From an uncultured Bizionia sp. (GTDB taxonomy: Bacteria > Bacteroidota > Bacteroidia > Flavobacteriales > Flavobacteriaceae): 64,000 nt of DNA. Shown here piece by piece: positions 1 through 64,000 of this stretch (positions are counted from its first letter, which is position 1; each line of letters starts with the position of its first letter). The DNA lies in contig CANMCF010000020.1 of the NCBI GenBank assembly GCA_947496215.1, positions 21,410-85,409 of the forward strand, given 5' to 3'. The position numbers were made by a program, and so were the translations under genes. The notes beneath the pieces were generated by a model. It was not told where the DNA came from, did not search any database, and was given only the letters and a program-made list of their open reading frames with translations.

Positions 1-82
1 CAGGGAAAAAAGCTAATAATTTCACTATTGCGATTGCAGGGAGTAAAGATAAAGCAACAATACGTTTTTTGTTTTTTAGCAT
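1..82 (-). CDS. 5' part of a CDS running off the window edge; DUF3810-like membrane protein (MLKNKKRIVALSLLPAIAIVKLLAFFP...)
   Basis: Reverse complement of 1..82 opens with ATG and stays open to the edge as a hydrophobic N-terminus; TACTTTTG-like element immediately upstream (87..94, minus). Family call from resemblance only. Confidence 0.55.
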   Translation of the reverse strand, partial: MLKNKKRIVALSLLPAIAIVKLLAFFP

Positions 83-373
83 ATTCCAAAAGTAAATAAA
101 AAATAAGAACATGATTCATCAAGAAATAAGATAAGTTATTTACTGTTCTTTCTGTTGGTTTCAATGAGGAATAAAAAAGCGGAAATGCTCAATCACAGGT
201 GAAGGATATAAGCTTTTTCAATCTGTTTTAAAAAGCAGATCTTTTTTTTAATATCAATTTGTACTTTTGCGATTCAGATTTATAGTCATAAATAGATATG
301 AGAAGAAAACTAAGAGACGGTTTTCTCATAACGATTTCAATGAACAAGAGTCATAAATTAAAAACAACAAACA

Positions 374-1834
374 ATGAATTCAGAAATAAGGGCTTTACAG
401 CCAGAACAACTTTGGAATAAATTTGCTGATTTAAACGCAGTACCTAGACCCTCGAAAAAGGAAGAGCGCGTCATAGCATTCATGAAGGACTTTGGTGGGA
501 AACTTGGGTTGGAAGTAGTAGAAGACGAAGTTGGCAACGTGATCATAAAGAAACCAGCGACCAAAGGAATGGAGGATAGGGTAACTATCGTAATGCAATC
601 GCATTTGGATATGGTACACCAAAAAAATGCAGATACCGATTTTGATTTTGATGCTCAAGGTATCGAGATGTACGTAGACGGAGATTGGGTACGTGCAAAA
701 GGCACTACCTTGGGAGCGGACAATGGGTTGGGAGTTGCTACGATCATGGCCATCTTGGAAAGCACGGAGATAGAGCACCCGGCAATAGAAGCGTTGTTTA
801 CCATTGATGAAGAAACAGGAATGACTGGAGCAATGGGCTTGAAGGGAGGCTTGTTGAAAGGAGGAATCCTTTTGAATTTGGATACGGAAGAAGATGATGA
901 AATAGGAGTAGGTTGCGCTGGCGGTATAGATGTTACTGCTACCAGAACCTATGAAGAAGAAGAAACCCCAGAATTCAAAATAGGTTATGCCATTACGGTT
1001 AAGGGATTGCAAGGAGGACATTCCGGTATGGATATTCATAAGGGATTGGGCAATGCCAACAAAATTATGAATCGTTTGTTGTTTGATGGTTTTGAAAATT
1101 TCGGATTGCGCATTTCAGAAATGGATGGGGGTAGTTTACGCAATGCCATTCCTAGGGAAAGTAAGGCAGTAGTAGCTATAGATGCTGTACATGAAGCAGC
1201 TTTTAACAATGAAATGAAGCAATTGGCAGATACCATTAAAAAGGAGTTGAAAACCATGGAGCCGGATTTGGATGTCGAAATCATAAAGACGGAAACACCA
1301 AATAGCATAATGGATCTGGGAGTACAAGAAGGTGTTACTCGAGCTTTGTACGCAGCGTTGAATGGCGTGTACAGAATGAGTGCGGACATAACGGACTTGG
1401 TAGAAACGTCCAACAACATCGCAAGGGTAATAATCAAAGAAGGAGCCATCAAAATTGGTTGTTTGACACGATCATCTGTGGAAAGTTCGAAAACGGATCT
1501 AGCAAATACATTGCGAGCTACTTTTGAATTGACGGGTTGTGAAGTGGAATGCTCAGGAGACTACCCAGGGTGGACACCAAATATGGATTCTGAAATATTG
1601 AAGGTATTAAGTAGCCTTTATGAGGAAATTAATGGAGAAAAAGCACATGTCGCGGCTTGCCATGCAGGTTTGGAGTGTGGTATCTTGGGGACTAATTATC
1701 CAGATATGGAAATGATTAGTTTTGGCCCAACGATAAAAGGGGCCCATTCTCCGGATGAGCGAGCAAGTATTACATCTGCTCAAAAATATTGGAAGTTTGT
1801 TTTGGAGATTCTAAGGAATATTCCAAAGAAGTAA
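374..1834 (+). CDS. pepD: Aminoacyl-histidine dipeptidase (M20 family, PepD)
   Basis: 486-aa ORF; motifs QSHLDMVHQKN, GADNGLGVA, DEETGMTGA, GGHSGMDIHKG. Confidence 0.93.
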   Translation: MNSEIRALQPEQLWNKFADLNAVPRPSKKEERVIAFMKDFGGKLGLEVVEDEVGNVIIKKPATKGMEDRVTIVMQSHLDMVHQKNADTDFDFDAQGIEMYVDGDWVRAKGTTLGADNGLGVATIMAILESTEIEHPAIEALFTIDEETGMTGAMGLKGGLLKGGILLNLDTEEDDEIGVGCAGGIDVTATRTYEEEETPEFKIGYAITVKGLQGGHSGMDIHKGLGNANKIMNRLLFDGFENFGLRISEMDGGSLRNAIPRESKAVVAIDAVHEAAFNNEMKQLADTIKKELKTMEPDLDVEIIKTETPNSIMDLGVQEGVTRALYAALNGVYRMSADITDLVETSNNIARVIIKEGAIKIGCLTRSSVESSKTDLANTLRATFELTGCEVECSGDYPGWTPNMDSEILKVLSSLYEEINGEKAHVAACHAGLECGILGTNYPDMEMISFGPTIKGAHSPDERASITSAQKYWKFVLEILRNIPKK

Positions 1835-1845
1835 TTAGAAAAGTG

Positions 1846-1884
1846 AAATAAAAAAGCCCTTCAATTTTGAAGGGCTTTTTTATT
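1846..1884. terminator. Bidirectional rho-independent terminator between pepD and the PPIase gene
   Basis: aaaaaagcccttcaattttgaagggctttttt: perfect stem with A and T tracts between convergent genes. Confidence 0.85.
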
Positions 1885-1905
1885 TCAAAAATGTATTGAG
1901 CTCAA

Positions 1906-3039
1906 TTATTTTTTTTCGATTTCTATGACATTCATATCGAATACCAAGTTCGAGTTGGCAGGAATCGGCCCATAGTCTCTATTTCCATATCCTAAGAACG
2001 AAGGAATGAATACACGTGCTTTGTCTCCTACATTCATATTAAGCAAAGCTTCTCTAAATCCTGGAGCCAAACGAGCTCTAGTGCTATACTGCATTGGGTA
2101 CGGCTTGTATTTTCCAGATTTTTCAGCGTTCTCGTCATATTTCCCATATTGCTTGGCTACATCTGCCATATTTGTGTCAAACAATGTCCCATCTTCTAAA
2201 TAACCAGCGTAATCAACCAACACTCTATCTTGTGCAGTTGGTGTTATCGTAGAGCCATCTTGAGTCATTATCATAACCACACCGGAGGCTAAACGATTTA
2301 CATTGCCTTTTAAGCTTTCGTTGTCTTTTACGAATTTGTCCTTCGCTTTTTCCAATAACTCTTCAGCTTTCTTTTTCTCAGCTTCCAATTCAACAAAATA
2401 GTTGTCAAATACTTTTGGAGCATCGAATTTTTTTGCTTCACCTCCTTTTCTGATGATGTTCAAAGTTTCGATTATTACATCTTCATTTGGTTTGTCTCTT
2501 GTCGTCTTTACATTGGAAATGCTATCTTGTACGTCCAACCCTATGATCAATTCACCAAAAACGGTATGTTTTGGATCTAGGTTGGGAGTAGCTACTTCTG
2601 TAATGAAAAATTGGGATCCATTGGTCGCAGGGCCAGAATTAGCCATAGACAATATACCTGGTTTACTATGCTTTGCTTCGTTGATTTCATCCTTGAATCT
2701 ATACCCCGGGTTTCCAGCACCAGTAGCGCTAGGATCCCCACCTTGAATCATGAATTTGTTGATGACACGGTGAAATGTTGTGCCATTGTAAAACTTCTTA
2801 CCGGTAAACGCAGTATCTACCTTGGTATTGGTACCCTCAGCTAATGATACGAAATTCGCAACGGTAACAGGAGCTTTTTCAAAATTCAATTTAGCTACCA
2901 TCGTGCCCTTGTTGGTAACGAATTCTGCATATAGTCCATCTTCCAGATCTGGGTATTTGTTATCTTGACAAGATGCGGTGCCAAGGGAAACTAATAATGC
3001 AATAATGAAAATTTTCATAGAGTGTTTTAATTTGTTCAT
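1906..3039 (-). CDS. Lipoprotein peptidyl-prolyl isomerase with cyclophilin and FKBP domains
   Basis: N-terminal lipobox (..GTASCQD), cyclophilin motifs (FHRVINKFMIQGGDP, GSQFFIT), C-terminal FKBP motifs (VLVDYAGYLEDGTLFDTN, FLGYGNRDYGPIPANSNLVFDMNVIEI). Confidence 0.88.
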   Translation of the reverse strand: MNKLKHSMKIFIIALLVSLGTASCQDNKYPDLEDGLYAEFVTNKGTMVAKLNFEKAPVTVANFVSLAEGTNTKVDTAFTGKKFYNGTTFHRVINKFMIQGGDPSATGAGNPGYRFKDEINEAKHSKPGILSMANSGPATNGSQFFITEVATPNLDPKHTVFGELIIGLDVQDSISNVKTTRDKPNEDVIIETLNIIRKGGEAKKFDAPKVFDNYFVELEAEKKKAEELLEKAKDKFVKDNESLKGNVNRLASGVVMIMTQDGSTITPTAQDRVLVDYAGYLEDGTLFDTNMADVAKQYGKYDENAEKSGKYKPYPMQYSTRARLAPGFREALLNMNVGDKARVFIPSFLGYGNRDYGPIPANSNLVFDMNVIEIEKK

Positions 3040-3049
3040 TGTATTAATT

Positions 3050-3589
3050 TTACTTTTGAGTTATTGAGTTTACAGTTACTTTGCTAATGATGGGAGTGTT
3101 CGTGCCAATTTTATTTTCATCACCATAATAGCCATAGGCCTTTTGTGAGGGGAAAATAAAAGTAACGGTCTCTCCAGCTTTCATTAGTTTCAAGCCTTCT
3201 CGTAAACCTGTAAATAGTTCTTCTTTGTCCATTGCGTAGTTACGCGTCTTCAGTTGTTCTTTTGTATAAATGACGTTTCCATTCAAATCCGATATGCTAT
3301 GGTCGAAATTGACGATGTCTCCAAAAACAGGTGTCTTTAGACTATCTGTATCCATCTTTACTTGATAAGCATACCAAAAACCAGTTTCTGAGGCAATGTA
3401 CTTGTCTTTTGTGGACTTGGCAATAAGGGTACTGATGGTTTTCTTCTCGTTTTCATATAGCTTTTTGTTACGAGCAATGGATTCATTGAAAAAAGATCCA
3501 GATTTCACCGTTACCGGCTTGCGTGCTTCTGGAGTCATGCAACCAATGAAAAAAAGCATCATAAGGCATATTGGGGCTAGTCTATACAT
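3050..3589 (-). CDS. gldI: Gliding motility-associated FKBP-type PPIase GldI-like lipoprotein
   Basis: Lipoprotein signal (MLFFIGCMTPEARKP) plus FKBP-like C-terminus (GLREGLKLMKAGETVTFIFPSQKAYGYYGDENKIGTNTPIISKV). Confidence 0.8.
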   Translation of the reverse strand: MYRLAPICLMMLFFIGCMTPEARKPVTVKSGSFFNESIARNKKLYENEKKTISTLIAKSTKDKYIASETGFWYAYQVKMDTDSLKTPVFGDIVNFDHSISDLNGNVIYTKEQLKTRNYAMDKEELFTGLREGLKLMKAGETVTFIFPSQKAYGYYGDENKIGTNTPIISKVTVNSITQK

Positions 3590-4601
3590 TGTTTAAGGCA
3601 TTGTTATATTGTGGTAATATACTAATAAATTTTTCAACTGTGTGGCTTAGGGACGTGTTGCTTTTTCCCCCTGCAGCGTTGGTATGTCCACCTCCTTCGA
3701 AATGAGAACGAGATAACTCATTTACAGAGAAATCTCCTTTGGAACGTAACGATATCTTTATGATTTTATTTTGTCTGTCCTCAATAAAGATGGCAGCCAA
3801 TACTATATTGTTCAAAGACAATGCATAATTGACGAAACCTTCTGTATCTCCTTTTTTGTAATCTAATTGCTGCAATTCATTTTGAGACAATGTGATGTAT
3901 GCTGTTCGAGATTGGGGCAAAACTTTCAAGTTGCTTAATGCACAGCCCAACAATTGCAATCTGTTATAGCTATTGGTGTCATATACATTGTTGTGTATTT
4001 GTGTGTTGTCTGCTCCTTTTTCTATCAACTGGGCAATGATCCTATGGGTTGTGCTCGTTGTGGATCTGTATCTGAAGGAACCAGTGTCCGTCATTATACC
4101 AACATAGAGGCAAGTTGCCAAATCTTTGTCTATGTGGTGCAATGCATCTAATTTTTCTAAGAAATGATATACCATTTCACAGGTGGAACTCATTGTAACG
4201 TCACTAAACATGTAATCGGGATAGCCATCCGGTTGTTGGTGGTGGTCTATCATTATTTTTATGGCTTTGCTGTTAGCCAATACATCTTCCATGTTTCCAG
4301 TTCTATGGAAGGCGTTAAAATCCAAGGTGAACATAATGTCTGCGTCATTTATGAGAGTTTCACTTTCTACTTGTTGTGTCTCATATTTTAAAATGGAGTC
4401 TTGCTTTGGTATCCATTTCAAGAAATCAGGAAAGTCATTGGGGGCTATTATTACGGCATTATGATCAAGTTTTAAAAGATAATGCAATAACCCAAGTGTA
4501 GATCCTATGGCATCACCATCTGGGTTTTTATGGGGGATTATCACGATGTTCTTTTGTGTGGAAAGTAAATCTTTTATCTCTAAAATGTCTTGTGTACTCA
4601 T
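3582..4601 (-). CDS. DHH/DHHA1 phosphoesterase (NrnA-like oligoribonuclease/pAp phosphatase)
   Basis: HKNPDGDAIGSTLGL, DHHQQPDGYPDY and C-terminal GGGHTNAAGG motifs. Confidence 0.9.
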   Translation of the reverse strand: MSTQDILEIKDLLSTQKNIVIIPHKNPDGDAIGSTLGLLHYLLKLDHNAVIIAPNDFPDFLKWIPKQDSILKYETQQVESETLINDADIMFTLDFNAFHRTGNMEDVLANSKAIKIMIDHHQQPDGYPDYMFSDVTMSSTCEMVYHFLEKLDALHHIDKDLATCLYVGIMTDTGSFRYRSTTSTTHRIIAQLIEKGADNTQIHNNVYDTNSYNRLQLLGCALSNLKVLPQSRTAYITLSQNELQQLDYKKGDTEGFVNYALSLNNIVLAAIFIEDRQNKIIKISLRSKGDFSVNELSRSHFEGGGHTNAAGGKSNTSLSHTVEKFISILPQYNNALNNV

Positions 4602-4660
4602 AGGCGACGAAGATACAATTTTTTAATATTGGATTATATGAGTAATTTAAAGAAAAACAT

Positions 4661-4668
4661 TACTTTTG
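4661..4668 (+). promoter_or_regulatory. Bacteroidota-type -7 element TACTTTTG upstream of ndk
   Basis: Matches TAnnTTTG, about 100 nt before the ndk start in a non-coding gap. Confidence 0.45.
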
Positions 4669-4767
4669 CGCAAACTTATAAAACAGGTAGACAACATAAT
4701 GATTTCTTGTGTTGTTTTTAGTTTTATCTTAAATACAAATATTAATATTAGAACAAAATAGAAAGAA

Positions 4768-5187
4768 ATGGCAACAAATAGAACTTTTACGATGCTTAAG
4801 CCTGATTCAGTTGAAAAAGGTCACATAGGTGCAATATTGGAGAAAATCAATGCATCGGGATTTAGAATCGTAGCAATGAAATTAACGCAAATGACCAAGT
4901 CGGATGCTGAGACTTTTTACGAAATTCATAAAGAGAGACCGTTTTTTGGAGAATTGGTAGAATATATGACTCGTGGACCTATCGTTGCAGCAATTTTGGA
5001 AAAGGAAAATGCAGTTGAAGATTTTAGAACTTTAATAGGGGCAACAAACCCAGCAGATGCAGCAGAAGGAACAATTCGTAAGTTATATGCGGCATCCATA
5101 GGAGAAAATGCAGTACATGGTAGCGATAGTGATGAAAATGCAGCTATTGAAGGAGCTTTCCATTTTTCAGGAAGAGAGATGTTTTAA
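4768..5187 (+). CDS. ndk: Nucleoside diphosphate kinase
   Basis: 139 aa; [30 protein letters not shown] active-site motif. Confidence 0.97.
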
Positions 5188-5229
5188 TGAAATCACATAT
5201 TATTTAGTAAAATCACGTACTATTTTATA

Positions 5230-5270
5230 TTAAAAAACCTGAATTTTAACGAGTTCAGGTTTTTTTTATG
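5230..5270 (+). terminator. Rho-independent terminator after ndk
   Basis: aaaaaacctgaattttaacgagttcaggttttttt stem-loop with T tract. Confidence 0.8.
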
Positions 5271-5310
5271 TAAGATAATCCCCTATTTTAGCGCAACTTT
5301 AACTTTTACA

Positions 5311-7872
5311 GTGATGAAAAAAATCCATTTATTATCGTTTTGCGCTTTGCTTTCGGGCAGTTTTCTATTTGCGCAAAACCAACAAAGATCAATTTCTGAA
5401 TTTCAGAAGAAGACTCAAGCCAAGGTGACCGTAAACGGGAACTATGGTATTGCCGAATTTGTTAGGTTTCCCTCAAACAATGCTTTAAAGATCGAAGGAA
5501 ATACTTTGTATGACAAAGCAACTAATTTCTTAGATGCAAACAAGTCCATATATGGTATAGACGATTCAACGGACAAGTTTACCGTTAAAAAAGAGGAAAC
5601 GGACAATTACGGATTAAAGAACATTCTCATACAACAAGAGTACAACGGAGTGCCAGTATATGATGGTAAATTACGTTTTCATTTCAATCGTGAAGATGAT
5701 TTGACCTCTGTAAACGGTAACTACATTCCTAACATCAAGATAAATTCAGTGCCTACATTGAGTAAGGCTGAAGCCAATGCGATTGCTATCGAAACGATAG
5801 GAAATCAAGATTTGAATTTTTCAGGAGATGCATTGTTGGCACATGAAAGCACATTGTATGTATTCCCAAAAGGATTGGCACAAGGTTTCTTGGGAGCGAA
5901 TTACTTGGTTTATGAAGTGGAAGTTAGAAATAACAGGGATGTAAGAGAATTTGTATTTGTAAACGCCCAAGATGGTTCGATAGTAGAGCAATTTACAGGA
6001 ATGGCCCATGCTTTGGATCGTATCGTCTACGAAGGCAATACAAGTACCATTGTTTGGCAAGAAGGAGATGCTTTCCCAGGAACATTGACAATTTGGCAAC
6101 AAAATGAAGTTGTAGCCTCTGAGGATACATACAACTTTTTCAACAACGCTTTTGGATTTACGTCATACGATGGAGCCGATGCACAAATGAGAACGGTAAA
6201 CAATGATCCAGGCATATCTTGTCCAAATGCAAATTGGAATGGTTCTACAGCCAATTACTGTAATGGAACAGCTACAGATGATGTTATTGGACATGAGTGG
6301 GGGCACGCCTACACTCAATTTACATGTGGGTTGATCTATCAGTGGCAATCTGGGGCAATCAATGAATCACTTTCGGATATTTGGGGTGAGACAATAGATT
6401 TGTTGAACAACTATGAAGATGCTGACGATGACAATTCATTGAGAACGGCATGTAACAGTTCTGATCGTTGGATGATGGGAGAGGATGCTACTGCCTTCGG
6501 TGGTGCCATTAGAGATATGTGGAGTCCTCCTTGTAAGGGGCACCCAGGGAAAGTAACAGATGGACAATACCACTGTGCTACGTCTGATTCAGGAGGAGTA
6601 CATATAAATTCTGGAATACCAAATCACGCTTATGCGTTGTTGGTAGATGGAGGAAATTACAATGGACAAGTTGTAAATGCATTAGGATTTACAAAAGCGG
6701 CGCATATATTTTGGAGAGCACAAAGTCAATACCTTACAGCAACAAGTGATTTCTCTGCGTTGGCTGATGCTTTAGAAGCTGCAGCAACGGATCTAGTTGG
6801 AGTGAACTTGGAAGGTTTGTCTACAGAAGCAGCGGCAGGGCCTTCAGGTGAGATGATTACCAATGCGGATTTGGCAGATGTTACTGCTGCAATTTTAGCC
6901 GTGGAACTTAGGATTAATCCTGATGCTTGTGGATTTACACCAATTTTAACAGCCATAGCAGATCTATGTGATCCATCTACTGACAACCCGGTATACTTCG
7001 AAGATTGGGAGTCTGGAACAGATGGATGGGCATTGGAAGAATTACCAGAGAATGCAAGCACTTGGGAGTCTAGAAACTGGGCTCTTGATAATACATTGCC
7101 TGCAAGTAGAGTGGGAAGTGCCATGTTTGGAACGGATCCTATAAATGGGAATTGTACAAGTGATTTGGAAAATGGAATAATACGTTTGGAAAGCCCAGTT
7201 ATTACAATGCCTAACTTTGCTCAAGGAAACTACGAGATGGCTTTTAACCATTATGTGGCTACAGAGTTTGAGTGGGATGGAGGTAACATCAAAGCTAGAG
7301 TAGATGGAGGTATATGGAGTATCTTACCAGCATCTGCTTTTACTTCAAATCCATACAATGCAACATTGAAAAGTCAAGCTGCTGATGGAAATGACAACCC
7401 TATGGAAAATCAACCAGCTTTTTCTGGTACAGATGGAGGGTCACTTACAAGTAGCTGGGGAACCAGTGTCATAGATTTGTCTGCCATTGGTGTTGGAGCC
7501 AATTCAACTGTTCAATTTAGGTTTGAAGTTGGAACTGACGGATGTAATGGAAATGATGGATGGTACATTGATGAGATTATGGTTTATAACTGTCAGTACG
7601 TATTATCAGTTTCAGAATTTGATCAGATCGATAACCTTGTCAAAGTATATCCTAACCCATCCAATGGTATTTTCAACATAGAAAAAATCAACAGTGTAGA
7701 TTTGGATAAAGCTGAGATCTATGATATCAATGGACGTTTTATCAAATCTTTGGATTTGTCAAACATGACTAGCACAAAAGCAATTGATTTGTCTGAAGCA
7801 GCATCTGGAATGTATTTTATGACGATCACATCTAAAGATGCAAAAGGAGTCGTAAAGCTAATCAAGCAATAA
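5311..7872 (+). CDS. Secreted M4 (thermolysin-like) metallopeptidase with C-terminal T9SS sorting domain
   Basis: Signal peptide, FTP-like propeptide, DDVIGHEWGHAYTQF (HExxH), NESLSDIWGE, C-terminal VYPNPSNGIFNIEK...GMYFMTITSKDAKGVVKLIKQ typical of type A T9SS sorting domains. Confidence 0.93.
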   Translation: MMKKIHLLSFCALLSGSFLFAQNQQRSISEFQKKTQAKVTVNGNYGIAEFVRFPSNNALKIEGNTLYDKATNFLDANKSIYGIDDSTDKFTVKKEETDNYGLKNILIQQEYNGVPVYDGKLRFHFNREDDLTSVNGNYIPNIKINSVPTLSKAEANAIAIETIGNQDLNFSGDALLAHESTLYVFPKGLAQGFLGANYLVYEVEVRNNRDVREFVFVNAQDGSIVEQFTGMAHALDRIVYEGNTSTIVWQEGDAFPGTLTIWQQNEVVASEDTYNFFNNAFGFTSYDGADAQMRTVNNDPGISCPNANWNGSTANYCNGTATDDVIGHEWGHAYTQFTCGLIYQWQSGAINESLSDIWGETIDLLNNYEDADDDNSLRTACNSSDRWMMGEDATAFGGAIRDMWSPPCKGHPGKVTDGQYHCATSDSGGVHINSGIPNHAYALLVDGGNYNGQVVNALGFTKAAHIFWRAQSQYLTATSDFSALADALEAAATDLVGVNLEGLSTEAAAGPSGEMITNADLADVTAAILAVELRINPDACGFTPILTAIADLCDPSTDNPVYFEDWESGTDGWALEELPENASTWESRNWALDNTLPASRVGSAMFGTDPINGNCTSDLENGIIRLESPVITMPNFAQGNYEMAFNHYVATEFEWDGGNIKARVDGGIWSILPASAFTSNPYNATLKSQAADGNDNPMENQPAFSGTDGGSLTSSWGTSVIDLSAIGVGANSTVQFRFEVGTDGCNGNDGWYIDEIMVYNCQYVLSVSEFDQIDNLVKVYPNPSNGIFNIEKINSVDLDKAEIYDINGRFIKSLDLSNMTSTKAIDLSEAASGMYFMTITSKDAKGVVKLIKQ

Positions 7873-7903
7873 AAAGCAATAGGAGGAAACCTCCTTTGAA
7901 GTA

Positions 7904-7944
7904 TCGAAGAGCAACAATATGCAATATTGTTGCTCTTTTTTTGT
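7904..7944 (+). terminator. Terminator after M4 peptidase
   Basis: agagcaacaatatgcaatattgttgctcttttttt perfect hairpin with T tract. Confidence 0.85.
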
Positions 7945-8077
7945 ACACTTGTCTAGGGTATGGTTGTTGTTCTACACCAGCTTGAGGATTGGTCTTTACT
8001 TGAATTTTGGATGTTGAGTTGGCTCTTGGGGATGAATTGAGGTTAATTGAGGAATGAATGATGAGAATAAAGTAAAA

Positions 8078-8110
8078 AGAAAGGCCTATACAATTTGTAT
8101 AGGCCTTAAC
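8078..8110. terminator. Hairpin downstream of the first csp gene
   Basis: aaggcctatacaatttgtataggcctt perfect stem beyond the minus-strand csp stop. Confidence 0.65.
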
Positions 8111-8139
8111 TTCAAAAAGTTTAATAGATATATATATGA

Positions 8140-8331
8140 TTATACCACTTTTACATTTACTGCGTTTAATCCTTTTTTACCTTCTTGCAAATCGAACTCA
8201 ACTTCGTCGCCTTCACGAACCTCGTCAATTAAACCCGAAATGTGAACAAAATGGTCTTTGTCTACACCTTCTTCTGTGATGAAACCAAATCCTTTAGTGT
8301 CATTGAAGAATTTTACTGTGCCTTTACTCAT
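8140..8331 (-). CDS. Cold-shock domain protein
   Basis: MSKGTVKFFNDTKGFGFITEEGVDKDHFVHISGL; start taken at MSKG, not at the longer ORF start. Confidence 0.95.
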   Translation of the reverse strand: MSKGTVKFFNDTKGFGFITEEGVDKDHFVHISGLIDEVREGDEVEFDLQEGKKGLNAVNVKVV

Positions 8332-8415
8332 TGTAATAAATTTTAAATTAATTATTGGCAAATATAGGTGCAATAATTAACAAAATGGTAGTATGTATCA
8401 ATTAATTAAGAAAAT

Positions 8416-8450
8416 AAAAAAAGCCTATCAAGTTTTGATAGGCTAGTTTT
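8416..8450 (-). terminator. Hairpin downstream of the second csp gene
   Basis: aaaaaaagcctatcaagttttgataggct: stem followed on the minus strand by a T tract. Confidence 0.75.
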
Positions 8451-8478
8451 GTAAATAGTTAAATAGAATATATGTGAA

Positions 8479-8670
8479 TTATACTACTTTTACGTTTACT
8501 GCATTCATACCTTTTCTACCTTCTTGAAGGTCGAATTCAACTGTGTCTCCTTCACGAACTTCGTCAATTAAACCAGAAATGTGTACGAAATGGTCTTTGT
8601 CTGATCCTTCTTCTGTTATAAAACCGAAACCTTTGGAATCATTGAAAAATTTTACTGTACCTTGAGCCAT
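8479..8670 (-). CDS. Cold-shock domain protein (paralogue of adjacent csp)
   Basis: MAQGTVKFFNDSKGFGFITEEGSDKDHFVHISGL; nearly identical to the neighbour. Confidence 0.95.
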   Translation of the reverse strand: MAQGTVKFFNDSKGFGFITEEGSDKDHFVHISGLIDEVREGDTVEFDLQEGRKGMNAVNVKVV

Positions 8671-8789
8671 TTTAAAAAAATTTAAATTTATTGAACCCAA
8701 ATATAGCATAATATTCTAACAAATTGTTTTTTTATTTCGTTATTTTCACAAAGAATGAAATAAGAATAAGGAAGATTAAAATGAAAGAC

Positions 8790-9086
8790 TTATTGAAGCA
8801 CTATTTTTTTAATGATCTCTTTTCCAAGCTCTTCATTGAGCATTCGCATTATTTTTTCCTTACCGTAGCTTAGTTCTTCCCTTAAAACACTAGAGCTCAG
8901 TTTTACATACAATGTTTCATTTTTCAACTCAATGGCTGTGGTATAGTTGTTTACTCCATTTCCCATCAAGGCAGCCCATGCGTCACGAACATTAACCTTG
9001 TCCAAACCTTTTTCCAGCTTGTTGGTTTCGACAAAGTCTTTTAGCACATCAGATATGCTCGATAAGTTGTTGTTCCGTTTGGCCAT
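8790..9086 (-). CDS. DUF721 (DciA-like) family protein
   Basis: 98 aa with VRDAWAALMGNGVNNYTTAIELKNETLYVKLSSSVLREELSYGKEKIM; located next to recF. Confidence 0.8.
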   Translation of the reverse strand: MAKRNNNLSSISDVLKDFVETNKLEKGLDKVNVRDAWAALMGNGVNNYTTAIELKNETLYVKLSSSVLREELSYGKEKIMRMLNEELGKEIIKKIVLQ

Positions 9087-9092
9087 TGTATT

Positions 9093-9515
9093 TTACTGGG
9101 TGTTAATGTGGGAATGTCTTTTGTACAAATATACATCGTTATTTTGGTTTACGACTTTCAATTGTTGCTTGGAAGCTGACAAAATGGTTTCCTTCCATGT
9201 CGAATATGGTGTTTTGTAGTAGGCATTCAAACTATCGTTTTCTATTTTCAAGTGAAGTAACTCTGCGTCATTGGATGTCTCATAGGATCCATCGAAAAGA
9301 GGCTTTAGTTTTTTTCTGAAGCCCTGCAGGCTATCATTGATGCTGATGTAGTCTATCGTTTGGTTTACGTAATAACCCCGAGTGGTACCATTTGCAAGTG
9401 TCACACTTTCAATTTCCCAATACCCATCAATGTGAGGAATGAATGTTTCTGGGTTTCTGGAACAGCTACCTAGAAACAATGATAGTAACAAGGTGTATGT
9501 GAGTTGTTTCATCAT
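9093..9515 (-). CDS. Lipocalin-like lipoprotein
   Basis: Lipobox LFLGSCS followed by a [13 protein letters not shown]...-type lipocalin-like sequence. Confidence 0.6.
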
Positions 9516-10591
9516 AAATTAAAGATTTCATAAGATTGGTGTACTTGCTTTACTGCCTTTTCTGTTCTTTCCGCATGGGTATCGCTAATAAACAATTGGC
9601 CGAAGTTTTCATTGTCCACAAGCTTTATTATTTGAGCGACCCGTTGTTCATCCAATTTATCGAAGATGTCATCTAACAATAAAATTGGATTGACACCACT
9701 TTGCTGCTTTATAAAATCGAATTGAGCTAATTTCAATGCAACCAAGAACGATTTTTGTTGCCCTTGGCTCCCAAATTTTTTAATGGGATATTCCTCGATG
9801 TTAAATTGTAAATCGTCTTTGTGTATTCCAACACTGGTGTAGTTCAAAGCTTTGTCTTTGTTTATGGCTTGTATGAGCAATGTATTTAGATCTGTGGAGA
9901 ACAAGTCGCTCTTGTATACCAGATCGACATTTTCCTTGCTGTTGCTTATGGCATCATAGCGTGACTTGAATATGGGGATGAATTCTTGCAAGAAGGCATC
10001 ACGCTTTTCAAAGATGCGAGTTCCGAAATCGGATAATTGTCCATTGTAGACCTCGAGAGTATCGTTGTTGAATGTGTTGTTCAATGCAAAATACTTTAAA
10101 AGTGAATTGCGTTGAGCTAAGATCTTATTGTATTTGATCAAGTCCGTTAGATATGTCTTGTCACTTTGGGAGATTACATTGTCTATGAATTTTCTACGTA
10201 TGTCACTACCTTCGCTTATCAAGTCTCGATCGGCAGGAGAGATTATCACCAAGGGGAGAAAACCAATGTGTTCGCTAAATTTGTCATAGGCCTTGCTATT
10301 GCGTTTTATGACCTTTTTTTGACCTCGCTTGAGGCTGACTACGATTTTTTCGGTTTTACTACTCTTTTCATAATCCCCATTGATTACAAAAAAATCTTCA
10401 TTGTGTCTTATGTTTTGCGAAGCTATGGGGTTGAAATAGCTTTTACCGAACGATAAATGGTAGATGGCATCTAAAATATTCGTCTTACCTACGCCATTGT
10501 TGCCAACAAAGCAATTTATGGTATCGTTGAAGGTAAAAGATCTACTATCGAAGTTTTTATAGTTCAGTAAAGAAAGTGACTTTAAAATCAT
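9512..10591 (-). CDS. recF: DNA replication/repair protein RecF
   Basis: [74 protein letters not shown]. Confidence 0.95.
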
Positions 10592-10686
10592 AGGTAATCA
10601 ACAGAAAAGCAATCTAAGTTTTGCCAGTTATAAACAAGACTTGCAAAATAACAAATAAATTACCTTTTATATATGGATAAAAATTT

Positions 10687-10694
10687 TATTTTTG
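10687..10694 (+). promoter_or_regulatory. -7 element TATTTTTG upstream of the TPR protein
   Basis: TAnnTTTG match about 20 nt before the start codon. Confidence 0.4.
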
Positions 10695-10715
10695 CGACGC
10701 ATAAATATATAATTC

Positions 10716-11486
10716 ATGGCGACTTACAAGAAAAGAGGTTACAAACCAAAAACGAAAGAAGAAGTAGTAGTAGAAACTGAAGAAAACTCAACAACTGCTG
10801 AGGTATTCAATACATTAGATGAAACAGCTTCCAAGACTGAAGATTTCGTTGCGAAAAACCAAAAATACATATTCATAATCATTGGTGCAGTTGCAGTATT
10901 GGTCTTGGGATATCTAGGTTATAATGAGTTTGTGAACAAACCTGCTCAAGAGAAAGCTATGAATGACATGTTCCAAGCGCAAAAACACTTTGACGAAGCA
11001 GTTGCTGGCGTAGCTTCAGACTCTCTGTACACATTGTCTTTGAAAGGCAGTGGAGGAAAGTTCGGTATGTTGGACATCATCAAGGAGTACAAAGGAACTC
11101 CTGCTGCGAATCTAGCCAACTACTATGCTGGATTGGCTTACTTGAACTTGAAAGATTACAAGAATGCGGTAACGTATCTGGATGCCTTCTCTATAGAAGA
11201 TGAAATCCACGCAGCCAAGGCAAAAGGCCTAATAGGAGATGCCTTCATGCAATTGGACCAAAAGGATGATGCTTTGGATTACTACAAGAAAGCTGCACAA
11301 ATGAGAACAAACGACTATACGACTCCAATCTATTTGCAAAAGGCAGGAATAACAGCTTTGGATCTTGGGAAGGCAAGCGAAGCTCTTGGTTTCTTCAATA
11401 GTATAAAAGAAAACTACCCAGAGTCTACAGAGGCTTCTACTATAGATGTGTTTATAGGTAAAGCACAAGCGATGTCAAATAAATAA
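10716..11486 (+). CDS. Membrane-anchored tetratricopeptide-repeat protein (YfgM-like)
   Basis: Single TM (YIFIIIGAVAVLVLGYLGY) followed by TPR-like helices. Confidence 0.8.
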   Translation: MATYKKRGYKPKTKEEVVVETEENSTTAEVFNTLDETASKTEDFVAKNQKYIFIIIGAVAVLVLGYLGYNEFVNKPAQEKAMNDMFQAQKHFDEAVAGVASDSLYTLSLKGSGGKFGMLDIIKEYKGTPAANLANYYAGLAYLNLKDYKNAVTYLDAFSIEDEIHAAKAKGLIGDAFMQLDQKDDALDYYKKAAQMRTNDYTTPIYLQKAGITALDLGKASEALGFFNSIKENYPESTEASTIDVFIGKAQAMSNK

Positions 11487-11512
11487 GATTTCCGCTTTAT
11501 CGGAAAGTAAAT

Positions 11513-11998
11513 ATGGCAACAGAAAACAATAATTTATCGGAATACGATAAAACAACAATCCCAAGCGCGAAGAATTTTCGGTTTGGGATTGTTGTTTCAG
11601 AGTGGAATGAGGATGTCACGGAAGGATTGTACGATGGTGCATACAACACATTGTTGGAACACGATGTAAAACCAGAGAACATAAAACGTTGGAATGTGCC
11701 AGGAAGCTATGAGCTTATTTATGGATGTAAGAAAATGCAAGAACAAAAAGTTGATGCAGTCATAGCGATAGGTAGTGTTATACAAGGAGAAACAAAGCAT
11801 TTCGATTTTGTATGCGAAGGCGTATCCCAAGGAATCAAAGATTTAAACATATTATCTGATATTCCCGTTATCTTTTGTGTTTTAACAGACAACAACTTGC
11901 AACAAGCCATAGATCGTTCCGGTGGAAAATATGGAAACAAAGGTACGGAAGCCGCTGTTGCTGCCATAAAAATGGCTAATCTTCGTGAAAACGCCTAA
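11513..11998 (+). CDS. ribH: 6,7-dimethyl-8-ribityllumazine synthase
   Basis: FRFGIVVSEWNEDVT, VPGSYELIYGCKKM, VIAIGSVIQGETKHFDFVCEGVSQGI, GNKGTEAAVAAIKMANL. Confidence 0.97.
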   Translation: MATENNNLSEYDKTTIPSAKNFRFGIVVSEWNEDVTEGLYDGAYNTLLEHDVKPENIKRWNVPGSYELIYGCKKMQEQKVDAVIAIGSVIQGETKHFDFVCEGVSQGIKDLNILSDIPVIFCVLTDNNLQQAIDRSGGKYGNKGTEAAVAAIKMANLRENA

Positions 11999-12180
11999 TC
12001 TTTGAAATTTAGGATTAGGTTCTACTTTTCAAGGAAGTTTCCTCTCGCATAAAAACTATTCGTTTTGGATCGTGGGTGCATTAGGGAGTACTTTTGTTAA
12101 CAATTTTTAGCATTAGTCTTTCTTAACTCTACTGTATTTTAAGTATTTTTGAGTGCTCACAACTGTTTTTCTTTGTATTT

Positions 12181-12399
12181 ATGTTCAAAAGGCGAAAAAA
12201 TAAAAGTTTTAATTACACACCTCGATATTCCAATACAGAACGTACAGATTCCAACGCAAGTGAAAATTTGAAAAGGTCTTCGTCATCAAGGCATTTTGAA
12301 GGAAAACGAAAACGAAAAACGTCTACATTGCCATTCTTGCTTGTAGTTTTGGCTTTGATAATTGTGTTCATGTATTATTTAGAAACTAAATTAAGATAA
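12181..12399 (+). CDS. Small basic single-TM protein, N-terminal KNKSFNYTPRY motif
   Basis: 72-aa ORF in the ribH-mutL gap; one C-terminal TM helix; motif shared with the next ORF. Confidence 0.7.
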   Translation: MFKRRKNKSFNYTPRYSNTERTDSNASENLKRSSSSRHFEGKRKRKTSTLPFLLVVLALIIVFMYYLETKLR

Positions 12400-12409
12400 T
12401 TATAGAGCT

Positions 12410-12700
12410 ATGGGATTTATGAAACTTAGAAAAAACAAACGCTTTAGTTATACACCACGTTATTATAAAAACGATGGAGAAGGAAGTCCGTTTGAAATAA
12501 AGCATAAGTTCGATGATTATAGAACTTCCGTAGGGGAAAACAAAAATATGAAGCAAAAGTTCACTTCTGCTTTAGACGAGTTTAAAAACTCTCCAGACAA
12601 GGCTGTGAATCGTAGAATTCTGTACATTAGCATAATATTGGCGTTTCTCATTCTGTGGTTTTTCGATTTTAATTTAAGTATCTTTTTCAAGAGGCAGTAG
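12410..12700 (+). CDS. Small single-TM protein, N-terminal KNKRFSYTPRY motif
   Basis: 96-aa ORF whose stop abuts the mutL start (12701); C-terminal TM helix. Confidence 0.75.
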   Translation: MGFMKLRKNKRFSYTPRYYKNDGEGSPFEIKHKFDDYRTSVGENKNMKQKFTSALDEFKNSPDKAVNRRILYISIILAFLILWFFDFNLSIFFKRQ

Positions 12701-14551
12701 ATGGCAGATATCATTCAATTGTTACCAGATCATGTTGCCAATCAAATAGCAGCAGGAGAAGTAGTACAACGACCAGCATCGGTAGTAAAGGAATTACTGG
12801 AGAATGCGATAGATGCAGGAGCGAGTTTAATAAAACTTATAGTAAAGGATGCTGGGAAAACACTTATTCAAGTCATAGACAATGGCAAGGGAATGAGCGT
12901 CACCGATGCTCGATTGAGCTTCGAGCGACATGCCACCTCCAAGATTCGTTCGGCAGACGATTTATTCCAGTTGCATACCAAAGGATTTAGGGGAGAAGCC
13001 TTGGCTAGCATAGCAGCCATTGCCCATGTGGAATTAAAGACGAAACAGGAAAAAGAGGAAGTCGGAACTTGCATAGAGATTGAGGGAAGTGACGTTATCT
13101 CCCAAGAAGTCGTAGTGACCCCTAAAGGAACATCCATAGCTGTGAAGAACCTGTTTTTCAACATCCCGGCTAGACGAAATTTCTTAAAGTCCAACCCTGT
13201 GGAAACGCGTCACATCATAGACGAGTTTCATCGTGTGGTATTGGCACATCCATCCATTGGTTTCGTGATGTTTCACAATGGAAGCGAATCCTTCAATTTG
13301 CCAGAAAGCAATTATAGACAGCGAATAGTAAATGTCTTTGGTACGAAAACCAATGAAAAACTGGTGCCGGTAGAGGAAGATACGGAAGTGCTGAAAGTAT
13401 CAGGATTCATAGGGAAGCCGGAGTTTGCCAAGAAAACAAGGGGGGAGCAATTCTTTTTCGTTAATGATCGCTACATTAAAAGTGCTTATTTGAATCACGC
13501 GATAGGCTCTGCATATGAAGGGTTGCTGAAAGAGGGGACTCACGCCAGTTACTTTTTAAACTTGACTGTCGACCCACAAACAATAGATATCAATATCCAT
13601 CCAACCAAGACAGAAATAAAGTTTGACGATGAACATACGCTATATGCCATTTTACGTTCGGCAGTAAAGCATAGCCTAGGGCAATTCAACATATCACCAG
13701 TGTTGGACTTTGATCGTGATTCCAATTTGGATACACCATATAGCTACAAGCAAAATAAAATGCCAAGCATAGAGGTGGATAGTAGCTTCAATCCTTTTAG
13801 AGAAGAAAAAGCAGCTGCGACTACAGTTTCCAACCAATCTTACAAAAAAGACCAAGGAGCCAGTTGGGAAGGGTTGTATGTGGGGTTGGAATCCAAAGGA
13901 ACAAAGACACAGCGTGATTTTAGCGAAGTGCAATTTGAAAGCGATCATATCGAAACGTCGATTTTCGATGAAACCAATCAAGTAGAGCAGAAGCAGAGTA
14001 CATACCAGATACATAACAAATACATTATCAGTAAAATTAAATCGGGTATGCTGGTAATAGATCAAAATAGGGCGCACCAACGTGTCCTTTACGAAGAGTT
14101 CTTACAACATATGACGATAAAGGAAGCCACAAGCCAACAATTGTTGTTTCCATTGGAATTGCACTTCTCCCCACAGGAAATAGAAATCATAAATCAGTTG
14201 AAAGGCGATTTGGAGCATACTGGATTCGTATTCAAAACCGTTAGCAAGGAGTTGGTGGAAATAACAGGGGTTCCAGTAAGTGTGCCAGAAAGTGAGGTTT
14301 CCATTATTTTGGAACAATTAATCAGTGATGTGGAACATGAGGTTCCAGATAGCAATTTCAGTGCTACCGATCTGTTGGCTAAATCCATGGCGAAGAGTTT
14401 GGCGATTAAAACAGGGCAGAGCCTGAATAGAATAGAGCAGGAGCATTTGGTGAATACATTGTTTGCTTGCAAGGAACCTAATGTGTCCCCTGTGAACAGA
14501 GCAACATTCATTACGATGACCGTAGATGAATTAGATAGAAAGTTTGTGTAA
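12701..14551 (+). CDS. mutL: DNA mismatch repair protein MutL
   Basis: IIQLLPDHVANQIAAGEVVQRPASVVKELLENAIDAGA, GFRGEALASIAAIAHVELKTK, C-terminal dimerisation domain. Confidence 0.97.
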   Translation: MADIIQLLPDHVANQIAAGEVVQRPASVVKELLENAIDAGASLIKLIVKDAGKTLIQVIDNGKGMSVTDARLSFERHATSKIRSADDLFQLHTKGFRGEALASIAAIAHVELKTKQEKEEVGTCIEIEGSDVISQEVVVTPKGTSIAVKNLFFNIPARRNFLKSNPVETRHIIDEFHRVVLAHPSIGFVMFHNGSESFNLPESNYRQRIVNVFGTKTNEKLVPVEEDTEVLKVSGFIGKPEFAKKTRGEQFFFVNDRYIKSAYLNHAIGSAYEGLLKEGTHASYFLNLTVDPQTIDINIHPTKTEIKFDDEHTLYAILRSAVKHSLGQFNISPVLDFDRDSNLDTPYSYKQNKMPSIEVDSSFNPFREEKAAATTVSNQSYKKDQGASWEGLYVGLESKGTKTQRDFSEVQFESDHIETSIFDETNQVEQKQSTYQIHNKYIISKIKSGMLVIDQNRAHQRVLYEEFLQHMTIKEATSQQLLFPLELHFSPQEIEIINQLKGDLEHTGFVFKTVSKELVEITGVPVSVPESEVSIILEQLISDVEHEVPDSNFSATDLLAKSMAKSLAIKTGQSLNRIEQEHLVNTLFACKEPNVSPVNRATFITMTVDELDRKFV

Positions 14552-14554
14552 ATT

Positions 14555-15397
14555 ATGATGAATAGATTAACAGATACTGTAAAGCACTTGATAATTATAA
14601 ATGTCATAATGTTTATTGGGACATTAACTGTAGGTGGCGGAAAATTGTTCTATGAATGGTTTTCCCTTTATTTTCCTGAAAGTAATACTTTTAAACCTTG
14701 GCAAATTTTTACGCACATGTTTATGCATGGAGATTTGGGGCATATCTTCTTCAATATGTTTGCTCTTTTCATGTTTGGAGTAGCCGTAGAACAGTATTTA
14801 GGAAATAAAAATTTTTTGTTTCTATACATTTCTGCTGGATTGGGAGCTGTATTGTTTCAGCTAGGATATATTTATTTTGATTACTACCCTTTATTAAACA
14901 ATATATCAAACATTGGGTTTTCTAGTGACTTTATAGATGCAGCAATTAATCTTGATATTTTAGATGTGAATGAACAAGGTAAAAGGTTTTTCAATGGAGA
15001 TATATTTCAAGACAAGCTTCCTTCTCTTTTGTCAGAGTATTCTGTTAATAGTAATTTAATTGATGGAAAAGTCTTAAATGATTTATATGAGATGAATGTA
15101 ATTACTCATAATAATAGAATGGTTGGAGCTTCTGGATGTATTATGGGAATTCTGGTGGCTTTTGGAATGATGAATCCCAACGCAGAATTGATGTTGATCT
15201 TTTTACCCATACCAATCAAGGCCAAATACTTCATTCCGGGTATAATCATATTGGATCTCATCTCGGCAATTTCTGGACGATCTTTTTTCAGTCCTAGCAA
15301 TACGGCATATATGGCACATATTGGTGGTGCTGTTACTGGTTTTTTGATAATGTGGTATTGGAGAAAGACTCAATTCAATAAAAATCGTTGGAATTAA
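14555..15397 (+). CDS. Rhomboid family intramembrane serine protease
   Basis: HMFMHGDLGHIFFNMFALFMFG, GASGCIMGILVAFG, YMAHIGGAVTGFL. Confidence 0.9.
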   Translation: MMNRLTDTVKHLIIINVIMFIGTLTVGGGKLFYEWFSLYFPESNTFKPWQIFTHMFMHGDLGHIFFNMFALFMFGVAVEQYLGNKNFLFLYISAGLGAVLFQLGYIYFDYYPLLNNISNIGFSSDFIDAAINLDILDVNEQGKRFFNGDIFQDKLPSLLSEYSVNSNLIDGKVLNDLYEMNVITHNNRMVGASGCIMGILVAFGMMNPNAELMLIFLPIPIKAKYFIPGIIILDLISAISGRSFFSPSNTAYMAHIGGAVTGFLIMWYWRKTQFNKNRWN

Positions 15398-16257
15398 TGA
15401 GTTTGACAGAAGACATAAAATATAAGTTGGCAAGACTCAACGTGCTTGAAAAAACAATAGTGGTCAACCTTGTTGTTTTTTTCATTGTACTATTGCTTAA
15501 ACCTTTCTTGGGAACTTTTTTGAGTTGGTTCGAGTTACCCAGTAAGTTCAATGGATTTTTAATAAAGCCATGGACGATAGTGAGCTATGCTTTTTTGCAT
15601 TATGGCTTTATACATTTGTTGTTTAACATGCTATGGCTATATTTCATAGGTAGGATCTTCTTGAATCTATTCAGTCCCAAAATGGCTTTGAACATCTATT
15701 TTCTAGGAGCTATGGTTGGAGGATTTGTCTTCCAAATTGGTTATGGGCTATTTCCGAATTTCTTTTCGGAAAATGCTTATTTAATAGGGGCTTCTGCAGC
15801 AGTGCGAGCACTTTTCATCTTTTTATGTGCATATATGCCAAACAAGGAGATTCGTATCATTGCATTCAATTTGAAACTATGGTATCTGGGAGCTTTTTTT
15901 GTTGCCATAGATGCCATAGGTGTCTTTGGACAAGTTAATCAAGGCGGGAACTTGGCACACTTGGGGGGAGCTCTGTTGGGATATGTCTATGCCAAGCAAC
16001 TATTGAAAGGCAATGACATAGGTCGTGGTTTCGAGAGTATTGTGGATACCGTTTCAGGATGGTTTCGTTTCTCGAACAAAACCAATATGAAAACGGTCTA
16101 TAAGGACAAATCCAAGGTAGGAGGGTATACTAAAGGGGAATTTAATCAGTTTAACAATCAGAAGAAAGTTGATGTCATATTGGATAAGATTAGTAAAAGT
16201 GGTTATGAAAGTCTTACAGCCGAGGAAAAAGAATTCTTGTTTAAAGCGGGGAAATAA
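15397..16257 (+). CDS. Rhomboid family protein
   Basis: FLHYGFIHLLFNMLWLYFIGRIF, GASAAVRALFIF, NLAHLGGALLGYVYA; start at MSLTED overlaps the upstream stop. Confidence 0.9.
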   Translation: MSLTEDIKYKLARLNVLEKTIVVNLVVFFIVLLLKPFLGTFLSWFELPSKFNGFLIKPWTIVSYAFLHYGFIHLLFNMLWLYFIGRIFLNLFSPKMALNIYFLGAMVGGFVFQIGYGLFPNFFSENAYLIGASAAVRALFIFLCAYMPNKEIRIIAFNLKLWYLGAFFVAIDAIGVFGQVNQGGNLAHLGGALLGYVYAKQLLKGNDIGRGFESIVDTVSGWFRFSNKTNMKTVYKDKSKVGGYTKGEFNQFNNQKKVDVILDKISKSGYESLTAEEKEFLFKAGK

Positions 16258-16414
16258 CATTGAGAAAATTGTATAACAAACAAAATTAACAAGGGTTTCC
16301 GCTTTGACGGAGAATGAAGATGAAATAACCCATAACAGCAGAGTTAATATAAACCTGAACAAACTATTTTTGGCAAATTCCATCTAATCTTTGAAAAGAA
16401 ATAAATGCAAATAG

Positions 16415-17437
16415 ATGAAAGGATTGAAGTTTTTTGAGAAAATAGTATTCTTCTTCAACTCTGTTGCGGCATTTATCTTGTTGCTATCCTATATTCTACC
16501 ATTTTTGCCGCCTAAAACATTTTCTGCACTCTCCGTCTTGGGGCTTGGTGTGCCTTTTTTGATCATCCTAAACGTCGTATTCCTATTGTATTGGTTGGTG
16601 AAGGTAAAAAAGCATTTGCTACTATCGCTTGTGGTTTTGGCGTTAGGCTATATGTCCTTTGGGTCTTTATACAAGTTTTCAGAATCCAAGACCATAGAAA
16701 AACCTGAAAACCTTTCCATAATGAACTACAATGTTAGGTTGTTCAATCTATATGATTGGATTCCGGAAAAAAACATTGAAACAAAGTTGGTGGGTTTCAT
16801 AAAGGAGGAATCTCCAGACATCCTGTCTCTCCAGGAATACCATCCACATGAAAACATAGATCTTTCTTTTTTCAAGTATAAATACGAAAAGCTTTCTGGC
16901 AACAAAACCAAATATGGACAAGCCATCTTTTCCAAATACCCAATTGTGAGATCTGGTTCAGTAGCTTTTCCAAATACACCCAATAATGCGATTTATGCAG
17001 ATGTGGTGAAAGGGAAGGATACCATACGGGTGTACAACATCCACTTGGAGTCTTTGCGAATAGATCCCAAGGTACAGAGTTTGACAAAGGAAGATTCAGA
17101 AAAGCTTTTCAATGGGGTAGGGAAGACTTTTAAGATGCAGCAACTTCAAGCGGAGTTGTTTTTAAAGCATAAGGCAGAATGCAATTACAAGATGGTTATA
17201 TGCGGGGATTTTAACAATACTGCATTTTCCTACGTCTATAAAGTCATAAGAGAAGATTTGAATGATACCTTTAAAGTTGCTGGAAACGGATTTGGAAGAA
17301 CATACGATTTAAAGTTTTTTCCTTTGAGGATAGATTTCATCTTAACCGACAAGGCTTTCGAAATCAATAGCTTCAAGACTTATGATGTGGAATATTCCGA
17401 TCATTACCCTGTAATGACGAAATTAAGCTTGAATTGA
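16415..17437 (+). CDS. Membrane-anchored endonuclease/exonuclease/phosphatase family protein
   Basis: N-terminal TM segments; SIMNYNVRLFN, ILSLQEYHP, VICGDFNNTAFSYVY, RIDFILTDKAFE, YSDHYPVMTKL. Confidence 0.9.
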   Translation: MKGLKFFEKIVFFFNSVAAFILLLSYILPFLPPKTFSALSVLGLGVPFLIILNVVFLLYWLVKVKKHLLLSLVVLALGYMSFGSLYKFSESKTIEKPENLSIMNYNVRLFNLYDWIPEKNIETKLVGFIKEESPDILSLQEYHPHENIDLSFFKYKYEKLSGNKTKYGQAIFSKYPIVRSGSVAFPNTPNNAIYADVVKGKDTIRVYNIHLESLRIDPKVQSLTKEDSEKLFNGVGKTFKMQQLQAELFLKHKAECNYKMVICGDFNNTAFSYVYKVIREDLNDTFKVAGNGFGRTYDLKFFPLRIDFILTDKAFEINSFKTYDVEYSDHYPVMTKLSLN

Positions 17438-17458
17438 TTCTTTTGAAATTTACTTGGA

Positions 17459-17767
17459 TTACATCATCAAGCAATCCACTGTATCTGCGATTATATGTAT
17501 AATCAAACCCAAGCCAATTAGCCTGGTCTTTTTGGGAAGCGTTAACAACAGATAAATTACAATGGCATAATAGGAGTGTAAGGGATGAAAGTCGATACTA
17601 CATCGGTTGCTATCAAAAACTGGGTTGGCCAACAAGTGATCGAAATCTATCAGCATCCCTAAAATCATAATGAAATAAGCTGTCTTCCAATTCTTTTTGA
17701 AAAAAGACAAAGCAAGAATCAGGGGAAGTATGAAATGTATGCCATAATGTAGTGTAGGTTGCAACAT
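17459..17767 (-). CDS. DUF6122-like small membrane protein (metal-dependent hydrolase-like helices)
   Basis: 102-aa polytopic ORF: HYGIHFILPLILALSFFKKNWKTAYFIMILGMLIDFDHLLANPVFD. Confidence 0.65.
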   Translation of the reverse strand: MLQPTLHYGIHFILPLILALSFFKKNWKTAYFIMILGMLIDFDHLLANPVFDSNRCSIDFHPLHSYYAIVIYLLLTLPKKTRLIGLGLIIHIIADTVDCLMM

Positions 17768-18385
17768 CTATGGCAATTGTTGAGATTCCAAATAGGATAG
17801 TGCATTTGGCCCTTCATTGAAAAGTAGATCCAAAATACTCAGGTTTTTGATGAAACCATACTTTTCTGAAAAGACTTGAATGTAATCGTCCAATTGATAA
17901 GAAGGTTCCTTTTTTGCTTTAACCAAGTGTCTATAGTCTTTCATGGCTGTAGGTTCTTTTTCATACTCTTCAGTCTTATTGAGTTTCACATCCAGTTGAA
18001 GGCAGTCGCATATGACTTCAAAACACTTTAAATTGAAATCCAAGATGCTTTCATAGGGATCATTAAACAAAGGCTGTAGTTCATCGGCATAGAATTCAAA
18101 AAAGGGTGAAGTCCTATAGGCGGATTCAAAGGATTTCCAATGTAAGTCTTGCCACTTGTAATCATTGGCTATCTTCACATCTCCATATTTCTGTCTGTTC
18201 TTTTGTGAATAGACAACGGGAATGCTCAATTGTAGTTTGCCATTGGCAGCATAGATGTAACTTCTATTTCTGTAAGTTTGCTTTTGGAAATTGTCCTCCA
18301 TTTCAAAAGTCACTTCTTTGGCCTTTGCTATGGCAACAAAGGTTACGATGTTTGGCAGGTATGTTGGATGTATTAGAATGTTCAT
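17768..18385 (-). CDS. WbqC-like family protein
   Basis: NRSYIYAANGKLQLSIPV, SAYRTSPFFEFYADELQPLF motifs. Confidence 0.85.
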   Translation of the reverse strand: MNILIHPTYLPNIVTFVAIAKAKEVTFEMEDNFQKQTYRNRSYIYAANGKLQLSIPVVYSQKNRQKYGDVKIANDYKWQDLHWKSFESAYRTSPFFEFYADELQPLFNDPYESILDFNLKCFEVICDCLQLDVKLNKTEEYEKEPTAMKDYRHLVKAKKEPSYQLDDYIQVFSEKYGFIKNLSILDLLFNEGPNALSYLESQQLP

Positions 18386-18412
18386 TTTTTAAATGATGTA
18401 CCTATCAAAGAA

Positions 18413-18452
18413 TGAATTCACGAATATTATAATTTAATAATTCGTGAATTCA
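18413..18452. repeat. 40-bp near-perfect inverted repeat TGAATTCACGAAT-N14-ATTCGTGAATTCA
   Basis: 13-nt perfect arms around an AT-only centre, between the lepB stop and the WbqC-family start. Confidence 0.85.
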
Positions 18453-18485
18453 TAAAATATCTAGTAAAGATTATTTTTAAGGATA

Positions 18486-20216
18486 TTAAGCTTTCTTTCT
18501 CTTTTTCCACTTGTTAAAACCAATCCAACCAGCTATCAACACCAAGAAAGGAATAAAATATGAAACGGGGCTTCCACCACCATGTACTGTGGTGAATAAC
18601 CTATTCCAGCGAATCTTGTTTAAAATGCCATCACCGTTGGTATCCCAACTCATCCAAATTAAAACAGGCTTACCAACAACGTGGTTGTGTGGTACAAAGC
18701 CCCAGAATCTGGAATCTATGGAGTTTTGTCTATTGTCTCCCATCATCCAGTAATAATCCTGCTTGAAGGTGTAGTTGGTAGCTACTTCATCATTTATTAT
18801 GATTTGGTTCCCTCTTACTTTCAACGTGTTGCCTTCGTATTCTGTTATGATACGTTTGTATAATGGTAGGACATCTATGTTTAAATCGACTGTCTTGTCT
18901 TTTCCTGGAATATAGATGGGGCCAAAGTTATCCGTAGAATAAGCAAAACCTGCATCTTGTGGGAATAACCCCGGGTCTGAGGTTTTTGAGTTTTGTTTCG
19001 TTATGGAAACAACATTGCTTTCACCTTTCATTTGTTCGGCAACCTCCTCGGTCATATTCGCATTTATGGTAGAACCTACGATTTTCACCTTCAATTGGTC
19101 ATACAATTTTTGGGTCATACCACCGGTTACCAAGGTGTTTGTTGAGTCTCTGGATTCTATTGTCAAAGCAATATTGTTGCTTCTAAGGTACTCCTGGAGT
19201 TTGGAATTGTCCCAGAACCTGTTTTCAATCGAAAAAATTTGCCTTTCCCGTGTTTCTGTTATGCCATATTTCGTGAATAATGGAGCTGCACTGGATTTTG
19301 TCTTTATGGAGTGAAAAAATTGAAGCTTGGCACGATCTGGCAATTCGTTTTTCTTTCCGTTTATGTAGACATAACCATCTTTTATTTCCAAGGAATCCCC
19401 AGGAGTACCTACACAACGTTTTACCAAGTTTGTTTTCTTGTCTATTGGCTTGTAGTAGTTTCTATCTGGAGTAAAATCATTCATGTCCAGCAAGGTGTCT
19501 GCTGGTTGATTGAAAACGACGATTTCATTTCTGTCTATTTCTTCAAAGGCAGGAAGCCTCATATAAGGCAGTTGCAACTTGTTCAACCATGAGGTCTCTC
19601 TCTTGTTGAAATCATCATTGAACAAATAGGACTTCTTCTTAGCCAAGGGAATGGAGTCATGAACCATTGGCAATGCTACCGTAGTCATAGGCAACCTTGC
19701 TCCGTAGTGAAACTTGCTCACGAATAGAAAATCTCCAATCAACAAAGACTTTTCCAAAGATGAAGACGGTATTACGAATGGTTGTATGAAATAGGTATGG
19801 ACGATGGTTGCGGCTACAACAGCAAAAGCTATTGAACTTACCCAGTCTCCAAGTCCAGTTCTTGGTTTAAGGCTTCTCTCTTCTATGTATTTGACATCGG
19901 CTACATAATTTAGGTAAAAGTTGTAAAAACCCAAGGTGGCAATTGCCAAAAAAGTATCCACATTGGAGTTCTTGCCAAAGCTTCTTGCAGTTTCCACCCA
20001 AACGACAGGGAACAATATAAGGTTTACTATGGGAAGAAACAGAAGAATTGTCCACCACCACGGCCTATTTATGATCTTCATTAAAATAACGGCATTGTAT
20101 ACTGGTACGAAAGCTTCCCAAGCTTGTCTTCCAGCCTTAGCGTATAGCTTCCATGTAGCTAATCCATGTATGACTTGTATTACCAAGAAAAATATTATCC
20201 ATTGACTTCCTGACAT
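18486..20216 (-). CDS. lepB: Signal peptidase I (long Bacteroidota form)
   Basis: PSSSLEKSLLIGDFLFVSKFHYGARLPMT (catalytic Ser), NLVKRCVGTPGDSLEIKDGYVYINGK, YYWMMGDNRQNSIDSRFWGFVP. Confidence 0.95.
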   Translation of the reverse strand: MSGSQWIIFFLVIQVIHGLATWKLYAKAGRQAWEAFVPVYNAVILMKIINRPWWWTILLFLPIVNLILFPVVWVETARSFGKNSNVDTFLAIATLGFYNFYLNYVADVKYIEERSLKPRTGLGDWVSSIAFAVVAATIVHTYFIQPFVIPSSSLEKSLLIGDFLFVSKFHYGARLPMTTVALPMVHDSIPLAKKKSYLFNDDFNKRETSWLNKLQLPYMRLPAFEEIDRNEIVVFNQPADTLLDMNDFTPDRNYYKPIDKKTNLVKRCVGTPGDSLEIKDGYVYINGKKNELPDRAKLQFFHSIKTKSSAAPLFTKYGITETRERQIFSIENRFWDNSKLQEYLRSNNIALTIESRDSTNTLVTGGMTQKLYDQLKVKIVGSTINANMTEEVAEQMKGESNVVSITKQNSKTSDPGLFPQDAGFAYSTDNFGPIYIPGKDKTVDLNIDVLPLYKRIITEYEGNTLKVRGNQIIINDEVATNYTFKQDYYWMMGDNRQNSIDSRFWGFVPHNHVVGKPVLIWMSWDTNGDGILNKIRWNRLFTTVHGGGSPVSYFIPFLVLIAGWIGFNKWKKRKKA

Positions 20217-20284
20217 AATCTGTGTTTTTTATATGCTTGCTATAAGTGATTTAACCTATGCAAATGTTACAATTTTATTTCGTG

Positions 20285-20986
20285 TTAACCAATATTTAAC
20301 ACGTCTTTCATGGTAAAAACCCCTGCTTTTCCAAAAATCCATTCTGCTGCTATCACAGCTCCCAAAGCAAAACCTTCACGGTTATGTGCCGTATGTTTTA
20401 TTTCAATGGTATCCACTTCACTCGTATAATCTATGGTATGTGTACCGGGTACATCTTCTATGCGTTTGGCAGTAATGGGGATGCTGCCAGCTTTTGGGTT
20501 GTCCATATCCCAAGCATTATAACCTTGATGCTTGTCAGCAATGTCCTCAGCCAAGGAGATTGCGGTTCCGCTAGGAGCATCCAATTTTTTGGTATGATGA
20601 ATCTCCTCTAACTTGATGTCGTATTGTTTTAGGGAGGACATCATTTTTGCAAGTGTTTTATTCAGTTCGAAAAAAACATTTACTCCCAAGCTGAAGTTGG
20701 AAGCATATATGAATGCGCCTTTCTTGTCATTGCATAGATCGACTATCTTCTCATAGTCATCCAACCATCCCGTAGTTCCCGAAATAACTGGGACGTTATG
20801 GTTTATGCAATTGGAAATATTGTTGAAAGCAGCAGTGGGCACACTGAAATCTATGGCCACATCTGCCTGTGTCACATCGTAAGTAGCATCGGTATCAGCT
20901 TTTATCACAATGGTATGACCTCGTTTTATAGCAATCTTTTCAATGGTCTTTCCCATTTTTCCATAACCTAGTAAAGCAATTTTCAT
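20285..20986 (-). CDS. dapB: 4-hydroxy-tetrahydrodipicolinate reductase
   Basis: MKIALLGYGKMGKTIE, VAIDFSVPTAAF, ISGTTGW, EEIHHTKKLDAPSGTAISLAE. Confidence 0.97.
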   Translation of the reverse strand: MKIALLGYGKMGKTIEKIAIKRGHTIVIKADTDATYDVTQADVAIDFSVPTAAFNNISNCINHNVPVISGTTGWLDDYEKIVDLCNDKKGAFIYASNFSLGVNVFFELNKTLAKMMSSLKQYDIKLEEIHHTKKLDAPSGTAISLAEDIADKHQGYNAWDMDNPKAGSIPITAKRIEDVPGTHTIDYTSEVDTIEIKHTAHNREGFALGAVIAAEWIFGKAGVFTMKDVLNIG

Positions 20987-21041
20987 GGAGTATTTGTTTT
21001 ATTGTTTCCTGGAAGCAGGAAATCTTGATGTTTTATGAAAT

Positions 21042-21653
21042 TTAATTGAGCTTGAAATTCATTGTCAACCCGACACTACCCTTGTTGTCAAATTGATTGA
21101 TTCTGTAGTGCGGTTTGAATGATAAGTTGTCATCGACGTTGTATTGCAACAAGTGGGCATCTACATTGGCATCTATAATGTTCAAGGCATATAGCCCCAC
21201 TGTAATCAAAAGAGATAATTCCTTGTTTCTTCTCAATGTTTTTTGTGCTTGGCGCAATCCATCGTCTGTCAATCTTCCTTGGAATTCATCATCCTGAAAG
21301 CCTGCCAATCTTCTTTTGTAGGCATTTCGGACTTTCTTATAGTCATTGTTGTTGTTTATGTAAAAGTACACCCCTGTACCCAAGGCAGCATATACAATTG
21401 GGATTTTCCAGTATTTTTTATTGTATGCCTGACCCAAACCTGGCAATACGGCAGAATAGAATGCTGCTCGCGATGGGGATAGAGGGTCAATGGGTTTTCT
21501 AAGTTGAGTGGAGTCCAAGACAACGGTCACCTCCTCAGTCTTTGCTATCTCTTTTTCGTCTTCTTTGGTATTGTCTTCATCTTCTTGGCCCGTAACGGAA
21601 AAACCAAAGCATAAAAAGAAAAGGAATGCTATGATGAATTTACTTGGAATCAC
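21042..21653 (-). CDS. DUF5683 domain-containing protein
   Basis: Signal peptide; PSRAAFYSAVLPGLGQAYNKKYWKIPIVYAALGTGVYFYINNNNDYKKVRNAYKRR. Confidence 0.8.
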   Translation of the reverse strand: MIPSKFIIAFLFFLCFGFSVTGQEDEDNTKEDEKEIAKTEEVTVVLDSTQLRKPIDPLSPSRAAFYSAVLPGLGQAYNKKYWKIPIVYAALGTGVYFYINNNNDYKKVRNAYKRRLAGFQDDEFQGRLTDDGLRQAQKTLRRNKELSLLITVGLYALNIIDANVDAHLLQYNVDDNLSFKPHYRINQFDNKGSVGLTMNFKLN

Positions 21654-22551
21654 CTTGGACTAGTTTTTTTATTCGATTAAAATCTTCTTCAGAATGAAAA
21701 GGGATAATTATCTTTCCTTTTCCATTGCTAGAGGTTTTAACGTCTATTTTGTGTCCAAAGTATTCTGAAAATGTAGAGATGCCTTTTTTAACGTATTTTG
21801 GCAATTCTTCTACTTCTTTTTTAGCAGGTACTTTAACTTCTTTGGTTTGGTTGTAGTTTTTCACCAAAGCTTCTGTCTCTCTTACAGATAACTTTTTCGA
21901 TAGGATAATTTCGTAAATCTCCAATTGAATGGTCTGATTTTCGATGTTTATTATTGCGCGACCATGTCCCATCGACAAAAAGCCATCTCTGATGCCTGTT
22001 TGGATGATAGGATCCAACTTTAGCAAACGCAAGTAGTTGGTTATGGTAGATCGTTTCTTACCGACACGTTCACTCATCTGCTCTTGCGTCAATTGAATTT
22101 CGTCAATTAAACGTTGGTAGGACAATGCTATTTCGATAGGATCTAAATCCTGGCGTTGAATGTTTTCAACCAAAGCCATTTCAAGGCTCTCTTGATCATT
22201 GGCTATGCGAATGTAAGCAGGGATGGTTTCTAATCCAATTAGTTTCGAAGCACGAAAACGACGTTCCCCAGACACCAACTGGTAATTGTCAAACCCTAAT
22301 TTTCTTACTGTTATGGGTTGTATTACCCCTAATTCTTTTATCGAAGAAGCTAATTCTCGTAAAGATTCTTCATTGAAATTGGTACGAGGTTGAAATGGGT
22401 TCATTTCAATGCTGCCCAATTCCAATTCAACAATGTTGCCTATTACCTTGTCTGCGTTTTTATCTTGAACCGATTGTATGTCATTGCTCGGATCTTTCAA
22501 CAATGCAGATAATCCTCTACCTAAAGCCTGTTTCTTTGTCGCCTTCGCCAT
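21640..22551 (-). CDS. parB: Chromosome partitioning protein ParB
   Basis: LGRGLSALLKD, NPFQPRTNFNEESLRELASSIKELGVIQPITVRK, ERRFRASKLIGL, HTH region. Confidence 0.97.
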   Translation of the reverse strand: MAKATKKQALGRGLSALLKDPSNDIQSVQDKNADKVIGNIVELELGSIEMNPFQPRTNFNEESLRELASSIKELGVIQPITVRKLGFDNYQLVSGERRFRASKLIGLETIPAYIRIANDQESLEMALVENIQRQDLDPIEIALSYQRLIDEIQLTQEQMSERVGKKRSTITNYLRLLKLDPIIQTGIRDGFLSMGHGRAIINIENQTIQLEIYEIILSKKLSVRETEALVKNYNQTKEVKVPAKKEVEELPKYVKKGISTFSEYFGHKIDVKTSSNGKGKIIIPFHSEEDFNRIKKLVQGDSK

Positions 22552-22553
22552 TT

Positions 22554-23318
22554 TTAGGAATTTTTATTTATGATTTCTTTTGCCAAACTCAAATAATTGC
22601 TAGCTCCTTTGCTTCCTGCATCGTAACTTATGATGCTTTCTCCATAACTTGGCGCTTCACTCAAGCGGACATTACGTTGTATGATGGTTTTGAATACCAT
22701 ATCGTTAAAATGTTTCTGTACTTCTTCCACGACTTGATTGGACAAACGTAAACGCGCATCGTACATGGTAAGTAATAGCCCTTCGATGTCCAACTCCGGG
22801 TTGTGAACCTTTTGAACACTTTTTATGGTGTTTAGCAATTTTCCAAGACCTTCCAATGCAAAGTATTCACATTGTATCGGGATTATTACTGCATCGGATG
22901 CCGTAAGTGCATTCAAGGTAAGCAATCCCAATGAAGGCGCGCAATCTATGAGTATGTAGTCGTAGTCATCCTTTATGTCGGCCAAAGCTTTTTTCAACAT
23001 GTACTCGCGCTTGTCCTTGTCCACCAATTCTATTTCGATGGCAACAAGGTCTATGTGTGCAGGTATGACGTCCAGATTCGGAGTATTTGTGCCTACTATG
23101 GCTTCACTTGCAGAAACGGTATGTTCCAATAGTTGATATGAACCTACTTCCACGGCTTCGACATCTATGCCTAGGCCAGATGTTGAGTTTGCTTGTGGAT
23201 CGGCATCTATAAGTAAGACCTTCTTTTCCAAGACCCCTAGGGAGGCTGCTAAGTTTACTGAGGTGGTCGTTTTACCAACGCCTCCTTTTTGATTGGCAAT
23301 TGCAATGATTTTACCCAT
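22554..23318 (-). CDS. parA: Chromosome partitioning ATPase ParA/Soj
   Basis: MGKIIAIANQKGGVGKTTTSVNLAASL, LLIDADPQANSTSGLG, YILIDCAPSLGLLTLNAL. Confidence 0.97.
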   Translation of the reverse strand: MGKIIAIANQKGGVGKTTTSVNLAASLGVLEKKVLLIDADPQANSTSGLGIDVEAVEVGSYQLLEHTVSASEAIVGTNTPNLDVIPAHIDLVAIEIELVDKDKREYMLKKALADIKDDYDYILIDCAPSLGLLTLNALTASDAVIIPIQCEYFALEGLGKLLNTIKSVQKVHNPELDIEGLLLTMYDARLRLSNQVVEEVQKHFNDMVFKTIIQRNVRLSEAPSYGESIISYDAGSKGASNYLSLAKEIINKNS

Positions 23319-23608
23319 TAAATGATTTGGTTTTATTATGTGTAAAAATACAATTATTTATGACTAATAAAAACGGAATTTGTTAACAGTTGGTTAAACT
23401 AAACAACAGCATGTCATGGCTGCTTTTTTAGATTACTATGTTTTAGTGCTTGTAGCTTGGTGAAATAAAGAAGTGGAAGTCAGAAATAATTGCTTTTTCA
23501 AAGATTAAAATCATTTGACAATGATATTTGTAGTTAATTTCTTAACAAAAAGACAGTTTGGTATAAATACCTGAATAGTCGATTTATACTCTAAATTAGA
23601 CTTCAGAT

Positions 23609-23719
23609 ATGACCTTTCTTTGTATAACTCAACCAGAAGAAGTTTCAAATAAGGTAGAGTATGTGGTATCTGAAAAACCTATGATTAAACAGAGTAAGAA
23701 ATTAATTGAACAATTATGA
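23609..23719 (+). CDS. Candidate 36-aa ORF overlapping the next gene start (ATGA)
   Basis: MTFLCITQPEEVSNKVEYVVSEKPMIKQSKKLIEQL*; stop TGA overlaps the ATG of 23716..23958. Confidence 0.45.
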   Translation: MTFLCITQPEEVSNKVEYVVSEKPMIKQSKKLIEQL

Positions 23720-23958
23720 AAATCACAAACAAGTCAGGTAAAACAGTGGAATTGAGTGTCAACAAATGGGGGGATTCTGGAAATACGAGTTACTTTACGG
23801 TTAAAAACGATAAAAGTGAATCTTGGGGAAGGTCGGATGTGAGAGGGTTTGTCCTATCTCTTTCTCAGGGAGGAAGTACTTATCCATTTCTCATTATGGC
23901 CTACAACGACTATAAGGTGACTCATTCTGGAGGGAAGTTCGTAGTGAGTGTTGCATAG
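23716..23958 (+). CDS. Small uncharacterised beta-rich protein (80 aa)
   Basis: MKITNKSGKTVELSVNKWGDSGNTSYFTVKNDKSESWGRSDVRGF...; followed by a terminator-like hairpin. Confidence 0.7.
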   Translation: MKITNKSGKTVELSVNKWGDSGNTSYFTVKNDKSESWGRSDVRGFVLSLSQGGSTYPFLIMAYNDYKVTHSGGKFVVSVA

Positions 23959-23964
23959 TCATAG

Positions 23965-24011
23965 AAAAACTCATGGTGAAATGATTTAGATCTTCATCAT
24001 GAGTTTTTTAT
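23965..24011 (+). terminator. Terminator-like hairpin after the 80-aa gene
   Basis: aaaaactcatggtgaa...ttcatcatgagttttt complementary arms ending in a T run. Confidence 0.6.
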
Positions 24012-24105
24012 ATTGTTTTAAATAGCCTTGAAGACTATTCTTGATGTAGTAAGGTCGTTTAAATATGGAACCAATAGATGAGGTCTGTATAGATGCGGTT
24101 CTTTT

Positions 24106-27100
24106 CTATTGAAGTACTTGGTTTTTAAAAGTGTGCCTTATCCCAAACTTCAAATAGTTTGAATTGATATTTAAGCTTGAATGTGTATAATATTCAAAAT
24201 TTGAATTAAGACTAGTGTAATCTGTTAGTTTACAGGATAGAGTACCTATGAATCTATAAAAACTCCCTGTCTGATTATCAATAAAGTATGAAGCTTCTGT
24301 TTCTAAACTGACTTTTTTGTCTTGCATTTCAAATTTAAAAGAACTCCCTCCTCCATAATAAAATCTCTTTTTCACTATCCAATAAGGGGATTCAATTGAG
24401 TAGTGTGAATTTGAAAGACTCCCCGATAATTCAATAAGTGGGTATACTTTAAATGAATTGTCAAAAAGCTTATACTGTGTTTTACCAGTTAGAATAGTAT
24501 TAAAGGAATCATCGGTATAATATGAATTTTCCAAAGCAATACTTAAAAACTGTTTTTTGTTGATGGGCCTTTCTAAATATGAAGTAAGATTCAATATGTA
24601 AATTCCAGAATTAAAGGCTACTGTCGTATTGACGGGGTGTATTTGGAGTTCAAATGAATTAAAAGTTTTAGCTTTCTTAATAATGACAGCTCCAAGGTTT
24701 AAAGTGTAATATAGCTTTGATTGTTTGGATATGTCAATCCCACCTTTTCCCCAATAACTGAATTTAGGATTTGCACCTTTTTTTTCAAGCTTGTAATGTA
24801 AACCATAAGCGCTATTGTCTTGGTTGTATTTTGAAGCTTGAAATGATAATTTATTGAAGGTATTATGCGAAAAGGATAAACTATGAGTGTTTGATTTGCT
24901 GTCAATAGTATGATAGTTTATCTGATTAAAGATGCTAGTGTTTTCATTATTGTCTTGCTGAACAATGCTTTGTGCCTCATATCTGTCATTTTCTAAAAGA
25001 CGAATGGTTTTTAAAATATCCTTCTTTACTTCTAAATAGAAAAGATCAGAATGATTTTTAAGCAATTCTTTTTGGGTAGTAATATCTGTGTATTTCACAT
25101 CTCGATTCAATGAAGCTCTAATTGTTTCTTTTGTATAAATACTGGGTAAGCTGTTTGTCAAGATCCATGATTTTTTTAATTCACCCATCGCATGATATAG
25201 TTTAGCCATTGCGCCTTTTGTATGAAAATCTTCTGGGTTATTTGTTATATGGGACATATAAGTTGTTTCTAAAGCTTTATAATCATTAACGTCATAGAGC
25301 CATTGAAGCTTATTGGTTATCATTGTTTTTGAAGAGCACTCTGTCCACTTCAATGCTTTTCGGTATTTCTTTCGATCTGCATAAAACCATGAGATTTGAG
25401 GGCTTAATTTATGCAATGTGCTATCGACGCAGGGCGTTAATTTATCTATTTCAAGACTTGCTAAGTTTGGATGTCTATAAAGCAATTGTTCGTAATATTT
25501 AGATAGGGATATTTTTTTAATAGCTGATAACGAATCAATGTTCATAAACCAATTTAATTTTGAATCGATATCAATCTCATTATTGCAAGCAGCCCATTTA
25601 ATTGCCTCTCGATATTTTTTTCGTTTTGCATAATACCATACAATCGATGAGTTTAAATGGTCTATTTCCCTGTTTTCACAAGGAGTTTCCTTTTTTAGTA
25701 TTTCGATTGCTTGATCCGAACCTATAGTTAATAAATGATTGAGATAGAGTTTTTGGTTTTCTTCAGATTTATTTAACTGATAGAGCTTCTTGTAAAGTTT
25801 GGAAATGGCATTGTCAAAATGATCATGATTGGAGAAAGTTAAATAGTCTTTAATTAATTCAGGGTCTTCATTTGAACTAGCTATCATTTTTTTCAACCAT
25901 TTGTTTTTATAATCATTATTCGGGTAACCTATTTCTATGCTCAAAACTTTTGCAAATAGGATGTTCTCTTTATGTGGGTTTTTATCACAATATAATTCAA
26001 AATTATCCCAAGCCTGTTCTATTTGATTTGTCCATGACATATATTTAAAATAGGATAGCCAAAGATTCTTATCTATTGTTTTTTTTGAGAGAATTCTACT
26101 TTCAATTATTTTAATAGCAGCAGTGATGTCTTGGTTTGCGATATGGTTGTCTATTTTTAAGTCAAAGTTTAGATATTCATTTTGCTGAGCTGTATAGTGT
26201 AGATGTCTTTTTTTGAAATCTTCTTGTTTACTATGCTTGTTGTCTTTATTTAGTTCGTGTTTTTTTATATTAACGATGCTTAACTTTTTTTTTTGCGTTT
26301 TAATAGTCAGCAAGTAGCCATTAAAAATAGGGGTTTTTGAAAATGAAATATTGTTTTTGGCAAGGTCATTCGTGATTAATTTAAGATTTGATGAAGAGGC
26401 GTATACAAACCAATATTGTTCACGTTGATCTTCATCTTGCTCTTCAGAAACGAATACTTCATATCTATTGCTTCCATTTCTATGAATGTAGATGTCTGAT
26501 CTCCATTTCTTGGTAATTTCAACAGCATCAGCAGTTGTCTGATATTGTATCATTGGGAAAAGTTTTTTATAATCAATCAAGTATTCTTTGAAAATGGGAA
26601 ACATCCCTTTTTTATTTCCTTTGGAAGTTCTCCAGCCCAATCCATCTTTATTTCTTAATTCAAAATGATCATTGTGCTGATTGTGGTTGTTGGGGATTTG
26701 GTAAACATCATCGGGGTGGATAAAATGAGACCATATTCCTGTATATAGATATAATGATTGTTTTTCGTATTCATCATTATCATTCAGGTTATAACCATGG
26801 GTTATTCTGGGGAAATCAAAAATATCTTCTAAGTATGGGTCAGGGTCATAATCTCTAGCCCCTCCATTTTCTTTTTTTCCATCGTATAAACTACACATGT
26901 ATTTAATGGAAGGCATTCCTTGTTTTAACTTAGCCAATCCCAGGCTATCAATATAGTTAGATGGAGGAACATATGTAACAGGAAACTTTCCATAATGGTT
27001 AATGGTCCATTTTTTATTTACGGCATTCAAAGCAATAGGTATGTTGTTAATGTTATTCCATTCCGACTTCAACAATGAAATATGGTTGTATCCATGAAGA

Positions 27101-28152
27101 CCTAGCTCATGTTTTGATTTTATTACATCATGCGTAATATAATCTGCGATAGGAATTTTGGCGTTGTTTATTGTTGTTTTTGCAGAGTTCCATTCTTTAA
27201 AAAGAAACGATGGTTCAGTTGAACCATTATAGCTAAAAGAAGGAATTGCAGTATATTTAACATTAAGAGAATCGGCAAGGTCTTTCATATCTTCCCACCA
27301 AACATTGCTAATGAAATCTGAAATGCTCAAATCCATTTCTGATGCTATTGGTTCAGCTTTTATAGGATAGACTGGAGACGGAAAATCATCAATAAATATA
27401 GTGTTTACATTTGCAATAGGATATGGGATGCCTTCTAGGCCGTTCAATACAAGAGAAAAAAGCAAGCCTCTGTCCATTCTGCTTAAATTGTGTTGGCTGT
27501 TATAATAAAACACCTTGCCAGATCCAATTTTGTTTTGGGTGATCAAAGGATAATTTTTATTTGTTTGAGAAGACGCTATTATGCTAATGTCATTAGAGAA
27601 ATTTGATGCTTCTAATCCATAATGATCGACCTCTTGTAAAAGGTTTTTTCTTTTTAAGTTGGGCAATAAAGGAGTGTTGAAAAAAAAACCTGACTCTTTG
27701 AGGCTAAGAGAATAAAGTGCTTTGGCTTCTATGCCTATTAAAAAACCTAGCCTTCTATCCTGACATAAATTGGGGATTATCAATGTACCTCCTCGTTCAA
27801 CAAAGTGGTGTATCTTTTCTACACCATAAGTCGTCAGCTTTTTAGTGCCAACAATGCAAAGTATGGCTCCATTAAAATTTGTGTCGGTTTTATTCCAATT
27901 GTCTATCTCTATGCTTGAATAAGGCATTTTTGTGTAATCACAAACCTTTTGCATATTTTGTTCATATACGATGCTTACCGAATCGTTTTTGTCCAATATG
28001 AAGTTTACAACAGCACTTTCATCATGTTTCTTTGTGAAATTTCTGATAATTTTATTAGAAATTTTAGACTCGGGCATATTGTGTTTTATAATAAAGAAAG
28101 AAACTAGCAATAAGGTTGCAAAGATATATTTGTAAACTTTCATATAGTGCAT
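24106..28152 (-). CDS. Predicted fusion: PelA-like/DUF2194-type polysaccharide deacetylase, TPR region and outer-membrane beta-barrel (PelB-like)
   Basis: 1348 aa: N-terminal signal/anchor; NTIFIDDFPSP and KHELGLHGYNH (CE4-like metal-binding motifs); long helical repeats (e.g. DSTLHKLSPQISWFYADRKKYRKALKW); about 270 C-terminal residues with alternating amphipathic strands ending FGIRHTFKN. Confidence 0.7.
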   Translation of the reverse strand: MHYMKVYKYIFATLLLVSFFIIKHNMPESKISNKIIRNFTKKHDESAVVNFILDKNDSVSIVYEQNMQKVCDYTKMPYSSIEIDNWNKTDTNFNGAILCIVGTKKLTTYGVEKIHHFVERGGTLIIPNLCQDRRLGFLIGIEAKALYSLSLKESGFFFNTPLLPNLKRKNLLQEVDHYGLEASNFSNDISIIASSQTNKNYPLITQNKIGSGKVFYYNSQHNLSRMDRGLLFSLVLNGLEGIPYPIANVNTIFIDDFPSPVYPIKAEPIASEMDLSISDFISNVWWEDMKDLADSLNVKYTAIPSFSYNGSTEPSFLFKEWNSAKTTINNAKIPIADYITHDVIKSKHELGLHGYNHISLLKSEWNNINNIPIALNAVNKKWTINHYGKFPVTYVPPSNYIDSLGLAKLKQGMPSIKYMCSLYDGKKENGGARDYDPDPYLEDIFDFPRITHGYNLNDNDEYEKQSLYLYTGIWSHFIHPDDVYQIPNNHNQHNDHFELRNKDGLGWRTSKGNKKGMFPIFKEYLIDYKKLFPMIQYQTTADAVEITKKWRSDIYIHRNGSNRYEVFVSEEQDEDQREQYWFVYASSSNLKLITNDLAKNNISFSKTPIFNGYLLTIKTQKKKLSIVNIKKHELNKDNKHSKQEDFKKRHLHYTAQQNEYLNFDLKIDNHIANQDITAAIKIIESRILSKKTIDKNLWLSYFKYMSWTNQIEQAWDNFELYCDKNPHKENILFAKVLSIEIGYPNNDYKNKWLKKMIASSNEDPELIKDYLTFSNHDHFDNAISKLYKKLYQLNKSEENQKLYLNHLLTIGSDQAIEILKKETPCENREIDHLNSSIVWYYAKRKKYREAIKWAACNNEIDIDSKLNWFMNIDSLSAIKKISLSKYYEQLLYRHPNLASLEIDKLTPCVDSTLHKLSPQISWFYADRKKYRKALKWTECSSKTMITNKLQWLYDVNDYKALETTYMSHITNNPEDFHTKGAMAKLYHAMGELKKSWILTNSLPSIYTKETIRASLNRDVKYTDITTQKELLKNHSDLFYLEVKKDILKTIRLLENDRYEAQSIVQQDNNENTSIFNQINYHTIDSKSNTHSLSFSHNTFNKLSFQASKYNQDNSAYGLHYKLEKKGANPKFSYWGKGGIDISKQSKLYYTLNLGAVIIKKAKTFNSFELQIHPVNTTVAFNSGIYILNLTSYLERPINKKQFLSIALENSYYTDDSFNTILTGKTQYKLFDNSFKVYPLIELSGSLSNSHYSIESPYWIVKKRFYYGGGSSFKFEMQDKKVSLETEASYFIDNQTGSFYRFIGTLSCKLTDYTSLNSNFEYYTHSSLNINSNYLKFGIRHTFKNQVLQ

Positions 28153-30080
28153 TAAAATATTAAATCCAAAATTTTGCTGGAATCTGGGGTGTTCACAATT
28201 TCATAGACTTTAAGAGGTCCGTCTTCCATAAACAAATTAACTGTTCGTCTTTTACATACAAGTTTTTCAATTTGTTCAACAATAGCATTAGGTGTGTTGT
28301 ATCGTGTATGTTTTGATTTCAAAATAAATACCAAAATTGTTTTGGGTAATACGTATTCAGGATTTTCGTCAAAGAACTTTTTGTCAGATAAATGCTGATG
28401 ATATATGCTTTCTTGCTCATTGTAGTCATTTGTGAAATATTCATGAGGTATGAAATAATGAGAGTTTCTGCTAAGGGGTTTTCCATAGTCATTATTTACA
28501 ATAGCATAAGAAAAGGGTAAATAAGTATCAAATATTTTTTCATATGTTTTTAGAATCAATTGTTTTTCTGAATCGATTTTTTGTATGTTGTTTTCAGTAA
28601 ATTGACTATGATTGTAGTAAAAAAAATAAAAACTGAATGACATGAAAAGTGTTGGGATAAGCTTTTTGTTTTTGAATTTGAAGACTTTTTTGCTGAGAAT
28701 TCCAAAATTGCCTGCTAGCAAGGCAATTATAATTGGAATGAAAACACATAATGATTGATTTAGCAAATCCTTATCCCACCAATAGCTATCAATATATGTG
28801 AGGAGAATTAACAAGCATGTACATGAGCTAAAGATGAATTGTAGATAAAACGCTTTTCTCAAATATCTTTTTAGAGTTATTAATATCGTTAGATTTAATG
28901 TGGTAAATGTAAAAAAGATGATTTTCATCTTTTTGTAAGAAAGCAACAACAAAGGAGAGTCCGTATAAATAGATACATCGATAATATTATTCTGTAAAAA
29001 TGTTAGAAAGTTTGTTTGCTTTATGACGCACATTATGTAATGTAGACAAAGAATGATTGTAGTGCCCAACAGGTAGGCCCTTATGCTTTGGTATTTTGCA
29101 TGATTGTATATCTTAGGAGTAAATAGAATTAAGCATAGTAGTAGTATAGGTACTAGAATAACGGCTGTGAATAAATTGATTAGTGTTATTGCAGCAAAAA
29201 TCAGTGTTAAATCAAAATTAAAACCAAATAGTCTTGAAGTTTTAAAATGTGGATTTACTATATAGGGAATAGTTGGTAATGCGAAACACAAACTTAAAAA
29301 AATGGATTTGTGTTCGAAAACATAATTAATGTTAATAGGGATAATGTTTATGTAAAAAATAAAAATCAATGAAGCTATCAAAGCCAAGATTTTATTTGTG
29401 TCATTTAACTTAGATGTTACCCAAAAAATAATCAAGGCTAAAAAAATTGTTTCTATAACCCCAAAGGATTGCAATGCTAACTCGGAACTGATTCCTGTTA
29501 GTTTTTGATAAAAATTTATAAGTGTTAGTTCTCCATTTATAGATAGGGAGTCATTATACAGGCTATTGAAATTCATTGATTTTATAGCGTTTAGATCACT
29601 TAGCCAAAAATCAGACAACAAGTATAAATCATATTCAATTAAATAAAAACGACTTGTGATGACTGCTAGACTGATTATGAGAATAACTAAAAATGATTGA
29701 AGTATTGGGGTAGATATTCTGCAGTTTAAATTTATTTTGGAGTAATGATTCAATTCTTTCAGTAATCGTAGAATGATTAATTCTTTTTCTTGCCTTAACA
29801 CCGAAAGGAATTGTCTGCCTTTCTTTTGCTTAAAATAATGCAAGAAGAAAAGTGTCGACAAAGTTAAATAGGCGCTTATAGAATCGTAAAGGTTAAGTAA
29901 GGTAAGTATGTAGTTGATTATGACCAAACAACTTCCGTAGGTTATCAATATGAAAATGTAATTTTCAAAAGGTTTGTTAAATATAGTTTTGTTGGTGATT
30001 TTATTATTGATAAAGGTTAGTAAAATCACAAGTAGGGTTATTCTTGCGAACCCTATGGAGAGTAAAAAATTATAAAGCAT
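28152..30080 (-). CDS. Polytopic membrane protein of unknown function in a Pel-like operon
   Basis: 642 aa, many hydrophobic helices plus a soluble C-terminal region; overlaps the downstream gene by 1 nt. Confidence 0.7.
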   Translation of the reverse strand: MLYNFLLSIGFARITLLVILLTFINNKITNKTIFNKPFENYIFILITYGSCLVIINYILTLLNLYDSISAYLTLSTLFFLHYFKQKKGRQFLSVLRQEKELIILRLLKELNHYSKINLNCRISTPILQSFLVILIISLAVITSRFYLIEYDLYLLSDFWLSDLNAIKSMNFNSLYNDSLSINGELTLINFYQKLTGISSELALQSFGVIETIFLALIIFWVTSKLNDTNKILALIASLIFIFYINIIPININYVFEHKSIFLSLCFALPTIPYIVNPHFKTSRLFGFNFDLTLIFAAITLINLFTAVILVPILLLCLILFTPKIYNHAKYQSIRAYLLGTTIILCLHYIMCVIKQTNFLTFLQNNIIDVSIYTDSPLLLLSYKKMKIIFFTFTTLNLTILITLKRYLRKAFYLQFIFSSCTCLLILLTYIDSYWWDKDLLNQSLCVFIPIIIALLAGNFGILSKKVFKFKNKKLIPTLFMSFSFYFFYYNHSQFTENNIQKIDSEKQLILKTYEKIFDTYLPFSYAIVNNDYGKPLSRNSHYFIPHEYFTNDYNEQESIYHQHLSDKKFFDENPEYVLPKTILVFILKSKHTRYNTPNAIVEQIEKLVCKRRTVNLFMEDGPLKVYEIVNTPDSSKILDLIF

Positions 30081-30089
30081 AAAACTAAA

Positions 30090-30893
30090 TTATCTAAAAG
30101 ATGGGGAGGTCTGTAGATTGATGTTTCCAATAAATTTAGACCATTTTCTAGGTAATCTTCTTTTAATTTTTCTATTGATTTTTCTTGAATCGCTATATTC
30201 AATAATGATCACTTCTTTTTTATATTTTTCATAGGCTTCTTGGATTGTTTTCTTTCTTGATTTAAAATCGCTTTTCTCTCTAATAGCATAGGATGAAGTC
30301 TTAAAGTCATAATCGGTAACTAATGATTCAATTACTATGGATGATATATAAGCGTGTGTGTTTGGAAGTAGTTCTAAACCAGAGTTCTGTATTAGTTTTA
30401 AATGATCGTTTTTGTCTTTGATCTCTTTAATGAGACTAATTAGATGATCTTTTTGAAAATAGCTTTTTCCATAGCGGCAAAAATTGTCGATATTGTCTAA
30501 AAATAAACCGTCAAACCCTAATGTTGCTAATGATTTTACATGTTTCATTAAAACTTTGCGAGTTTCTTTAGCAGATAGATCAATGAAATAGCTGTCCCAA
30601 ATTTTGTTTTTGCCAACTAGATTGTTCTTTACCTCTTTAAAATAAGTGGTATATTCATTAACTTCTCCTAGGCTAATATAAGCGAAAATAGTGGTGTTGT
30701 TTTTTTTTAAAACAGCTATATCTGTTTTTGAATAATGCTGAGCTTCTAAAATAACATAATCATAACCATTGATTGATTCTGGAGCTACTTTTCCATAGCA
30801 TAAGTAAATAGTTTTTTTGTCAAACTCTTCAGCAGGAGCCAAATGATTGATAGATGTAAAGATCAAAATGAAAATTATTTTAAAATGATGCAT
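30090..30893 (-). CDS. GH114-like endo-alpha-1,4-polygalactosaminidase (PelA hydrolase-domain-like)
   Basis: Signal peptide; YDYVILEAQHYSKTDIAVLKKNNTTIFAYISLGEVNEY and LGFDGLFLDNIDNF motifs. Confidence 0.83.
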   Translation of the reverse strand: MHHFKIIFILIFTSINHLAPAEEFDKKTIYLCYGKVAPESINGYDYVILEAQHYSKTDIAVLKKNNTTIFAYISLGEVNEYTTYFKEVKNNLVGKNKIWDSYFIDLSAKETRKVLMKHVKSLATLGFDGLFLDNIDNFCRYGKSYFQKDHLISLIKEIKDKNDHLKLIQNSGLELLPNTHAYISSIVIESLVTDYDFKTSSYAIREKSDFKSRKKTIQEAYEKYKKEVIIIEYSDSRKINRKIKRRLPRKWSKFIGNINLQTSPSFR

Positions 30894-32469
30894 AATAATG
30901 ATAATCTAATTGAGTGAAAAAGCGCAATACTTTTCTTAGGGTTAATAGCATATAGGCAAAAGCACCGGTTAGCATACCAAATACACTATACTCATAATAA
31001 AAAAATCGACTTAAAACGAACCCGACTATTAAATTTGCTAAAAATCCAATTATAATAGATTTCAATGGCGTTGATGAAATGTTTAATGTAAATAGATATA
31101 AAGTATTTAGCATTCCCCATATCAACAGTATGTAACCAATACTTCCATATAAAAACACATTCAAGCCAATGTCTTTTAACTGTTCGTTGAAAAGTGATGA
31201 ATATCCCCATCGACTAGTAATTAAAAGATATAAAGCACTTGTTATGATTATTCCACTGACAATAAGTAAAGAAACGTTCCTCCAATAGGCTTTTTTAAAA
31301 TCATTATTAAATTTTTTCAAAGACTCAATCGATGTACTCCGTTGTTTGTAGTCTAAAAATTTACTGAATGTTGTTATGCTATATTCCAATACTCCAACCA
31401 TAAGGAAAAATGTGAGTACGGCCAAGTCCATACCAATTTCATAATTGGGTTCATAAAAAATAAAGTATGGTAAATCCCTGTTTATGTTTGATGACCAAGC
31501 CAATATTCGATCTAAGAAAACGAACAAATAGAAAAAAACGCCATATAAAAAGTAATTGAAATTCGAATATATTATTTGTGATGATTTAAGATCTTGGGAG
31601 ACATGGTTTAAATCATTTTTTTTTACGAATTTCAAATGGTGTTTTATAAATATTCGTGATATGAAAATGGACAAGCTAATTCCAATCCAGTGGGTGAGGT
31701 AAATGGGTAGAACATCCATAGCTTTCAAAAGTAAGGATATAGCAGTGCCAATTATGATGGCTACAGATGAAATCCAGCGTTGTTTCAATGGATACAAAGG
31801 AGCCAAGGCGAGAAGCAAATAACCAATCAAAAAAGAATAGCATGACATGACGATGAGTACACTGAATGGGTAGAAATTAAGAATGACATTCATTGTAAAC
31901 AATATTATAAAAACAAGGAGAAAAGTTTTTAACCCATTTTCAATTAAGTTGTTAATTGTTGATTTTGTGTTAATATAATCTTGATGATTCCAATAGAATG
32001 AAATTTGTTTACCTATTACTTGAACAAATCCGCCAGATACTATAAAACCAATTATAACCCCTAATACAACGGTTGTTGATTGCAATTCGTTGAATTCTAG
32101 GCTTGTCCATAGTGAATAGCCAAAGAGTACTATTGAGAATATTTGTAGGAATGCAGGCGTTTGATGGATTAAGCCAGCAGGGTATTTTGTGACGAACAGT
32201 TTAGTTTTTACCCATAGGTAATCTGATAATGGAAAATATTTTGGGTTTTCTATTTCAGGTAGATTAGAATCAAAAGTATTGCACTTGTCTTTAATTTCGT
32301 TGAACATTGTCTTGGCAAGTTCTTCTATAGAGGTAGATTGATAATCCGTTATGGCATCAATTTCCCTAATTCCAAGAGATTCTATGGTAGCAATAACTGC
32401 GTTAATATTTATAGGGACTCCAATTTTATCTTGAATGTCTTCCTTTAACTGTACTTTGTAATTGATCAT
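30880..32469 (-). CDS. pelG: PelG-like exopolysaccharide transporter
   Basis: 529 aa, polytopic after a ~90-residue soluble N-terminus; next to and overlapping the pelF-like gene; assignment partly by synteny. Confidence 0.6.
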   Translation of the reverse strand: MINYKVQLKEDIQDKIGVPININAVIATIESLGIREIDAITDYQSTSIEELAKTMFNEIKDKCNTFDSNLPEIENPKYFPLSDYLWVKTKLFVTKYPAGLIHQTPAFLQIFSIVLFGYSLWTSLEFNELQSTTVVLGVIIGFIVSGGFVQVIGKQISFYWNHQDYINTKSTINNLIENGLKTFLLVFIILFTMNVILNFYPFSVLIVMSCYSFLIGYLLLALAPLYPLKQRWISSVAIIIGTAISLLLKAMDVLPIYLTHWIGISLSIFISRIFIKHHLKFVKKNDLNHVSQDLKSSQIIYSNFNYFLYGVFFYLFVFLDRILAWSSNINRDLPYFIFYEPNYEIGMDLAVLTFFLMVGVLEYSITTFSKFLDYKQRSTSIESLKKFNNDFKKAYWRNVSLLIVSGIIITSALYLLITSRWGYSSLFNEQLKDIGLNVFLYGSIGYILLIWGMLNTLYLFTLNISSTPLKSIIIGFLANLIVGFVLSRFFYYEYSVFGMLTGAFAYMLLTLRKVLRFFTQLDYHYYASF

Positions 32470-34016
32470 ACAGATTTATAATTTATTTTTCCTTTCTGAT
32501 GAATTTTATCGGTTTTCTTATAATTGAAAAAAGATTTATAACTTTCTTCATAATTAGAAATAAAATCATTGATAGCAAAGTTGTCGATTATTCTAGCTCT
32601 GGCATTTTTTCCCATTTGTAAGCGAAGTTTGTCATCTGTTAATAGTGTAATTACCTTTTTAGCAATGTCTTTGTAATCTTTTGCTTTGCAGAGAAACCCA
32701 CAATCACTATTTAAAGCTTCATTTACGCCCCCAACATCGGTTGCTACTACTGGGATGCCACAACTCATAGATTCTATAACAGTATATGGGAAACCTTCAG
32801 AAATGGATGTAAGTATAGAAATGTCACCTTCAGGAAATATTTTATGAGGTTCGGAATGATGACCTGCCAATATAAAATGATTTTCTAGATTTAGTTCTTT
32901 TATGAGAGCTTCACACTGTTTAGTGTATTCTGGGACTGCATTTTTATTGCCATAAATTAAATATTTCACATTGGGTATGGTTCTTCTTGCTACATTACAT
33001 GATTTAATCATTGTAATGATGTCTTTTAGTTCAAAGATTCTAGCTGCTGCGACAACTGTAGGTCTGCCATCATTTGTTTTTGGCCTTATAATTGGTCTAA
33101 ATTTATCTGTGTCAATTCCATTATAGATTATTTTTATTTTTTTGGGATCCGCCCCATAGTTTTTTTCCCATTTTGTATTGAATTTATTTACAGATAGAAT
33201 TAAATCTGATTTATAATAGACTAAACGAGTTATGGATTCAGAAAATCTAATTAAAAAGTCTTTTAAAAAATTTGAATAATTAGAAGAGTTAATGGCAAGT
33301 AGCCTTTCTCTTATGAAAACCCCGTGTTCTGTTAAAATCAATGGTGTATTATGCTTAAACTTAGCTATTAAAGCAGGTAAAACAGTAAATCCAGCAATTG
33401 TAATGTGTGACACATTCACCTTGGGGACATCTATGGATATTGGCATTAAGAATCTATAAACCCACCGTAAACCCGTTGTTAAATCTATAAGGGTTGTTGA
33501 TTGTTTGTAGCTGGTTGCATTATCATTCATATAGTTTTTGTATGCATCCCAAACACATTTGCTAGTCATAGTTTTCTTATAATCATACATTTGAAAATAA
33601 CTCCACATTGAGAACAATACATTATACAGTTCGTCTAAATCCTTTTTTTCTGAATATATGATGTCTAATAGTTTTTTTATTAGAGGGACAAACTCTATGT
33701 CTATAGTTTTGAAATCGGTTATCTCTTTTCGACGGACAATTTTATAATATTGCTTCCCAAAATTTAAATAATCATGAGGTTCGTTAGGAGACCATATAGG
33801 CAATTGAATTACTTTTTTTACACTTTTTGGGAGTTCGCAATTATATTTTGATTCATAATTGGCATTGATGGAATAAATGTAATATTCGATTCCTTTTGTT
33901 TCATTGCATAAAGTATGAGCCCAAGTAGAAATACCTCCTCCATAAAAGGGATAATTTCCTTCAGTAATTAACATTACCTTTAAACTGGGAGCGCTATTTT
34001 TTTGTTGAGGGAGCAT
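32466..34016 (-). CDS. pelF: PelF-like GT4 glycosyltransferase
   Basis: KVMLITEGNYPFYGGGISTWAHTLCNE N-terminus; NGIDTDKFRPI; ILTSISEGFPYTVIESMSCGIPVVATDVGGVNEAL. Confidence 0.82.
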   Translation of the reverse strand: MLPQQKNSAPSLKVMLITEGNYPFYGGGISTWAHTLCNETKGIEYYIYSINANYESKYNCELPKSVKKVIQLPIWSPNEPHDYLNFGKQYYKIVRRKEITDFKTIDIEFVPLIKKLLDIIYSEKKDLDELYNVLFSMWSYFQMYDYKKTMTSKCVWDAYKNYMNDNATSYKQSTTLIDLTTGLRWVYRFLMPISIDVPKVNVSHITIAGFTVLPALIAKFKHNTPLILTEHGVFIRERLLAINSSNYSNFLKDFLIRFSESITRLVYYKSDLILSVNKFNTKWEKNYGADPKKIKIIYNGIDTDKFRPIIRPKTNDGRPTVVAAARIFELKDIITMIKSCNVARRTIPNVKYLIYGNKNAVPEYTKQCEALIKELNLENHFILAGHHSEPHKIFPEGDISILTSISEGFPYTVIESMSCGIPVVATDVGGVNEALNSDCGFLCKAKDYKDIAKKVITLLTDDKLRLQMGKNARARIIDNFAINDFISNYEESYKSFFNYKKTDKIHQKGKINYKSV

Positions 34017-34624
34017 TTGAGAGCAAATAAAAGTGTTGACTTTGATTGCAGCTAATTTACTTGAGTTAATTTTAGTGGATATAGATAAAAAGTGGTTTTA
34101 ATCGATGAAGTGTATATGTGTGTGATAGGAGTGAAATAAGTGAAAACATATACCGTTTTTAAAAATTATTTCACTATTAAGTTATCTCTTCAAAGCCATT
34201 TTTTAAGATTGTTACAAAAGGAGTTGAATAAGTTGTTTCTTATGTGAAATAGCTGAAATAGTACTATTTAAGATAGGAATATTATTGAAAAACACTAGAA
34301 GGGTTTTGTTTTAAGATGAAGCTGTAAATTTCAATCATAATACCTTATAACTTATGGTTTTTATGCCTATCAATTAGAATGTTTTTTATGTGTTTGTAGA
34401 TGAAAGTTGTTTTATTTCGATAAAATAAGATTTCTTCTAGAGCTGACCTCACCAAGTAAAAAAGGAGAGGTCTTTGTTTTGTACATTACAACCAATGGAC
34501 GTTTACCAGATTCTTTAGAAGAAAAAACTTTCTTTTTTGTATTAAAAAGAAATATGACCATATACGGAGTACAGACAGACAAAATGTTTCACAAGTTTTT
34601 AAATTTGAAATCAAATAGACTTGC

Positions 34625-36751
34625 TTATTCTTCTATCAAAACCTCTAAAATCTTAATGGCAGCTTCACTGATTTTGGTTCCTGGACCAAAAACTGCAACT
34701 GCACCGGCATCGAACAAGTATTGGTAATCTTGCTTTGGGATGACACCGCCAACGATGACCATGATGTCTTCCCTGCCATAATTCTTAAGAGCTTCTATTA
34801 CTTGTGGAACCAATGTCTTGTGCCCAGCTGCAAGAGAGGAAACACCCAAGATATGTACATCGTTTTCCACGGCTTGCTTTGCTGCTTCCTGTGGAGTCTG
34901 GAACAAGGGGCCTATGTCCACATCGAAACCAACGTCTGCATAACCTGTTGCAACTACCTTTGCGCCGCGGTCGTGCCCGTCTTGTCCCATTTTTGCAATC
35001 ATGATACGAGGCCTACGCCCATCTTGTTCTGCAAATGCATTGGCCAATTCTTTTGCCTTCTTAAAGCTTTTATCGTCTTTTATTTCTTTGCTATACACTC
35101 CCGAAAATGATTTTATTTGTGCTTTGTAACGCCCGAATTCGACCTCCATGGCATCACTTATTTCTCCCAAAGTTGCGCGTTCACGAGCAGCTTCGACTGC
35201 TAAAGCTAATAAATTTTTTGTTCCAGTTCGTGCTGCCTTGGTTAAATCGTCTAACGTTCGTTGTACTTTTTTCGTGTCTCGTTTGGCTTTGATTCCATTT
35301 AAACGTTCTATCTGTTGGTTACGTACCGTTTGGTTGTCGACCTCTAGAATATGCAAGGGATCTTCCTCTTCCAAGACATATTTGTTTACGCCGACAATGA
35401 TATCTTGCCCAGAATCTATTCTTGCTTGTTTTCTTGCAGCAGCTTCCTCAATACGTAGTTTTGGGATTCCTGCCTCGATGGCTTTTGTCATTCCTCCAAG
35501 CTCTTCGACTTCCTCAATCAAGGACCATGCCTTTTCTGCAATGTCATTGGTTAGTTTTTCTACATAATAGCTACCAGCCCAAGGGTCTACCGTTTTTGTG
35601 ATGTTGGTTTCCTCTTGTAGGAATATTTGTGTGTTTCGTGCTATTCTTGCGGAAAAATCCGTTGGTAGTGCAATGGCTTCATCCAAAGCATTGGTATGTA
35701 GGCTTTGCGTACCTCCAAATGCTGCAGCTGTAGCTTCTATCGTTGTTCTGGCAACATTGTTGAACGGGTCTTGTTCCGTCAAACTCCAGCCACTGGTTTG
35801 ACAATGTGTCCTCAAAGCCAATGATTTCTGGTTTTTTGGGTTGAATTGCTTTACAAGTTTTGCCCACAGCATCCTAGCTGCACGCATTTTTGCAATTTCC
35901 ATGAAATGATTCATTCCAATGGCCCAAAAGAAAGAGAGGCGAGGAGCAAAGGTGTCAATGTCCATCCCAGCTGCCAATCCTTTTCTTATGTATTCCAAAC
36001 CATCTGCCAATGTGTAGGCCAGTTCAATGTCACAAGTTGCACCGGCTTCTTGCATGTGATATCCCGAAATACTAATGCTGTTGAACTTGGGCATATTGTT
36101 ACTTGTGTACTCAAATATATCCGAGATGATCTTCATGGAAGGAGTAGGTGGATAGATGTATGTGTTTCTAACCATGAACTCCTTTAAAATGTCATTTTGT
36201 ATCGTCCCAGCAAGCAATTCTGGTTTCACCCCTTGCTCTTCGGCTGCTACGATGTAAAAGGCTAGTATGGGAAGGACGGCACCATTCATTGTCATGGAAA
36301 CGGACATTTTGTCCAATGGTATCTGGTCGAACAATATCTTCATGTCCTCGACACTATCTATGGCCACACCAGCTTTTCCAACATCTCCAACGACACGTTC
36401 GTGGTCACTGTCGTAACCTCTGTGGGTTGCCAGGTCGAAAGCCACTGAAAGCCCTTTCTGTCCTGCTGCCAAGTTGCGTCTGTAAAAGGCATTGCTGTCT
36501 TCAGCCGTACTAAACCCTGCATATTGACGAATCGTCCATGGCCTACGAACATACATCGTACTGTATGGACCACGAAGGTTTGGTGCTATTCCTGCTACAA
36601 AATCCAAATGATTCAAGTTTGCAAGGTCTTCTTTTGAATATGTGGATTTTACGACAATGTCCTCTGCCGTATTGAAAGTTTCCTTGTTAACGGGTTCTAT
36701 GCCTTTTACTTCAGGTTTTAAATTGAGATGTTGAATATTCTTTCTTTGCAT
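34625..36751 (-). CDS. scpA: Methylmalonyl-CoA mutase, large (B12-binding) subunit
   Basis: [95 protein letters not shown]. Confidence 0.97.
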
Positions 36752-37395
36752 TACATTATCATTTTATGAAGGTAAGGATCAAAATTTACTTCGTAACCTG
36801 TGGACAATTGTATGTACACGGTCTTTTCGTTATGCGATACGATGTACGTGGAATTATAACTGGTAACATTGTTTTTCGTGTTGTCGATCCTATATACGGC
36901 CTTAAATATCTGAGGCCCGAATTTGGCATTGTATTTCGCGGTGATCTTGGTAAACTCCAAACCGGAATCCTCAGCAAATATTTCGTTGTTAACCCTTATC
37001 ATACTTAAAAGGTATTGAGCATCTCTTTTGGACAAGGGGTGGTAGGGCAATGTGTTTATGGTGTAGGTTGAACCTGTTACCTTGTCATAGAAGATGTGGA
37101 AGTTACCCTCCATCTTTCTAAGTAGGTTTAGGCGTCTATTTTCTTGCTTGTAGTCTTCATCTGTTGTCAAGGATTTTACTACATTTTGATATTCAATCAA
37201 TGGGTATTTTTTAAATACGCTGGGTAGATAGGTCTTTATGCCATCTTCCGCCATAAAGGTGTATTTGCCTTTAACCTCTTCTTGATTGGAAGCATCTAGC
37301 CAGTTTTTTGCTTCTTTGGCTCCTTGCATACATGATGATAGGCATATAAAAGCGTACAAGGTCAGAGTGTATTTTAAAATCCCCCTTTTATTCAT
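36751..37395 (-). CDS. Predicted lipoprotein of unknown function in the mutase operon
   Basis: Lipobox-like ICLSSCMQG; overlaps scpA by 1 nt. Confidence 0.75.
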
Positions 37396-37398
37396 TGA

Positions 37399-38094
37399 TT
37401 AGTGGTTATGTCCTGCGTGAGCGTCTTTTTTTTCTGCTGGCTTGGCAGTGGGCTTATTCTTTGGTGTCTTGTTGAAGTCCACTTTGTCGTTTTTTGCCGA
37501 TTCAGCTTGTTTTTTCAGCAAGGTTGGGTCCATGTTCATCAATTTTGCATAGTAGTATTCGAAAGCGATGAAGGTTTTCAAGCTACCATCACCTTGTATT
37601 TGTCTAGCATTCGTTCTCAATGGAGTTAGAATCAATAAAGGGCGCATGCTATTGGTTGCCAGTAGCGAATTGAAAGTTGTTTTGAACCCCGACATCTTTA
37701 TGTTGTTTGCAATACAATCCGTGAAGGGGGCTGAGTAATTTAGGGTAACATCCTTGCCTCCCATATTCCAAATCGCTGTATCTTCTTTCAATGCCATTGC
37801 AATGTTGAAACTGTGTTCTGATGCCAAGTCCTCAATCTTTACTCTTCCATTCAATGCATTCGCTACAAATTGGGAATAGGCTTTGGATACCGATTGACCT
37901 TTCTTGTCGTATAGATTGGCAATGTCCTTTTCAAATGAGTAAACGGCTTCGTTGTACAATTGTCCTTTTGGAAAGTCACATGCCAAAACCTTAGGACTAT
38001 CAGCGTATTTGTACTCTAAACTGGTTTCTTTTTTACAACTAACAAAAGTGATTAACAATGTGATTGCGAAAAGTTTGAAAAATCGTGTTTGCAT
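37399..38094 (-). CDS. Predicted lipoprotein with His-rich C-terminus in the mutase operon
   Basis: LITFVSCKKE lipobox; tail AEKKDAHAGHNH. Confidence 0.75.
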   Translation of the reverse strand: MQTRFFKLFAITLLITFVSCKKETSLEYKYADSPKVLACDFPKGQLYNEAVYSFEKDIANLYDKKGQSVSKAYSQFVANALNGRVKIEDLASEHSFNIAMALKEDTAIWNMGGKDVTLNYSAPFTDCIANNIKMSGFKTTFNSLLATNSMRPLLILTPLRTNARQIQGDGSLKTFIAFEYYYAKLMNMDPTLLKKQAESAKNDKVDFNKTPKNKPTAKPAEKKDAHAGHNH

Positions 38095-38116
38095 TACTTT
38101 AAAATTTAAAAATTAG

Positions 38117-39478
38117 TTACTCTGTTTTTAATCGTGTTTGTTCCATAGCCTCTGCCAAACGTTTTTCCAGGATGGGCTCAATGAGCGTTTTCCTGACATC
38201 GGTTTTCAAGAAAGGGTATATTTCCAAGTCGTCTTTCATTCTGTCGTCGACATTGGGGTGTTTGTTCGTTCCCAATAGAATCAATTCACCATTGTCGAAT
38301 TGTTCTTGCTCCTTGTTGGCGGTTTCCTTTATTTTTTTCTGAATGATTCCTTCTTTCAATTGCTTCAGAAATCCGCCACCATTTTCTATGGATTTGAATA
38401 TGGTCAATGCCTTTTCTGCCAATTGTTCCGTTAGGATTTCTATATAATAGCTACCACTCGATGCATTTGTCACAGCTCCAAAATAACTTTCTTTCTTTAA
38501 TACAAGTAGTTGGTTTCTGGAAATGCGTTCTCCAAATTCATTGTCTTTGTGATATATGGCGTCATAGGCTAAGTTGCAAACGGTATTGGCTCCTCCGAGT
38601 ATGGCGCTCATGCATTCGGTAGTCGTTCGTAGCATGTTCGTGTTGTAGTCGTAAATGGTCTTGTTGCGTTTTGTTGGAGTTGCCACGACAATACATGGTT
38701 TGGAAATGCCATATTCCGAAGCCAAGGTATTCCATAATAGGCGCAAGGCTCTTAATTTTGCTATTTCGAAAAAGTAATTCGTACCCACGGATACGTTGAA
38801 TGTGATGCTTTGGTCCAACTTTTCGCCAAAATGGTTCAAATACTCATTGGCGTGAGCTATGGCATAGGCCAATTGTTGAACGATGGATGCTCCTGCATTT
38901 TGGTACAATCCTACATCTATGCCAATATTGCTTTTCAATGCAGTATTGTACTTTACCATATTTTCCATGTGAGTATGGTCCTCCTCCAAGTTGGTAAACC
39001 AGTTCCCCGTCTTGGCAAGATGTCCAACAATGTCCGTATGAATATGAATATCTGCTTTTTCTGCAATTGCATTTACTTGTTGTGTAAACCCAAAATCCAA
39101 AAACTGCAACTCCAAATGGATTGGAGTGGAGGAAAGGTCAAGGTCTTGGAATAACCTTTCGATTGAAACGGTTTTGTCAGGTATGATGAATTTGATGCTT
39201 TCAGCACCTCTTTCAATGGCATTTTTGGCTTTGTGATTTGCAGCTTTCTCATCGGCAACGAAGATGGATTGTCCAATGTTCCAATGATTGGAAGTCATAT
39301 GGAATGGTTCTTTGTCAACAAAATCATCACGATGATAGAAAGGTTTGACATTTATGTCTTCATTGGTTTTCCATATCAATGTGTCATTATAGTCAGCTCC
39401 CTTCAAGTCTGCTTGTATCTTTTGCTTCCAAGCTTTGGAAGTTACCGATGAAAAATCGTCAAATAGCTTGTTACTCAT
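38117..39478 (-). CDS. mutA: Methylmalonyl-CoA mutase small (beta) subunit
   Basis: 453 aa, WKQKIQADLKGADYNDTLIWKTNEDINVKPFY, ...RLLWNTLASEYGISKPCIVVATPTKRNKTIYDYNTNMLRTTTECMSAILGGANTV; no C-terminal B12 domain. Confidence 0.93.
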   Translation of the reverse strand: MSNKLFDDFSSVTSKAWKQKIQADLKGADYNDTLIWKTNEDINVKPFYHRDDFVDKEPFHMTSNHWNIGQSIFVADEKAANHKAKNAIERGAESIKFIIPDKTVSIERLFQDLDLSSTPIHLELQFLDFGFTQQVNAIAEKADIHIHTDIVGHLAKTGNWFTNLEEDHTHMENMVKYNTALKSNIGIDVGLYQNAGASIVQQLAYAIAHANEYLNHFGEKLDQSITFNVSVGTNYFFEIAKLRALRLLWNTLASEYGISKPCIVVATPTKRNKTIYDYNTNMLRTTTECMSAILGGANTVCNLAYDAIYHKDNEFGERISRNQLLVLKKESYFGAVTNASSGSYYIEILTEQLAEKALTIFKSIENGGGFLKQLKEGIIQKKIKETANKEQEQFDNGELILLGTNKHPNVDDRMKDDLEIYPFLKTDVRKTLIEPILEKRLAEAMEQTRLKTE

Positions 39479-39773
39479 CTTCTTTGGTTTTTAAACTGTC
39501 TTGATATTCTATAATGTAAATGTCTTCGTTTTCGCGTTTCATATAATAGGCTTCTCGTGCAAATTTCTCCAAACCTTCTTCGCTACTCAATTCCTTGATG
39601 GCTTTTTGGTCTTTTTTATACTCTTCCTTGTAATGCTCGATCTCATCCAATTTAGCTTCTTTTTCTTTGTTGAGGTCTTTGTGCAACAACAATGAGTTGG
39701 CATCGAAGAACAGCATCCAGATGGCGAAGATGATGAAGATGATCAAGAATTTATTTTTAAGGAATTTTGGCAT
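39471..39773 (-). CDS. Septum formation initiator (FtsB/DivIC-like)
   Basis: 100 aa: TM then coiled-coil then EEGLEKFAREAYYMKRENEDIYIIEY. Confidence 0.88.
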   Translation of the reverse strand: MPKFLKNKFLIIFIIFAIWMLFFDANSLLLHKDLNKEKEAKLDEIEHYKEEYKKDQKAIKELSSEEGLEKFAREAYYMKRENEDIYIIEYQDSLKTKEDE

Positions 39774-40381
39774 TAATTAAGCTTTTCGTTTATAATGGTA
39801 CGTACTATGTTAACAGCTACCGTATTGTATTTATTGTTGGGGATAATAAGGTCTGCATATTCTTTGGTCGGTTCGATAAATTGTTGATGCATAGGTTTCA
39901 ATGTGTTTTGGTAACGCGACAAAACCTCGTTAATGTCTCGGCCACGTTCTGCAATGTCTCGTTTCAAACGTCTGATCAAACGTTCGTCACTGTCGGCATG
40001 GACAAATATCTTGATGTCGAACATTTCCCTCAATGCCCTGTTCGTTAGAATCAATATGCCTTCTACGATCATCACCTTCCTAGGTTTGGTTGTAATGGTA
40101 TCTCCCGTCCTATTGTGCTTTACAAAGGAATATACGGGTTGGTTTATGGATTCTCCTTTTTTCAATGCCTTCAAATGTTCTCCAAGCAAATCGAAATCGA
40201 TGGATCTTGGGTGGTCGAAATTTATCTTCTTGCGTTCCTCGAACGATAGGTGAGTGGTGTCTTGATAGTAGGAATCCTGTGATATCACACCAACTTCTCC
40301 TTCCGGTAATTCATTTAATATTTGATTTACAACCGTTGTCTTTCCGCATCCTGTACCGCCAGCAATTCCTATTATTAGCAT
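39773..40381 (-). CDS. udk: Uridine kinase
   Basis: IGIAGGTGCGKTTVVNQIL, DSYYQD, FDHPRSIDFDLL, RRLKRDIAERGRD. Confidence 0.95.
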   Translation of the reverse strand: MLIIGIAGGTGCGKTTVVNQILNELPEGEVGVISQDSYYQDTTHLSFEERKKINFDHPRSIDFDLLGEHLKALKKGESINQPVYSFVKHNRTGDTITTKPRKVMIVEGILILTNRALREMFDIKIFVHADSDERLIRRLKRDIAERGRDINEVLSRYQNTLKPMHQQFIEPTKEYADLIIPNNKYNTVAVNIVRTIINEKLN

Positions 40382-40433
40382 ATTAGTTCTTTGATTTTTA
40401 ACGGTACAAATTTAGGGATTTGTAATCACTAAT

Positions 40434-40859
40434 TTATTGTTGAACTTTTGAAACTTCGTTTTCTGTCACAAGCTCAACGTTTTTGTTGTTCCAACTATTT
40501 GTTATGTAGTTCATTACGTCAGATATTTCTTTGTTGGATAGTCCTTGTTGAGCCATAACTCCATTGTATTTTTTACCATTTACTTCGATGGGACCTTTTA
40601 ATCCATATTTTATGGATCTTATGCTTTCTTCCCTTTTGGACATTAAATAGTCCGAACTTGCCAAAGGGGGAAATATGTTGGGAACTCCTTTGCCATTTAC
40701 CATATGACAATTGATGCAGAAATCGTCATACACTTGTTTTCCGGAAACGAAGTCCTGTGTTCTTATGCTTTCTGCAGTAGTTTTCTTTTTTTCAGAATAG
40801 CATGAAAAGAGCAAGGTTGCTCCAAAAGTAATAATGAAACGGTATTTTATCATATTCAA
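40434..40859 (-). CDS. Cytochrome c lipoprotein
   Basis: FCINCHMVNGKGVPNIFPPLASSDYL (CxxCH), distal Met in GVMAQQGLSNKEISDVMNYI. Confidence 0.9.
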   Translation of the reverse strand: MNMIKYRFIITFGATLLFSCYSEKKKTTAESIRTQDFVSGKQVYDDFCINCHMVNGKGVPNIFPPLASSDYLMSKREESIRSIKYGLKGPIEVNGKKYNGVMAQQGLSNKEISDVMNYITNSWNNKNVELVTENEVSKVQQ

Positions 40860-41959
40860 CTTCTTGTTAGTTTGACGATTCCTAAATTTTCGACTCCCAC
40901 ATAAATGAAGCCATCTGGACCTTCTTCCACGGAGCGTATGCGTCCTATGTCATCCAACAAGCGCTCTTCCTTGATTACTTTGCCATCTTTTAACACACAT
41001 CGGTCAAGATAATTGAATTTTAAGGAGCCGACCAATAAATTACCTTTCCAATCGCCGTATTTGTTGGAAGAGATAAAAGCCATTCCACTAGGAGCAATGG
41101 ATGGCGTCCAATAATGGAGTGGTTGTTCCATTCCTTTTTTCGCAGTCTTGTCCGTTATCTTGGTTCCACTATAGTTTTTGCCATGGGTAATTGTTGGCCA
41201 ACCATAATTCTTTCCAGGTTTTATGATGTTTATCTCATCGCCTCCTCGTGGCCCATGTTCATGTGTCCAAATGTCCTTTGTGATAGGATGTAGTTCCATT
41301 CCTTGGGGATTTCTATGCCCATATGAATATATTGCTGTTTTTGCGTTTGCTACATTTACAAATGGATTGTCCTTTGGTATTGTTCCATCATCTTTTAGAC
41401 GGTATACCTTTCCACAATCTCTAGTAAGGTCTTGAGGATTCACATCTCTGTTCCCGCGTTCTCCAATGGTGAAAAACAAGTAGCCATTGACGTCAAAAAC
41501 TATTCTAGATCCAAAGTGTTGGCCTCTTGTTGTGTTGGGGGTAGCCTTATATAGCAATTGTTTGTTAACCAAAGTGTTATTTTTTATTTTTGCACGCATT
41601 ATGGCCGTATTTCCACCTCTTTCTTCACCTTTGGGAGAAGCATAGGCAAAATAGACCCAACCATTGTCTTTATAATTAGGGTGCAGAGCGATATCCAACA
41701 AGCCGCCTTGTCCTCTAACATAAATTTCTGGCAAACCTGAGATTACCGTTTTTAAATTATCCTTGAAATGAATAAGTTTTCCTTCTTTTTCTGTTATCAA
41801 GATGGAATGATCAGGTAAAAAGGCAAACCCCCAAGGATTATTTAATTCAGGAACAACAATTTCGTAAGAGTTTTTTGTGTTTATTGTGTTTTTGTCTTGA
41901 GCACAGGTAGTTACGCTTAAAAATAAGATGAAAAAATAGGAGATGTTTTTCAATTTCAT
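40856..41959 (-). CDS. PQQ-dependent (aldose) sugar dehydrogenase-like protein
   Basis: LNNPWGFAFLPDHSILITEKEGKL, RGQGGLLDIALHPNY, GHRNPQGMELHP, WTHEHGPRGGDEIN. Confidence 0.93.
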   Translation of the reverse strand: MKLKNISYFFILFLSVTTCAQDKNTINTKNSYEIVVPELNNPWGFAFLPDHSILITEKEGKLIHFKDNLKTVISGLPEIYVRGQGGLLDIALHPNYKDNGWVYFAYASPKGEERGGNTAIMRAKIKNNTLVNKQLLYKATPNTTRGQHFGSRIVFDVNGYLFFTIGERGNRDVNPQDLTRDCGKVYRLKDDGTIPKDNPFVNVANAKTAIYSYGHRNPQGMELHPITKDIWTHEHGPRGGDEINIIKPGKNYGWPTITHGKNYSGTKITDKTAKKGMEQPLHYWTPSIAPSGMAFISSNKYGDWKGNLLVGSLKFNYLDRCVLKDGKVIKEERLLDDIGRIRSVEEGPDGFIYVGVENLGIVKLTRS

Positions 41960-42022
41960 ATCTAAAAAAAAATGTTTTCACAATTTACGATAAAAAATAG
42001 TTTCATACTTTAAATAATAACG

Positions 42023-42030
42023 TATATTTG
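42023..42030 (+). promoter_or_regulatory. -7 element TATATTTG upstream of tRNA-Pro
   Basis: Matches TAnnTTTG about 50 nt upstream of the tRNA; TTTC at 42001..42004 as a weak -33 element. Confidence 0.5.
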
Positions 42031-42080
42031 CACTTCCAAAATCGAAAGTATATTTTCTTTTGGAAAAAAGATAACCTATT

Positions 42081-42155
42081 CGGGGTGTAGCGTAGCCCGG
42101 TTATCGCGCCGCGTTTGGGACGCGGAGGTCGCAGGTTCGAATCCTGCCACCCCGA
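42081..42155 (+). tRNA. tRNA-Pro (anticodon TGG)
   Basis: cggggtg...caccccg acceptor stem, ccgcg-tttggga-cgcgg anticodon arm, gcagg-ttcgaat-cctgc T arm. Confidence 0.96.
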
Positions 42156-42156
42156 C

Positions 42157-42195
42157 AAAAAAGCCTGAAAATCTATGATTTTCAGGCTTTTTGAA
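42157..42195 (+). terminator. Terminator after tRNA-Pro
   Basis: aaaaaagcctgaaaatctatgattttcaggcttttt. Confidence 0.85.
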
Positions 42196-42626
42196 TTAAA
42201 TGCAATTCGTTCTGTACGATATCAGATGGACAACCTGTCTTTTTCAGGAATAAAAAGAAAGATTTGATAGGTCTCAATGAGACAAAAGATCATTCAAGAA
42301 CTTAAATGTGTGTTTAGAAGTGGTTTTACATAATGATTTTGCACTCCAGCATATTACTTTGCCTGAAGCGACCATAGCTGGGAAATAGCATTTATTTAAT
42401 AATTGTTAATCAATTCAGTGAATTAGATTTAATAGATTTGTTGTACTACGATACTTTTGCATTTTTATGAAAATTTTCAATACGACTAGTATATTTTTAT
42501 TGTATTAAATATAAGCCATCATTTTTATGCACAAAGGAACAAGCTTTTTTGTTTATAACACATCTTTTATGAATTTCATTCTCTCTATATGTGTGATTAT
42601 GAGACTGGTTTTCTCATTATGCATTT

Positions 42627-43862
42627 TCATTCCAAGGCACTATAAATGTATTTTCTGAACTTTCTTCTAATTTCCAAAGATTTTATGCCTCCTATTTGCG
42701 TCATTATTACGGCAGTGAACCCTTCTCTTGGATCAACAATGAACGAAGTGGAATATGAGCCTTCCCAAAGGTAGCTGCCTTCAGAGTATAGTTCATTTTT
42801 GCTTCCTTCTGCTGTAATTATGTTTAGACCAAAACCAAAGGTGTTTCCTTCTCCTAATAAATTGTTGTAGCCTTTTGGGTATTTAATTGTATTTATTTGA
42901 TTTCTAGTCATTAGCTCTATTGTTTTTCTGGACAGTATTCTAGTTTTTTTGTATTTGCCATCGTTAAGTAGCATTTTGCAGAATTTCAAATAATCTTCAG
43001 CAGTAGAAATAAGGCCGCTTCCTCCCATAAATACTTTCTCAGGATTGTTTTTGTCCAAATCTTCAGGTTTGTTCAATAATACGAGTTTCCCTGTTTTGTC
43101 CAACCTGTATGTTCTTACCAACCTTGTTGTTTCATTTCTATGTGAATTAAAACCAGTATCGTGCATCTCTAGAGGTTTAAAAAGATGTTCGTTGAAATAA
43201 GACTCCAAATCTTTATTGGTTAGTTTTTCAATGAGATAACCAAGAATGTCTGTAGAAGGTCCATAAGTAAACCTTTCACCTGGTTGTGCAGTTAATGGCA
43301 TTTTACTGAGCTTTAGCATAAACTCCATTAGGTTATTGGCTTTAGGATGAAAAAAATGAATGCCATTGTCCTTGTAAAGTTTTGAGATTTTTGTTCCACC
43401 ATAGGCATAACCCGATGTATGGTTCAATAGTTGTCTAATGGTTATTTCATTGTTGGTGTTTTCTAAAGAATCTGTCTTTTTCTTACAGTTGTCAAGTACT
43501 TTCGGGTTTTTGAATTCCGGTAGGTATTTGGAAATTTGATCACTTAAGTCAAATAGTCCCCTTTCATGAAGTTGCAATATGGCAACTGTCGTAATGACTT
43601 TGGACATGGAAGCTATTTTGAAGAAGTCATTTTCTAGCAAATTCCTTTTTGTTTCAATGTCTGAATACCCACCAACATAAGTATATAAGGTTTTGTTTTT
43701 ATCGGCTATCATTACGATTGCACCTTGCATCTCTCCATTTTTAACATCGGATTCGATCCATTTGTTAATTTGAGTCAGGCGTTTGGTATCAAAGACGGGG
43801 TTTTGACTTTGCGTTGTGAAAAAAGTAAGAGATACCAGTAGTGTTGTAAGTATTGTTTTCAT
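42627..43862 (-). CDS. Beta-lactamase-family serine hydrolase
   Basis: SMSKVITTVAIL (SxxK), LLNHTSGYAYGG, FTYGPSTDILGYLIE; start taken at MKTILTT. Confidence 0.9.
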   Translation of the reverse strand: MKTILTTLLVSLTFFTTQSQNPVFDTKRLTQINKWIESDVKNGEMQGAIVMIADKNKTLYTYVGGYSDIETKRNLLENDFFKIASMSKVITTVAILQLHERGLFDLSDQISKYLPEFKNPKVLDNCKKKTDSLENTNNEITIRQLLNHTSGYAYGGTKISKLYKDNGIHFFHPKANNLMEFMLKLSKMPLTAQPGERFTYGPSTDILGYLIEKLTNKDLESYFNEHLFKPLEMHDTGFNSHRNETTRLVRTYRLDKTGKLVLLNKPEDLDKNNPEKVFMGGSGLISTAEDYLKFCKMLLNDGKYKKTRILSRKTIELMTRNQINTIKYPKGYNNLLGEGNTFGFGLNIITAEGSKNELYSEGSYLWEGSYSTSFIVDPREGFTAVIMTQIGGIKSLEIRRKFRKYIYSALE

Positions 43863-43965
43863 TGTTCGATGTGATTGATTGTTGTTCTGTTTCATACAAA
43901 ACAATGACATGTCCCAATAAATAACTTCAAAACTTATAACTTCATCTGATTAAATTATAAGTTGA

Positions 43966-45015
43966 TTACTTTTTTATAGAGTTTCGGTAGGCAGAAGGTG
44001 TTGTCTTTTCAAATTTTTTAAATGCGGTATTAAATGAAGACAAGCTATTAAAGCCAGAATCATATGCAATTGATGAAATGGTATAGATGTTTGATTCTTC
44101 ATCTTTAAATATGCTTTTTGTCTTTTCTACTCTATACAGGTTTATGAAGTTGTTGAAATTCATTTTTGAGAACTCATTAATGCATGTTGAAATTCTATGA
44201 CTACTGTAACCGGTTAATTCCCCGAGTTTGTTTAGCGATAGATCCGAAGACAGGTATAATTCTTCATTTACCATCAAATCCACCAGTTGTCTGTAGAGGC
44301 GCAAGTTGCTTGTTGTCGATTCAATGGATTTGGTGTCTATTTCATTGATTTTAAGTTTGTAAGCCTTGAAAGTGAGGAGGTAGATGCAAATGGAATACAA
44401 TATGGGGCCTGTTATATACGGAATGCCATTTTCGAAAATATTCAAAACGTAGGAGAACCATATTGCCGTCATACCTATCACAACAAATCTCAACCAAACT
44501 AAAATATGCTCTTGTGATTTGGTCTTTTCAATGATTGACAATGATTGACTAAAATGATGAATCCTTTTAAAGGATAGATAAATGTAAAAAGCCAAATGCA
44601 AATAGATACCAATTAAAATAACATAAGCCCAATGTTTCCCATTTTCCATAAACCATTGTTCAGATAAATATGGACTAGCACCTAAAACGAAAAGAAAAGG
44701 AATTGTTTGAATGTAATGAGTATTGACTAATCTGAAATTAGGCGTCACCATGGACTTGACATACCAATTCAATGTTGGCCCTATTAATAGTAAGGTAGAC
44801 AACCCTAAAAAAATGAACAAAAGCTCAAGTTTATCGTTAAATTGAAAAAGTATTGATTTACCAATTCTAAAGGCCATCAGAATCAATAAAATTGCCATGA
44901 GTATGTCTGTTGATGTTCTCTTGTTTTTGATGAGGCCAATGTAAACGGCCAATGTCAACCCATGAATTAGTCCAGCAGCACAAATAATGATCAATAAAAT
45001 ATCTATAGTTAACAT
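43966..45015 (-). CDS. AraC-family regulator with N-terminal 7TM-like membrane domain
   Basis: Hydrophobic N-terminal half; C-terminal LSLNKLGELTGYSSHRISTCINEFSKMNFNNFINLYRVEKTK...SIAYDSGFNSLSSFNTAFKKFEKTTPSAYR; start at MLTIDI. Confidence 0.92.
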   Translation of the reverse strand: MLTIDILLIIICAAGLIHGLTLAVYIGLIKNKRTSTDILMAILLILMAFRIGKSILFQFNDKLELLFIFLGLSTLLLIGPTLNWYVKSMVTPNFRLVNTHYIQTIPFLFVLGASPYLSEQWFMENGKHWAYVILIGIYLHLAFYIYLSFKRIHHFSQSLSIIEKTKSQEHILVWLRFVVIGMTAIWFSYVLNIFENGIPYITGPILYSICIYLLTFKAYKLKINEIDTKSIESTTSNLRLYRQLVDLMVNEELYLSSDLSLNKLGELTGYSSHRISTCINEFSKMNFNNFINLYRVEKTKSIFKDEESNIYTISSIAYDSGFNSLSSFNTAFKKFEKTTPSAYRNSIKK

Positions 45016-45209
45016 ATAAATAGCTTGGTTGTACCATATAAACGATTTAATAGAAAGATTGTAACAGATGTTTATGGTAATTTGGTTTTTAGTTGATTCA
45101 ACGCTGATGAAATTATGAATCAATCAGAGTAAATGATAAACTTATGATGTATTTATTTTCAATGGTTATTTATTTGATCACATATTAACATAATCTAGTT
45201 ATTTGAAAA

Positions 45210-45974
45210 ATGAATTTAAGTCTAATAAACCCCAAGCACTATTTAATAGAATTCAAGAAGTTTTTTGGCTATGTAATAAAGCCTACCCATAAAAACATAT
45301 TGGAGGGATCAAAGCTTCAAAAAACACAAGGAACGTGGACGATCTTTGTGATTAAAACAATATTGACCATTGGAATAGGGACGCTTGTGGTGTTAATATC
45401 TGACCCTGTGAATAAGACTGTGGTAAGATGGAATGAGGAGTTCTCAACGACGACAATATTCTTTTTAAGTATTGCAATACTTCCTTTGTTTGAAGAAATA
45501 GCCTTTAGGCTTTCTCTTAAATTCAAACCAAAATTCTTATCGATGACTCTTGGTGTGCTTTGCTACTATCTTATGAGCAAAGCAGTTTGTCAAACCAACT
45601 TAAGCAATACTGATGTGTATTTCATAAGTCGTCTGTTAACAGCTTTTGGAGTTATGATTATTTCATATCCAATACTCTCCCAACAAAAAACAAAGAATAG
45701 GCTTGAAGCCTTTTGGGAGACAAACTTTAAATGGGTATTCTATTTTTTCTGTTTCGCCTTTGCTTGGATGCATATTTTAAATTATGACATAACATTAAAA
45801 CACTTATTGCTGCTACCAATAATTACGTTGCCCAAATTAATATCTGCCATCACGTATGGGTATATTAGAATGCACTATGGATTTGCGTATTCGTTGGGGT
45901 TGCATATGTGCTGGAATGCGTTGGGGTTCACTATAAGCATGTTAACCGCAATTGACAACGATTTGATTTTTTGA
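45210..45974 (+). CDS. CPBP-like intramembrane metalloprotease family protein
   Basis: Polytopic; LPLFEEIAFRLSL (EExxxR) and HMCWNALGF motifs. Confidence 0.72.
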   Translation: MNLSLINPKHYLIEFKKFFGYVIKPTHKNILEGSKLQKTQGTWTIFVIKTILTIGIGTLVVLISDPVNKTVVRWNEEFSTTTIFFLSIAILPLFEEIAFRLSLKFKPKFLSMTLGVLCYYLMSKAVCQTNLSNTDVYFISRLLTAFGVMIISYPILSQQKTKNRLEAFWETNFKWVFYFFCFAFAWMHILNYDITLKHLLLLPIITLPKLISAITYGYIRMHYGFAYSLGLHMCWNALGFTISMLTAIDNDLIF

Positions 45975-46001
45975 AAGTTTAATTTATAAAAGCAATATTA
46001 T

Positions 46002-46565
46002 ATGAAAAAGGTTCTATTGGTCTTAACCTTTTGTGGACTGACTTTAATTGTAAAATCACAAAATGCGAGTGTTGAACAATCTACTTTTGGAATCCAAGCA
46101 GGTTTTTTGGGAGTCTGGACCCATAGCGAAACTAAGTTGTCCAGTATGATGGTTTTACGAACAGAGTTAGGTTTTGATAGTCGAATTTGGGGTGGGGATT
46201 TTTATGATGGAACTGGGTTTTTATTAACGCCTGTAATAACTATCGAACCTCGATTGTATTATAATCTCAATAAAAGAGTACGTAAATTACGTAGAATTGA
46301 TGGAAATAGTGGGAATTTCATATTGGTAAAGATTAGTTATCATCCAGATTGGTTTGTAATTTCAAATTATGACAATATTAATGTCATAAGTGATATGTCG
46401 ATTGTTCCAACTTGGGGCATAAGAAGAAATATTGGTGATCATTTTACCTATGAAAGTGGAATTGGAATTGGATATAGATATGCTTTTGCGAAACAAGCAG
46501 GGTATTTAAAAAATGAGAGAGACGTTACACTGAATTTACATTTAAGAATTGGATATAGGTTTTAA
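46002..46565 (+). CDS. Predicted secreted/outer-membrane protein of unknown function
   Basis: Signal peptide and beta-strand-rich sequence ending in LHLRIGYRF. Confidence 0.7.
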   Translation: MKKVLLVLTFCGLTLIVKSQNASVEQSTFGIQAGFLGVWTHSETKLSSMMVLRTELGFDSRIWGGDFYDGTGFLLTPVITIEPRLYYNLNKRVRKLRRIDGNSGNFILVKISYHPDWFVISNYDNINVISDMSIVPTWGIRRNIGDHFTYESGIGIGYRYAFAKQAGYLKNERDVTLNLHLRIGYRF

Positions 46566-46688
46566 CGATTGTTAAGCCAAAATAATGTCGTGGGGTCATT
46601 CATTAAACTTTAAGTCAATATCGAATATTAGTAGTTTACCCTAAGTTCAATGTTAATCTTGGAGTTCAATATTAGTTTTAATAGATTT

Positions 46689-47063
46689 ATGGAAACTTCA
46701 GAATGTAAGGTTGCAACTGAAAAAGTGAATGAGAAAATGAGTACATACCTAAGAAAGACTCCTGTAAAGAGTGATTGTTCCATGGAAAAGACATTGCATG
46801 TCATATCAGGCAAATGGAAACCGGCCATATTGAGTGAGCTTTTACGAACTGACATCGTACGTTTGAAGGACATTCAAAAAGGTCTTCCCGAAGCTTCAAA
46901 AAGGGCGTTGACTAAACAATTGAATGAAATGATTGAGGACAGACTCATTGAAAAGAAGGATTTCAATGAATTTCCCAAGAGAACCGAATATTCCTTAAGC
47001 CCTTTGGGAACCAGACTCTCTTCCGTGTTTTTAGCACTTACCAAATTTGGCGACTTATTATAA
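46689..47063 (+). CDS. HxlR-family winged-helix regulator
   Basis: CSMEKTLHVISGKWKPAILSELLRTDIVRLKDIQKGLPEASKRALTKQLNEMIEDRLIEKKDF; start at METSECK. Confidence 0.9.
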   Translation: METSECKVATEKVNEKMSTYLRKTPVKSDCSMEKTLHVISGKWKPAILSELLRTDIVRLKDIQKGLPEASKRALTKQLNEMIEDRLIEKKDFNEFPKRTEYSLSPLGTRLSSVFLALTKFGDLL

Positions 47064-47154
47064 TGTTTTCTTAAAATGATAGGGGGCGAATTTGCCTCTT
47101 ATTGCAGCAAGGAGAAGTCCATTGTACCTTTGTTCTAAACAAAATAATATACTT

Positions 47155-48183
47155 ATGGACAGACGTTTACTGGGGAATGTTTTGATTATTACCGTTCTAG
47201 TGCTTTCGGGATCTGGAATAATGATGTATTTGATGCCCTTCGAAAAAAACATTGCTTCTTTGCATACCGTTTTTGCATTGTTGTTTATTGTAGCAATGAT
47301 ACTTCACATTGTCAACAACAAACTACCATTAAAAAATTACATAACAGGAAAACGACAAAAAGGACTTAAGAAATGGCAAGCTCCTTTGGTATTTTCAATA
47401 GTTGTTTTGATGGCATTTGGTTTGTATCTGGACATCCCAGTTCTCAATACGATATATTCCACCGGAAATGAATTGAGAAACAAGCAAGTGGGGAAAACTG
47501 AAGAAACACGCGATTATCAGATAATATCGATAGAGAAACCTTTTGGCAACCATAAATTAAGTGTGGAATTAAAGAAGGGAGACGCTTTTCAATATCCACT
47601 GTTTGCAATATGGTTGGAAGATTCAATAGGCAACTATCTGGAGACCTTGTATGTGTCAAGGGTAATTTCTTCAAGTATATTTGATTATGGTAAAAAAACA
47701 GATGAGATATGGGAATCAGCTTTGGTGAGAAGACCAGAAGCATTGCCCTATTGGTCACATAAACGAGGAATAGAAGCAGCAGATGGCCTTTTTGTTCCTC
47801 TAAATGGAGCTCTGGATCTAGATGCTGTTTCTGGTGCCACACCTACGGGTAGTTTTGCTGTTAAATCTCAAGTCGATTTAGATGAAAATGCTAGGTACAG
47901 GGTGTTGATCGAGTTGAATCAATCCTATGATTGGAATGAATACTACACCAAGGATAGCTATCCTAATGATAAAGTATATTCTGGATCCGGACAGGTAGGG
48001 CAACCATCATTGATCTATGGAGCAGAAATAGAAAAGATTGGCAATACAAACACGATACATAAAATTATGAGCTTGATTGGACACGGTCATCATTCTGGTG
48101 AAAATGGAAACCTATATCCAGATGTGTCCAACATAACCAGTGCAAAAAAAATAGCGAATAGAATTATATTGACATTGGAATGA
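47155..48183 (+). CDS. Membrane protein with DUF4405-like N-terminus and DUF2271-like C-terminal domain
   Basis: N-terminal TMs with paired His (ASLHTVFALLFIVAMILHIVNN); C-terminal DAVSGATPTGSF...YRVLIELNQSYDWNEYY. Confidence 0.65.
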   Translation: MDRRLLGNVLIITVLVLSGSGIMMYLMPFEKNIASLHTVFALLFIVAMILHIVNNKLPLKNYITGKRQKGLKKWQAPLVFSIVVLMAFGLYLDIPVLNTIYSTGNELRNKQVGKTEETRDYQIISIEKPFGNHKLSVELKKGDAFQYPLFAIWLEDSIGNYLETLYVSRVISSSIFDYGKKTDEIWESALVRRPEALPYWSHKRGIEAADGLFVPLNGALDLDAVSGATPTGSFAVKSQVDLDENARYRVLIELNQSYDWNEYYTKDSYPNDKVYSGSGQVGQPSLIYGAEIEKIGNTNTIHKIMSLIGHGHHSGENGNLYPDVSNITSAKKIANRIILTLE

Positions 48184-48313
48184 TGCATTAACTCCACTTT
48201 TTATTAGAAATGTGCAAGATTTGTAAATATGGACTGACCTGTTGGTCAACAAAAAAATGACTTGAAATAAAAGTAGACATTTTTGTTGATTGGCATATGG
48301 CTATGTATCTATT

Positions 48314-48354
48314 CTATGCCCTTCTAATGATTTATGTCCAAAATTAGAAGGGAA
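48314..48354. terminator. Hairpin downstream of the DUF4405/DUF2271-like gene
   Basis: cccttctaat...attagaaggg perfect arms in a convergent intergenic gap. Confidence 0.5.
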
Positions 48355-48390
48355 GAATAAATTAAGTAGATCACTCATTGAGTGATTGGT

Positions 48391-49698
48391 CTACTTGTAT
48401 TGAAACTTTAATAGATAGTCTTTTAAATCCGTATTTTCCGACAAGTTCATTTTTTTCTTTATTCTATATCTTGAAGCTTGCACAGATCTTGCATCGATGT
48501 GTAGGATGTTTGCAATTTCCTTGGTTTGCATATGTAATTTTATAAATATGCAATGTCTTAGTTCGACTTCGGACAAGGTTGGATGCAATTCGATGAGTTT
48601 ATCATAAAAACCAGTATATACGGCATTGAAATGTTTTTTTAAGTTTTCCCAATCGTCATTGTGATCTAAATTATATTTTATATGACTGACAATGGACTTT
48701 ATTTCTTTTTTCATTGATGTGGCATCTCCTCCTTTTACGCTTTTTTCTAAATCTTTTTTCAGCTCTTTTAAGTATTGTTTGTCATTGAGGGAGTTCATTG
48801 AAATGCTCATCATCTCTAAATCTTTGTTGTTGTTGATTTCCTTGAAGTTGGAGATATCCCTTTGTAATTTGTCTTCTTTGGCTTTGAAATTTTTGAATTG
48901 TTGGTATGCGTAAGCCATACCGATGACCAGTAAAACTATGAATATGAATAAAAATGTTTTGATATTGTTTTTTGAATGTTCTAATGCTTCTAATTTCGAT
49001 TTGCTTTTATCTAATTCTTGTTTATGTTTAAGCTCTTTTATTTTAAAATCCAAACTTAAGTTTTTCATTGTGCGTTTTTTCATCAAAAGAGGAAGCATTT
49101 CATAATTGCTGTCTCCAATGAGCTCCAAACTAAAAATACAATCTTCAGAATTTGATGAGCCTTGATGTATGGATGCGGCTAAGGTGTTTAAACCTGCAAT
49201 GAAATCATCGGGAGCCAATACGATTGTGTGTACATATTCTTCGGCTTCTCCAGAGATGATGAGACTGGTCGCCTTTGTATCGTTGGTGATTTCCTTGTCT
49301 GGCATGTCAATTCTAGTAATTTCCTTGCCGTTGAGATAGAGTACGATGCCATCATCTTTATGAATGTTGATCTTGTATACAATGTACTCGAAAGGTTTTT
49401 CTATTCTAAATGTCTTTTTAAAATATTTTACTATGTCCTTTTTTAGAGAGTCTTTGCCGAAGCTTATTGAGGTGGTGACAAAACTATCTCCATAACCCAA
49501 TGGAGAAATGCCAGTTTTCCATTTGTTCGTGTTGTTATTGAGTTTTTCCCATCCAATGGGAGGTGCTTTCTGGTCATCATAATACTGCCATTCATCACCT
49601 TGGGAGATGATTTTGGTTTGAGCACGCAAAGTGTTGAAAATAGTTAGAGAAAATAATACTAACAGGACGACTGTTTTTGTTCTAGGAAGAGGGATCAT
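48391..49698 (-). CDS. Membrane-tethered LuxR-like regulator with extracytoplasmic beta-sandwich-like domain
   Basis: Signal peptide; GWEKLNNNTNKWKTGISPLGYGD...FRIEKPFEYIVYKINIHKDDGIVLYLNGKEI; TM (IKTFLFIFIVLLVIGMAYAY); C-terminal LSEVELRHCIFIKLHMQTKEIANILHIDARSVQASRYRIKKKM. Confidence 0.82.
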   Translation of the reverse strand: MIPLPRTKTVVLLVLFSLTIFNTLRAQTKIISQGDEWQYYDDQKAPPIGWEKLNNNTNKWKTGISPLGYGDSFVTTSISFGKDSLKKDIVKYFKKTFRIEKPFEYIVYKINIHKDDGIVLYLNGKEITRIDMPDKEITNDTKATSLIISGEAEEYVHTIVLAPDDFIAGLNTLAASIHQGSSNSEDCIFSLELIGDSNYEMLPLLMKKRTMKNLSLDFKIKELKHKQELDKSKSKLEALEHSKNNIKTFLFIFIVLLVIGMAYAYQQFKNFKAKEDKLQRDISNFKEINNNKDLEMMSISMNSLNDKQYLKELKKDLEKSVKGGDATSMKKEIKSIVSHIKYNLDHNDDWENLKKHFNAVYTGFYDKLIELHPTLSEVELRHCIFIKLHMQTKEIANILHIDARSVQASRYRIKKKMNLSENTDLKDYLLKFQYK

Positions 49699-49897
49699 TA
49701 AAAGGGGAAAAGGGTGTTAAATTAATTAATGTTTAAGTACTTTTTTTGATTAAAAATGTGGTCGTCGTTAGTGGGTGCAAATATAGTAGTTTTATATGTT
49801 AAAATAGTATATGGATAGTAGATAAATTGTAGCAGAAAATGCACTCAATAGTATCAGTCGATATAAATTTGCCCTTAATTAATTTAAAAATAAATCA

Positions 49898-52800
49898 ATG
49901 AAAAATCAATTACATTTAATCACTTCTTTGTGTTTTATGTTTGTAGTACAACTATGTATGGCTCAAAAGGAAATTAGTGGAAGCGTTTCTGATGACTCTG
50001 GGCATTTGCCAGGTGTCAATGTCATTATAAAGGGCACATCCAATGGAACACAGACAGATTTTGATGGAAACTATTCTATTACCGGAAACATTGGAGATGT
50101 CATTTCATTTAGTTATGTCGGTAAAATAACACAAGAGCTTATTATAGGCTACTCATCCACAATCAATGTAATCTTTGAAGATGACAATCAATTGGAAGAA
50201 GTCATAGTCATTGCTTATGGTACATCCAAGAAAGGAGATTTTACTGGTTCTGCCACTCAAATAAAAGCGGAGGACATTTCAAAAAGACCTGTAACAAATG
50301 TTATTTCAGTATTGGACGGAGCTTCAGCGGGTGTAAAGCTTACCCCTGCAAATGGACAACCAGGATCCAGTCCAACGATTCGCATTAGAGGGATAGGGTC
50401 TGTCAATGCATCAAGCAATCCCTTGATTATAGTGGACGGAGTAGAATTCGTTGGTAGTTTTTCCAGTTTAAATCCAAACGACATAGAAGAACTAACGGTT
50501 TTGAAAGATGCAGCTTCCACATCGTTGTATGGAAGTAGAGCAGCCAATGGAGTAATTTTAATTACAACCAAAAAAGGGAAAAGTGGAGAGGAAGTGTTTA
50601 CTTTGGATGTTAGCCAAGGTATAAATACCAGATCCATTCCTGAGTATGAAAGGGTAAATGCAGAAGAATACTATCCCCTAATGTGGGAAGCGTTGAGAAA
50701 TGGACTGTCCATTTCTGGAACAACACCACAAAATGACGCCAACCAAATGGCAAGTGATCAGATATTTGGCAATCTATTGACGAACCCCTTCAATGTTCCC
50801 AATACAAATATTGTAACTACAGATGGGAGATTGAACACCTCTGCCGAACTATTGTATCCTGAAGATTTGAATTGGCAAACTCCATTGCTTAGAGGTGCAA
50901 CTAGATCAAGCGTTAATTTCTCATATAGTGGAGGTAGCGATAAAACAAACTTCTATTCGTCTCTTAGTTACCTTAAAGATGAAGGCTATGTCATAAGATC
51001 AAATTTTGAAAGAATAACTGGAAGAATAAATGTGAATTCCAAGTTTAACGATTGGATGAAAACTGGGTTAAATGTAGCCTTGGCGACATCAACATCCAAC
51101 AATGCATCCGATGGTAGTAGTACAGGGTTAGTGAACCCATTTAGAACGACAAGGTTGATCGCTCCAATATATCCTGTGTATATGCACAATCCCATTACAG
51201 GAGCTTATTTGTTGGATGATAGCGGAAACAGACAGTTTGACTTGGGAGAAAATAGAGTTGGAAGTACCAGTGGAAGACACGTAATACAAGAAACACTATT
51301 GAATAAGGACAAAAATAAAACAACATCTTTAAATGCTCGTACCTATGCGGAAGCTAAATTCTTAAAGGATTTTACCTTTACATTCAATGCAGCATTGGAC
51401 AAGCGTTTTTTCAATAATACGGAATTTGACAACACTCTAGTTGGAGATGGAGCTCCAGATGGAAGAGCTGGAAGAGATGTTATAGTAAATACGTCCATCA
51501 ATTACAATCAATTGTTAAAGTACAATAGAGATTTTGGAAATCACAGCTTAGGTGTTTTGTTGGGACACGAAAATTTTCATACTGAAAGGAATTTCTTAAC
51601 GGGGTTTAGATCAGGTTTGATAGCAGATGGTAATGATGAATTCATTAATTTCACAACAACTTTGGATTTGGATTCCAATACACGAAACCTTACAAGAGAA
51701 GGGTATTTTAGTAATGTAACTTATGACTTTAACGATAAGTACTATTTGTCTGGGTCATATAGAAGAGATGGATCTTCTCGATTTGCCAAAGACTCCAGAT
51801 GGGGGCAGTTCTATTCGGTAGGTGCTTCATGGAGAATGGAAAGAGAGGGTTTCATTCAAAGGATAAATTGGATCAATGGACTAAAGTTAAGAGGTTCTTA
51901 CGGAGAAGTAGGGAATGATGATTTAGGAGACTTCTACATTAGTCAAGCTTTATTTGGGTTAGGATTCAACAATCAAGTCGAAGGAGGTATCTTGTTGTCG
52001 GCAGCAGGAAATCCAGATTTAACTTGGGAAACCAACATACAATCAGACGTTGCTTTGGAGTTCGGGCTTTTCAATGATAGGGTTTCGGGGACTGTGGAAT
52101 ACTACAATAGAAAATCTAAGGATTTATTGTTTGAAGTGCCTTTGCCTGTTTCTTCTGGTTTGGATGACTTTCCAGACAACATTGGAGATATGACCAATAA
52201 AGGATTGGAAGTAGATTTGAACATCAAGATTGTTGACAAAGAAGATTTCAAATGGAGGTTTAACGTCAATGCTGCTACCTTGAAGAATGAAATAACAAAG
52301 CTTCCTCAAGAGGAAATTATCAATGGCTCTAAAAAACTAGTGGTTGGAGGCGATATTTTTGCCTATTGGCTAAGAGATTGGCATGGGGTAGATCCGAGGG
52401 ATGGTTCTGGTTTGTACATTTTAGATGTTGATAAAGGAGAAGTGGGTGATGCAGATGTAAGAACAACAAACGATGGAACTGTCGTTACAACAAATCAAAA
52501 CAAGGCGAAATTTCATTTTGCAGGCACTGCCACACCAGATCTTTTCGGAGCATTCTCTAGTGACTTAACCTATAAGGGGATTGAGTTCGGCTTTACCTTT
52601 ACCTATCAATTGGGAGGGGAAACCTACGACACCAATTATAGTGCTTTGATGCATTCAGGAGATTATGGTGTAGCTTTGAGTAGAGACATTTTGAACCGTT
52701 GGCAAAAACCAGGAGACATCACAGATGTGCCAAGAATGGACGATAACCAAGTGGCTGCCTTTGGAGCGGGATCAGATAGATGGTTGGTTAAATCAGACTA

Positions 52801-53017
52801 CCTAGCATTGAGAACTTTCCGTTTGGGGTACAATTTACCATCTTTCATTACCAATAAGATGGGAGTAAGAGCAGCTAAATTTTACGTTACAGGAGAAAAT
52901 CTTTTCGTAATAAACGCTAGAAAAGGATTGGAATCTGGACAAAATTTCAATGGAACGACTCAAAACAGATTTTCACCTTCAAGAAATATCTCACTTGGAT
53001 TCAATTTAAAATTTTAA
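49898..53017 (+). CDS. SusC/RagA-family TonB-linked outer membrane protein
   Basis: Carboxypeptidase-like N-terminal domain, TonB plug (NPLIIVDGVEF, LKDAASTSLYGSRAANGVILITTKKG), 1039 aa, C-terminal SLGFNLKF. Confidence 0.97.
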   Translation: MKNQLHLITSLCFMFVVQLCMAQKEISGSVSDDSGHLPGVNVIIKGTSNGTQTDFDGNYSITGNIGDVISFSYVGKITQELIIGYSSTINVIFEDDNQLEEVIVIAYGTSKKGDFTGSATQIKAEDISKRPVTNVISVLDGASAGVKLTPANGQPGSSPTIRIRGIGSVNASSNPLIIVDGVEFVGSFSSLNPNDIEELTVLKDAASTSLYGSRAANGVILITTKKGKSGEEVFTLDVSQGINTRSIPEYERVNAEEYYPLMWEALRNGLSISGTTPQNDANQMASDQIFGNLLTNPFNVPNTNIVTTDGRLNTSAELLYPEDLNWQTPLLRGATRSSVNFSYSGGSDKTNFYSSLSYLKDEGYVIRSNFERITGRINVNSKFNDWMKTGLNVALATSTSNNASDGSSTGLVNPFRTTRLIAPIYPVYMHNPITGAYLLDDSGNRQFDLGENRVGSTSGRHVIQETLLNKDKNKTTSLNARTYAEAKFLKDFTFTFNAALDKRFFNNTEFDNTLVGDGAPDGRAGRDVIVNTSINYNQLLKYNRDFGNHSLGVLLGHENFHTERNFLTGFRSGLIADGNDEFINFTTTLDLDSNTRNLTREGYFSNVTYDFNDKYYLSGSYRRDGSSRFAKDSRWGQFYSVGASWRMEREGFIQRINWINGLKLRGSYGEVGNDDLGDFYISQALFGLGFNNQVEGGILLSAAGNPDLTWETNIQSDVALEFGLFNDRVSGTVEYYNRKSKDLLFEVPLPVSSGLDDFPDNIGDMTNKGLEVDLNIKIVDKEDFKWRFNVNAATLKNEITKLPQEEIINGSKKLVVGGDIFAYWLRDWHGVDPRDGSGLYILDVDKGEVGDADVRTTNDGTVVTTNQNKAKFHFAGTATPDLFGAFSSDLTYKGIEFGFTFTYQLGGETYDTNYSALMHSGDYGVALSRDILNRWQKPGDITDVPRMDDNQVAAFGAGSDRWLVKSDYLALRTFRLGYNLPSFITNKMGVRAAKFYVTGENLFVINARKGLESGQNFNGTTQNRFSPSRNISLGFNLKF

Positions 53018-53027
53018 AAAATAAACC

Positions 53028-54518
53028 ATGAAAACAATAAGCAAATTAATAGTATTGATGATAATGCTTACAAGTGCTGTTTTTAGCTCTTGTGATGAGG
53101 AATACCTAGACGAACTACCAACCGAAGACATATCGGCAACTTCGGCAACTGAGACTGTCGATAATCTATTTTTAATTGTAAATGGTATTCACCGTTCACT
53201 GTACTTGACTTATCAAGGTTCTCAAGGAAAAGGTGGTATTGGAGCTATGATGATCCAAAATGACGCATTGGGGGAAGATTATGTAATGACTGGAGCAGCA
53301 AATGGTTGGTTCAACAATGCATATAAATGGAATGATCATACAAATGCAAATGATAGTGATGATTTGTTTCCATACAGGACGTATTACCGTATCATAAGAA
53401 ATGCGAACATAGTCATCAATGGAGCAGATGGGGCAACAGGAGATGTGTCACTTAAAAATGCAGCGAAGGGGCAAGCGCTGTTCTATAGAGCTTGGGCTCA
53501 TTTTCAAATGGTGCAATTGTATGGAAAGCGTTACGAAGTTGGAGTAGAAAATACACAATTGGGTATACCTATTAGGTTGACAACTGGTTCAGATCCATTG
53601 GCAAGAAATACGGTAGAAGAAGTCTACACACAAGTAAATCAAGATTTGGATGATGCCATAGTGGCTTTGGGGGAATACTCAAGAATAAACAAATCTCACA
53701 TAGATAAGAGTGTAGTACAAGGTCTTAAAGCTAGAGTGGCATTGGTTCAAGGAAATTATTTGGAAGCTGTAGAATATGCGGAAATGGCACAAGAAGGTTA
53801 TGTGTTGATGAATGCAAACGATTACTTCAATAATTTTAGTGATTACGAAAGTGATGAATGGATGTGGGGTAGTCATATAGTAGAAGATCATACATTGTTC
53901 TTTGCAAATTATGGAGCATTCATTTCTAGAAACTACAGTTCATCCAACATAAGAGGTAATCCCAAAGCAATTAATAGTACTTTATACAATGCCATTCCTT
54001 CAACAGACGTTAGATCGACAATATTTGATCCGTCAGGAGATCATTTGAATTTGCCAACAGGAGTTTCACTTTTGCCTACACATGCATTGAAACCATACAC
54101 GAGTCAAAAGTTTATAGCCATTGGCAATGGAGATAGTAGAATGGATGTTCCTTATATGAGAGTATCGGAGATGTATTTAATCGAAGCAGAAGCAAAAGCA
54201 AGATTGGGTAATGCAGATGCGGCAAGTGCACTATTGGATATGGCGATCGTAAGGGATCCATCATATACTTTATCTACAAATACTGGTACAGATTTGATAG
54301 ATGAGATTTTATTGCAAAGACGTTGGGAATTGTGGGGTGAAGGTTTTAGGTTCTATGATTTAAAGCGTATGAATTTACCTTTAGATAGAAATGGAGCAAA
54401 TCATACTCAAGCATTGACCATAGTATTCGATGTCCCTGCAGGAGACAATAGATGGCAATGGTTAATTCCTCAAGATGCTTTGGATGCAAATCCTTTGTTG
54501 ATACAAAATCCATTATAA
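53028..54518 (+). CDS. SusD/RagB-family nutrient-binding lipoprotein
   Basis: Lipobox SAVFSSCDEEYLDELPTE; AKGQALFYRAWAHFQMVQLYGK; LIDEILLQRRWELWGEGFRFYDLKRMNLPL. Confidence 0.96.
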   Translation: MKTISKLIVLMIMLTSAVFSSCDEEYLDELPTEDISATSATETVDNLFLIVNGIHRSLYLTYQGSQGKGGIGAMMIQNDALGEDYVMTGAANGWFNNAYKWNDHTNANDSDDLFPYRTYYRIIRNANIVINGADGATGDVSLKNAAKGQALFYRAWAHFQMVQLYGKRYEVGVENTQLGIPIRLTTGSDPLARNTVEEVYTQVNQDLDDAIVALGEYSRINKSHIDKSVVQGLKARVALVQGNYLEAVEYAEMAQEGYVLMNANDYFNNFSDYESDEWMWGSHIVEDHTLFFANYGAFISRNYSSSNIRGNPKAINSTLYNAIPSTDVRSTIFDPSGDHLNLPTGVSLLPTHALKPYTSQKFIAIGNGDSRMDVPYMRVSEMYLIEAEAKARLGNADAASALLDMAIVRDPSYTLSTNTGTDLIDEILLQRRWELWGEGFRFYDLKRMNLPLDRNGANHTQALTIVFDVPAGDNRWQWLIPQDALDANPLLIQNPL

Positions 54519-54657
54519 TATGATTTCGCCTTTAAAATAAGTAAAGATGAAAAACTCAAATGGGGCCTGACCCTATTCTTTAAATCAAAGAAAGGTTTAT
54601 GTCGTTATAGTAACAAATTATAAGGAAGAACATAATTACTTTATTTGAATTAGTCGG

Positions 54658-54693
54658 GAGAAGCAATGCTAAAACTAGCATTGCTTTTTTTAT
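54658..54693 (+). terminator. Terminator downstream of SusD
   Basis: agcaatgctaaaactagcattgcttttttt. Confidence 0.8.
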
Positions 54694-54788
54694 GGATAAT
54701 TAAGAACCTTCTTTCATCTATATAAGAATAAATTATCTACCCATAACAACTTTTAATGGATTGCTTGTAAGTTTTGATGTAAAAATTC

Positions 54789-54796
54789 TACTTTTG
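54789..54796 (+). promoter_or_regulatory. -7 element TACTTTTG upstream of trxB
   Basis: TAnnTTTG with a CTTG about 21 nt upstream. Confidence 0.5.
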
Positions 54797-54816
54797 CCTA
54801 ACAAAAATGAATTAAA

Positions 54817-55779
54817 ATGTCTGATACGATAGAAAAAATAAAATGCTTGATAATAGGGTCTGGACCAGCGGGGTATACTGCTGCCATTTATGCTGCCAGA
54901 GCTAATATGAAACCAGTTTTGTACCAAGGTACACAACCAGGGGGGCAGTTGACGACCACCAACGAGGTTGAAAATTTTCCTGGATATCCAGAAGGAATCA
55001 CTGGCCCAGCAATGATGATGGAGTTGCAAGCACAGGCACAACGTTTTGAAACAGATGTACGAGACGGATGGGTGACCAAAGTAGATTTTTCTGGAGACAT
55101 CCATAAAGTATGGGTAAATGATACCAAGGAAATTCATTGTGATACAGTAGTCATTTCCACTGGAGCTGCTGCCAAATATCTAGGCTTGGAATCCGAACAA
55201 AAATATTTGAAATTGGGTGGAGGAGTTTCTGCTTGTGCAGTTTGTGATGGGTTTTTCTATAGAAATCAAGAAGTCGTTATTGTTGGAGCAGGAGATAGTG
55301 CGTGTGAGGAAGCTCATTATCTATCTAAATTGTGCACCAAGGTAACGATGTTGGTAAGGCGTGATGAGTTTAGGGCATCGAAAATCATGGCAACTAGAGT
55401 AAAGAACACGGAGAACATAGAAATCCTATTCAATACGGAAACAGAGGAAGTCTTGGGAGATGGCCAAGTAGTCACGGGAGTAAAAGTAAAGAACAACCAG
55501 ACACAAGCAATACAAGAAATCCCTGCAACTGGATTCTTTGTAGCCATAGGACACAAACCCAATACGGACATTTTCAAAGGTTACCTAGATTTGGACGAAA
55601 CAGGTTACATCATCAATGAGCCGGGAACATCCAAGACCAATGTAAAAGGTGTATTTGTAAGTGGTGACGCAGCAGATCACGTATACAGACAAGCAGTAAC
55701 AGCAGCTGGTACAGGGTGTATGGCAGCATTGGATGCCGAACGTTATTTAGCTGCAAAGGAAGCTGTGGTAGAAGCATAG
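54817..55779 (+). CDS. trxB: Thioredoxin-disulfide reductase
   Basis: LIIGSGPAGYTAAIYAARANMKPVLYQG, CAVCDGFFYRNQEVVIVGAGDSACEEAHYL, GVFVSGDAADHVYRQAVTAAGTGCMAALDAERYL. Confidence 0.97.
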   Translation: MSDTIEKIKCLIIGSGPAGYTAAIYAARANMKPVLYQGTQPGGQLTTTNEVENFPGYPEGITGPAMMMELQAQAQRFETDVRDGWVTKVDFSGDIHKVWVNDTKEIHCDTVVISTGAAAKYLGLESEQKYLKLGGGVSACAVCDGFFYRNQEVVIVGAGDSACEEAHYLSKLCTKVTMLVRRDEFRASKIMATRVKNTENIEILFNTETEEVLGDGQVVTGVKVKNNQTQAIQEIPATGFFVAIGHKPNTDIFKGYLDLDETGYIINEPGTSKTNVKGVFVSGDAADHVYRQAVTAAGTGCMAALDAERYLAAKEAVVEA

Positions 55780-55804
55780 AAAAACATAAAATACAATATA
55801 TGGG

Positions 55805-55836
55805 GAAACCGAAGCTTTTGCTTCGGTTTTTTTTAT
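55805..55836 (+). terminator. Terminator after trxB
   Basis: aaaccgaagcttttgcttcggtttttttt. Confidence 0.85.
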
Positions 55837-55897
55837 GTAAAAAGTTAAATCATTGAGTATAAATTACTATTTTGCGAAAAATTAGTTATCGCCCTAA

Positions 55898-58108
55898 ATG
55901 ACTATCAGCACTTTAAATAACATAGATAGAGTTAATCTTCTTTTGGATGATGCTTATCTAAGACGTAATAGTAATTTACCTGAAAGCATAGAGATTGCTA
56001 AAGAGGCGCTTCAAATCAGCAAGCACATTGAAGACAAAGCATCAATTGGTCGAAGTTTAAACCAGTTGTCTTTGTATTATATGATCAACAGTGAATTTGA
56101 GAAATCCAAGGATCATTCAAGAGAAGCCATAGAATGTTTTACATTGTTAAAGGATGAAAGAGGGGTTGCAAATGCCAACTACAACATAGGGAGTGTTCAT
56201 TATAAGACCAATAATTACCATATTGGGTTGACTTATCTCATAAAGGCACTCAAGGTCTACAGAAAACACAATGATTTGTACAATCAATCCAAGGTAGAGA
56301 AGGCGGTAGGTTCCATCTACGAATATATTGGAGATACATACAATGCATTCAAATCCTATAAAAGTTCCATACTGGCAGCTCGGAAGATTTCAAATTTGAA
56401 TTTGGAATCCAACGTTTACAACAATCTCTCCGGACTATTGTTGAAAAAGAAGCTGAATAAATTCGCAATGCGTAGCATAGAGCATTCCATTGGCATAAAA
56501 AAGGAAACAAAAGACATAAGAGGGTATGGTTTTTCTATATATGGTAGGGGGAAAGTGTATTTTGCCGCAGGAGAATATGAAAAGTCTGAATCCGATTTTC
56601 TTGAGGCCATAGCCATTCATAAAGAAGTAGGGGAAAACATAGGAGTAGCTATGGGACTACGAAAGCTAGGGAAACTATATTTTTCGTTGGGACATTTGGA
56701 AAAAGCAGAAGAAGCCATAAAAGAAGGGTTGAATTTGAGCATCAGATTTCAGATGGCTATGATAAAAATAAAGAATTATCATCTTCTGTACTTGATAAAC
56801 AAGAAGAAAAACGACACTGAAAAAGCATTAAAGTATCTAGAAATCTATTTAGAGGAAAAGGAAGCGGTCATCAACACCCAGACATTGAAAGTCATAGAGG
56901 ATTATGACCTGATAAATAAAATGAATGCTTTGGAGAATGAAGCATTGCTTCAAAAAATAAAACAGAAAAGCATAGATAAGAAGAATAGGGCAGAGCAAAG
57001 GTCCATGAGGATAAAACAACAATTCCTGTCTATAATGAGTCATGAGATAAGGACTCCTCTCAATGCAATCACCACCATTATATCCATTCTTGATGACAAG
57101 GTGAAAGAAGAGAACAAGGAGTTGCTTCAAAGCCTTGAATTTGCTTCAAACAATTTGATAAACATAGTCAATGATATTTTGGATTTCACCAAATTGGATT
57201 CCAAAAAATCGAAATTGGAATTGTACAATTCCAATCTTGGAGAGTTATGTGGCAAGGTAATAAACCTACACTCGAATTTGGCCAAAGACAAAGGCTTGGA
57301 CTTGGTTATGGAAAACAACATTCCCAAGGATAGAGGCTATTTGATAGATCAAACGAAAATATCACAAATATTAACCAATCTAATAGGTAATGCCATCAAG
57401 TTTACCGAGAAAGGAAGTGTTGGATTCAATGTGGAGCTATTGGATGAAGGAGAAAGTCATGATACGATAAAATTCACCGTATCCGACACGGGAGAAGGGA
57501 TCTCGGAGCAAGATCTGGTAGAAATTTTTGAAAGCTTCACGCAAGTAAAGCCCATTTTAACCAGAAAACAAGGAGGTACAGGGCTTGGTCTAGCAATCGT
57601 GAAAAGGTTGGTGGAATTGCATAATAGTGAAATAAAGGTGAAAAGCAGGGAGCACGAAGGTTCCGAGTTTTACTTCATACTCAAATTGGAAAAAGGGGAA
57701 AAGATAGTCCTAACCAAGAAAAATAGTTACCTGGAATTAAAGGACAAGCATGTTTTACTTGCAGAAGACACTCCTATTAACTCAATGCTCCTTAAGAAGT
57801 TGCTGTCTAATTGGGGAATAATAACGGATCACGTGGTGAATGGGAAAGAAGCAGTCGAATTTGCCAAGAATAAAAAATACGATTTCATCTTGATGGACAT
57901 CCATATGCCAGAAATGGACGGTCTAGATGCAACGCGTTTAATAAGAACTGTTGATAATTTCAATAGGGATACACCTGTTTTTGCCGTAACGGCAGATGTC
58001 ATGGCAAGTGAGAACAAGTCTGATCTAAAATTGTTCAATGGGATTCTATGGAAACCGATAGAAATAGAAAAACTCTATTCTACCTTGGCAAAGACAATAA
58101 AAAACTAA
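55898..58108 (+). CDS. TPR-containing hybrid histidine kinase with C-terminal receiver domain
   Basis: N-terminal TPRs; FLSIMSHEIRTPLNAITTI (H-box), NLIGNAIKFTEKG, FTVSDTGEGIS, GGTGLGLAIVKRLVEL; receiver HVLLAEDTPIN...YDFILMDIHMPEMDGLDATR. Confidence 0.95.
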   Translation: MTISTLNNIDRVNLLLDDAYLRRNSNLPESIEIAKEALQISKHIEDKASIGRSLNQLSLYYMINSEFEKSKDHSREAIECFTLLKDERGVANANYNIGSVHYKTNNYHIGLTYLIKALKVYRKHNDLYNQSKVEKAVGSIYEYIGDTYNAFKSYKSSILAARKISNLNLESNVYNNLSGLLLKKKLNKFAMRSIEHSIGIKKETKDIRGYGFSIYGRGKVYFAAGEYEKSESDFLEAIAIHKEVGENIGVAMGLRKLGKLYFSLGHLEKAEEAIKEGLNLSIRFQMAMIKIKNYHLLYLINKKKNDTEKALKYLEIYLEEKEAVINTQTLKVIEDYDLINKMNALENEALLQKIKQKSIDKKNRAEQRSMRIKQQFLSIMSHEIRTPLNAITTIISILDDKVKEENKELLQSLEFASNNLINIVNDILDFTKLDSKKSKLELYNSNLGELCGKVINLHSNLAKDKGLDLVMENNIPKDRGYLIDQTKISQILTNLIGNAIKFTEKGSVGFNVELLDEGESHDTIKFTVSDTGEGISEQDLVEIFESFTQVKPILTRKQGGTGLGLAIVKRLVELHNSEIKVKSREHEGSEFYFILKLEKGEKIVLTKKNSYLELKDKHVLLAEDTPINSMLLKKLLSNWGIITDHVVNGKEAVEFAKNKKYDFILMDIHMPEMDGLDATRLIRTVDNFNRDTPVFAVTADVMASENKSDLKLFNGILWKPIEIEKLYSTLAKTIKN

Positions 58109-58169
58109 TGCCATTCAAAAGCGAGTAGTTCTTTCAAATGGCATCAGTTTAACAATTGTATGTCCAATT

Positions 58170-59000
58170 CTATTTTTTTCTTAAGATGGCATTATCTTCA
58201 AATTTTTTCAAATCGATCTTTGGATTACCATAAATGTATGTTTCAGTAGAACCTGAGGCTTCTATTGTTAGGGTTTTGGTTGCTTCAACTGATGCTTCAG
58301 CCCTAGTTTCAAGGGATAGAGCGCAATCTGCTGAAGTTAGCTTTTTACCTGTAAATCGAGAGTTGTTATCTAATCGCAATTCCAAATTGTCTGTATCTCC
58401 TTCAATTTTTGCCGTACTACGTTGGTACATGTCTATTTCAAGGTCGGTGGCATTTATCAAAGCTTCGGTTTTGCTATTCTCACTAAGTTCCAAAGTAACC
58501 TTGTCGGCAGTTACATTCAATCTGTTGCTACTCTTGTCTCCATTGACCAATTTGAATAGATCAGTTTTCAATGTCAAAAATGCTTTCGAAGAGCCTTTGG
58601 TTATCAACGTCAAATTGTCGGATTTTATAGCACTCAAATCACTAATTTCACCATCGTCTTTCAACTCTATGGTATTTAACGATTCTACGGCAGTAACTAT
58701 TATTTCCAGTGTTTTGTTGGAAACGATACGTTTTGTCTTGTTGAATTTCAAACTACCGTCTTGTACGGAAAACTCGATGACATCGTGTAAATTGTCATCG
58801 GCATTGATTTCTACCGATGGTGTCAGACCTTGAGTCAACTTTATTTCAAAGTCATCTCCGATTACGATGCGTTGAAAGGGATCAATCTCCGTAATTACAT
58901 TTGTAACATTTCTACTGCCTTTTATCTTTTGTTTTTTTTGTGAATGGCCACTAAGAATTGTTAGGTTTATAAGTAGTAGTAAGATGATTTTTTTGTTCAT
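58170..59000 (-). CDS. Head GIN domain (DUF2807) exported protein
   Basis: Signal peptide; VIGDDFEIKLTQGLTPSVEINADDNLHDVIEFSVQDGSLKF repeats; start at MNKKI supported by a TATATTTG element at 59025..59032 (minus). Confidence 0.82.
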   Translation of the reverse strand: MNKKIILLLLINLTILSGHSQKKQKIKGSRNVTNVITEIDPFQRIVIGDDFEIKLTQGLTPSVEINADDNLHDVIEFSVQDGSLKFNKTKRIVSNKTLEIIVTAVESLNTIELKDDGEISDLSAIKSDNLTLITKGSSKAFLTLKTDLFKLVNGDKSSNRLNVTADKVTLELSENSKTEALINATDLEIDMYQRSTAKIEGDTDNLELRLDNNSRFTGKKLTSADCALSLETRAEASVEATKTLTIEASGSTETYIYGNPKIDLKKFEDNAILRKK

Positions 59001-59099
59001 TTTTGGGAAATGTTTTAATGAAAACAAATATAAACAAAAACCATCCCAAACTTGATTAAAAGCTTAAAATGGTTCTGGTACTGTTGGTTTTTTGATTGA

Positions 59100-59153
59100 T
59101 TAAACTAGTATTGCTACAATTATAGCAGCGATTAATTTTGCTAAAGCGATCAT
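59100..59153 (-). CDS. Candidate 17-aa hydrophobic peptide MIALAKLIAAIIVAILV
   Basis: ATG-to-TAA micro-ORF read directly from the minus strand in the gap between two co-directional genes; A-rich upstream region as in Bacteroidota starts. Confidence 0.45.
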   Translation of the reverse strand: MIALAKLIAAIIVAILV

Positions 59154-59220
59154 TTTAATTGGTTTTTATTGATGGTTATGAAATTATGCGTTTTTTACTT
59201 TTTGTAATGGATGTGATTGG

Positions 59221-61065
59221 CTATTCATCGTTTTTACTTTTCTTTTTGGAAGTGATTTCTATTCCATCATCATCTATCTTTACATCCACGTTTTTGCTGC
59301 CAGCTTCAACTCCATCATCATCTATCTTTACTTCTAGGTTGTTAGTTTTGGCTTCTATTCCATCATCATTGATTTGAAGTTTGGAGTTCTCGCCATTTAA
59401 ATCGACCTTGACTTCAAAATCGTCTTCCTCATGGGTGTTATCGTCACAGTCCAAACATCTTGTACTGTTGTTTTCAATTCTCAGATAATGTTCTTCTGTA
59501 CCATTTTCCAAAATATCATTGTAATAGCTGGAATTGCTATGGTAGTTATAAGTGTTATCATCTGCATAGAGGGTAGTTCCAATTGGAAGATACAATGTGA
59601 CTTCTATCTCTTGATCTCTAAATCTTTCATTGCTAGGTATTATGAAGTGATTGTCCAAAGTCAATTCTTTATTCGACAAACTGTAATGGTAAGATATGTT
59701 TTCAGCTCTTTCCTTGGCTATTTTATGGGAGTTCCCTCTGGCGGTTTTCATCACCTTGACCTTTGCGACACTGTCTCTTGTGGATTTCACTATGAGTCTA
59801 ACATCATGGGAATAGGTTACCTTTTCCCCATTTTCATTGAATCCAGTGTTAAACCCAGAACTTCTATAAAAACGATCGGCATAGTAATCGTTCCCTTTCA
59901 TGGAAACAACCAAAGTGTCGTTGGCTGTGATACCTTCAAATTTTTCGGTATTTACCGTGGCACCTTTTTCTTTGTAGGACATACCTTGTTTTACAGCAAA
60001 CACGATAAGTGTGATCAAGCATATTAACCAAACACCCAACAGTGCAGACTTGGCAAAAATGCCAATGGACTTGAGATTGTTTATCAATATCTTCAATCCT
60101 AGATAGAAAATGAAGAAGGCGATGATTCCAATGAAGAAAAACAAGACTATGGATATTACCCAAAGAGGTATTCCGTAAGAGTTCGCCACATCCAACCAGT
60201 CGATTCCTGGAAAGTGAATCGTGTCTACTACGCCAACAGACACCAAACCTATAACTAATCCAATCAAGGTACTTGCTCCAGTTATCATTAATATGATACC
60301 TACGAATTTGGCGAATAACTTCAAAAAGAACATCAAGATATCCGTAAAGGTGTCGAAAAAGGTCTTGGAACTTGATTTTATGCTATTTCCTTGTTTGCTC
60401 AAGTCGACACGTGAAATGCTATCGCTGGCATTGCCTAGACCTTCTTTTAACTTGTTGCCTGCCTTGCTTACATTGTCTGTTGCACTCTGTAAACCGTCAC
60501 GAATTTTTTTTTCGATGTTACTTATGTTTACGGGTTCTCCTGTCATTGCAATTTTTTCCGAAGTCGATACTGCTTCAGGGATTAATATCCATAACAATAT
60601 GTATAGAATCACTCCAGTACCAGCTCCAAAGACCAAAAGAATCCAAGCTAGACGAATCCAAATGGTATCTATGCCAAAATAATGGGCCAATCCAGAGGAA
60701 ACACCTCCAACATACGAGTTTTCCGTATCCCTATATAGTTTTCTGGAATTTGAAGAGCTTCTCTTTGTATATGTATTTGGTTCGTCTTCAAAGATTTCAT
60801 CATCCACAAGGTAGTCTTCAGGTTGCCCCATTATGGAAATGACTTCATCCACTTCTTTGCCACCTATTACTTGCTTGTCGTGTTTCATACGTTCCGCAAA
60901 CAGTTCAGCAATTCTTGCCTCGATGTCTGAAATGATTTCGGATCGCCCTTGAGAATCTGTAAATGAACGTTTTATAGCCTCAAGATAGCGTTGCAATTTT
61001 AAGTACGCATCTTCATCTATGTGAAAAAATATACCTGCTAAATTTATGTTGACTGTCTTATTCAT
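59221..61065 (-). CDS. PspC-domain membrane protein with C-terminal acidic repeats
   Basis: KLYRDTENSYVGGVSSGLAHYFGIDTIWIRLAWILLVFGAGTGVILYILLWILIPEA; multiple TMs; C-terminal IDDDG(I/V)EA repeats. Confidence 0.92.
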   Translation of the reverse strand: MNKTVNINLAGIFFHIDEDAYLKLQRYLEAIKRSFTDSQGRSEIISDIEARIAELFAERMKHDKQVIGGKEVDEVISIMGQPEDYLVDDEIFEDEPNTYTKRSSSNSRKLYRDTENSYVGGVSSGLAHYFGIDTIWIRLAWILLVFGAGTGVILYILLWILIPEAVSTSEKIAMTGEPVNISNIEKKIRDGLQSATDNVSKAGNKLKEGLGNASDSISRVDLSKQGNSIKSSSKTFFDTFTDILMFFLKLFAKFVGIILMITGASTLIGLVIGLVSVGVVDTIHFPGIDWLDVANSYGIPLWVISIVLFFFIGIIAFFIFYLGLKILINNLKSIGIFAKSALLGVWLICLITLIVFAVKQGMSYKEKGATVNTEKFEGITANDTLVVSMKGNDYYADRFYRSSGFNTGFNENGEKVTYSHDVRLIVKSTRDSVAKVKVMKTARGNSHKIAKERAENISYHYSLSNKELTLDNHFIIPSNERFRDQEIEVTLYLPIGTTLYADDNTYNYHSNSSYYNDILENGTEEHYLRIENNSTRCLDCDDNTHEEDDFEVKVDLNGENSKLQINDDGIEAKTNNLEVKIDDDGVEAGSKNVDVKIDDDGIEITSKKKSKNDE

Positions 61066-61402
61066 TTTTAGTTGTTTTTGAGCTTGTTACTATGTTAACT
61101 GCGTTTTGTAATTCGTCCCAAGTTGTTGTTAGTTCTTTTAAAAATAGTTTTCCTGTTTCTGTGAGCCCGTAATATTTCCTTGGAGGACCCGATGTTGATT
61201 CCTCCCAACGGTAATTGAGGAGTCCAGCATTTTTAAGTCTAGTAAGCAAAGGGTAGATTGTACCCTCCACTACTAGTAGTTTAGCGTCTTTTAGAGTGCC
61301 TAGGATTTCGGCTACGTATGCATCGTCATCTTTTAATACCGACAATATGCAATACTCCAAAACACCTTTTCGCATCTGTGCTTTTGTGTTTTCTATTTTC
61401 AT
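61058..61402 (-). CDS. PadR-family transcriptional regulator
   Basis: RKGVLEYCILSVLKDDDAYVAEILGTLKDAKLLVVEGTIYPLLTRLKNAGLLNYRWEESTSGPPRKYYGLTETG; overlaps the PspC gene. Confidence 0.95.
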   Translation of the reverse strand: MKIENTKAQMRKGVLEYCILSVLKDDDAYVAEILGTLKDAKLLVVEGTIYPLLTRLKNAGLLNYRWEESTSGPPRKYYGLTETGKLFLKELTTTWDELQNAVNIVTSSKTTKNE

Positions 61403-61435
61403 ATTTTAAATAGATTAATTTTTAAACTGTTCATT

Positions 61436-61506
<71 letters not shown>

Positions 61507-61521
61507 GAAATTATCTTTGAT

Positions 61522-61968
61522 TCATTTTAAAAAATTAATTGTCAATGGATACTTGTATTGTATGCCGTCTCTAGCCTTCAAGCTTGCTGTTATTATTAAG
61601 ACAAGCTCAAGAATAAACCCTAAAAATGCCAAAACTCCCAAAGAACCTCCTATGTATAGAAGAGGTGATGGTTTGCTTACATTTATGTGAATGCTATCGA
61701 AAAAGTTGATATCCAAAAAATCCAAGTTGTTGAATAAGCCAAATATGAAAAAAGGAACCGTGATCATACCAAGTACCATTGCATACAATAGTATGCTTAT
61801 TTGAAAATTGATTGCTTGTTTGCCGTGATCATCTATGAATTTTGACTTTTCCTTGTTGGCTGTCCATAACACTATTGGCCCAATAAAATTCCCAAATGGA
61901 ATGATGAACCTGGAAAAGGTAGATAGATGTATGAAGGTTGCTATATTCTTGTGATTGTTTTCAGTCAT
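61522..61968 (-). CDS. DUF4870 domain-containing membrane protein
   Basis: FIHLSTFSRFIIPFGNFIGPIVLWTANKEKSKFIDDHGKQAINFQISILLYAM; start at MTENN. Confidence 0.9.
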   Translation of the reverse strand: MTENNHKNIATFIHLSTFSRFIIPFGNFIGPIVLWTANKEKSKFIDDHGKQAINFQISILLYAMVLGMITVPFFIFGLFNNLDFLDINFFDSIHINVSKPSPLLYIGGSLGVLAFLGFILELVLIITASLKARDGIQYKYPLTINFLK

Positions 61969-62111
61969 TTTAAAAGCATATAATAGTTTCTTATACAAAT
62001 ATATGTCTAAAAGAAGGTATTATGTTACGCATAGTACTAAAAATTAACAAAAAATTAACAATTTAGCATGTCGATTATTTTCGATAATTTTGATTCAAAC
62101 AAAAAGAAGAT

Positions 62112-62570
62112 ATGAAGTTAACACCTAGAAAGATCAATGCTTTTAACCTATTTAAGTTGCCTGCAGTCTATTTTACAGGAGTGAGAGTGAAAACGATTAC
62201 AAGAGAGTCTTGTTCTGTTAGGGTAAGACACAAATGGATTAATCAAAACCCTTTTAAATCGATGTTTTGGGCTGTTCAGGGTATGGCGGCCGAGTTGACG
62301 ACCGGAGCATTGGTATTGATGAAGATAAGGGGAAGCGGAAAGAATATTTCAATGTTGGTCTCCAACAACAATGCTTCATTTACCAAAAAGGCAACTGGTA
62401 AGATTACATTTGAATGCAAAGATGGTAATTTGGTAGATGATGCAATAAATAAAACGATAGAGACTGGTGAAGGACAGACGCTATGGATGCAATCAATAGG
62501 TACCAATGAGAAAGGAGTAGTGGTATCCACCTTTAATTTCGAGTGGTCGGTGAAATTGAAAACAAAATAA
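62112..62570 (+). CDS. DUF4442-like hotdog-fold protein
   Basis: 152 aa; RVRHKWINQNPFKSMFWAVQGMAAELTTGALVLMKIR. Confidence 0.75.
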   Translation: MKLTPRKINAFNLFKLPAVYFTGVRVKTITRESCSVRVRHKWINQNPFKSMFWAVQGMAAELTTGALVLMKIRGSGKNISMLVSNNNASFTKKATGKITFECKDGNLVDDAINKTIETGEGQTLWMQSIGTNEKGVVVSTFNFEWSVKLKTK

Positions 62571-62639
62571 CAATATTTAGATTGTAACAAAATTTGAATA
62601 TATTCAACTAACCAAGTAGTTAATCAAAAAAACAAAACA

Positions 62640-63437
62640 ATGACAGCACACGAAATAGATTATAGAATTTACGGAGAAGAAATGCAATACGTCGAGATCG
62701 AGTTGGATCCTCAGGAAGGCGTGGTTGCAGAGTCAGGAAGTTTCATGATGATGGACGATGGCATCAAAATGGAAACCATATTTGGAGATGGGTCGCAAAA
62801 GGACACTGGGTTCCTAGGGAAGATACTGGGGGCAGGGAAACGTATTCTTACTGGTGAAAGCTTGTTTATGACTGCTTTTTACAATGATCTTACAGGAAAG
62901 CGAAACGTATCTTTCGCATCACCATACCCAGGAAAGATAATACCGATAGATCTAACAGAGTACAGAGGCAAGTTTATTTGTCAGAAAGATGCATTCCTAT
63001 GTGCGGCAAAAGGAGTCAGCATAGGAGCGGAGTTTAGCAAGAAACTTGGAAGAGGATTGTTTGGAGGTGAAGGTTTCATAATGCAGAAATTGGAGGGAGA
63101 TGGTATGGCTTTTGTACATGCAGGTGGAACAATGGCTAGAAAAGTCTTACAAGCAGGTGAGACGCTTCGTGTGGATACTGGTTGTATTGTTGGATTTACT
63201 CAAGACGTAGATTATGACATAGAGTTTGTAGGAGGCATTAAAAATACCATTTTTGGAGGAGAAGGTCTGTTTTTTGCAAAATTGCAAGGGCCAGGAGTTG
63301 TTTATGTACAATCTTTGCCATTTAGTAGATTGGCAGGGCGTGTTTTATCTAGTTTGCCAAGAGGAGGTAAGAGTAAAGGGGAAGGTAGCATCCTTGGTGG
63401 TTTAGGAGACCTTTTGGATGGAGATAATAAGTTCTAG
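62640..63437 (+). CDS. TIGR00266/AIM24-like family protein
   Basis: [89 protein letters not shown]. Confidence 0.92.
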
Positions 63438-63588
63438 CCTTAAAAATTATGTTTTTTTTAACTGTTAAAAGTGGGGTGAAATGTTTTTTGAATTCTTTTT
63501 TTTATTACTTTTAATCGGAATAATAAAACACTTTGCCTATAAAAAAAAGCTACTTTTTTAATTTTAACTAAACCCTTATTACTTAATT

Positions 63589-63786
63589 ATGGCAAGAGCA
63601 ATGTTCGAGTACACCAAGACTATACTCAATAAAGTAAGTTTTGATGTTAACTTGTTTTGCAGGGAAGTAGAAAAGGCCCTTGAAAGGTTGTTACCTTATG
63701 AAATACAAGAGCTTAAGATTTATATTGAATCTTTGATACAAAAAAACCCTGACCTAGACCAATGTTTAATTTATCTTAAAGCATAG
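63589..63786 (+). CDS. Small conserved-looking hypothetical protein (65 aa)
   Basis: Complete helical ORF followed by a strong terminator hairpin. Confidence 0.7.
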   Translation: MARAMFEYTKTILNKVSFDVNLFCREVEKALERLLPYEIQELKIYIESLIQKNPDLDQCLIYLKA

Positions 63787-63816
63787 AAAAAAGCGACTTA
63801 CGAGTCGCTTTTTTTA
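63785..63816. terminator. Bidirectional terminator at a convergent junction
   Basis: aaaaaagcgacttacgagtcgctttttt. Confidence 0.8.
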
Positions 63817-64000
63817 TTATTGTATGTTTTCAAGAAAAGATTTATCGTTCTAGAAAGTTGTTTGATGATGCTACTTTTGGTAAAAGGGCTATAACTAGTA
63901 TCTTGCAAGAGTTTTATATTACCGTTATTCGTCAGCTCTAGTTTGCGCACAAGGGCAATTGCTAATTCCTTGAAGAAAGTCCAATCCTATCGTAATAGAG

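Follow-up and report, generated by a model that had tools for sequence, protein, structure and literature searches.

Pel is treated as a c-di-GMP-regulated polysaccharide system and is best known from Proteobacteria and Bacillota. In canonical pelABCDEFG operons, such as those of Pseudomonas aeruginosa and Caballeronia (L081), PelA comprises both a hydrolase and a CE21 deacetylase and PelB is a separate protein; the PelB protein of P. aeruginosa has been described as sharing a 16-strand barrel with BcsC and PgaA (PMC12141448). The Gram-positive pelDEADAFG operon (Bacillus cereus ATCC 10987; PMC7112168, PMC13254593) has PelD, PelE and c-di-GMP control and has no outer-membrane export part. Open-access surveys of Pel cover Proteobacteria, Gram-positive bacteria, Thermotogae, Aquificota and others. 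In the open-access literature that we searched, we found neither a Bacteroidota Pel layout nor a GT-C component of Pel, and no named system with the gene order described here.

The locus that we analyzed lies in a 64,000-nucleotide stretch of DNA (hereafter the window) from an uncultured Bizionia sp. and consists of five genes (Table 1). With the Gram-positive operon it shares PelF, a probable PelG, a deacetylase of the PelADA/DUF2194 type and a separate gene for a PelA-H-type hydrolase, but it lacks PelD and PelE, has an added GT-C protein, and carries its deacetylase fused to a TPR-barrel region. With canonical pelABCDEFG it shares PelF, a PelG-like protein, a GH166-type hydrolase and a TPR region with a predicted 16-strand barrel, whereas in this operon the hydrolase stands alone, a DUF2194-type deacetylase is joined to the barrel, PelC, PelD and PelE are missing, and the GT-C protein is extra. 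The core parts that we tested are those of Pel, the canonical PelC, PelD and PelE are absent, and the GT-C partner and the deacetylase-porin fusion are constant, new features. We put at roughly 80% the probability that the locus represents a distinct, Bacteroidota-wide class of Pel-family operon for exopolysaccharide that works by the mechanism proposed below.

Table 1. Features of the operon and its surroundings (window positions) and predicted parts of the fusion protein (residue numbers)
Feature	Position	Strand	Size	Description
pelF (operon gene 1)	32466..34016	-	516 aa	cytosolic GT4 glycosyltransferase, predicted polymerase
pelG-like (operon gene 2)	30880..32469	-	529 aa	polytopic inner-membrane transporter
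pelAH (operon gene 3)	30090..30893	-	267 aa	stand-alone signal-peptide glycoside hydrolase, GH166/PelA type
GT-C-fold gene, provisionally 'POLY' (operon gene 4)	28152..30080	-	642 aa	integral membrane protein
pelADA-pelB-like fusion (operon gene 5)	24106..28152	-	1348 aa	deacetylase, TPR-like scaffold and barrel
fusion protein: DUF2194 deacetylase	residues about 30-585
fusion protein: TPR-like helical scaffold	residues about 640-1055
fusion protein: outer-membrane beta-barrel	residues about 1057-1341			16 strands, predicted
upstream intergenic region	34017..34624	-	608 nt	presumed promoter-bearing; 27.5% GC
mutB	34625-36751	-		upstream neighbour, same strand as operon, 608 nt from pelF
small ORF	23716-23958	+	80 aa	downstream, convergent
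parA	22554-23318	-		next clear gene downstream, same strand as operon

An earlier reading made from the sequence only had described five tightly joined genes on the same strand, preceded by a non-coding gap of about 600 nt and followed by a convergent gene. The open reading frames and their junctions match that description exactly (from pelF to the fusion gene, an overlap of 4 nt, an overlap of 14 nt, a gap of 9 nt and an overlap of 1 nt), the gap to mutB measures 608 nt, and the sole convergent frame is the small downstream ORF, which has no Pfam match. No Rfam elements were found near the operon, the 608-nt region included, a scan for sigma-70 promoters upstream of pelF gave counts near shuffle expectation, and the Bacteroidota -7 pattern TANNTTTG had no match upstream of the operon.

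A scan of a genome collection, for which three fusion proteins were aligned as the query, gave 73 loci. All five genes are present in 44 of these, the window included, from Flavobacteriia and Balneolota, and in 43 of the 44 (again with the window) they follow the order pelF, pelG, hydrolase, GT-C, fusion; the remaining locus (L048) has the hydrolase gene first. The description of the operon as 'rearranged' in the sequence-only reading is misleading because the five-gene layout is the standard one in Bacteroidota rather than a one-off. Even the 14-nt overlap between the pelG-like and hydrolase genes is shared by 34 of the 37 Flavobacteriia-type loci. Moreover, among 396 evenly sampled genomes of Bacteroidota, PelF exceeded its curated cut-off in 27 and the GT-C protein was found in the identical 27, with zero cases of the GT-C protein in a genome without PelF; each of the 27 PelF-positive genomes has a single DUF2194 gene (open reading frame 1268-1364 aa long). 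(Note that these 27 genomes fall in 12 genera and so are not all independent.) The grouping of the same five genes in 44 loci is far beyond chance. Loci of Bacillota have a stand-alone DUF2194 protein, with genes at the PelD/PelE position upstream and pelF-pelG downstream. Relatives also carry a second, attached GH114-like gene. Separately, a gene of about 510 aa upstream of the operon in Flavobacterium was left uncounted as a member, its start looking helicase-like by eye.

The operon has a GC content of 30.6%, compared with a mean of 35.7% for windows of equal length. In a search of 60 related genomes, that of the window included, the fusion gene was present in three and was absent from two congeners, in which the interval between parA and mutB is syntenic but is occupied by other genes: a SMEK-domain gene and a 977-aa gene in one congener (G001) and a large unrelated gene, M16 peptidase-like by eye, in the other (G002). 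Horizontal acquisition of the operon at a variable site is likely. The low GC content, the variable site and the absence from both congeners might also be expected of a chance neighbourhood or of a decaying remnant of unrelated glycan genes, an explanation that we consider highly improbable given that all five frames and the catalytic residues are intact, that the same five genes occur in 44 loci, and that PelF, the GT-C protein and DUF2194 occur together in 27 of 27 PelF-positive genomes.

The identification of PelF is firm. The protein scores 163 bits against the NCBIfam PelF model (NF038011, E 1e-47; cut-off 100), matches DUF3492 (PF11997, E 1e-52) as the single match to that Pfam model in the genome, and carries an EX7E motif at 407; it is not an ordinary GT4 enzyme. 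In a quick FastTree tree the PelF proteins of Bacteroidota operons form one group, with Deinococcus PelF neighbouring and those of Bacillota apart. Support for the PelG-like assignment is moderate. The Pfam PelG model (PF16933) matches residues 98-526 with an E value of 1.9e-6 and 27.5 bits, just under the cut-off of 29, and matches 14 of 30 relatives (best 1.4e-9) with no competing family. Alignment by hhalign to Bacillota PelG proteins, of which the one member checked is a clear PelG (E 2e-140), is collinear over 423 columns (E 4.6e-4, probability 33%, 18% identity), and a profile search of the PDB with the alignment of PelG-like proteins found nothing. A soluble N-terminal extension of about 97 aa is kept clade-wide in these proteins, whereas canonical PelG has none. 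With moderate confidence, we take the 529-aa protein to be a divergent PelG.

The stand-alone hydrolase had been called GH114-like, an assignment that we reject because the GH166 domain of PelA is far closer: phmmer gave an E value of 1.9e-20 against PelA (5TCB), compared with 1e-5 against TM1410 and 0.33 against the GH114-named structure 9EP5. Note that the Pfam GH114 model, PF03537, also matches the Caballeronia PelA and thus spans both GH114 and GH166. D133, D136 and E189 are invariant in all 44 loci, E189 aligns with the PelA residue mutated in 5TSY, and D133 and E189 are the predicted catalytic residues.

The sequence-only reading had recognized a protein combining a deacetylase, TPR repeats and a barrel, and each part is borne out. 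The N-terminal part matches PF09960 (E 1.3e-65), and residues 47-486 match B. cereus PelADA (9ZAU; PMC13254593) with an E value of 2e-42. The metal-binding and catalytic motifs are present, with D255, D256, H353, H357, R449, H479 and D482 conserved, and they match those described for PelADA (PMC13254593). By sequence, the deacetylase belongs to the Gram-positive PelADA (DUF2194) lineage with its catalytic residues intact; assignment to canonical PelA/CE21 was rejected, the canonical PelA of Caballeronia having no match to PF09960. An AlphaFold2 model of residues 560-1348 (pLDDT 87, pTM 0.54) has helical repeats followed by 16 beta-strands, and Foldseek searches with the C-terminal model returned BcsC (1.6e-11), PgaA (TMt 0.76) and PelB (9H80, 1.5e-7). 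The likeness to PelB is by fold only, as PelB_C (PF24604), a model for which the Caballeronia PelB served as positive control, does not match the sequence of the barrel. Like BcsC and PgaA, the fusion protein combines a TPR scaffold with a 16-strand barrel, as predicted by the model, and goes with no recognisable PelC-type lipoprotein ring; unlike them, it has its own N-terminal deacetylase and belongs to a PelF/PelG operon. At the N-terminus most relatives have a lipoprotein signal, in place of which the copy in the window has a hydrophobic stretch that looks uncleaved. A possible uncleaved N-terminal transmembrane helix has been described for P. aeruginosa PelB (PMC12141448).

Of 47 long fusion proteins, 45 keep the D-D, HxxxH, R and H..D motifs. 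The other two (L042 and L043) have lost residues of the deacetylase, and theirs are the only loci whose flanks, wide to either side, show no trace of the remaining genes of the operon; in a remnant locus (L040), 81 aa of the GT-C protein are kept and the fusion protein is intact. The restriction of residue loss to loci free of pelF, pelG and the hydrolase and GT-C genes suggests, in small numbers, that deacetylase function is retained only where polymer is made.

The 642-aa protein has no match by sequence in Pfam, NCBIfam or the PDB. When its AlphaFold2 model, built from 38 relatives (pTM 0.83, pLDDT 81), was compared with the PDB by Foldseek, the first 19 matches were GT-C enzymes or complexes that contain one (E 2e-6 to 0.07, probability 0.96-1.00), led by STT3 (8AGE, E 2e-6) and including PglB, AftD, ArnT, DPY19 and PMT; comparison with a library of viral structures gave nothing below an E value of 0.001. 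The modelled protein has a GT-C glycosyltransferase fold. TM-scores against GT-C structures are modest (about 0.4), so that the fold alone does not settle the subfamily or the active site. In common with the GT-C superfamily (STT3/PglB, ArnT, AftD, PMT) the protein has the predicted fold, the order of transmembrane helices and an acid in the first periplasmic loop; it differs in having no detectable sequence similarity, an obligate Pel partner, extra N-terminal helices and an acid that is not universal.

We considered two roles for this protein. It may be a genuine enzyme that adds decorations or end caps to the polymer, such that the product would be a branched or anchored Pel derivative, a reading to which we give about even odds. 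The first periplasmic loop follows the typical GT-C pattern, in which a transmembrane helix leads to an acidic residue, then W, then G/E; D151 is present in all 38 members that do not belong to Balneolota, D436 and D438 hardly vary, and the protein strictly co-occurs with PelF. Against an enzyme, D151 is N or S in six of seven Balneolota members, so GT-C catalysis may not be universal, and the operon has no gene for donor synthesis (a polyprenyl-P sugar synthase). Alternatively, the protein could be mainly structural, a membrane hub replacing PelD and PelE in the PelF-PelG synthase complex. With PelD and PelE gone, the GT-C gene is the sole membrane gene left and is always present, and the loss of the catalytic-type acid in Balneolota fits such a hub; we nevertheless find this role rather doubtful, since the fold belongs to a superfamily of enzymes, the acids are conserved in Flavobacteriia, and hmmsearch detected no similarity to PelD or PelE, for which reason homology to either was rejected.

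That PelC, PelD and PelE could not be recognized had been observed from the sequence, and our searches agree. Flavobacteriia-type operons contain no candidate gene for PelC, and a Caballeronia PelC query (a search without a positive control) found nothing in the genome. No operon gene encodes PelD, PF16963 being negative although this model detects Caballeronia PelD, and none is of a size or kind to fit PelE. The genome has no GGDEF domain, whereas eight control genomes were positive; it is one of 24 among the 27 PelF-positive Bacteroidota genomes from which the domain is absent. The earlier suggestion of different regulation is therefore well supported: with no PelD and no GGDEF domain, c-di-GMP control through PelD is unlikely, and control is probably transcriptional or by other inputs. 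Streptococcal pel loci, which lack the GGDEF part of PelD but retain PelD itself (PMC7112168), are a precedent for c-di-GMP independence. Note that PF16963 misses the PelD of Bacillota (PMC7112168), and thus the three GGDEF-bearing PelF-positive genomes could conceivably encode a diverged c-di-GMP receptor elsewhere. Five of the Balneolota-type loci that keep the five-gene order have an extra gene inserted between pelG and the hydrolase gene (the two of these that were scanned encode HD_5 proteins), L045 has a response regulator upstream, and in a more distant genome (L103) SpoIIE/GAF and HD/GAF proteins lie between the GT-C and fusion genes. From these neighbours, regulators seem to be exchanged while the core of the operon persists.

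In the mechanism that we propose, PelF would polymerize a GalNAc-type chain from a UDP-sugar at the inner membrane and PelG would move it to the periplasm. On the periplasmic face the GT-C protein would most likely transfer sugar or chain between a polyprenyl-phosphate carrier and the polymer or, alternatively, would serve as the structural hub described above. The fusion protein would then partially deacetylate the chain and hand it on, by way of its own TPR groove, to its own beta-barrel, and the secreted PelA-H-like hydrolase would trim or clear chains. Because the deacetylase, the TPR groove and the barrel are in one protein, the system may need neither a separate PelA-PelB interaction nor a PelC ring. 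In its boldest form, a c-di-GMP-independent Pel machine in which the GT-C protein, as a dedicated glycosyltransferase, modifies or anchors the chain in the periplasm, and decorated or surface-linked Pel leaves through a deacetylating exporter, the model is tentative, its chances falling somewhat short of even.

The operon might instead make and export a different glycan, for example one that is not GalNAc-based, with parts borrowed from Pel. The strong divergence of PelG, the addition of the GT-C protein and the second GH114-like gene in relatives are in keeping with such a product, which we regard as unlikely: the GH166-type hydrolase and the PelADA-type deacetylase retain all of their catalytic residues, and characterized members of both families are tied to GalNAc polymers (PMC12022489, PMC13254593).

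A phylum-wide Bacteroidota Pel system without PelD or GGDEF domains would mean that the synthase is able to run without c-di-GMP. In many aquatic biofilms and on many particle surfaces, flavobacteria predominate. The obligate GT-C partner would be a new, testable component of Pel, and the union of deacetylation and export in one polypeptide would offer a natural way to test the proposal that PelB guides the chain to PelA (PMC12022489).

Relatives of the operon can carry additional genes of regulatory type. In the Balneolota-type loci L045, L046, L047, L049 and L050, an additional gene separates pelG from the GH166-type hydrolase gene, and its product was an HD_5 protein in both cases scanned; L045 also has a response regulator upstream. 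The same layout is found in L106, from one of the sampled genomes of family f38, among which no GGDEF domain was found. In the more distant genome (L103), SpoIIE/GAF and HD/GAF proteins are inserted at another point, between the GT-C gene and the fusion gene. L106 also holds a second, partly broken pel operon copy in tandem with the intact one. Many marine relatives, including Maribacter-type loci, have an additional GH114-like gene linked 5' of pelF; there is none in the window's genome, where PF03537 has a single match.

The deacetylase-TPR-barrel fusion protein, whose C-terminal end is a beta-barrel, bears an N-terminal lipobox in most relatives; the window's copy has no lipobox cysteine there. 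Note that solitary full-length homologues occur at L042 and L043. Both have lost the deacetylase catalytic residues, and are possibly repurposed exporters or copies in decay.

Coordinates of the features discussed
Feature	Location	Detail
Fusion protein	window 24106-28152	
N-terminal extension of the PelG-like protein	window 30880-32469, residues 1-97	motif ATIESxGIRxxDxxxDYGFxSIxDLA
Additional GH114-like gene	L005:17352-18347	marine relative
Solitary homologue	L042:10007-13921	
Solitary homologue	L043:5875-9663	
Regulatory-type insert	L103:10962-14538	
PelG-position protein	L080:11461-12978	Deinococcus
SMEK-domain protein, then 977-aa protein	L115:2779-7058	congener G001, parA-mutB site

At the variable parA-mutB site of the congener, the SMEK-domain protein (PF21941; PADLOC Aga_REase-PNTD match, 2.5e-21) and the product of the gene 3' of it, which has no family match, form a candidate defence-like pair.

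A further Pel-like variant, on a Deinococcus aquaticus plasmid (L080), has pelF together with a protein in the PelG position, three genes of sugar-nucleotide type, a pair of related proteins (one with an Agd3 CE/CBM87 match), a polygalactosaminidase and a TM1410-type hydrolase. By eye, the N-terminal stretch of its PelG-position protein resembles the extension of the window's PelG-like protein. The latter extension may be a PelF-docking or regulatory domain.

Follow-up and report, generated by a model that had tools for sequence, protein, structure and literature searches.

In Pseudomonas, the four-domain CE21 deacetylase PelA and the exporter PelB, which is formed by a TPR scaffold and a 16-stranded barrel, are separate proteins that act together; the hydrolase is fused to the deacetylase, and the system includes a ring of the partner lipoprotein PelC (PMC12022489, PMC12141448). 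PelA reportedly deacetylates more when it interacts with PelB, and CE21 is characterized by a D-x-D first motif, a conserved His replacing the activating Arg, and the hydrolase domain in the same chain (PMC12022489). PelADA of Bacillus cereus, described in 2026, is a de-N-acetylase of alpha-1,4-GalNAc oligomers that is needed for Pel-dependent biofilm and is the founder of the families CE26 and CBM114; the same paper states that the coupling of Pel deacetylation and export to the inner-membrane machinery in Gram-negative bacteria is unclear (PMC13254593). The cellulose exporter BcsC and the PNAG exporter PgaA also consist of TPRs and a 16-stranded barrel and in their standard forms carry no fused enzyme domain. 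There is a precedent for an enzyme-exporter fusion, the BcsZC proteins of Zymomonas, where a periplasmic polysaccharide-modifying enzyme is joined to an outer-membrane exporter; that enzyme is a hydrolase of the cellulose system (PMC7112194).

The window, that is, the whole stretch of 64,000 nucleotides analysed here, comes from an uncultured Bizionia sp. and contains a five-gene Pel-like operon (Table 1). The last gene encodes 1348 amino acids in one intact frame without internal stops, as had been claimed in a preliminary description of this DNA. From the N- to the C-terminus, the protein consists of a membrane anchor, a CBM114-like alpha/beta/alpha domain, a CE26-type deacetylase, a small beta domain, TPR-like helices and a predicted 16-stranded barrel. 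Sequence and structural modelling support a covalent junction of a deacetylase having a complete metal and catalytic set with a TPR-like stretch and an exporter-type barrel. Unlike in Pseudomonas, the deacetylase shares its chain with the pore and not with the hydrolase, which has a gene of its own, and the operon contains no recognisable pelC; the arrangement differs from BcsZC in that the fused enzyme is a Pel-type deacetylase. The domain make-up, the intact catalytic set, the predicted barrel fold and the conservation of the operon and of the fusion were computed. We consider it likely (probability about 0.78) that the fusion protein, as the product of the last gene of a five-gene Pel-like operon of Bacteroidota, binds, partly deacetylates and exports the chain that PelF makes and PelG moves across the inner membrane.

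Table 1. Coordinates of the operon genes and of the fusion protein domains in the window.
Feature	Coordinates	Strand	Evidence
Fusion protein, 1348 aa	24106..28152	(-)	intact ORF; 87 full-length sequences aligned
Residues 1-42, N-terminal hydrophobic stretch (anchor or signal) without a lipobox cysteine	28027..28152	(-)	
Residues 43-245, alpha/beta/alpha domain, homologue of CBM114 in B. cereus PelADA	27418..28026	(-)	profile match to PDB 9ZAU; naming after PMC13254593
Residues 246-535, CE26-type metal-dependent deacetylase domain	26548..27417	(-)	alignment, profile, model; catalytic roles after PMC13254593
Residues 555-627, small beta-rich domain	26272..26490	(-)	model
Residues 639-1054, alpha-helical TPR-like solenoid	24991..26238	(-)	model and TPR profile matches
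Residues 1057-1341, predicted 16-stranded outer-membrane barrel, exopolysaccharide-exporter type	24130..24984	(-)	model; Foldseek
Polytopic membrane protein with GT-C-like fold, 642 aa	28152..30080	(-)	model pLDDT 86; Foldseek; synteny
GH114 glycoside hydrolase, endo-alpha-1,4-polygalactosaminidase type, 267 aa	30090..30893	(-)	PF03537 E=1.8e-20
PelG-like inner-membrane exporter, 529 aa	30880..32469	(-)	PF16933; role by homology alone
PelF glycosyltransferase, 516 aa	32466..34016	(-)	NF038011 163.3 bits, cut-off 100

Single-sequence searches of genomes and viral contigs yielded no relatives of the fusion protein; an alignment-based genome scan yielded 174, and 80 loci were fetched; most belong to Flavobacteriaceae, the rest to Roseivirga and a small number of other groups. 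The window protein and 86 others with the same architecture form the set of 87 full-length sequences used below, some of which may be one strain present through two collections (e.g. L043/L072, L045/L124). DUF2194 had 28 strong matches in 399 evenly sampled Bacteroidota genomes, and each of them lies in a frame of 1268-1641 aa. When 250 Bacteroidota genomes were scanned with a profile of the C-terminal half, this half was never seen alone: the hits were essentially the fusion frames, and the few others were weak and partial. On sequence grounds, the fusion is a conserved arrangement of Bacteroidota that is not peculiar to this genome. A frameshift or an assembly artefact was rejected as the source of the fusion, since the frame is common to the 87 sequences. 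In one locus (L120) the frame is broken into two parts of 813 and 452 aa, and another (L168, 2835-7727) contains a 1630-aa version with about 300 extra residues.

The pel cluster of Cetobacterium (Fusobacteriota) contains a homologous deacetylase, pelF, pelG and a polygalactosaminidase. However, the DUF2194 protein in this cluster is unfused, having about 610 aa, and it is encoded beside a GAF (PelD-like) protein, pelF and pelG. This hints at the fusion being the derived state. In the Cetobacterium cluster of locus L153, a 308-aa protein (16205-17131) follows pelG, and no outer-membrane exporter was recognised.

The N-terminal half had been described as a PelA-type deacetylase with the motifs FIDDFPSP and HELGLHGYNH. 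Both motifs are present, at positions 27396-27373 and 27111-27082, respectively. Pfam DUF2194 spans residues 30-585 (E=1.3e-65), and the Pfam scan of the window protein assigned no family outside it. The profile of the enzyme half, built from 52 relatives, has one strong structure match, that to B. cereus PelADA (PDB 9ZAU, E=7.9e-69), which covers profile positions 8-523 with both the CBM and CE domains and places the homology at residues about 50-565 of the fusion. The alignment maps PelADA residues D262/D263/H350/H354/P405/R458/H488/D491 to D255/D256/H353/H357/P397/R449/H479/D482. D255, D256, P397 and R449 are invariant in the 87 full-length sequences; 84 of them keep H353 and H357, and 85 keep H479 and D482. 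The CE26 signature, i.e. the Asp-Asp, the HxxxH metal triad, the base-coordinating Arg and the His acid with its Asp, is complete in the fusion. The features of CE21 are absent: D255 and D256 are adjacent instead of forming D-x-D, R449 is kept in 87/87 sequences, and the hydrolase is encoded separately. It is the Asp-Asp pair, the Arg and the homology to PelADA that make the enzyme half, as judged from its sequence, PelADA/CE26-like rather than similar to the CE21 domain of P. aeruginosa PelA. Thus the proposed deacetylase is retained, with DUF2194 and with all catalytic and metal residues in place, but not its attribution to the P. aeruginosa type. The likeness to PelADA includes the order of the CBM114-like, CE26 and beta-rich domains as well as all mapped catalytic residues. 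On the other hand, PelADA comes from a Gram-positive bacterium and is a separate protein with a single membrane pass, whereas the fusion continues with about 700 residues of TPR-like and barrel regions, and most of its relatives have an N-terminal lipobox-like cysteine.

The three exceptions at H353/H357 are L044, L045 and L124, the last of these by its near identity with L045; it looks like the same gene. L044 (12714-16643) and L045 (4130-8077) have RxxxD where the metal site normally has HxxxH. All three are orphan fusion genes: pelF, pelG, the GH114 gene and the membrane protein gene do not appear in their loci.

The C-terminal half had been described as a PelB-type pore. The AlphaFold model of residues 246-1348, made with a 52-row alignment, has mean pLDDT 85 and pTM 0.45; it recovers the deacetylase fold and the barrel, but at this pTM the relative placement of the domains is not predicted. 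Following the deacetylase and the small beta domain, the model has about two dozen helices in the region of the expected TPR-like middle. The TPR families of Pfam match some family members weakly, and a divergent member (L166) has strong TPR matches together with a weak PgaA_barrel match. The beta-rich C-terminal end, also foreseen, is modelled as 16 long strands, mostly with pLDDT around 90. The order characteristic of PelB, a TPR scaffold and then a 16-stranded outer-membrane barrel, is therefore present in the model. The five best Foldseek matches (E from 8e-11 to 1e-7) are, in order of rank, BcsC (9b8a, 9b8h), PgaA (barrel structure 4y25, with a target-based TM-score of 0.76), again BcsC (6tzk) and PelB (9h80, E=1.1e-7). 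The predicted fold is of the exopolysaccharide exporter type, with BcsC and PgaA at least as close as PelB. The profile of the C-terminal half has no match in PDB to PelB, BcsC or PgaA, and no PelB chain was found at E<=5, although divergence could hide homology. The general architecture of the pore stands, with no preference for PelB.

Porins and autotransporter barrels also appear among the Foldseek matches, so that the barrel could be that of a general porin or belong to another type of secretion; the deacetylase would then be a passenger whose substrate is peptidoglycan or an imported sugar. However, these matches have weaker scores, every one of the five best is an exopolysaccharide exporter of the TPR/barrel kind, and the gene has a fixed position behind pelF and pelG. 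We regard such a barrel as very improbable, and it is the only alternative that the present evidence makes unlikely.

The TPR-like region contains the cysteine pairs 825/856 and 908/939, which are jointly present or jointly absent in 86 of the 87 sequences, suggesting disulphides. Unlike the family median, the net charge of the TPR and barrel segments of the window protein is positive, as calculated for whole segments and not for the interior. It is not obviously suited to a cationic polymer.

One possibility is that the gene is fused and the protein is not, because a periplasmic protease cuts the linker after the small beta domain (residues about 633-640) or the loop near 488-496. The model has its low-confidence parts in these two places, and the unpredicted placement of the domains agrees with this. 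However, the fused frame is kept in all 87 sequences, no stand-alone C-terminal half occurs in the sample, and no cleavage motif was noticed, albeit without a systematic search. We assign a low probability to such processing and retain the single-chain exporter as the main interpretation.

The order pelF, pelG, GH114, membrane protein, fusion is observed in nearly all loci that are long enough, that is, in dozens of loci. Neighbouring genes of the operon overlap at their ends or are almost contiguous, consistent with a single transcript. PelF is a clear equivalog match. The match of PelG to PF16933 (E=1.9e-6, 27.5 bits) is just under the cut-off of 29. The Asp/Glu of the GH114 protein are invariant among 81 homologues. 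In the search of this genome with TIGR01370, the GH114 protein of the operon was the only match. In about 30 loci, the operon is adjoined by a further gene of the GH114 type, encoding about 330 aa (e.g. L034 16352-17347).

The 642-aa membrane protein is encoded directly upstream of the fusion gene in the complete operons examined. It matches no Pfam family; the best Foldseek matches of its model are the GT-C enzymes OST, PglB, ALG12 and ArnT (best E=2e-5, with TM-scores of only about 0.4), and its D151, a candidate for the acidic catalytic residue that GT-C enzymes have in their first loop, is invariant among homologues. Judging by this fold, it probably uses a lipid-linked sugar or joins an inner-membrane complex.

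None of pelB, pelC, pelD and pelE was recognised within the operon. No constant sixth gene that could be pelC occurs in the operon across loci. PF16963, the family of the c-di-GMP receptor PelD, has no match in this genome, but control genomes gave no signal either. In other Bacteroidota, from families that do not belong to this class, HD-domain, GAF and SpoIIE-type proteins are encoded inside the operon (L170 3925-5520, L166 4962-8538); possibly, these are regulators replacing PelD.

The gene content leaves room for a polymer other than Pel proper, either one made of a different amino sugar or one of GalNAc to which the GT-C-like protein adds decorations. This protein is a constant neighbour of the fusion, and to our knowledge no such gene occurs in the described pel operons. 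The unrecognised PelC, PelD and PelE and the closeness of the barrel to BcsC and PgaA are in line with this. The clear identity of PelF, the GH114 family being that of alpha-1,4-polygalactosaminidases, and the similarity of the enzyme half to an enzyme shown to be active on alpha-1,4-GalNAc oligomers (PMC13254593) all speak against it. We consider a different or decorated polymer possible but doubtful.

Assuming a Pel-like polymer, the following sequence of events can be suggested. PelF would polymerise a chain of the (N-acetyl)galactosamine type, and PelG would carry it across the inner membrane. In the periplasm, where we place the enzyme domains, the CBM114-like domain would bind the chain and the CE26 domain would remove part of its N-acetyl groups. 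The TPR-like solenoid would then guide the chain towards the barrel of the same protein, through which it would leave the cell. The separate GH114 protein would trim the polymer, which is the job of the PelA hydrolase domain in P. aeruginosa, and the GT-C-like protein probably would use a lipid-linked sugar or enter an inner-membrane complex. We infer export, deacetylation, the product and the topology, as well as the substrate and the direction of its travel. As in the preliminary description, the covalent fusion would tether deacetylation to the pore. The advantage of one chain may be that the enzyme and the exit are co-located, by analogy with the effect of PelB on PelA. A more specific, tentative version is a Bacteroidota Pel-like machine in which one protein, mostly anchored to the outer membrane at both ends, binds, deacetylates and exports the chain, the GT-C-like protein adds a lipid-carried sugar in the periplasm, and separate PelB, PelC, PelD and PelE are dispensed with.

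A cysteine near the N-terminus occurs in 85 of the 87 full-length sequences, mostly in a lipobox-like context, although only the presence of the cysteine is claimed. An automatic lipobox pattern flagged 82 of the 87, and in three of the five missed sequences the cysteine is seen by eye. The window protein and L080 have a hydrophobic N-terminal stretch without cysteine. Exposure of the enzyme on the cell surface by means of a lipoprotein export signal was also considered; the relatives give a mixed picture of acidic residues following the cysteine, and in several sequences the cysteine had been assigned wrongly by the automatic procedure.

In the literature searched, the fusion arrangement is described in no title or abstract, most subscription papers being outside its scope. 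One earlier survey of Gram-negative bacteria used PelC as the query, and a later one used the P. aeruginosa pel proteins (PMC7112168). Either type of survey could miss an operon of five genes that has no pelC and whose pore is fused. If the proposed function is correct, the range of Pel-like matrix polymers would widen to include a large environmental group of bacteria, and a conserved single-chain enzyme-exporter would allow the coupling of deacetylation and export to be tested directly.

The operon is AT-rich, with GC about 0.28-0.34 compared to 0.35-0.43 in the flanks. A phage or plasmid origin was rejected: neither the single-sequence nor the alignment-based scan gave relatives in viral contigs, and plasmids gave only enzyme halves from Fusobacteriota. 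The operon occupies a site between the parA and methylmalonyl-CoA mutase genes (window positions 23400-34622). In two congeners, the same interval contains different genes, encoding a 957-aa protein in one and proteins of 225 and 977 aa in the other. This points to a variable site, where the operon may have been gained or lost as a cassette.
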